IMG/VR virus record: IMGVR_UViG_3300028844_003083 | Coordinates: 1-26,612 of that record | Origin: a virus | Direction: 5' to 3' (one strand) | Length of the DNA: 26,612 nt | In this document: positions 1 through 26,612 of the stretch, piece by piece | Layout of the letters: every line of letters begins with the position of its first letter | How positions within the stretch are numbered: the stretch's first letter is position 1 | Notes under the pieces: model-generated | What the model was told of the DNA's origin: nothing | The model's input: the letters and a program-made list of their open reading frames with translations, nothing else | Database searches by the model: none | Translations under genes and position numbers: made by a program

Positions 1-210
1 ACCGAACCGGGGATCTTCTACAGGCACATGTTCGCCATCAGCAGTCTCATACCAAAAAAGTTCTGTGCCCTTCTTGACTTCAGGGCTAAGTCCAGAATTA
101 TAGACTCCCATGGGCCGGCCGTGGGCAGCCGCCATTCGCGCGCGCTGATCGCCAACAGGTTCAATCTCTTCTTTAAGAAGCTTGCGCCAGTTTTCCATTA
201 TAAGCTTCAT
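1..210 (-). CDS. Unknown phage protein, N-terminal part (cut by window edge)
   Basis: The frame is open for 70 codons from an ATG at 210 to the left edge, so the C-terminus lies outside the window. AGGA sits 8 nt upstream of the ATG, which supports this start. A second in-frame ATG is at codon 5. The N-terminus, MKLIMENWRKLLKEEIEP, is a short amphipathic charged segment. It is followed by a Gly/Pro-containing stretch and an acidic region (about residues 45-70), with no signal peptide or membrane segment. It follows the GroES-like gene after about 60 nt on the same strand and is probably the last visible gene of the exonuclease-helicase-reductase operon. I do not recognise the family. Confidence 0.6.
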   Translation of the reverse strand, partial: MKLIMENWRKLLKEEIEPVGDQRARMAAAHGRPMGVYNSGLSPEVKKGTELFWYETADGEHVPVEDPRFG

Positions 211-252
211 TTTATTAATCCTAGGATGTTCTGCTAAGTTTCTATTTTACTC

Positions 253-271
253 AACAACTTAAATAGTTGTT
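253..271 (-). other. AT-rich stem-loop at the end of the GroES-like gene
   Basis: A perfect 7-bp inverted repeat (AACAACT / AGTTGTT on the minus strand) with a 5-nt loop begins at the stop codon of the GroES-like gene. No T-run follows, so it is not a convincing intrinsic terminator. It could protect the mRNA 3' end or be chance in AT-rich DNA. Confidence 0.3.
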
Positions 272-546
272 TAATCGGATAAAATCCCTATTACGTGGTT
301 TTCCTTAACAACCGTGAAAGTATCTCCGTTATATTGTATGTCCTTCACCATATGTGCCTCAACAACCAAATGAATACCGCGAGCCCACATTACATTATTA
401 GCAGTTGTGTGAGTTTGTAATAACTCGGCAACTGCGTGTGGTGATTCCACTGATCGATAATCTTGTGGAAGCAAGATTCCTGTGTTGTCGTCTTCTTCAT
501 CTATTGTCCTAATGTATAGGTAATTGTTTACTGGTACAAAGTTCAT
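271..546 (-). CDS. GroES-like co-chaperonin
   Basis: A 91-residue protein with the GroES fold pattern. It starts with the NFVPVNNYLYIR strand, followed by an acidic turn and TGILLPQ (about residues 22-28, where the mobile loop follows). The C-terminal strand ends in KENHVIGILSD, equivalent to the ENDVLGVI end of GroES. A longer frame reaches 597, but it would overlap the reductase gene. The ATG at 546 has AGGAG 5 nt upstream, overlapping the reductase stop, so I chose it. Phage co-chaperonins such as T4 gp31 cap host GroEL to fold phage capsid proteins. By analogy this protein should work in the cytoplasm with host GroEL. The role is inferred from family resemblance, and the mobile-loop match to GroEL is not verified. 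Confidence 0.75.
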   Translation of the reverse strand: MNFVPVNNYLYIRTIDEEDDNTGILLPQDYRSVESPHAVAELLQTHTTANNVMWARGIHLVVEAHMVKDIQYNGDTFTVVKENHVIGILSD

Positions 547-554
547 TTTATCTC

Positions 555-2969
555 CTATCCGCACTTTGCAAAACCGCAAGAGGTGCAAGTTACACAACCT
601 TCAACATAAACCAAACCATCTTCACCACACTCGGGACAAGTCTTCTCTGTTGCTTCCTGTCCATCAGGAATGTAGTTCTTCAATATACGAGCGATACATC
701 TTGAAAACGAGAACATATCAGAGTCCTTGTCTTTCTGTAACTGCTCTACAACATATTGTATGTTTGCTCCGTGACGCAAACCAAGTGAGATCATACGAGT
801 GAAAGCACTGTGGTTCGGGTTATCAAAGGTCTTTACTAGGTCCTTCACGATAACTGTATCACCATTCGTTCCGATGCGCAAGTCATAAACAGAGTTTTTT
901 GTCTTAAATCGGTGTTTAACCAAAAATCCTGTAACTCTACTTCTTGGGATCTCGATCAAATCAGAACGACCACCCATTAACTCGTATGGCTTGCCTTCAT
1001 ATAATCCAACAACAATCGCCCACTTTTCACCCTTGATAGTAGTGTGGTGAATATCACATTCCAGTTCTTCCGGGCGTCTAGGTGCGGAATACTGTGGAAA
1101 TGCTTCTTTCTCTTCTTTTTCTGACTCGGTTAATAGAACTCCTGTTCGGGATCCGTCAACATATACAGTAATGCCTTTCAACCCCATCTTCCAACCTTGC
1201 TGGTATAGTTTTCCAACAACCTCCGGGGATGTGCCCTTTGGAAGATTGATAGTAGAACTAATGCTGTGATCAATAGACTTTTGGATCGCGGCTTGAATAA
1301 CGACTCGCTGTGACCAGTCAATAGAATCAGATTCTACAAAGAAGCTTGGAATATCCTCTGTTTTCATTAGATTGAGATATTCGCGAACATTGTGGTGGAA
1401 TACCTTATACTCCAACCAACGATCTCCTAGATCATCAACGAAATCTGCTTCAACACCCAACTCATTGTGAGACAACTTACGACGGCGAATGTAGAAGTTC
1501 TTGAATACAGGCTCCAAACCAGATGAAGTCTGCGACATAATAGAAACAGAACCAGTTGGGGCATTTGTAAGAATAGAAATGTTACGTCGTCCAGTCGTCT
1601 GGATCAAAGTTTGTATCTCTTGTGGAAGACGCTGAATGTAAGCGTTGTTGCTTTCTGTCTCCCAGTTAAATGCTGGGAATGCTCCGCGCTCTTGCGCAAG
1701 ATAGCAACTTTCTGTGTAAGCCGTATCTCTAACAATCTCATATATCTGCTCAATCAAGGTTACAGCCTCATCAGAGTCATACGACAAGTTCATTCTAGCA
1801 ACAGCATCAGCAAGACCATGTGTCCCCAAGCCTGTGCGGCGACCATTGGCGGCGGCATCGTATAACTTTGTCCATAAAACCTTTTCATCTTCCGAATCTG
1901 CTACATTCCGGATGTTCTGTAACTTCTCCAACTCTAACTCTACAAGATCGTCAGAAAGTCGCATACCAACAGCAACAATCTGCTTTAACTTATTAAAGTC
2001 AAATGCTGCTTTGTCTGTAAAGGCGTCTGTAACGAGATGTTTGAGGTTTAAAGAAATCAAACGACAAGAATCATAAGCAGAAAGAGGAATCTCTCCACAA
2101 GGGTTTGTTGTCTTTGTTTGGAACTGTGGGTAAGAATGTGCTGGAAGGTTCTTTGTGATGTTGTCCCACATAAGAAGTCCAGGCTCTGCTGTCTTTGTAG
2201 CAGACTCTACAATCTCATTCCAAAGTTCAACAGCATTAACCTCGCTTAAATGTGTTGGAGTTTCAGCATCAACCGGGAACTGTAAAGTGAACTGTTCTCC
2301 TTTCTCAACTGCTTCCATAAAACTGTCGCTTATCTTAACAGATACGTTGGCTCCTGTGACCTTTGTAAGATCGTGCTTCATTCTAACAAACTTTTGAATA
2401 TCCGGATGGCGAATATCCATTGAAAGCATTAGAGCACCGCGACGACCATTCTGTCCGATCATACGACAGACGTAAGAATAAAAATCAGCAAAAGACCAAG
2501 CGCCAGTTGTAGTGCGAGCAGAGTTGTTAACGGGAGCGCCTTCGGGACGTAAATCAGAAATATCCAGACCAACCCCACAACGACGCTTAAATAGATTAGC
2601 AATATCTTTACCGGCATCCATAATAGAAGAAACAGAGTCCTGAGGATTGTCAACAACCACGCAGTTAGAGAGCGAAACATTAACATAATCATTTCCCACG
2701 CCCATCATAGGAGAACCCTGAGGAACGATGTATTTGAAGTCTTTTAAGAAAGAATAGATCTCGTTTTCAGTGGGACCTGTATCCCCAAACTTATCTTCCA
2801 TACGAGCAAACTCTGCCGCAAGGCGTCTATGCATATCATCAGGTGTTTTCTCAACATAGTTGCCTTTCTTGTCTCTTAAACAATACTTTGTCATAAAGAC
2901 ATTTGTGGCTAGTTCGTCACCATTAAAATAAGCTAGTGTTGCTTCTTTTACTTGTTCCTCATTGTACAT
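555..2969 (-). CDS. nrdJ: Class II (adenosylcobalamin-dependent) ribonucleotide reductase
   Basis: An 804-residue enzyme that reduces ribonucleotides to deoxyribonucleotides using B12. Visible motifs are SNC (Cys103, one redox cysteine), NPCGE (residues 289-293, with Cys291 as the radical cysteine between catalytic Asn289 and Glu293), and the partner redox Cys302 exactly 11 residues later, the spacing seen in class II enzymes. A phosphate-binding NAPTGSVS motif lies in the middle. The C-terminus is a cysteine-rich zinc-ribbon-like tail (CPECGEDG, then CTSCG and a terminal CG) that shuttles reducing equivalents. The length matches full single-chain NrdJ and there is no intein. ATG at 2969 follows AAGGA in the end of the helicase gene. 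No B subunit is needed. It sits between helicase and GroES-like genes and so supplies dNTPs for phage replication. Confidence 0.95.
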   Translation of the reverse strand: MYNEEQVKEATLAYFNGDELATNVFMTKYCLRDKKGNYVEKTPDDMHRRLAAEFARMEDKFGDTGPTENEIYSFLKDFKYIVPQGSPMMGVGNDYVNVSLSNCVVVDNPQDSVSSIMDAGKDIANLFKRRCGVGLDISDLRPEGAPVNNSARTTTGAWSFADFYSYVCRMIGQNGRRGALMLSMDIRHPDIQKFVRMKHDLTKVTGANVSVKISDSFMEAVEKGEQFTLQFPVDAETPTHLSEVNAVELWNEIVESATKTAEPGLLMWDNITKNLPAHSYPQFQTKTTNPCGEIPLSAYDSCRLISLNLKHLVTDAFTDKAAFDFNKLKQIVAVGMRLSDDLVELELEKLQNIRNVADSEDEKVLWTKLYDAAANGRRTGLGTHGLADAVARMNLSYDSDEAVTLIEQIYEIVRDTAYTESCYLAQERGAFPAFNWETESNNAYIQRLPQEIQTLIQTTGRRNISILTNAPTGSVSIMSQTSSGLEPVFKNFYIRRRKLSHNELGVEADFVDDLGDRWLEYKVFHHNVREYLNLMKTEDIPSFFVESDSIDWSQRVVIQAAIQKSIDHSISSTINLPKGTSPEVVGKLYQQGWKMGLKGITVYVDGSRTGVLLTESEKEEKEAFPQYSAPRRPEELECDIHHTTIKGEKWAIVVGLYEGKPYELMGGRSDLIEIPRSRVTGFLVKHRFKTKNSVYDLRIGTNGDTVIVKDLVKTFDNPNHSAFTRMISLGLRHGANIQYVVEQLQKDKDSDMFSFSRCIARILKNYIPDGQEATEKTCPECGEDGLVYVEGCVTCTSCGFAKCG

Positions 2970-2974
2970 TTTTA

Positions 2975-4360
2975 TTATTCCTTTTTGTTTTTCTTAAAGT
3001 TCTTGTATTTCTCGGCAAGTGTCTGCTTGTACTTTGTAGCATTCACTTCTACATTCTCATCTTCCTCGCTTTGTTCCAGTACCTTAATACTGACTGTGCT
3101 TGTATCCATAAATAATGGAAAGACAATCCCATCGGGACCATTACGATTCTTTGCTATAAAGAGACGACCAGTGTTGGCGACCTTATCATCCACAGTTCGT
3201 GAAATACTAAAGATAAAATCAGCGACAAAGCATTTACTGAACGCTTCTGAAATAGATTCCATTGTAATGACTTCTGCGTTTAAGCCGGATCTGTTTGTTT
3301 GTGAAGCAGTCCAAACTGGCGCTTCGTATTCAGACGCAAGACCACGCAACTCTTCGTAGATGGATTCTAGTTCGTTTCTCTTTTCTTTCTGGTATCTAAC
3401 TGGACGCAATAGATCACCATAATCAATGATAATCATATCGATTTCAATATTGCGCATTCGCAACTTTTCCAAGTGATTTCGGATTGTTTGCGTGCTGGCT
3501 GACTTTGTTGGGTATTCCTTTACAATCAGTCTGCCTTCAATGTCCTGAACCTCTTCATAAATCTTCTCTTTAAAGGATGTAAGGCTTCCTAGTGGAATCT
3601 TAGTAAGACAGGAGTCATAACGTGATGCTACCACTGTATCTTGAAGTTCTAAGGTATAATGAACCACTGTTTTACCAGCACGAAGGGCTTCTGTTCCTAA
3701 GTGAACCAAAGCCATTGACTTTCCGGCACCAGTTGGAGCAATAACCACCCCAAGTTCCTTTTGTCCTAATCCGCCCTTGCTGATATTATCAATCAGATCC
3801 CATCCGCTAGAAATCGGGTTTCTAAACTTTGGTTTGAACCTTTCTTCAAAGTCTCTCTTCCAATCATATCCTTCTTCATTGTCCATTCCAAGCTTAAGTG
3901 AGTCATTTATCACCTTTGAAATCTCATCAAATGATGATGATTGTAGCAAGCCAATAGACTTAACCATCGCAGACTTAAGATTCTGCTTTTTACAGAAATC
4001 TAGCGATGTATCCTTGATATAATCAATATCCGTTAGATCTGTGATTTGTGATCGAACATAGAACTCTCTTACTTGCTTTGCAGTAAGCTCATTTTCATTG
4101 TCCAAGTCAGAACGAAGAATAGTCTTCATAATGTCGCGTGAGGGATGAACTCCATACTTTACGCGGTAAGATAATACTTTGTTTAAGAATAACTTAAGAT
4201 AGTTCAACTCTAAAAAGTTAATATCTAGCACTTCTTCTATCTGATCCGCAAAAGCACGGTCATCTAGTATCACCATACAAAGCTTTTCTTGAAAGGACTT
4301 TCCATACTTTGAGAAACTAGAGTTCTCAGGCTTTCCAATAATCGTTTGAGTCATAGCCAC
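2975..4360 (-). CDS. Replicative DNA helicase, DnaB/gp41-like
   Basis: A 461-residue RecA-fold hexameric helicase expected to unwind the lagging-strand template at the fork. The N-terminal ~170 residues are helical, as in DnaB/T4 gp41. Walker A is APTGAGKS at 208-215 (Lys214). Walker B is IIIDYGD (about 310-316, Asp313). ASQTNRSG (352-359) matches the H3 sensor, and an arginine/lysine-rich KNRNGPDG motif (404-411) follows the arginine-finger region. The tail is Lys-rich. The start is GTG at 4360, with GGAG 6 nt upstream overlapping the exonuclease stop. An ATG two codons later (4354) is the alternative. No primase or helicase loader is visible in the window. It lies second in the operon after the 5'-3' exonuclease. 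Confidence 0.9.
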   Translation of the reverse strand: MAMTQTIIGKPENSSFSKYGKSFQEKLCMVILDDRAFADQIEEVLDINFLELNYLKLFLNKVLSYRVKYGVHPSRDIMKTILRSDLDNENELTAKQVREFYVRSQITDLTDIDYIKDTSLDFCKKQNLKSAMVKSIGLLQSSSFDEISKVINDSLKLGMDNEEGYDWKRDFEERFKPKFRNPISSGWDLIDNISKGGLGQKELGVVIAPTGAGKSMALVHLGTEALRAGKTVVHYTLELQDTVVASRYDSCLTKIPLGSLTSFKEKIYEEVQDIEGRLIVKEYPTKSASTQTIRNHLEKLRMRNIEIDMIIIDYGDLLRPVRYQKEKRNELESIYEELRGLASEYEAPVWTASQTNRSGLNAEVITMESISEAFSKCFVADFIFSISRTVDDKVANTGRLFIAKNRNGPDGIVFPLFMDTSTVSIKVLEQSEEDENVEVNATKYKQTLAEKYKNFKKNKKE

Positions 4361-4363
4361 ATC

Positions 4364-5332
4364 TTACTCCTTCACCAATGCTTTGTCAATACAAATTCTA
4401 TTCATAGTTGCGTGTAAATCCTCCCAGTTAAAAACACCAAAACCGTCCTGATTCATCATTCGAAGAATCTCGGTCTTATTATAGTCGTGCTCAAAGTTGT
4501 TTAGGGTATAATGAACCTTTTCTTGGCTTTGCAACGAAATAGCGGGCGCATACAGTTGCATAAGTTTATAGTTACTAATAACTACATCCTTGTGACTTAA
4601 AATGTTCGTAAAAAACTTTGCTTTGGAGTCAATATTTTCGCAAAAATCAAAAAGTTCGTGTAATGTTACGTCTTTATCTTCCCTCAAAAAATTAAGCTTT
4701 TTTGCGATAGATTTCAATCCTGCTCTTGGAACTCCATCAAGATTGTCGGATGGATCCCCGGCAATGGCGCGAGCAATAGCAAAGTTACGAGGGTGAATAT
4801 CAAACTGTTCTACAACATTCATCTTGTTGTGAACTACCTTTTGAGTTGGTCGAAACAAGACTGTTTCATCGTCACAAAGTTGAATGAAGTCCTTATCATT
4901 AGAAACAATAACCTTCTGCCATCCATCATAATGAGACATGCGGCTTACATAGGAGATAACGTCGTCTGCTTCGATCTCATCAAAACGAAACTGGATCACT
5001 GGTAGTTCATTCAAGTATTCAAGCAAGCGAACCTGCTGCCATACCATATTCTCCTGCTGCTGCTCTGGAGAAAGATTGTTTGGGCGATTAACCCGAATAG
5101 GCTTTCTTCCTGCTTTATAGTTCTTGTTTTGTTCGCGGCGCTTGCGGGAGCCTCCGGGGCCATCCCAGATAATCACAATACTATCTGGCTTAATATCTCG
5201 GCAAAGCTTCTGTAGGATCCCTAAGAAACCCTTGAGTCCTCCAATCGGTTGTCCGTGGATGGAAATGCTTGGGTTTACAATAAAAGCCCTGAAATAAGCA
5301 TTCAGGGCATCAACAATCATTACTCTCTTCAT
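4364..5332 (-). CDS. 5'-3' exonuclease / RNase H (FEN/PIN family)
   Basis: A 322-residue protein of the PolA 5'-nuclease/T4 RNase H family, which removes RNA primers and 5' flaps. The metal-binding acids appear in order: Asp8 (VDALN), Asp57 (WDGPG), Glu121-Ala-Asp123-Asp124 (EIEADDV), and Asp146/Asp148 (SNDKDF). A helix-hairpin-helix follows, GDPSDNLDGVPRAG (192-205), with the diagnostic Asp193 and Asp196. The basic stretch at 62-82 probably forms the arch that threads the 5' end. The polymerase in this window lacks a 5' nuclease domain, so this separate enzyme supplies that function. ATG at 5332 has AGGAG 7 nt upstream. It is the first gene after the promoter at 5368-5396. Confidence 0.93.
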   Translation of the reverse strand: MKRVMIVDALNAYFRAFIVNPSISIHGQPIGGLKGFLGILQKLCRDIKPDSIVIIWDGPGGSRKRREQNKNYKAGRKPIRVNRPNNLSPEQQQENMVWQQVRLLEYLNELPVIQFRFDEIEADDVISYVSRMSHYDGWQKVIVSNDKDFIQLCDDETVLFRPTQKVVHNKMNVVEQFDIHPRNFAIARAIAGDPSDNLDGVPRAGLKSIAKKLNFLREDKDVTLHELFDFCENIDSKAKFFTNILSHKDVVISNYKLMQLYAPAISLQSQEKVHYTLNNFEHDYNKTEILRMMNQDGFGVFNWEDLHATMNRICIDKALVKE

Positions 5333-5353
5333 CTGTAATCTCCTATATATGAA

Positions 5354-5385
5354 GCGGCTATGGAGTTATAATACCCCATAGCCGC
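5354..5385. promoter_or_regulatory. Perfect 10-bp inverted repeat (putative operator or hairpin)
   Basis: GCGGCTATGG (5354-5363) and its exact complement CCATAGCCGC (5376-5385) are separated by 12 nt. The -10 hexamer of the predicted promoter lies in the gap, and the arms cover part of the spacer and the predicted start site. This fits a repressor operator. As RNA from upstream transcription it would form a strong hairpin, but the following bases are not a U-run, so termination is less likely. Confidence 0.65.
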
Positions 5386-5396
5386 CTGTTTGTCAA
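5368..5396 (-). promoter_or_regulatory. Sigma70-type promoter for exonuclease-helicase-reductase operon
   Basis: On the minus strand TTGACA (5396-5391, 6/6 to consensus) is followed by a 17-bp spacer and TATTAT (5373-5368, 5/6). This is the best promoter I see in the window. It lies in the 79-bp gap between UvsX and the exonuclease gene, with a predicted start near 5361 and a leader of about 30 nt ending in AGGAG. It would be read by the unmodified host polymerase, suggesting early expression. Confidence 0.7.
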
Positions 5397-5411
5397 GAAC
5401 CGTTTAAGATT

Positions 5412-6533
5412 CTACTCTTTGTCTACGTCGTAAAAGTCCTCAGCGGATCCCTCCCTTTTATCAAACTTGCCGATGATTTCCTCATCCATAATCTCAAACA
5501 CTCGGTTTCTAAAGTTTTCGTTCTGTAACTTTTCAGTCCAGTGAGCCTTTTGAAACTTCTCTTCTTTACCGTCAGCATAGAAGAGTGTATACCAAGCTCC
5601 CGCATTCCTTAGATTATCCGAGCCCTTGATTGCTTCTAGCCAACTCTCTTCATCTTGAACTCCTACTTCATTAGTGCCCCAGAGAATCTTAAAAGCACAG
5701 TTTCGGCCTTGTGTTCCAAATCGTGACTTCTCCAACTTTACCTTTACCTCTGAGCCAATGCGGAAGCCGCTTTCGTCCTCAATGAAAGAAGACTTTGCCT
5801 TTCGTCCGGTTAGCCAGATTCGCAGTGAGTAAGCATAATGCATCGCCTTACCGCCAGGAGTAACATACGGAGTAGTCATAGCGATAATACGCGCATTTGG
5901 ACCAGATGGGATATTAACCTTTAACTGGTTTAGAACCAAGAATGCTGATCTAGTATTCGCAATCGGGATTGTAAGTTTAGACATTCCCTTTGATAGAATC
6001 CTAGCCTTCATCGCCATTGATGACTGTGGATTAAAGTCTCCTTCAACATCTGAAATAGTTGGTGTCAAAGCCAAAGAGTCCCAGATGAAAAGAACTCTTT
6101 CGGTTCCAGTATTCAAGATGTTTTCAACAGTTTCAAGAACATGCTCTACTGATTGAGTTTGAACATAAATCAGATCCTCCAAGTTACATCCTGCTCGCTC
6201 TAAGAACTCTGGATCAATGGCTGACTCTGAGTCTAGATAAACAACCACCATTCCCATCTTTTGAGCAGAAGCAGCAATCTGCGCAGCCATAAAAGACTTG
6301 CCTGTTGCTTCTAATCCAGCAATCTCGGAAATCTTGCCTACTGGAATACCAGCAAGTCTGCCCCGACATATAATAGAATCTAGCCAGCGTGAGCCAGTGG
6401 GAATCCACTCTTTAACTTCTGTTGGATTTGCCTCTCTTAGGTTATGAGCGACTTCCACGCCCGAAGTCTTATTGATTAAAGAACGTAGGCCGTCAATTGA
6501 GATCTTACCCGCCTTTGATTTACTTTTCGCCAT
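5412..6533 (-). CDS. uvsX: RecA/UvsX-like recombinase
   Basis: A 373-residue RecA-fold ATPase that forms filaments on ssDNA for strand exchange and recombination-dependent replication. Walker A is GLEATGKS at 73-80 (Lys79). The catalytic glutamate is Glu103 in YLDSES. Walker B is RVLFIWDSL (146-154, Asp152). LNQLK (201-205) and the TPGGKAMHYAYSLRIWL segment (about 225-241) correspond to the DNA-binding loop and following strand of RecA. The C-terminus is acidic, a common regulatory feature. Length matches T4 UvsX (about 390) better than typical bacterial RecA. ATG at 6533 overlaps the end of the upstream small membrane-protein gene by 14 nt, implying coupled translation. It probably works with the gp32-like SSB. 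Confidence 0.92.
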   Translation of the reverse strand: MAKSKSKAGKISIDGLRSLINKTSGVEVAHNLREANPTEVKEWIPTGSRWLDSIICRGRLAGIPVGKISEIAGLEATGKSFMAAQIAASAQKMGMVVVYLDSESAIDPEFLERAGCNLEDLIYVQTQSVEHVLETVENILNTGTERVLFIWDSLALTPTISDVEGDFNPQSSMAMKARILSKGMSKLTIPIANTRSAFLVLNQLKVNIPSGPNARIIAMTTPYVTPGGKAMHYAYSLRIWLTGRKAKSSFIEDESGFRIGSEVKVKLEKSRFGTQGRNCAFKILWGTNEVGVQDEESWLEAIKGSDNLRNAGAWYTLFYADGKEEKFQKAHWTEKLQNENFRNRVFEIMDEEIIGKFDKREGSAEDFYDVDKE

Positions 6534-6678
6534 CTATCTTCTCTCCGTATCTTGTATTTGTGTCTTCTATGAAATCGCGATGTAGTTGAGTTACTTGTTC
6601 GCTTATTTGAGTAACCTGACGGTGAAGCTCCAACATATAAATGAACATCAATATTAGAGCCATCACCGTCAGCATCAT
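6520..6678 (-). CDS. Small membrane-anchored peptide (52 aa)
   Basis: A short gene that begins immediately after the lipoprotein stop (TAAATGATG) and ends 14 nt inside the recombinase gene. GGAG lies 3 nt before the first ATG and 6 nt before the second (6675), so the second ATG may be the real start. Residues 2-16 (MLTVMALILMFIYML) form one hydrophobic helix. The rest is polar with regularly spaced hydrophobic residues (about 17-37), suggesting a short coiled coil, then a charged tail. The gene fills a gap that would otherwise be empty and is tightly coupled to both neighbours. Family unknown. A single-span membrane peptide next to a lipoprotein gene raises a lysis or envelope role, but this is speculation. 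Confidence 0.6.
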   Translation of the reverse strand: MMLTVMALILMFIYMLELHRQVTQISEQVTQLHRDFIEDTNTRYGEKIDGEK

Positions 6679-6894
6679 TTACTCCGCGCTGTCGTCGTCG
6701 TCGGCCGAATCGTCGTCATCAGAGGAATCATCATCATCAGATGAGTCGTCGTCGTCACCAGAGTCGTCGTCGTCAGCTACTGACGAATCATCGTCATCAG
6801 CCTCAGAAGGACAGCCACTGAATAATACAGTAGCGAGACCCATAAAGCAAATCAAAAATACAAAAAGCATCATCTTATTTAGGTTTTTAAACAT
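6679..6894 (-). CDS. Asp-rich repeat lipoprotein (71 aa)
   Basis: The N-terminus has a lysine pair (Lys3, Lys7) and a hydrophobic core (about 8-25) ending in LFSGC, a lipobox-like site with Cys28 as the likely lipidated residue. Phe at -3 is unusual. The mature part is almost only six DDDD tetrads separated by short Ser/Ala/Gly/Val linkers (residues 33-68), giving 24 aspartates. Such a tail would be extended, extremely acidic, and able to bind divalent cations. AGGA precedes the ATG at 6894. It is followed without a gap by the small membrane peptide gene. Function unknown; possibilities include host surface modification, superinfection exclusion or lysis. Asp-Ser repeats of this type are familiar to me from deltaproteobacterial lipoproteins. 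Confidence 0.7.
   Translation of the reverse strand: MFKNLNKMMLFVFLICFMGLATVLFSGCPSEADDDDSSVADDDDSGDDDDSSDDDDSSDDDDSADDDDSAE
6688..6798 (-). repeat. 18-nt coding tandem repeat (DDDDSx units)
   Basis: Six units encode Asp-tetrads, mostly spaced 18 nt apart, with one 6-nt insertion after the first tetrad. Synonymous codons differ between units (GAC versus GAT, TCG/TCT/AGC), so the protein repeat is better conserved than the DNA. Confidence 0.85.
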
Positions 6895-6907
6895 ATTCTT
6901 ATCCTTT

Positions 6908-7438
6908 CTAGTTTAGAGTTAGTGTGCCGTTGTCGGTTTCAACTGAAACGTTGAACCCAAGAACGAAAGTATCAGCATCAAATGTTGCGAATCGCCCATT
7001 GGTTGCTGCTTGTGCGGCATAAAGATCACCAGCACGAACACGGACAGATGTAGAGATATCACAGCGACCACGCTTGTAGTCATACTGCTCGGTTGAATAC
7101 TCTAGTGAATACTCACCCTCATAAATGGTTACCTGAAGCCTCTCGGTTAGGAACTCATTAAAATACTCATCTCCTCGCTCATACTCGTCAAGCTCTCCAT
7201 CGGCGCGCATTGCGTTTAGAAGATCATTTCCTTCACTTGTACTACCATACTGGGAATACACTGGAATATTAGAAGCCAGAAGATTACCTAAGTATCCTGC
7301 TGTCTCAGTCTCATAAACTGAATCGTTGACGTAACCGTCGTTAATATGCCATACATCATTTCCCTCGGTGTATGATAGGGTTAGGAACGTATCCTCTGAA
7401 ACGTTAAGCTCGCGGAGCTTGTTAATAAAATCACTCAT
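6908..7438 (-). CDS. Acidic protein of unknown function (176 aa)
   Basis: A clear gene: ATG at 7438 with AAGGA 6 nt upstream, filling the interval between the first pseudoknot element and the lipoprotein gene. The protein is strongly acidic (many Glu/Asp and Tyr, few Lys) with no Cys pair, signal peptide or membrane segment. The central part (about residues 85-130) is Tyr/Glu-rich. The C-terminal part (about 128-176) looks beta-rich, ending in the alternating pattern FNVSVETDNGTLTLN. I recognise no family. A high negative charge can indicate a DNA mimic, but nothing else supports that here. It is probably co-transcribed with the SSB-H1-DUF262 group upstream. Confidence 0.75.
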   Translation of the reverse strand: MSDFINKLRELNVSEDTFLTLSYTEGNDVWHINDGYVNDSVYETETAGYLGNLLASNIPVYSQYGSTSEGNDLLNAMRADGELDEYERGDEYFNEFLTERLQVTIYEGEYSLEYSTEQYDYKRGRCDISTSVRVRAGDLYAAQAATNGRFATFDADTFVLGFNVSVETDNGTLTLN

Positions 7439-7473
7439 TTTCTTCCTTTATAATGTTGTTGTTGTGATAAGTT

Positions 7474-7505
7474 GAGGCATCTGTAACCCATGCCTCCCTG
7501 CGGTT
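7474..7505 (-). promoter_or_regulatory. Pseudoknot-like RNA element, copy 1
   Basis: On the minus strand, in order: AACC, GCAGG, GAGGCAT, G, GGTT, ACAG, ATGCCTC. GAGGCAT pairs with ATGCCTC (7 bp) and AACC pairs with GGTT inside that loop (4 bp), the topology of an H-type pseudoknot. It lies 36 nt before the ATG of the 176-aa gene. The stretch to that start is unstructured and rich in CAA, then AAGGA. Confidence 0.65.
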
Positions 7506-7511
7506 GTGGCC

Positions 7512-8744
7512 CTATGCGGCCAAGTCTTTTACTTCTACTAAGCCTAAGCTTCCGAGATCACTACTCGTCACAAAAGTGTCGAGGCGCGCGCAAAGATCGC
7601 GATTACGCTTAGCTCGGGGGCCCTTTTGATGGGGAAGCCCCGGCCATGCGTGGTAGTAGCGATTTCTTGTCACATCGGTAGGATCCCCACCATTGGCAAT
7701 CGTAGCGTCCTTAGCGGCGATAAAAGCTCTTTCTCCTTGATCGATTAATTCGTCATCATTCTTTTTCACAGCATTAAAGAATGCGTTGTGGTCCGCGATC
7801 ATAAAGCTATTATCATACGCCCAGGCGCAAGCCAAAATCACAGCCCATGCTGTCTTCGCTGCTATTAATTTAGATGCCGTGTAAAATGTCTGCTTTTCAA
7901 ATGTAATCATAGCCATCTCTAAAATGGCACCTACACGGTCAATCTCTGTTCTTAGATACGGAGATGTCCGAGAATCAATACTCGGTGTTTGAAGACCAAT
8001 TGTATAAAATTTATCCAGAGTAGCCGTAGTAAGGTCAGGTTGCGCTGAAAAAGAGTTGTTGTTATAACGGAGAATTAGCGCCATTGCAATCTTAACTACT
8101 AATTCGTCATCTGCCATTCTTACAACATCATCGCCTTTCACCACCCGCGATAAGGCATCTTTCCAACGATCGCGCCATGCGCGAACCTGATGAGCAATCG
8201 GGGAAGCATAAGAATTACGACCCTCTTGATTATTAGTAGCCGAGCCGCTATTTAAATCACGAAAGTGCTGTGACAGATCTTCATAAAGTGAATCAACTTC
8301 TTTTGAAAGATTGACAGGTGCAGACAAAAACTGAGTTTGTAAAACATCTGGCAGATCTTTAAAATACACATTGTTAAGATTATGTGTCACGCCGAGATTA
8401 TCCGTAAAAATGCCCGTCAATGTAGACATGTTGTTAAAAAATCTAAGGATAGTTTTAGTACGGTGCTGCCCATCAAGTGAAATGAAGGTATACCCACGCT
8501 TAAAAACCTTTTCATAAGCGTTTTTACTGTTCATTTGCCCCTTGTTTCGCGAATAGTCTAAACACGCCAAAACATCAGCAACCACTATCAAGGTATGAGC
8601 CTTTTTAGTAAAAAGCTTCAAGAGGAAGCGATTTTCCTGTTTTCTAGTCCAAGCGCCAAAGCGCCTTTGAAATGCCTTATCATAATAAACACGCGCATCA
8701 CTACATGCGCTTATAAACTGACCTACGTCCATTGGAGTTAACAT
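7512..8744 (-). CDS. DUF262/DGQHR-domain protein (ParB-like fold)
   Basis: A 410-residue protein with the hallmarks of the DUF262 (GmrSD N-terminal) and DGQHR families. FQRRFGAW (25-32) equals the YQRxYxW motif. ISLDGQHRTKTI (88-99) is the nucleotide-binding DGQxR motif. LNSGSATNNQEGRN (164-177) equals the LNxG...QExRN motif. The C-terminal ~200 residues are mostly helical and I see no HNH (DUF1524) nuclease motif. In cellular proteins such domains occur in modification-dependent restriction and phosphorothioation control (DndB). Their biochemical role in phages is unclear. ATG at 8744 follows AAGGA at good spacing. It is flanked on both sides by copies of the pseudoknot element, in a replication-gene cluster. 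A defence, anti-defence or DNA-modification role is inference. Confidence 0.72.
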   Translation of the reverse strand: MLTPMDVGQFISACSDARVYYDKAFQRRFGAWTRKQENRFLLKLFTKKAHTLIVVADVLACLDYSRNKGQMNSKNAYEKVFKRGYTFISLDGQHRTKTILRFFNNMSTLTGIFTDNLGVTHNLNNVYFKDLPDVLQTQFLSAPVNLSKEVDSLYEDLSQHFRDLNSGSATNNQEGRNSYASPIAHQVRAWRDRWKDALSRVVKGDDVVRMADDELVVKIAMALILRYNNNSFSAQPDLTTATLDKFYTIGLQTPSIDSRTSPYLRTEIDRVGAILEMAMITFEKQTFYTASKLIAAKTAWAVILACAWAYDNSFMIADHNAFFNAVKKNDDELIDQGERAFIAAKDATIANGGDPTDVTRNRYYHAWPGLPHQKGPRAKRNRDLCARLDTFVTSSDLGSLGLVEVKDLAA

Positions 8745-8812
8745 AATTTTTTCCTTTCAAGTATGTGAGCTAACAGTTCATTCAGAAACTATTAGTTCTT
8801 TTATGTTATGTT

Positions 8813-8844
8813 GAGGCATCTGTAACCCATGCCTCCCTGCGGTT
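8813..8844 (-). promoter_or_regulatory. Pseudoknot-like RNA element, copy 2
   Basis: Identical in the 32-nt core to copy 1: GAGGCAT/ATGCCTC stem (7 bp) and AACC pairing with GGTT in the loop. It lies just after the H1-like gene and 68 nt before the ATG of the DUF262 gene, followed by an A-rich leader. Confidence 0.65.
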
Positions 8845-8852
8845 GGTAGAGC

Positions 8853-9041
8853 TTACCTAGCGTTCTTAGTCTCTTGAACTTCAAGACGAAGCTCCTGAGC
8901 GAGAACTTTTACCTCTTGCATCACCTTGCGAACACGGGTTCCCGCAGCGTTGTTTCCAGCACTAAAGAACTTTTCGTGATCATCACGGGCTTCCTCAAGA
9001 AGTGTGATCAACTGTTCAAGTCGATTCGTAGTAGTAGTCAT
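8853..9041 (-). CDS. Histone H1-like (Hc1-type) DNA-binding peptide
   Basis: A 62-residue helical protein with the pattern of the bacterial histone H1-like family (Hc1, as in Chlamydia HctA N-terminus and Bacteroidota homologues). It has an N-terminal leucine-rich helix (LEQLITLLEEA), then the conserved core GNNAAGTRVRKVMQEVKVLA (residues 29-48) and a final charged helix. Chlamydial proteins add a long Lys-rich C-terminal tail; this one stops after the helical domain. ATG at 9041 has AGGA upstream, 20 nt after pseudoknot copy 3. Likely an abundant nucleoid-type or DNA-organising factor made alongside SSB. Family assignment is by remembered pattern, and function is not established for phage versions. 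Confidence 0.65.
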   Translation of the reverse strand: MTTTTNRLEQLITLLEEARDDHEKFFSAGNNAAGTRVRKVMQEVKVLAQELRLEVQETKNAR

Positions 9042-9060
9042 AACTCTTCCTTTCTATAAT

Positions 9061-9094
9061 GAGGCACCTGTAACCCTGTGCCTCCCTGTGGGTT
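9061..9094 (-). promoter_or_regulatory. Pseudoknot-like RNA element, copy 3
   Basis: On the minus strand: AACCC, ACAGG, GAGGCAC, A, GGGTT, ACAG, GTGCCTC. The stem is again 7 bp, but its closing pair is C-G instead of T-A (a compensatory change), and the loop pairing is 5 bp (AACCC/GGGTT) instead of 4. It lies 5 nt after the SSB gene and 20 nt before the H1-like gene start. Confidence 0.65.
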
Positions 9095-9099
9095 ATATG

Positions 9100-9876
9100 T
9101 TAAAGGGCGCCTAGTTCTGCGAACGCAGTTTCGACGGCATTGACCTCGCCGTCACCCTTCTTATTTCCATACTTTGAAGTCTCGCTGCTAATAGCCTCGG
9201 GATCCTCAACCTGTGCGTTGACGAAGTTATCAAGCACTGCCTGAACATCATCAGTCGTCTTACGCTCAAAGAGACCGCCAAAGTCTGGAATGTTGTCCAG
9301 AAGGTCAGCGCACTTGTCAGGAGTTAGATCCTCGCAGAGAGCGGATGAACGCCGGCGGGGAACCAACTTTGTCTGCGGGAACTGTGCTCCCGGGGGCTTA
9401 CCGTAAGTTAGAGTTAGGTCGGTGCCTGCCTCAGTGTCGGTAATATCACCATACTCAGGATTGAGCACAAGTGAAAGAAGGTTCTCGTAAGCAGTCTTAC
9501 CATATCCCCAGATGCGGATGCCCTGGTCTTCCTGACCACGAACCATTACTGGTGAGAAGAAACGCTGACGAACAAAGAGAGACTTCGCCATCTTCTTGGA
9601 TTGGTCATCGTTGTTGTTTACGCCTTCACGCCAAAGCTGTGAAGCGAAGTCGCACACAGGACAATCATCACCAAAGTTGCGCTTCGGGCAAAGGAAGCCG
9701 CCCTTTTCAACATTGTAGTGGAACCACATCTCCTTAAAGGGATCTCCATCAGCAGTAGGAACAATGCGAATGTCTTGATCACCATCCTCCGGTCGCCAGA
9801 AAACAGAATCTCCACCTTTTCCCTCACCTCGTAAGGCTGCCAGCTTTGCTCGCATTTTATCTAAATTAATACCCAT
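9100..9876 (-). CDS. gp32-like single-stranded DNA-binding protein
   Basis: A 258-residue homologue of T4 gp32, which coats ssDNA at forks and recombination intermediates. The diagnostic zinc site is present as His53-X9-Cys63-X8-Cys72-X2-Cys75 (T4: His-X12-Cys-X9-Cys-X2-Cys). It is embedded in a basic/aromatic OB-fold (WFHYNV, FVRQRFFSPVMV) typical of the DNA-binding core. A basic N-terminal segment (KMRAKLAALRGEGK, 7-20) resembles the cooperativity region. The C-terminal ~60 residues are acidic, as expected for the protein-recruiting tail. It is slightly shorter than T4 gp32 (301). ATG at 9876 has AAGGA upstream. Three pseudoknot elements follow in the next three gaps, and T4 gp32 represses its own mRNA through a leader pseudoknot. 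Confidence 0.88.
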   Translation of the reverse strand: MGINLDKMRAKLAALRGEGKGGDSVFWRPEDGDQDIRIVPTADGDPFKEMWFHYNVEKGGFLCPKRNFGDDCPVCDFASQLWREGVNNNDDQSKKMAKSLFVRQRFFSPVMVRGQEDQGIRIWGYGKTAYENLLSLVLNPEYGDITDTEAGTDLTLTYGKPPGAQFPQTKLVPRRRSSALCEDLTPDKCADLLDNIPDFGGLFERKTTDDVQAVLDNFVNAQVEDPEAISSETSKYGNKKGDGEVNAVETAFAELGAL

Positions 9877-9903
9877 TTTTATTTCCTTTCGTGGGTTAAA
9901 GTA

Positions 9904-9925
9904 CGATCAGCTAATATCCTGATCG
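9904..9925 (-). other. Stem-loop at tubulin-like/SSB gene junction
   Basis: A perfect 7-bp inverted repeat (CGATCAG / CTGATCG) with an 8-nt loop overlaps the stop codon of the tubulin-like gene, about 28 nt before the SSB start. No T-run follows. It could influence translation of SSB, but it differs in sequence from the three pseudoknot elements. Confidence 0.45.
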
Positions 9926-10767
9926 CCTAGAAGTTCGTCAATGTATTGTACCACAGACGCATACCGAATGCAATAACAATATTTTTGTTCGTAGCTCGTT
10001 CTAAACACACCATACGACACATTTGCTCCCGTGTCAAGGCGTGATTTAACAAAGTTGTTAATCTTTCTGAAGAGCGTCCCGTCGTTTTTCAGGTCGTCAT
10101 CTCCAATACCATAATAGTATACCACGTCCTTCGTATAAGTCAAGGGGTAAAACCATTTTTCTTCGTATTCGGTGTAATCGTCTCCCTCTAATGTAACTGC
10201 GCCGATCGTGCAGATCCGAGACAGTTCTGACGGGGTGATAAAGTTGCCGATTACAGGCTCTGAGTGCTTGAATACATTCATCATATGAATAATGTTTACT
10301 ATTGCCTGATTTAAAGTGTCGTAATACCCTATGATAGACATATCTCCAATGCTTCGTTCAATATAAGCATTGTTTACCATAATGATTTGCTCTATGGCGC
10401 CTGATCTAGCATATTCTTGTAAAACTGAACTAACGATTCTCTCTTGTTTCTTTTGTGTATCGGACATTATCGTTAGATCGCCCTCAATGTAAAGAACTGT
10501 GATTTTGTTGTTTTGTAGTTGTTCTAGCAACCGTAATGATCCGCCAGAGATCTTACCAGAACCGGCGATAATAGCAAGCACATCTTCATTTTGAATGTTT
10601 AAGTTTAAAGCCGGGAACTTTTCATCATACTCTTCGTGAGACTTACATTCTAAGATTGTAATCTCAGCGTCTTCGGTTGTATCAATGGAATGTGTCTCAT
10701 ATTGAGGAAACTTTGAGAAAGCCTTCGCAATATTACAGCCTGCTTTTCCTAAACCAACAACAATCAT
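9907..10767 (-). CDS. Divergent tubulin/FtsZ-like protein
   Basis: A 286-residue protein whose layout follows the FtsZ/tubulin fold. The N-terminal strand plus glycine loop is VVGLGKAGCNIAKAF (residues 3-17, cf. GxGGGGxN). A second glycine loop, AGSGKISGG (68-76), sits where FtsZ has GGGTGTG and is followed by a helix and strand (ITVLYIEGD). MVNNAYIE (130-137) and GYYDTLNQAIVNIIHMMN (147-164) match the nucleotide-contacting core helix H7. GNFITPSEL (174-182) sits where FtsZ has the catalytic NxDxAD loop. Both the signature loop and the catalytic acids are altered, so GTP hydrolysis is doubtful. Known phage tubulins (PhuZ) form filaments that centre or segregate phage DNA. ATG overlaps the MazG-like stop (ATGA). 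The assignment is inferred from pattern only. Confidence 0.55.
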   Translation of the reverse strand: MIVVGLGKAGCNIAKAFSKFPQYETHSIDTTEDAEITILECKSHEEYDEKFPALNLNIQNEDVLAIIAGSGKISGGSLRLLEQLQNNKITVLYIEGDLTIMSDTQKKQERIVSSVLQEYARSGAIEQIIMVNNAYIERSIGDMSIIGYYDTLNQAIVNIIHMMNVFKHSEPVIGNFITPSELSRICTIGAVTLEGDDYTEYEEKWFYPLTYTKDVVYYYGIGDDDLKNDGTLFRKINNFVKSRLDTGANVSYGVFRTSYEQKYCYCIRYASVVQYIDELLGDQDIS

Positions 10768-11078
10768 TCTTTAACCCACTCCAAGACGATTCCCTTATCA
10801 AAGCCGCCATTGCGAGCAAACTTTGAAATGCGATGTGCGGCGATTTCTTGCTTTCTAATATTCAGTGTATCTGTGAGGAAAAACAGAATCTCCAATATAT
10901 CTCCTGCTTCTTCTGGGCAGGGATTCTCTACAAACTCTTGTGCTTCTTCTAGAAGCTTCTTTTTAGCAAATGAAATCAACTCTTCTTTATTACACTGATG
11001 AAATGAAAACTCTTTACCAGATTCCTTAATAACCTCTGGTATTTGATCTCTCACTAGTTTTTGGTGGTGTATGATCAT
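10764..11078 (-). CDS. MazG-like nucleotide pyrophosphohydrolase
   Basis: A 104-residue all-alpha NTP-PPase of the MazG/phosphoribosyl-ATP pyrophosphohydrolase superfamily, which hydrolyses nucleoside triphosphates to monophosphates. The family start KLVRDQIPEVI is at 7-17. The metal-binding motif is EEAQE (44-48) followed by EEAGD (56-60), matching EExxE...ExxD. The end GGFDKGIVLE (91-100) is also typical. A longer frame runs upstream into the polymerase gene, but ATG at 11078 overlaps the polymerase stop (ATGA) and has AAGGA 9 nt upstream. It also overlaps the next gene by ATGA, so translation of polymerase, this enzyme and the tubulin-like protein is probably coupled. Likely substrates are aberrant or excess nucleotides, or alarmone-type signals; specificity cannot be read. 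Confidence 0.8.
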   Translation of the reverse strand: MIIHHQKLVRDQIPEVIKESGKEFSFHQCNKEELISFAKKKLLEEAQEFVENPCPEEAGDILEILFFLTDTLNIRKQEIAAHRISKFARNGGFDKGIVLEWVKE

Positions 11079-12262
11079 AGTTTTAGTTCCTTCATTTCTC
11101 CAAGGTTTTTTCCTGCGGAGACGTTCACCGTGAAACAACCATACCGCGTTTGCCTGAATAAGTCAAGCATTTTTATTATTTCGAACTTATCTTCTTCGGC
11201 TAAATCAATGTAAACTGCGTCGTGAATAAGACACATTATGTTGCTTTTCTTATTCTCCAAGAACTTGAAGATCTTATATGCTTGTTCATGGACCATATCG
11301 ATCGTAGTGCTTTGAACAATGTAGTTTAAGGCACGATGATCATCAACATTCTTCATTATTCTACCATAATCAGTCTTAATATTACATCCATCCCAATACT
11401 TATCTCGCACTGATTCTTTGTTGTATAGTTTCTCTAACTCTGTGTTTTTACTCGCAGAATAAAGCCAAGCAAACGTTTTTGTTTTGGCTTCATCACGAGT
11501 GAGCGTATTATTAAAGACTCTTTCAACGTTGAAGTCGTGAATATCGTTTTGAGGCTGCTCTTTTCCTGAGAGAGCCAAAAGAACACGAAGTTCAGCAGCA
11601 TTGAAGTCTAACTCAAACAACCAATCATTTGTAGGCTTAATACAAGGACGAAATTCTTTGCCCATTGTAAGAATCGGGAAAGAGTTAGGCTTTGTTGATA
11701 AACGACCTGTTACAGTGCCCCAAGGATTGTAATCACACACCCAGTTAGACGATCGAAGCGTCTTATGAAAGTTCATTCCCTTTACAGACGACAAAAGATG
11801 CTTGATTGGCTGAATATCTACGTTCAAATGCCGAGAACTTATGTCTCCAAGCATTCTTACAAGATTAAACATATGATCGTAGTTCTCTGGCTTCTCAATG
11901 TTTTCCAGAACGTGCTTTGTGACTTGATTTTTTGCTTCGAGATACTGATACAGGAAATATTCCGGCAATACATCATAAAAGCAGTTATCTTTCAAAGAAA
12001 GGTTCGCAGTATTGAAGGCTTTGAGACACGATTTAAGCGTTTCTTTGATTTTCTCCCAGTCAGCCTTCATATGCTCGGGACAAACGTCTGTAATCGTCGC
12101 ACCGTTGGCGTAAATACGTGCTATTTCGTATTTGCCTGAGCCGAGATGTGCTGAATACTCCCAAGTGGAGCCTTGGGGCGGAAGTTCGGTTGTTGAGTTT
12201 ATTTTATTTCTAGCAAAATAGCCGACGCAATCGCGATTTGCGTCAAGAACCTGAAAAAGCAA
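11075..12262 (-). CDS. Compact family A DNA polymerase (polymerase domain only)
   Basis: A 395-residue polymerase with motif A as FELDFNAAELR (216-226; Asp219, Glu224), motif B as RDEAKTKTFAWLY (256-268; Arg256, Lys260, Phe264, Tyr268) and motif C as LIHDAVYI (345-352; His347, Asp348). TGRLST (185-190) and NYIVQSTT (313-320) are further family A signatures. In motif C the usual Glu after Asp is Ala349, leaving the two essential catalytic aspartates intact. There is no room for 3'-5' or 5'-3' exonuclease domains; T7 polymerase has about 700 residues. The start is TTG at 12262 with GGGAG 6 nt upstream. The same frame has the TAG stop of the upstream structural gene only four codons before, so no earlier start is possible. 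Probably the replicative polymerase. Confidence 0.88.
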   Translation of the reverse strand: MLFQVLDANRDCVGYFARNKINSTTELPPQGSTWEYSAHLGSGKYEIARIYANGATITDVCPEHMKADWEKIKETLKSCLKAFNTANLSLKDNCFYDVLPEYFLYQYLEAKNQVTKHVLENIEKPENYDHMFNLVRMLGDISSRHLNVDIQPIKHLLSSVKGMNFHKTLRSSNWVCDYNPWGTVTGRLSTKPNSFPILTMGKEFRPCIKPTNDWLFELDFNAAELRVLLALSGKEQPQNDIHDFNVERVFNNTLTRDEAKTKTFAWLYSASKNTELEKLYNKESVRDKYWDGCNIKTDYGRIMKNVDDHRALNYIVQSTTIDMVHEQAYKIFKFLENKKSNIMCLIHDAVYIDLAEEDKFEIIKMLDLFRQTRYGCFTVNVSAGKNLGEMKELKL

Positions 12263-12271
12263 GATATCTCC

Positions 12272-13579
12272 CTAGTAAAGTTGCTGGGCTATGCTGCCCA
12301 CTGTTGCTATCTTACCAGTTCTGACCTGATTGTCAAGGTCATTTAGAATATCCGGGTTTAGTAGGAGAGTAGTAAAGTCATAAATGTAATCACGATAAAT
12401 AAGGTTAATATAGTTGGCTGCGTTTCCTAATCCATCAAGACTTTTGTCTGGTCTTATAGAATAGATGTTTGATAACTCTATCATTAGTTTTTTAGTAATC
12501 TGTAGAGGATTGCCTGACTCCGATGATCTTAAAAAGAGATACAAATCGAGTAGAATCTTGTCTGATAAAATGCTATCTACATTTGTTGGTGAAGATTGTC
12601 TAAACTTATTTACAACATCATATTTATCACAGTTTGGCTTATACTTTATAACTTGATATAAAGGATTATTTTCAATATAGTTTGAATAAGCATTTATAGT
12701 TAACTGTTTTATATTATCAATATCTGTCATATATGTTTTAGAATAATATATGTCAAAGAAGTTTTCTTCTGTGATTATTTGATTTGTCTCTTCATCAAAA
12801 TAAGATTCAATATAAGATAAGCACGCGTCTGAGAATAAATCTGCTGTTAATACCCAAGGAATGTTTTTATCTACAATAAAGCCAAACTTCTTTGCCGCTT
12901 TGGTGTAGAAATCAAAGTTTGGATCGTTAAGCCAGTTATCATACTTATACTCATCATTCTCTGCTGGTCCTAAATCGATTGCGACGGAGAGTCCCGAGTT
13001 GAATGTGTTGGTGACTCCGGTTAAAAGATGGTTGGTTTTTGTTACCGGAACCACAGCAGATACATTCTTCATATAAGTGAACCACACATCAACAAATGTC
13101 TCAAAGTTAGTTATTTTGTTTTGTTGATCAAGTGTTAGTCCATTTACAAATGAAGTGTATAGTTGTTGTGTAAACTGATTGTATACTGCTGTTGGATCAT
13201 TGAATGCTTGATATGCTTTCATATCAAAGATTTTGTTATTTGAGTTTTGAGTTCTCAGTACTCCCAAAATCGTGGCGTTCCTCATATGAGCAGCAAAGTC
13301 CTCAAATGCCTGGACTACAAAGTTCAGTGCGATAAGATTTGGTCTTCCAACAGTGACCAAAGGCGCTAGGTTCTCATAGCCAGGGATAATAGTGTCTTGT
13401 AATCTATTCACACGACCATAGTAGCGCTTGTCATACCAAGTGTCAAGAGGAATCTTTGCGCCATTAGGGTATACGGCTTCCTTATACATTAGTCTCTGAA
13501 AATATAAGGCAAAGGAAGACAGTCCGTTATTTCCGGATGGATTCTGTAAATCAAATGTTGTATAGTCGAATGTGGTCAT
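12272..13579 (-). CDS. Putative virion protein of unknown role (435 aa)
   Basis: The last gene of the structural block, starting at an ATG 3 nt after the stop of the 1213-aa gene. No good Shine-Dalgarno is visible, suggesting translational coupling. The protein is rich in Asn, Tyr, Asp and aromatic residues, as is typical of phage baseplate and fibre-attachment proteins. It has no signal peptide, membrane helix or recognisable catalytic motif. Predicted character is mixed: an N-terminal loop-rich part (1-60) and mostly helical middle and C-terminal parts. Codon use is AT-rich, like the 1213-aa gene next to it and unlike the sheath gene. Its position after the LysM and hub-like genes suggests a baseplate component, but I do not recognise the family. 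Confidence 0.6.
   Translation of the reverse strand: MTTFDYTTFDLQNPSGNNGLSSFALYFQRLMYKEAVYPNGAKIPLDTWYDKRYYGRVNRLQDTIIPGYENLAPLVTVGRPNLIALNFVVQAFEDFAAHMRNATILGVLRTQNSNNKIFDMKAYQAFNDPTAVYNQFTQQLYTSFVNGLTLDQQNKITNFETFVDVWFTYMKNVSAVVPVTKTNHLLTGVTNTFNSGLSVAIDLGPAENDEYKYDNWLNDPNFDFYTKAAKKFGFIVDKNIPWVLTADLFSDACLSYIESYFDEETNQIITEENFFDIYYSKTYMTDIDNIKQLTINAYSNYIENNPLYQVIKYKPNCDKYDVVNKFRQSSPTNVDSILSDKILLDLYLFLRSSESGNPLQITKKLMIELSNIYSIRPDKSLDGLGNAANYINLIYRDYIYDFTTLLLNPDILNDLDNQVRTGKIATVGSIAQQLY
12309..12336 (-). promoter_or_regulatory. Candidate promoter for the replication block
   Basis: On the minus strand TTGACA (12336-12331) is followed by 16 bp and TAAGAT (12314-12309, 4/6). It lies inside the end of the 435-aa gene and would start transcription near 12302, about 40 nt before the polymerase TTG start. 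It sits exactly at the structural/replication boundary, but its hexamers also encode protein, so chance is possible. Confidence 0.35.
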
Positions 13580-13582
13580 AGG

Positions 13583-16500
13583 CTAAAAGACGATATCGTC
13601 GTAGGCGTCGTTCGAAGTCGTGCCCTCCGGCAATGGAGATATGCTGTAACCAGCATTGTCTTGACCTCCCCCCGGGACGCCGGCCGGGAGGGGATCCTCT
13701 ATCTCTCTCTGGACAATACTCGCTGGTGCTCTCTCGGGATCAAGGCCCTCAAAGTCTCCGGTATCGAATGCCGAAGGTTGCAGTTTGTTGCCCTTAAACT
13801 CAATGCCTTCGTGAAGGGCTTCGATCGAAACATCAAAACTATTTGGTGTAACTGTTGATTTAACTGCTGTGACAAGATAGTATCCGTGAAGTCCAAGATA
13901 ATCTAAATATTCTTGACTTGCTCCTATAAGAGATGGATTAATATAAATATACATACCATTTCTATATAGAGTATTGCCAACTAAATCAATATTGGCAGAG
14001 TAAAGCTCTCGCAACTGCTCTGCGCCCAAGGCGCCTTCTTTTTGGATCCTTGACTCTCTAAGGTATGGCTGATCTTGTCTATTAAAGTTTATCTTTTTAA
14101 CAAGACCACAAGATGATCCCAGGTAATGGTGGTATATGCCGCGTCCAACATCTTTCGTATAGTCTCCTCTCAAATCTTTGGGGTTAGAATCTGTGGGATA
14201 TAATAATAACCCAAGCTCTGTTTGAGTTGGATCCAGATCGCAAGATATGGAAGCCTTTGCATTAGAGATTTTTTGTGCTGTTGTTAGCACATTTGGTGTG
14301 AAGTTAGAGATTTTAGTTTCTTGCTTTGCCAACGTCAAGGGCTGCGTATCGAATCTTTGCTCAAAATTGAACTCTTTTCCAAAGCACTTCGAAGACAAAG
14401 CCCTAGAAATCATTTCTTTACACACATCTTTGACAAAGTATAAGAAGAAATAGTTTTCCCTACCTTTTTTAACAACATTGTTCTTAAACCAAAGCTGGAA
14501 TGCGTCCAAGGAAATAGGAATGTCTCCTATATTCATTGTCTTGTATATTCCATTAAGCTCGGCATTCTTTGTTGGAGTTTCTTTTGAAGCGCTTTCAATA
14601 AACTCGATTTCTCTTAAGTTATAGCCACAGTTGATTAAATCTTCAAGATTTTTTGCTTTAAATGCCAGCAAAGGGTCAATCATTTCAACGTCTGATATAA
14701 AGAAGTTAAAGTTTAATGGTTTAAGACCGTCAGAAGTGTTGTTGCTGTTATTTATCTTTATCTCTTCTATTACAGCATCTAATAGATCCCCCAGATAAAA
14801 GAACGGAATAGCTATTTTATCTTGCTTCATCATTTCTTCAAAAGATTTAGTAGCCACTTCTGAATATGCTTTTGCTACCTCTGTTGTGTCCGCGGACGGG
14901 TCTTTATTAATAGAGTCTATAAGTTCTTGATTGATGGCGCGCCTCTTGCTGCCTACATTGGATACCTCTAATGTTTCATTATTTCTTCTTTTTACTCTTT
15001 TTTGGCGCTGTTTGGGTGTCAGATCCTTATACGGCGTCATCGACAACTCATTTGGATTTAAAGATATGAAACGAATAGCGTCAGCGCTGTATATATTTTT
15101 GAGAAGTTTTTTATATTTAACATTCTTGTCTTTATTTTTTATTTTCTTGATCTCTTCTAAAGCAGCCTTTTTCTTTTCTTTATCAGAATCTGTCAGATTA
15201 CTTTCATCAATGTCATCGATGTTATCAATAATCTCTTCCTGACCTTTTATATTTTCCTTTATTAGCTTTGGAGTTTCATCAAATATGTCAGCCGTTCTAC
15301 CGGACAACAAGCCAGCCAAACTAGCTTGATAATCTACTGTCAGTTCTAAACTTCCATTTTGATTAAAGCTGATTTGGTGCTGTGTCATTTGTAAGAATAA
15401 AGATATTCTTGAATCTGCGATGGCTTCTACTAGATTTTCTGCTTTTGAATCATCTTTTACTAACTCTAGAATAGTTTCTTTGTCCGGAACGGCCCAGCCA
15501 GCACAAATCTTAACTCTATAGTTTCTTCCTTCGTATCCTTTGTGAAGTTCTGGCTTTATTAGATCGTCTGGGCAAGACTTTACCTCGGGATCATCTCCTT
15601 CTTTTTCTTTTAACTTTTTTACAGCCGGGGAGTTGATAATCAAATCTAGAAAGTTAGGTGTTTGTTGCCCAGCAGAAGATGCTCCATTGAAAAAATCATT
15701 AACTGATTGAAAATACATAACCAAAGTAGCTTTGATGTTATTGTCAACTTCTGCCGGCTGGACGCCATCTAGCGACCAACTAAACGATTTAATGCCGGCT
15801 CCGGTCGCTCTGCCTGCTCTTCCGGATAAAATATCTGATATGTCGTCTTGCGTTAGAAAGTTTGGGATCTCCAAATCAGACATTATGGCTCGACCGTTTC
15901 CGTCTGTTGCTACATTGCCAAACTTATCATAGTCTAATCTTGAAATCTTTAAATAAGGAACCAAAAGAGCATAAACTTCTGGACATATATTTAACAGTTC
16001 TTTCACGGCGCCTGTCTTGCCGCCGTGCTGAATGGTATTGATAATGCTGCCTGGGTCTCCATCCGTGGTTACAGGAATGACGTGCTTATAGTTAGCATTG
16101 CCTCTTTGATCAACTAGTTTAGAGATATTCTCTAAAAGATAGCACTGGAAGTCAAAAGGAGTTAGTTTGGGAGGTGGAACTTTTTTTAATATAAGTTCTT
16201 CTGGATTTGTTGTAAGCGCGCCGGCTATAGGGTTTCTTTGTAGAAGCGCGCTCCTATCGGCTGCTACCGCGGCCGTATCTCCAATCAATTTTCGTCGTAT
16301 GGTTTCTACATCGTTTAAAAACTGCTGATGGTATGAGTTGTTTACGTTTATGGGTGAAGCAGGAGATGTTTCATCTCTTGAAAAACCAAAAACCTTTAAA
16401 CTATTAAATAAAGTAGTATATATAAATGCTAAGTTAAGACCTTCTTCTGTTTGATAATTGCCTCCTAGTTGAGTCCATTTTACTCTTAGCGATTGCGGAG

Positions 16501-17224
16501 AGTCCACAGCCAAATCAGGACTAAGAATATTATATTCTGTATTCTTAGATACGCTTTGTCTATTTGAATTTCCATCTTGAAAAATTGAAGCAGAAGTAAA
16601 AGCAGTCCTTAATGCGCCAAGCGCTGCGAACAGAAGATCATAATTTTCGCTAGAAACAATCTCATCTTCAAAAAATGGAGAAGATATAAATCCACCGTTC
16701 TCTGCGATCAGCTTACTTTTAGGGCCGCCATTTGTAAATGTGGATATTTCATTTAAGATTCTAGTATCTACGAGAGTAGATCCGCCATAGTTGCTTTTCT
16801 TGATCGGAGCGGGAGTTCCTTCTACAAACCATTTTAATTTCAATAATTGAACTTCTCGGGAAATGTTTTTAGTTAAGGAATCGTCTAATCCGCTTAGATC
16901 TAAATCCCGTCCATCTGGGCCGGCCCCTTCGCGATATCCAAATATATTAAAACTTACGCCGGTTATTAAAGATTCAAAACTTACATATTGATATTTGCCT
17001 GCTTTTAAAAGATCAGTATTTCGGTTAACTATCTCAATATTAATAGACTGATTGGTATTAATTATACCCTTTTTGACTAGTTCATCTCGGACGCCCTGTT
17101 CAAGATACTTTTCAGGATTTAATACAACTTCTTCATAAGCAAGAATATAGATGTAGAGTTCTCGAAGTTGGGAACCAAGCTCTTTGAGTTCAGAAGAGTA
17201 GATATTATTTGTAGGTGATGTCAT
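13583..17224 (-). CDS. Large baseplate/hub-like virion protein (1213 aa)
   Basis: The largest gene in the window. ATG at 17224 has AGGGAT upstream. The N-terminal part begins with a helix-rich segment. There is a highly charged Lys/Glu/Asp-rich insertion around residues 640-730 and an acidic, Gly/Pro-rich disordered C-terminal tail ending in NDAYDDIVF. Near the C-terminus (about 1120-1150) is the pattern YLGLHGYYLVTAVKSTV followed by FDVSIEALHEG, which resembles the end of hub-type proteins that bridge tail tube and baseplate. Its position (tape measure, 298-aa, LysM, then this) equals that of the hub gene in many myophages. Function is inferred mainly from synteny; no enzymatic domain such as lysozyme is visible. 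Confidence 0.6.
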   Translation of the reverse strand: MTSPTNNIYSSELKELGSQLRELYIYILAYEEVVLNPEKYLEQGVRDELVKKGIINTNQSINIEIVNRNTDLLKAGKYQYVSFESLITGVSFNIFGYREGAGPDGRDLDLSGLDDSLTKNISREVQLLKLKWFVEGTPAPIKKSNYGGSTLVDTRILNEISTFTNGGPKSKLIAENGGFISSPFFEDEIVSSENYDLLFAALGALRTAFTSASIFQDGNSNRQSVSKNTEYNILSPDLAVDSPQSLRVKWTQLGGNYQTEEGLNLAFIYTTLFNSLKVFGFSRDETSPASPINVNNSYHQQFLNDVETIRRKLIGDTAAVAADRSALLQRNPIAGALTTNPEELILKKVPPPKLTPFDFQCYLLENISKLVDQRGNANYKHVIPVTTDGDPGSIINTIQHGGKTGAVKELLNICPEVYALLVPYLKISRLDYDKFGNVATDGNGRAIMSDLEIPNFLTQDDISDILSGRAGRATGAGIKSFSWSLDGVQPAEVDNNIKATLVMYFQSVNDFFNGASSAGQQTPNFLDLIINSPAVKKLKEKEGDDPEVKSCPDDLIKPELHKGYEGRNYRVKICAGWAVPDKETILELVKDDSKAENLVEAIADSRISLFLQMTQHQISFNQNGSLELTVDYQASLAGLLSGRTADIFDETPKLIKENIKGQEEIIDNIDDIDESNLTDSDKEKKKAALEEIKKIKNKDKNVKYKKLLKNIYSADAIRFISLNPNELSMTPYKDLTPKQRQKRVKRRNNETLEVSNVGSKRRAINQELIDSINKDPSADTTEVAKAYSEVATKSFEEMMKQDKIAIPFFYLGDLLDAVIEEIKINNSNNTSDGLKPLNFNFFISDVEMIDPLLAFKAKNLEDLINCGYNLREIEFIESASKETPTKNAELNGIYKTMNIGDIPISLDAFQLWFKNNVVKKGRENYFFLYFVKDVCKEMISRALSSKCFGKEFNFEQRFDTQPLTLAKQETKISNFTPNVLTTAQKISNAKASISCDLDPTQTELGLLLYPTDSNPKDLRGDYTKDVGRGIYHHYLGSSCGLVKKINFNRQDQPYLRESRIQKEGALGAEQLRELYSANIDLVGNTLYRNGMYIYINPSLIGASQEYLDYLGLHGYYLVTAVKSTVTPNSFDVSIEALHEGIEFKGNKLQPSAFDTGDFEGLDPERAPASIVQREIEDPLPAGVPGGGQDNAGYSISPLPEGTTSNDAYDDIVF

Positions 17225-17232
17225 AATAATCC

Positions 17233-17577
17233 CTACCTATCGTAATATCTGAGGATATCCTGCAGCGGCAGAGGAATATATATTAAATCTCCTACTGTTA
17301 GATCTGCTTCGGTTGGCTTTTGATTGAATAAAGCAATAACCCACCAATATTGGGCTGACCCGTAATACTGTATTGAGAGCTTGAAGAACCGATCCCCTGT
17401 TGTCCATATGTGACGAGTTCGTGTCAATCCTTTCATTTCCTCTACTGTGGGGTAATCAAGCTGAGGAGTAGAATAATAACGGATTGAGTTTAAGTGCCTA
17501 TCTTCTAAAAGGTTTTCATACAGATCATTCTTGTCTGTTATAGAGAGTTTTCTTCTTCTATCGTATCTTGTTGGCAT
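17233..17577 (-). CDS. LysM-domain baseplate protein (gp53-like)
   Basis: A 114-residue protein whose C-terminal half is a LysM module: HIWTTGDRFFKLSIQYYGSA (from about residue 55), then YWWVIALFNQ and VGDLIYIPLP. LysM-bearing small baseplate proteins such as T4 gp53 and the tail proteins of Mu/P2-type phages link the tube/hub to the baseplate. The N-terminal half (1-50) is charged and contains RYDRRRK. ATG at 17577 overlaps the upstream stop as TAATG with AAGG upstream, so the pair is translationally coupled. It is shorter than T4 gp53 (196) but contains the full module. Confidence 0.75.
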   Translation of the reverse strand: MPTRYDRRRKLSITDKNDLYENLLEDRHLNSIRYYSTPQLDYPTVEEMKGLTRTRHIWTTGDRFFKLSIQYYGSAQYWWVIALFNQKPTEADLTVGDLIYIPLPLQDILRYYDR

Positions 17578-18473
17578 TAGGAGCCTTCCAAAACCAATGC
17601 TTGGTTAGTTAATTCTGATTGCACATCCACGACAACCTCTTCACCCTCTGTAAGTAAAGTTCTTTGATCCTCTGCTACATAAACTGCATTTGGGAACTGC
17701 CTTTTCATTCCGGTAGAAAAGTTTGAATCTCCTGTTATGGCATCCTTTTGCCAACCGGTTAAGTGAGTATGTAAAACATTAAATGTGAAGGATATACTTA
17801 CTTTTTTTGGAATAAATGTATTTTCTTTACCAGTAATCGTGTAAAGTCCCCTATCAGAATCGCTGCCGGGGGTCCGTCCCTGAAAGGATCCTGCTCCAAC
17901 ATCAAGTGTGGGTCTTTTATTAACATTTGTGACGCCGCCAGTAGTCCTTGCTCCTCCGACCAGAGAACTTTCGGGGGATCTGCCGGAATTTAAATCTCTA
18001 AATACATTCTGACTTTTAATGATAAAGCCGCCTTCTCCAATATCTGGCGAGTAGTTAACTCCACCATTTATATATCCATACAAATACCCAGCACCAAATG
18101 AGTTGTTAATAAGGTTTGTCCACTTCATGCCCAATAAAGGCGCTGCTTTTAAAGTAGTTTGAATGCCTCTTTGGTCACTAGTATACTCAGGGTAAAGAAA
18201 CTCAATCAAATAGTTGATATTTGCAAGATTTGCTGCAGCCTGATTGATATCGTCTGAAACAACATCAAATCCTAGTGAAATCGTTCTTTGCGTGTTTTCG
18301 AAAGTAGCTAGAGGGTCCATACGACCATACACTGATGTTTGGTTCCAGTTAGAAGAAAACTGATCAGAAAACTCTGTTACCCATCCCTCAAATGAAACTT
18401 CTTCAGAAGTAGGCAGATGTTTGACAAAGATGGTAAAAAATGAGTCTGTTCTTAATGACGGTGCTTGAATCAT
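17577..18473 (-). CDS. Tail tube-terminal/baseplate protein (298 aa)
   Basis: A 298-residue protein encoded between the tape measure and LysM genes. The N-terminal region contains FEGWVTEFSDQFSSNWN and VYGRMDP with NTQRTISLGFDVVS (about 28-75). This pattern occurs in myophage proteins encoded beside LysM baseplate proteins and is consistent with a tail-tube-like beta fold. The middle (about 145-215) is Gly/Ser-rich and probably a loop. The C-terminal part contains ISFTFNVLHTHLTGWQ (around 234-249). The start is ATG at 18473 just after the tape measure stop, with only a weak GGATAAG upstream. By position it would connect the tube to the baseplate hub (the role of gp48/gp54 in T4). No sequence identity to a named protein is claimed. 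Confidence 0.6.
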   Translation of the reverse strand: MIQAPSLRTDSFFTIFVKHLPTSEEVSFEGWVTEFSDQFSSNWNQTSVYGRMDPLATFENTQRTISLGFDVVSDDINQAAANLANINYLIEFLYPEYTSDQRGIQTTLKAAPLLGMKWTNLINNSFGAGYLYGYINGGVNYSPDIGEGGFIIKSQNVFRDLNSGRSPESSLVGGARTTGGVTNVNKRPTLDVGAGSFQGRTPGSDSDRGLYTITGKENTFIPKKVSISFTFNVLHTHLTGWQKDAITGDSNFSTGMKRQFPNAVYVAEDQRTLLTEGEEVVVDVQSELTNQALVLEGS

Positions 18474-18485
18474 TTATTTATACTC

Positions 18486-20384
18486 TTATCCATTTGAAAA
18501 CGCTCCAAAGGCTTTCTTTCCGGAAGTTGAGTTCATTGCCTTAACAACAATGTCGTCAACTTTCTCTTGACCGATGTACACAGCAATGTTTTGTGCTCCA
18601 TTGCCATTATTATCTAGTTTATTGATTAGTTTTGTTATAGCATTTGTAAGTTGCTCTGTTTTTGGAGCCGTTGTGACTCTGGTGCCAACAGGCATTTCGA
18701 CCATTTCCGGACCTCTCTCGCCTACCATAGCCATTGAAGTTCCTTGGACTACACCACCATCAGCAAATCCTGGCATAGCAGAAGACTGGGCAGTGGTGCC
18801 ACTTCCTGCTGCTAGTGATAGGGCGCCTATTCCGGCGCCGACTCCAAGAGAAGCCGCGAGGCCGGCCCAGGTCGCGATGGAGGCTCCACCGGTAAAAGGT
18901 GCTGCAATGAGCGCTGCAACGCCAGCAGCAGCGATTCCAACTCTCATAAACTTTTGCAGGGCCCCTTCGGCGCTGCCAAGCCATCCTGCTAGGGTGCCAA
19001 TCATCTCAATCATAGGAACAATAATATTATCAATCAAAGGTTTGCCATCTGCCAACAACTGGTTAAAGGCATTTGTCAACTGTTCCATGGCGCTCTGCGC
19101 TTTTTGAGCGGTTTCTGCCAACTCTTCTTGATTCATTCTCTGTATTTCTAACTCTTCATTTGACTTACCAAGAAGTTCTTTGGTCTTAGTTACCGAAAGA
19201 CCGAGTGCTGACGCAAAGGCTTCCAGTTCCGCGCCGGATAGATCTTCAACCGACACCCCAGCTTGATCAAACCCATCGCGAAGCATCTTGATGCCTTCTA
19301 TTGGATCCTCGTAAGATGCATTTAGCATATCAATAGAGTTTAAGAATGGTCCACCAAGAATAGCATTAAGGCGACCGACAGACTGTGCCGCTGAATCGAA
19401 TGTTTTAAACTTTTCGGTTACTTCGATCAAAGTTCCCAGGTCTGTTCCGAGTGCCTTCGCAGCAACTGCCATTTCTTCAAAGACCTCTTGTCCGCTTTCG
19501 CCAAAACGAACAATAAAGTCTTGGTTAGCGGCAAAGTCTGCGCCTAAAGAGTCTACATCAACGCCTAATGATTTGGCAGTAGATGCAAGATCCCTTAAAA
19601 GAACTTGAGATTCATCAGCCGACATGCCCATTGCTTGGGTAGCAGTTTGCATAACTTTGGCTTGTGTGCTAAAACTCATTCCAATCTTATTAAGGAGAGT
19701 AGAGTTTGCTGCTAATGTTATTTGTTGCTCTTTACTGGCGTAGGTAAAATCTGTGAATGTGTTCTTGAGTTCTGTTACAGCGGCTACACTTTCTTTTAAG
19801 CCAACGCCGGCTTGTAAGTTTGCTAACCCTACGTCGCGAATAACCTCATTAAACTCATCGCCGGCGCCAGTGGAAGCTCTAAACTGTGCTAGCAGCTCAT
19901 CTTGTTGAATGCCAAATTTGCCAAACATATCGATAGCCTTCGCGCCGGCTGCAGCCAATTGGCCCATGGCATATTTGCCGACGAGGCCGGATTTCGCAAA
20001 TTTGGTAAGACTGAGGTCTCCTTGGGACCACCCCTTTGCCATCTTACCTAGAGAAGTCTCAAGGCTGAAAAAACCCTGGGTTAACCCTTCAAGTTGAGTT
20101 TTTGTTGCAGCCGCTACCTTAGCATTTTCGTCGTAGGCTTTGTTCTGTGCATCGAGGGCCGCGGTCTGTTTCTTGATGGCTGCAGTGACTTGCTCCTGCT
20201 CTTCTCTAAGTTTTGCCAAATCTTCCGTGGCAGTCTTATACTCGGTGGAGGTTTTCCCCATCTCCGAGCGCTCTTCTTTAAGAAGATCTATTTTCTTAGT
20301 AAGCGAGAAATTCCGTTCTTCCTCAGCTTCAAGGAGTCTTTTTTCTTCCTCTAATCTTAATTTAAGTTCGTCTAATGTAGCCAT
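18486..20384 (-). CDS. Tail tape measure protein
   Basis: A 632-residue protein that sets tail length. Residues 1-95 form a heptad-like, Glu/Lys-rich coiled coil. The central part is helical and Ala/Gln-rich. Residues about 480-528 are hydrophobic and Gly/Ala-rich, typical of the membrane-active segment released on DNA injection. FADGGVV (540-546) and VGERGPEMVEMPVGTRV (554-570) are the classic tape measure C-terminal motif. Using about 1.5 angstrom per residue, the length predicts a tail near 95 nm, modest for a myophage. AGGAG lies 6 nt before the ATG at 20384. It follows the tail assembly chaperone region, the usual gene order. Confidence 0.92.
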   Translation of the reverse strand: MATLDELKLRLEEEKRLLEAEEERNFSLTKKIDLLKEERSEMGKTSTEYKTATEDLAKLREEQEQVTAAIKKQTAALDAQNKAYDENAKVAAATKTQLEGLTQGFFSLETSLGKMAKGWSQGDLSLTKFAKSGLVGKYAMGQLAAAGAKAIDMFGKFGIQQDELLAQFRASTGAGDEFNEVIRDVGLANLQAGVGLKESVAAVTELKNTFTDFTYASKEQQITLAANSTLLNKIGMSFSTQAKVMQTATQAMGMSADESQVLLRDLASTAKSLGVDVDSLGADFAANQDFIVRFGESGQEVFEEMAVAAKALGTDLGTLIEVTEKFKTFDSAAQSVGRLNAILGGPFLNSIDMLNASYEDPIEGIKMLRDGFDQAGVSVEDLSGAELEAFASALGLSVTKTKELLGKSNEELEIQRMNQEELAETAQKAQSAMEQLTNAFNQLLADGKPLIDNIIVPMIEMIGTLAGWLGSAEGALQKFMRVGIAAAGVAALIAAPFTGGASIATWAGLAASLGVGAGIGALSLAAGSGTTAQSSAMPGFADGGVVQGTSMAMVGERGPEMVEMPVGTRVTTAPKTEQLTNAITKLINKLDNNGNGAQNIAVYIGQEKVDDIVVKAMNSTSGKKAFGAFSNG

Positions 20385-20393
20385 TTAAAACTC

Positions 20394-20720
20394 CTAGTTT
20401 TTGAATGGCCACCTTAGGCCCGTCTCTAATTCAAAATTCTTAACCGCACTTGATAAAGTATATTTAGAGTTCATCGTCTTTGGATCATTAAGTCCATGCT
20501 TAATATATGAGTCCATATACCTCTTTTCACCTTTTAGTGCTTTCATGAAAGAATCTACTTGCGCAGAAGTTCCCTTAATGTTCATCGGAACATCAAAACC
20601 CATAAAATAAAGATCAAGCATCATATCCCGAACTTTATTAGAGAATGCTGTATAGTATGCTTCATTCAGCGGCTTGCCTATTTGATTAAGATCTATTACT
20701 TGTTTTACTATATCGCTCAT
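20394..20720 (-). CDS. Unknown protein encoded between chaperone and tape measure (108 aa)
   Basis: ATG at 20720 with AGAGG 9 nt upstream; the stop lies within the Shine-Dalgarno of the tape measure gene (TAGGAG). The protein is helical with no Cys pair or membrane segment. It contains the core DLNQIGKPLNEAYYTAFSNK, then MMLDLYFMGFDVP, a Lys-rich middle and a final LRWPFKN. I do not recognise a named family. The position suggests a tail assembly factor, minor tail protein or second chaperone. Moderate confidence that it is a real gene, low on function. Confidence 0.65.
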   Translation of the reverse strand: MSDIVKQVIDLNQIGKPLNEAYYTAFSNKVRDMMLDLYFMGFDVPMNIKGTSAQVDSFMKALKGEKRYMDSYIKHGLNDPKTMNSKYTLSSAVKNFELETGLRWPFKN

Positions 20721-20768
20721 ACGTTTAAACCTCTGTTTAAATATAAATAGTTTAGAAAAAGAAAGAAC

Positions 20769-20951
20769 TTACTTTCTTCTTGCTTTATCTGATTCTTCTT
20801 TTTGTCTCTTGAACTCGTTTGTTAAACGTTCAAGGAACCATCGACGTAGAGCGATGGGCAGATTATACATTTCAGTGAACGACCATCCACCATGATGTTT
20901 TAATAGAAAAAACTCTTCGTAGACAGACTCTTGGTATTTAGGTGTCAGGCC
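20769..20951 (-). CDS. Frameshift extension of gp26-like protein (gp51-like tail chaperone part)
   Basis: This frame is open from 20966 to a stop at 20769. It has no ATG, GTG or TTG before an internal Met at about its thirty-third codon, so it is unlikely to be translated alone. Given from the first codon after the slip site, it encodes 60 residues with a protein-like sequence: GLTPKYQESVYEEFFLLKHH, then GGWSFTEMYNLPIALRRWFL and a basic Lys/Arg-rich end. It is +1 relative to the 280-aa gene and overlaps its last codons at a T7 run. A shift there would make a 336-residue fusion. Tail chaperones upstream of tape measure genes are classically made as a short form plus a frameshifted long form (lambda gpG/gpGT). 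A gp51-like role is inferred from T4 gene order. Confidence 0.68.
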   Translation of the reverse strand, partial: GLTPKYQESVYEEFFLLKHHGGWSFTEMYNLPIALRRWFLERLTNEFKRQKEESDKARRK

Positions 20952-21780
20952 AAAAAAACCGTGCCGTTAGCGGCATACCTACCTTTCCTTCTTCGTGGCA
21001 TAAGGGGCAGGTGAAATCAAAACGAAGGTCCAAATCGGGCTTTATCTTCTCATAAATATTTCTTAGATGCTTAACATCGGGGATAGGCATCGCTTCAATG
21101 AACTTATTAAGAGTTGGCAAATCAGAATGCTCATTTGCTTGAACAACAATAGACTTTAGAAGACCGGTTACTGGATTTGATGCTCCATTTTTGTCGGTCT
21201 TTACCAATAAAGAGGCTATCTTCTTTTCATCTCTTGATGTTAGCAAGCGAACATAGATTCTAACTTTTGATACTGGAAGATCAAAGGAAAATACTCCTTC
21301 TCCTTCGTTGCTTACACCATCGACATCTGTTATATCTTGAGGCTTAAGATCATTTAAATCAAAAGTATACTCTGAACTCTTAGAACAAGACGGGCAGTTA
21401 GCAGTTACATCGTAAAATGAACCAAACCCTGTGATTCTTGTGGCTATCAAGACGGCATTCTTGTCTCCAAGAAGCAAATCCCCGACTTTAATACTTTTAT
21501 CAACGATAACCGACTCCAATAGACGGTCGATCGCCAACTCGTTTCTTAATAATGCTTCTGATGTTAGAATATCCTCTTCTTTTGCTGTCATATGTTTAAT
21601 CTCTATAACAGCTTGATTATGAAGAGGGTGACCTTCCGGGTAAAATAAACCTTTACTCGGTAGATCAACGAATTCTGTTGGATTTATAAAGGCAAATAAA
21701 TCAGATGCCTGTGAAGTGGGGGGTGTTGGCGCGTCTGGTTGCGGTGCGCCTAACCGCTCTAAGTTATTTCTGCGTGACAA
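20938..21780 (-). CDS. gp26-like baseplate/tail assembly protein with zinc site
   Basis: A 280-residue member of the T4 gp26-type family (Pfam T4_baseplate, as I recall it). The conserved LPSKGLFYPEGHPLHNQ segment is at about 40-56, KHMTAKEEDILTSEALLRN at 62-80, and a GDKNAVLIATRITGFG segment at 105-120. Two CxxC pairs, Cys129/Cys132 and Cys258/Cys261, probably hold one zinc. The start is TTG at 21780, with GAAGG 7 nt upstream. In T4, gp26 belongs to the baseplate hub pathway with gp51. The in-frame end RFFWPDT is read through a T7 run; a +1 shift there replaces the last four residues with 60 others. Confidence 0.78.
   Translation of the reverse strand: MSRRNNLERLGAPQPDAPTPPTSQASDLFAFINPTEFVDLPSKGLFYPEGHPLHNQAVIEIKHMTAKEEDILTSEALLRNELAIDRLLESVIVDKSIKVGDLLLGDKNAVLIATRITGFGSFYDVTANCPSCSKSSEYTFDLNDLKPQDITDVDGVSNEGEGVFSFDLPVSKVRIYVRLLTSRDEKKIASLLVKTDKNGASNPVTGLLKSIVVQANEHSDLPTLNKFIEAMPIPDVKHLRNIYEKIKPDLDLRFDFTCPLCHEEGKVGMPLTARFFWPDT
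20952..20975 (-). promoter_or_regulatory. Putative programmed frameshift site (T7 run with upstream hairpin)
   Basis: On the minus strand the gp26-like frame reads CGG TTT TTT TGG. The T7 run is at 20952-20958. A +1 slip of Phe-tRNA on TTT T with Trp codon TGG in the A site, or a -2 slip, leads into the open downstream frame. A -1 slip reaches TGA within three codons. A small 5-bp hairpin (TGCCG/CGGCA, 20962-20975) lies just upstream. Confidence 0.6.
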
Positions 21781-21802
21781 AAATCACCTTCTTTCTAGTA
21801 TT

Positions 21803-22378
21803 CTATAGGTCTGTTACTGCTGCTACTGCTGGACCAGACTCGTACTCAGCCCAATCATAGCGGAAAGTGATATCAATATTAAGAATGCCATCGTCTTCGT
21901 AGCTTAAATCTCCAAACTTCGCGTTTGTAATGAAAGCGTTGTTGAGAGTCCAAGTGCCTACGAGACCTCCTTGTCCATTCAACTCTTCGATTACAACATT
22001 GCCCAGAGCATTAACAGCACCTTGCTTATTAACAGTGCCCGGGGCCTGTGCTGGGTTATTGAAGACAGCCTCTTGTACATCTGGCTTTAGGTATCCAGAG
22101 TTGACAAGCGCATCATATAGGATCTTGTTACCATCTGGGTTGATCGCATTAACGATTGTGGCGCTAACTGGATCCCACTCAACTACTCCTGGGTAGTAAT
22201 ATGTGTTGCCCAAAAACTTGTGAGCCTGTTCTGAAACTGTGTAAGCAGGCTTTGTAACAGTCTTTGCAAGATACTGCTCGTATCTAAAAGCCTGATTAGT
22301 AGATACTAGGTTTGGTAGTGAAAGCAAGAATCGGTGTCCTCTTCTTGGCTCTGAAAGTGCGCTTGTCCAAAATGGCAT
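21803..22378 (-). CDS. Tail tube protein (gp19-like)
   Basis: A 191-residue protein that stacks in hexamers to form the inner tail tube. It shows the gp19 pattern: N-terminal PRRGHRFLLSLPNL (about 11-24), AHKFLGNTYYYPGVVEWDPV (about 52-71), WTLNNAFITNAKFGDLSYED (about 143-162), and the C-terminal strand LNIDITFRYDWAEYE. The length is close to T4 gp19 (163) and cyanophage homologues (about 200). AGGAG is 10 nt upstream of the ATG at 22378. It directly follows the sheath gene, as in T4 (18 then 19). The hairpin in the 64-nt gap may let tube protein be expressed at a different level from sheath. Confidence 0.9.
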   Translation of the reverse strand: MPFWTSALSEPRRGHRFLLSLPNLVSTNQAFRYEQYLAKTVTKPAYTVSEQAHKFLGNTYYYPGVVEWDPVSATIVNAINPDGNKILYDALVNSGYLKPDVQEAVFNNPAQAPGTVNKQGAVNALGNVVIEELNGQGGLVGTWTLNNAFITNAKFGDLSYEDDGILNIDITFRYDWAEYESGPAVAAVTDL

Positions 22379-22400
22379 TTAAATGGTTCTCCTATTGTCC

Positions 22401-22412
22401 TATTATTATATA
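22401..22412 (-). promoter_or_regulatory. Possible late-type -10 box before the tail tube gene
   Basis: On the minus strand TATATAATAATA follows directly after the hairpin, about 25 nt before the tail tube ATG. It resembles T4-type late promoter boxes (TATAAATA), which need no -35 element. No other late promoter in the window supports a consensus for this phage, so it is tentative. Confidence 0.3.
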
Positions 22413-22413
22413 G

Positions 22414-22437
22414 TGCGGGGAGCCGGAACTCCCCGCA
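22414..22437. terminator. GC-rich stem-loop between sheath and tube genes
   Basis: An 8-bp perfect stem (TGCGGGGA / TCCCCGCA) with an 8-nt loop begins 5 nt after the sheath stop. The flank downstream in the minus (gene) direction is CTATATAATAATA, not a U-run. An ATTTTATT follows in the plus direction, where there are no genes. It may be a weak terminator, a processing site or a 3'-end protector. Confidence 0.5.
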
Positions 22438-22442
22438 TTTTA

Positions 22443-25238
22443 TTAGTCGTCAAATGACGCACCAGTTCTTGTGATATTGAAGTCAATGGCAATGAACTCA
22501 ATAGCTCTTGTTGGCTTCAAGTAAATCTGTGCGTACAGAATGTTTCTATCTACAAGATCCGGTGTTGTTGTTGTGTCGTCCAAAACAACCTTGTAATCAG
22601 TTAGACCAAAGTTAGTTCTAACGTTTGCTAGGAAAGGCTCAACTTGTGCCTTGAATCGTAGCCATGTTTGCTGAACGTTCGGGTCAAACAGTAAACCAGC
22701 AGCAATCTGTGAAATGCGCTTCTTAACGAAGATCATTAGGCGACGAACGTTAATACGGTCGAGTGCTGACGGTGTAACTTGTAGCGTCTTCTGTCCGAAG
22801 ATTACAATACCTTCTGCCGGGAACTTCGCAATCGGGTTAATGTTGGCAGTGTAAAGGTTATCGCGGTCGATGCGTCGTAGCTGGTGTGCTACATCTACAA
22901 CTGGAATGCCAGCAGAACCTTCTGTTAAACCGCCGCGGTTGAAGCCGGCTGGTGCGAACCATACCTGCGTCTTTCGCTGTGAGCTAGAGAATGTTCCGAT
23001 TGCCGGGATTGAAGGTGGAAGCCATACGAACGCGCCGTTAATGGTGTCGCGACCTCTGACCCATGGGTAGTAAGCGCAACCGTATGAAGAGTTGAGGTTT
23101 CTACTTCTCAATCCATTGACAAGAGTTGTAATGGTTGATTGTGTGTTGTTTCTATTAATCTCAGTGCCATCTTCTCGCGGAACGAAAGCGTCCGGAAGAT
23201 CGATGACTGCTAACGCATCACCACGAGCCTCGCAAGTTCTAACCAAGTGAGTAGTCAAACCGTCTTGTGTCTGGGCTGGGATGGACGCGAGGTTCATTTC
23301 AACAACTTCTGGGTCAGCAGCTGAATCGATTGCTCTTCTAATAGAGAAGAAGGCATAACTGGTTGTGTCAGTTGCAGAACCACCCATTCTTACTCCGGAG
23401 AAAGGATCCATTTCCTTGATGTCTACTCCGTCGAAGCCACCGAATAGTGGAACTGTGAAGCGATCGTAACCGGCGTCGAGGACGCCTGATACGGCGCCAT
23501 TAACACTTGTAAGAGATGTGCTAGTAGAGGAGCCTGTAACCCATACACCAGATCCAGAAACATCGTCTAGCGTGAATGTTGGAGAAAGCTCTTCCTCGGT
23601 TCCCACTTCGAAACCGACTGCACCGCCGCGAGGGCGCAACAAATCTATAGTTGAGCTAGCGAACACTGTGGAGCCGACACCTCTCGATGTTTGTAGTCCA
23701 AAGTAAGCATCTGTTGGGTTTTGAAGGTTTCCGGCTGAGGCGCTAATTCTGAGAACTGGCTCTGGGAATGTAACAGAAGAAGTTACATCTGTGGTTGTGG
23801 AACCAGATACAATAAAGACGCCACCTGTCGTGTATGCCCCCCCAGATGTTGCTGGAACATCTGTGAAGGAGCCCGATAGCCAACTAACACTTCGATCAGC
23901 CCCTGTTTGAGATGAAAGATCCTTATATTTGATGATCCCCTCAAAGCCGAATGGAAGTAAAGATGGGTTAGTTACGCCAGCATCAACATCAGAGTTTACA
24001 TCAATGTATAAATACTGTGAGTTGTTCGGGTAGTTGCCCTTTCTAACATATCGTCTCTCGGTCTGATTCCATTCATCATATGAATCACCAATCTTGCGAG
24101 CGACGTAGTTAAGAGAGTTAGGGTTCAAATCGCAGTTGTTGAACTGTTCCACAACTCTTACAACGTTATCGCTATCGCTTAGGTGCCTTACAACAACGGA
24201 GAATGTGCCATACTGGTTTTCTTCGTTTGTTGAACGCTTAATATCCTGAATGGATACCTTAAGGTTCTTGCTTGTCCAATCACCTGCTTCTCCTCTGGCA
24301 ACAAACTTGAAAAGACTTGTTGGAGTTGAACCAGGGGATAGTTTACAACTAATGATTTGTGGAGTTTCAGCAGCCTGTGCATCGTATCTGAAATCATCTC
24401 CCTCGGTGGATCCGTCTGTTAAGCGAATCCAAGCACCGGCAATAGCAGAGTCGGCATCTGACAATACAGCGTCGAGGTGCCGATCGAAGGTTTCTCCTAG
24501 GAAATACTTCTCTTGGTTATCTCCATCAGTAATAGCGGTGTTTAATAACTGCGGGTTTGTGTTTAGAGCCTTGCGAATGTAACTGGAATCACCTCTGTTA
24601 AAGTTGGTGGTGATTGTGTCAACGGTTGTCGATCCATCGCGAATAATCGTCTTAAACTCTTTGGCATCATTGTTGGCGGATAAGACTACAACATCGGATC
24701 CTGTAAGAGCCACCGAAGACTCATATGTAGTGCCGGTGTTTCTAAGGATGTTGCCAGAAAGTTGCAACTCTACGCCAGATTGAGCATAAACAATCGCGCC
24801 GAGCGCTCCGGTCAAAACTGTGTTTGCGGCGCCAGTTTGGAATAGAACGAGTCCCCAAGCAACACCAGAGGCACCGGCATCCCAACCGGCCTCGCCGGCT
24901 ACTGTTGCATTATCAGACTCAGCGCCGAGCAATCGAATGTAAGTTAAAGGAGAACTATTGCGAAGATAAGCTTGAGCAGCATACATACCATAGGTAGTTG
25001 CTGTTGTGTTGGCACCCTGGCGCCAAACATCGTCTCCGGATCTTCCGGGGTTTGGCGTACCAAATATGTTAACAAACTCTTCAAAAGAGTTAACTGTGGT
25101 TGGCCTTAGTGCTGGTCCCTTTTCAGCGCGCCCAATGATAACTGGTCCGATTCCTGCTGGCGAAGCCGGAAGTTGGGAGTTGTCAATCTCGTTGACGAAA
25201 ACGCCCGGGGATACAAATCGGTAATTCTTAACTGACAT
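22443..25238 (-). CDS. Tail sheath protein (gp18-like)
   Basis: A 931-residue contractile sheath protein. The N-terminus YRFVSPGVFVNEIDNSQLP, then GPVIIGRAEKGPA and the NSFEEFVNIFG segment, is the family signature. The C-terminal half has the conserved core: YYPWVRGRD, VWFAPAGFNRG, ANINPIAKFPAEGIVIFGQK, INVRRLMIFVKKRI and the closing strand AIEFIAIDFNITRTG. It is longer than T4 gp18 (659). The extra length lies in the Ser/Thr/Gly-rich middle (about residues 110-640), which probably forms surface-exposed insertion domains. ATG at 25238 has AGGAG 7-8 nt upstream. It sits between the sheath stabiliser and tube genes as in T4 (15, 18, 19). Confidence 0.95.
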   Translation of the reverse strand: MSVKNYRFVSPGVFVNEIDNSQLPASPAGIGPVIIGRAEKGPALRPTTVNSFEEFVNIFGTPNPGRSGDDVWRQGANTTATTYGMYAAQAYLRNSSPLTYIRLLGAESDNATVAGEAGWDAGASGVAWGLVLFQTGAANTVLTGALGAIVYAQSGVELQLSGNILRNTGTTYESSVALTGSDVVVLSANNDAKEFKTIIRDGSTTVDTITTNFNRGDSSYIRKALNTNPQLLNTAITDGDNQEKYFLGETFDRHLDAVLSDADSAIAGAWIRLTDGSTEGDDFRYDAQAAETPQIISCKLSPGSTPTSLFKFVARGEAGDWTSKNLKVSIQDIKRSTNEENQYGTFSVVVRHLSDSDNVVRVVEQFNNCDLNPNSLNYVARKIGDSYDEWNQTERRYVRKGNYPNNSQYLYIDVNSDVDAGVTNPSLLPFGFEGIIKYKDLSSQTGADRSVSWLSGSFTDVPATSGGAYTTGGVFIVSGSTTTDVTSSVTFPEPVLRISASAGNLQNPTDAYFGLQTSRGVGSTVFASSTIDLLRPRGGAVGFEVGTEEELSPTFTLDDVSGSGVWVTGSSTSTSLTSVNGAVSGVLDAGYDRFTVPLFGGFDGVDIKEMDPFSGVRMGGSATDTTSYAFFSIRRAIDSAADPEVVEMNLASIPAQTQDGLTTHLVRTCEARGDALAVIDLPDAFVPREDGTEINRNNTQSTITTLVNGLRSRNLNSSYGCAYYPWVRGRDTINGAFVWLPPSIPAIGTFSSSQRKTQVWFAPAGFNRGGLTEGSAGIPVVDVAHQLRRIDRDNLYTANINPIAKFPAEGIVIFGQKTLQVTPSALDRINVRRLMIFVKKRISQIAAGLLFDPNVQQTWLRFKAQVEPFLANVRTNFGLTDYKVVLDDTTTTPDLVDRNILYAQIYLKPTRAIEFIAIDFNITRTGASFDD

Positions 25239-25276
25239 TCGTTCTTATCTCCTACATTTCACAAAAATGTTCAAAG

Positions 25277-25294
25277 TAAATAGTGTTAAATAGT
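25277..25294. repeat. Two direct repeats of TAAATAGT, 10-bp period
   Basis: TAAATAGT occurs at 25277-25284 and again at 25287-25294 in the 66-nt gap before the sheath gene, on the same helix face (10-bp spacing). The gap holds no gene. It could be a binding site or AT-rich coincidence. Confidence 0.4.
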
Positions 25295-25304
25295 ATGAAG
25301 AGAA

Positions 25305-26249
25305 TTATTCTCTGTAAAAACCATCCTTTAAGTTTTGAGGTATATCTCCTACTATTGTTCTCTCTCTTCCAAGCTTAATATCGACAGCATTCTCACGCTT
25401 AACAATCTTAGGCTTTTCTTGGTTCTCGCCTTCTCCAATAAGATAACCCAAAACTTCAATGTTAATATCTGTTTCGTAGTTTCTTTGTTCCATTCCTAAG
25501 TTGGCTTGGTTAGAGTTATTACTAAAACCGCCATCAATAAAGACTTCATAATAGTGACCCTCGGCTTCGATTCGCTTTGGAGTCCTAGAGTTGCCAGGAA
25601 CCGTAATGAACGGACGAATAAGTTCATTCATTTGCTGTTGATATTCAGTGCGAATAGAAATCTGATACATTACCTTTACCCATGTAGGGATCGGCATTGT
25701 AATGGTTTCATATACCACTTTTGCCGTAGGCATATTTCTTTTGTTCGTGTTTAGCATTTTGCTGGCAACGTCTTTATCTGCGCCATACTTTCTATTTGCT
25801 AAAGCGTTTTGAAACTCTGCTGTCTTCTTTTGGTTGATTTGTCGCGCGATGGTAATCGTTCCACCCTTAGCATCATCAACAGGATAAAGGTTAGCAAACA
25901 CAGTTCCACGATAGTTTTGTTCTTTTGTTACATTAGATCTGTTTATCGTAATCAAAGGAAGGATTAGAGTTTCTTCCTTATCTCTTAGATCTTTATTGTG
26001 TTTTATTTGAAAGGCTCGTTCCGCTGTGACCCATAGGACAGGAACTTTCTTAAATCCATCATTCGTATTAGAGAAAAGATTAAGATCTTCATCAACGAAC
26101 CGAAGCATTGCCTTATCGATTGTTTCCAAAGATGAAGGCATAAACTCTATCTCTTGAAGTTTGCCTGCTACTTCTTTATCACCGACATAATCAAATCGTT
26201 TGGATCGTTTATCTTTTATTTGTTTTTCTGTTTTCTTGCTACGAGACAT
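25305..26249 (-). CDS. gp15-like tail sheath stabiliser/terminator
   Basis: A 314-residue protein matching the pattern of T4 gp15, which caps the tail and locks tube and sheath. VKVMYQISIRTEYQQQMNEL (starting near residue 190) corresponds to the MIYELSIFTRYEDDM segment of gp15. It is followed by RPF, an insert, and a YEVFIDGGFS...EQRNYETDINIEVLGYL segment resembling the gp15 C-terminal strands. The first 20 residues are Lys/Arg-rich and likely disordered. ATG at 26249 has AGGG upstream within the end of the preceding gene. T4 gene 15 also lies just before the terminase and sheath genes. Homology is judged from remembered gp15 sequence. Confidence 0.72.
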   Translation of the reverse strand: MSRSKKTEKQIKDKRSKRFDYVGDKEVAGKLQEIEFMPSSLETIDKAMLRFVDEDLNLFSNTNDGFKKVPVLWVTAERAFQIKHNKDLRDKEETLILPLITINRSNVTKEQNYRGTVFANLYPVDDAKGGTITIARQINQKKTAEFQNALANRKYGADKDVASKMLNTNKRNMPTAKVVYETITMPIPTWVKVMYQISIRTEYQQQMNELIRPFITVPGNSRTPKRIEAEGHYYEVFIDGGFSNNSNQANLGMEQRNYETDINIEVLGYLIGEGENQEKPKIVKRENAVDIKLGRERTIVGDIPQNLKDGFYRE

Positions 26250-26253
26250 TCAG

Positions 26254-26612
26254 TTACCCTACAAAGATGCCGGCTGGAATGTTCTCAAGAACCTTCTTCG
26301 CGGAGTCCTGCATTGAAGAATCAATCTCAGCCAACTTATCGTAAGTAGTGTCTTCAAGAATGGCTTTTAGTTCTTCTCTTAACTGATCCATTTCAGTTCT
26401 TGCTTGTGATAGAAGCTCGGAGTAGTTTAATGTAACGGATTCGCCAGGGATTGGAACAGAGGAGAACTTGCCTCTTATCTGTCCTAGCATTTCTTTTGTT
26501 AAAGCCAAAGCGAATCTACGAATCCATTGCTTACCAATAGCATTAATGTTTTCATATGGAATGTTCTCAAATGGAATCGTGTTTATGTTGTTAACACCTT
26601 CTGCTCCATTAT
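26254..26612 (-). CDS. C-terminal part of a virion/neck-type protein (cut by window edge)
   Basis: The frame is open from the right edge to a stop at 26254, giving 118 residues with the start outside the window. A TTG at 26508 could serve as a start, but the upstream sequence (NGAEGVNNINTIPFENIPYE, then GKQWIRRFALALTKEMLGQI) continues smoothly, so I treat the gene as running off the edge. After GKFSSVPIPGESVTLNYSEL there is a helical, Glu/Gln-rich segment, then a terminal VLENIPAGIFVG. I do not recognise a family. The context (before gp15-like and sheath) suggests a neck, connector or terminase-adjacent structural protein. Confidence 0.6.
   Translation of the reverse strand, partial: NGAEGVNNINTIPFENIPYENINAIGKQWIRRFALALTKEMLGQIRGKFSSVPIPGESVTLNYSELLSQARTEMDQLREELKAILEDTTYDKLAEIDSSMQDSAKKVLENIPAGIFVG

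Follow-up and report, generated by a model that had tools for sequence, protein, structure and literature searches.

RNA structures around the ssb genes of characterized phages

The gene 32 operators of phages T4 and RB69 differ in sequence, yet each of the two proteins represses both operators, and thus shape can be the basis of recognition. In T4, an operator pseudoknot, recovered by our scan, lies 5' of gene 32 and a plain terminator (GGGGACC/GGTCCCC) lies 3' of it. The T4 gp32 protein binds the pseudoknot together with an unstructured A/U-rich leader (PMC535899; PMC3014915), and the gene 32 mRNA, which is unusually stable, has an RNase E site close to the stop codon (PMC3014915). Among cultured relatives, terminator-like hairpins follow ssb in S-PM2, S-CAM3, phiM12, SPO1, LysYB1, and Nican01, and there is almost no gap after ssb in Mel-JY01 and immuto.

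The element described here is found three times in a phage sequence of 26,612 nt (IMG/VR record IMGVR_UViG_3300028844_003083), hereafter the window. Like the T4/RB69 gene 32 operator, it is an H-type pseudoknot, in this case supported by covariation, with a 7-bp stem 2, it is located beside an ssb gene of the gp32 family, and it is followed by unstructured A/U-rich RNA. Unlike the T4 operator, which is part of the 5' leader of the gene it controls, gene 32, the element is located 3' of ssb, outside its leader, and also after other genes, and it has a longer first loop and a near-invariant loop sequence. The intrinsic terminators found after gene 32 or ssb in T4, S-PM2, SPO1, and others occupy the same slot and consist of a stem-loop often followed by U-rich RNA. 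The element likewise forms a G+C-rich stem-loop where a gene ends, with its 7-bp stem shortly past the stop codon, but canonical terminators have a free loop sequence, no pseudoknot, and a U-tract, and a U-tract is absent after all three window copies.

Other described RNAs share some of these properties. STAXI (RF01728; Weinberg 2010, PMC2864571) also comprises pseudoknots, sometimes repeated, that are often near SSB or DNA-handling genes, but it consists of 2-3 pseudoknots arrayed in tandem, in many cases with UUCG tetraloops. Its model gave nothing above 40.5 bits in five element-bearing records, G000, G001, G005, G007, and G011 (best score, 10 bits), and nothing in the window. The L17 downstream element (PMC2864571) is likewise a structured RNA in the 3' UTR of a gene for a nucleic-acid-binding protein, with a proposed 3'-side action, but it is cellular (Lactobacillales, Listeria) and associated with an unrelated gene; its sequence and structure were compared through the Rfam scan. 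PeSLs, promoter-terminator cassettes known from T4-type phages (Arbiol 2010; Comeau 2014; as cited in PMC4503421), resemble the element in being repeated intergenic stem-loops that lie between small genes, but they include an early promoter, and none of the three window gaps has a promoter-like match on its coding strand.

Three copies of the element in the window

The relevant region of the window is encoded on the minus strand. It contains a gp32-like single-stranded DNA-binding protein of 258 aa (9100..9876; Pfam PF08804, E=8.7e-15; PHROG 1192, E=1.3e-24), preceded by a leader gap of 30 nt, a histone H1-like Hc1 protein of 62 aa (8853..9041; Pfam PF07432, E=1.5e-21), a DUF262/GmrSD_N-like protein of 410 aa (7512..8744) whose match is weak and below the Pfam cut-off (PF03235, E=1.2e-4, 22.8 of 33.2 bits), a 176-aa protein (6908..7438) that gave no match in Pfam or PHROG, and a UvsX/RecA recombinase (5412..6533; PF00154, E=5.6e-36; PHROG 97, E=6.9e-55), which is the downstream limit of the element-bearing region. 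An Hc1 histone H1-like protein is encoded here by a phage, and its gene adjoins the element in many relatives. There is also a lipoprotein-like ORF of 71 aa composed mostly of DDDDS repeats (6679-6894), and acidic ORFs like this one recur in the ssb-uvsX interval of the relatives.

A preliminary description of this DNA had reported three elements with one shared architecture in three successive gaps after the SSB gene. Both the coordinates and the architecture were reproduced, the gene positions place the copies in the gaps that follow the ssb, H1-like, and DUF262-like genes, and none is expected from dinucleotide shuffles. All three copies are on the minus (coding) strand. Copy 3 (9061..9094; AACCC-ACAGG-GAGGCAC-A-GGGTT-ACAG-GTGCCTC) begins 5 nt after the ssb stop codon and ends 19 nt before the H1-like ATG. 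Copy 2 (8813..8844; AACC-GCAGG-GAGGCAT-G-GGTT-ACAG-ATGCCTC) begins 8 nt after the H1-like stop codon, with 68 nt to the next ATG. Copy 1 (7474..7505), which has the sequence of copy 2, begins 6 nt past the DUF262/GmrSD-like stop codon, with 35 nt to the next ATG. Copies 1 and 2 are identical over the complete 32 nt and 93% identical across 45 nt including flanks, and thus copy 3 provides the sole independent comparison inside the window. The change of a T-A to a C-G pair in the 7-bp stem of copy 3 is present as previously noted. The single-sequence folding energy was uninformative for copies 1 and 2 (z -1.4). The placement of copy 3 relative to ssb is repeated in 72 of 79 close relatives.

The element belongs to a widespread phage RNA family

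The window copies are members of a widespread phage RNA family. Exact matches to the pattern GAGGCAYRGGNTNACAGRTGCCTC occur in at least 119 IMG/VR stretches, and scanning 2.7 Mb of fetched loci for the family yielded 331 unique candidates compared with 18 in the reversed sequence; a loop filter kept 317 of the 331. The elements are 31-34 bases long, and all the relatives that carry them are metagenomic contigs. Tandem pairs of elements spaced by ~8 nt occur at three loci (L249, L270, L303). A blastn search with a consensus against 50,697 records of cultured phages gave no match. A search of 84,980 prokaryotic genomes for the exact pattern also gave none in their contigs, and a prokaryote origin of the element was dropped. 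In Rfam 15 there was no match at the gathering score, and none up to E=5 over window positions 6900-10000 or in six other loci; the literature searched yielded no description of the element.

The claim that an H-type RNA pseudoknot is under selection is supported by the homologues. The fold supported by the comparison of sequences combines a 7-bp stem (stem 2), with clear compensatory changes, and a 3-bp stem NCC/GGN' (stem 1). Across 118 distinct elements, 98.1% of the pair cells are standard, and 148 cells are doubly changed, against 47.6 in shuffles and 0-20 when the structure is slid; both stems contribute. Since the alignment of 118 had been chosen for stem 2 pairing, more weight should be given to a search that left this stem unspecified and to phylogenetically independent pairs. 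With the 7-bp stem unspecified, 43 of 123 matches pair at 6-7 of the 7 positions, and most of the others at 0-4. On the SSB tree, pair 7 of stem 2 changes jointly in 9 of 10 independent pairs and in the opposite sense in none, and the variable pair of stem 1 is jointly changed in ~5/5 (A/T) and 5/7 (C/G). This pair is seen as A-U, C-G, U-A, and G-C, i.e., in all four Watson-Crick types, and it is mismatched (G opposite G or A) in an H1-associated class. The matched C/G change in the second helix of the window copies also held, but the length of 4-5 bp proposed for that helix did not: among ~320 homologues the outer pairs form in 44.5% of the cells, no better than the column composition predicts, and only 3 bp are supported.

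The loops RCAGG and ACAG, as well as the GGC stem core, are near-invariant across widely differing SSBs, suggesting an exact tertiary fold or a binding partner. Two loop purines co-vary (columns 8 and 20 of alignment A1; G,G in 242 elements, A,A in 63, and mixed in 12, with 5/5 independent pairs), which suggests a tertiary contact. A RegB-type cleavage site at GGAG was considered and dropped, as the AAGGC variants lack GGAG.

Position of the element and nature of its tail

In ~90% of cases the element comes after the stop codon of a gene on the coding strand, and this gene is most often the gp32-like ssb. A same-strand ORF of at least 60 aa ends 3-45 nt upstream in 267 of the 302 elements that have enough flank, compared with 29 when the sequence is read backwards and 24 at random positions. 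The upstream genes include ssb (143, a tally enriched by the ssb-based search), the H1-like gene (46), a 67-aa family (16), an FKBP-like family (12), and others, where FKBP-like and cold-shock-like are names taken from motif reading rather than from a family search. The association of the copies with gp32-like SSB genes, proposed earlier as a check, was indeed found: 72 of 139 unique elements in pattern-found loci follow ssb, among the matches listed. Fifteen contigs of 29-194 kb carry 27 copies, 25 of them inside the ssb-uvsX interval, to which the element is confined in 14 of the 15; the exception (G003; L327) has two elements ~60 kb away from the ssb and RecA genes of the contig, one of them after a lipoprotein-like gene.

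The gene downstream of the element varies, the upstream gene being the constant neighbour, and ssb was never the next gene among the classified element loci. A start codon is found 16-45 nt downstream of 250 of 317 elements (at least 79%), and the element may therefore have a role for the downstream gene. There are tRNAs within 200 nt downstream of three elements, and several other spacers are long or promoter-like; by eye, a promoter-like sequence is present in a minority of the other loci. A tRNA-Met starts at position 8 after the element in L064 and a tRNA-Ala at position 10 in L113, so processing of the tRNA 5' end would leave the element at the 3' end of the mRNA. In four loci (L138, L155, L174, L176) a small ORF that follows ssb seemingly reads through the element, as judged by eye. 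Stop-codon readthrough or frameshifting was rejected as a function, since the stop codon and the element are separated by 6-17 nt in all residues modulo 3 and the preceding genes are unrelated.

The tail that follows the element is poor in G, which is nearly absent at positions 2-6. In the main class, 44% have TTTT within the first 10 nt, compared with 6% at positions 21-30. In the class with an 11-nt loop, TTTT is found in the first 10 nt in 8%, and the U-tract is absent in 92%. Thus, neither the window copies nor most members of the 11-nt-loop class would be intrinsic terminators by the usual criteria.

The ssb downstream slot holds exchangeable 3' structures

A search with a second, diverged SSB gave 77 usable loci. 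The element lies within 40 nt of the stop codon in 44 of them. In 18 loci a coupled small gene comes first and the element after it, in two a hairpin stands ahead of the element, and 13 lack a standard element nearby. Canonical terminators are found in the ssb 3' slot of L335, L337, and L353, and strong hairpins in that of L338-L340, L370, and L371. The 13 loci without a standard element are made up of six with terminators or strong hairpins (L335, L337, L340, L353, L370, L371), four with variants (L351, L352, L379, L392), two with a different pseudoknot, PK2 (L384, L410), and one ambiguous case (L381). The variant of L351 and L352 has an extra hairpin inside the third loop.

PK2 has the architecture CCG, GGCAGAC, CGG, an A-rich loop, and GTCTGCC, followed by ACATTTTT. 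It is present in 42 stretches, and an SSB gene precedes it in 22 of the 24 unique cases examined (L384, L410; L413-L453). At least four more H-type pseudoknots, unrelated in sequence and with mostly A-rich third loops, are found in the ssb 3' slot (L009, L107, L216, L266; L029, L055, L322; L074, L105; L095, L271, L278, L281). A strong H-type pseudoknot was detected in 26 of 42 ssb slots not scored as the element, PK2, or a coupled gene, whereas the controls had one in 32 of 509 slots. Because of the relatedness of the sequences, the p-value is not to be read literally, and the home-made energy rule also fires on the plain terminators of L335 and L337 and on the variant of L392 missed by the regular expression. 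In a quick SSB tree the element is widely spread, with several switches to or from hairpins. On the 5' side, a comparable pseudoknot is present in 26 of 257 ssb leaders against 32 of 509 control stop codons, without clear enrichment, and a 5' autoregulatory pseudoknot of ssb was rejected. The slot downstream of ssb behaves as a 3'-end slot.

Possible functions of the element

Our preferred reading, to which the comparative data lend about an even chance, is that each copy is a portable 3' boundary element of phage mRNA, i.e., a decay barrier that would also be a terminator or attenuator where a U-tract follows. The compact H-type pseudoknot, sitting directly past the stop codon of ssb and of the small genes inserted before uvsX, would most likely be a roadblock that fixes the 3' end of the upstream cistron and protects it against the 3'-to-5' decay that would follow cleavage in the G-poor spacer or at a tRNA 5' end. 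When the U-tract is present, the element would probably terminate or attenuate transcription as well. In this way it would set the output of ssb and of each inserted gene relative to the downstream genes. The structure, its conservation, the stop-codon position, the ssb-uvsX location, and the exchange with terminators or other pseudoknots are directly supported. A 3' boundary would explain how the element is spaced from the stop codon, why it is exchanged with terminators, why its tail is poor in G and rich in U, and why it can lie ahead of tRNAs and promoters. Alone, it does not account for the invariant loops, which ordinary terminators and decay barriers do not need and which suggest specific binding.

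A broader proposal, which we regard as possible but doubtful, is that, in this phage group, the H-type pseudoknot behind ssb comes from one of several families unrelated in sequence, is interchangeable with a terminator, and controls ssb output from the 3' side, possibly through SSB binding. It would be a 3' counterpart of the T4 gene 32 operator, also copied onto neighbouring genes.

The preliminary description had instead proposed that the SSB controls a downstream regulon through T4-type operators. The gp32-like SSB would nucleate on the pseudoknot and extend from there through the G-poor tail until it covers the ribosome-binding site that comes next, and would so repress the gene downstream (uvsX, the H1-like gene, or others). 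The pseudoknot and the G-poor, U-rich tail before a ribosome-binding site do resemble the T4 operator, to which gp32 binds as pseudoknot plus leader, and the cross-repression between T4 and RB69, the clustering of several unrelated pseudoknots at ssb, and the frequent start codon 16-45 nt downstream are consistent with this idea. It would explain why pseudoknots are linked to ssb, but not why they lie 3' of it rather than in its leader, nor why they are exchanged with the plain terminators that relatives and T4 have in the same slot. Moreover, tRNAs or promoters follow some elements, and it is the upstream gene, not the downstream one, that is constant, with ssb never the next gene. The regulon is therefore unsupported, and we consider an SSB-operated switch unlikely: with terminators or other RNA knots in the same spot of the relatives, a marker of the message end is the likelier role.

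It is also improbable, in our estimation, that another phage or host factor (an RNA-binding protein, an endonuclease, or a small molecule) reads the conserved loops and regulates the small ssb-uvsX operon. The near-invariance of RCAGG, the GGC stem core, and ACAG across very different SSBs and the covariation of the two loop purines would fit such a reader, but unrelated pseudoknots replace the element in the same slot, and the Rfam scans gave no match. Still more improbable is that intrinsic termination or attenuation is the main function, with the loop forming a short pseudoknot by chance. The terminator slot, the 7-bp stem, and a tail that is U-rich in roughly half of the main class would agree with it, but the U-tract is lacking in the window copies and in most members of the 11-nt-loop class, and both the loops and the second stem are more conserved than a terminator would require. 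Finally, a cassette-boundary sequence promoting gene shuffling, like PeSL elements or attC sites, is scarcely credible even though the differing small genes of the ssb-uvsX interval each have an element at their end and the G003 elements adjoin a lipoprotein-like gene far from its ssb, because the ssb and H1-like copies of one genome fall, where checked, in different classes, so that copies seem to descend with their upstream gene, and because covariation of the 3-bp stem needs single-stranded folding.

Whatever its precise role, the element constitutes a covariation-backed RNA family missing from Rfam that marks the ssb-uvsX regions of many uncultured phages. It is small enough for a reporter, in which one could test directly if the 3' ends of mRNAs are defined by phage pseudoknots. 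It would also serve to test if the relation between T4 gp32 and its pseudoknot is one instance of a more general association of pseudoknots with gp32-type genes.
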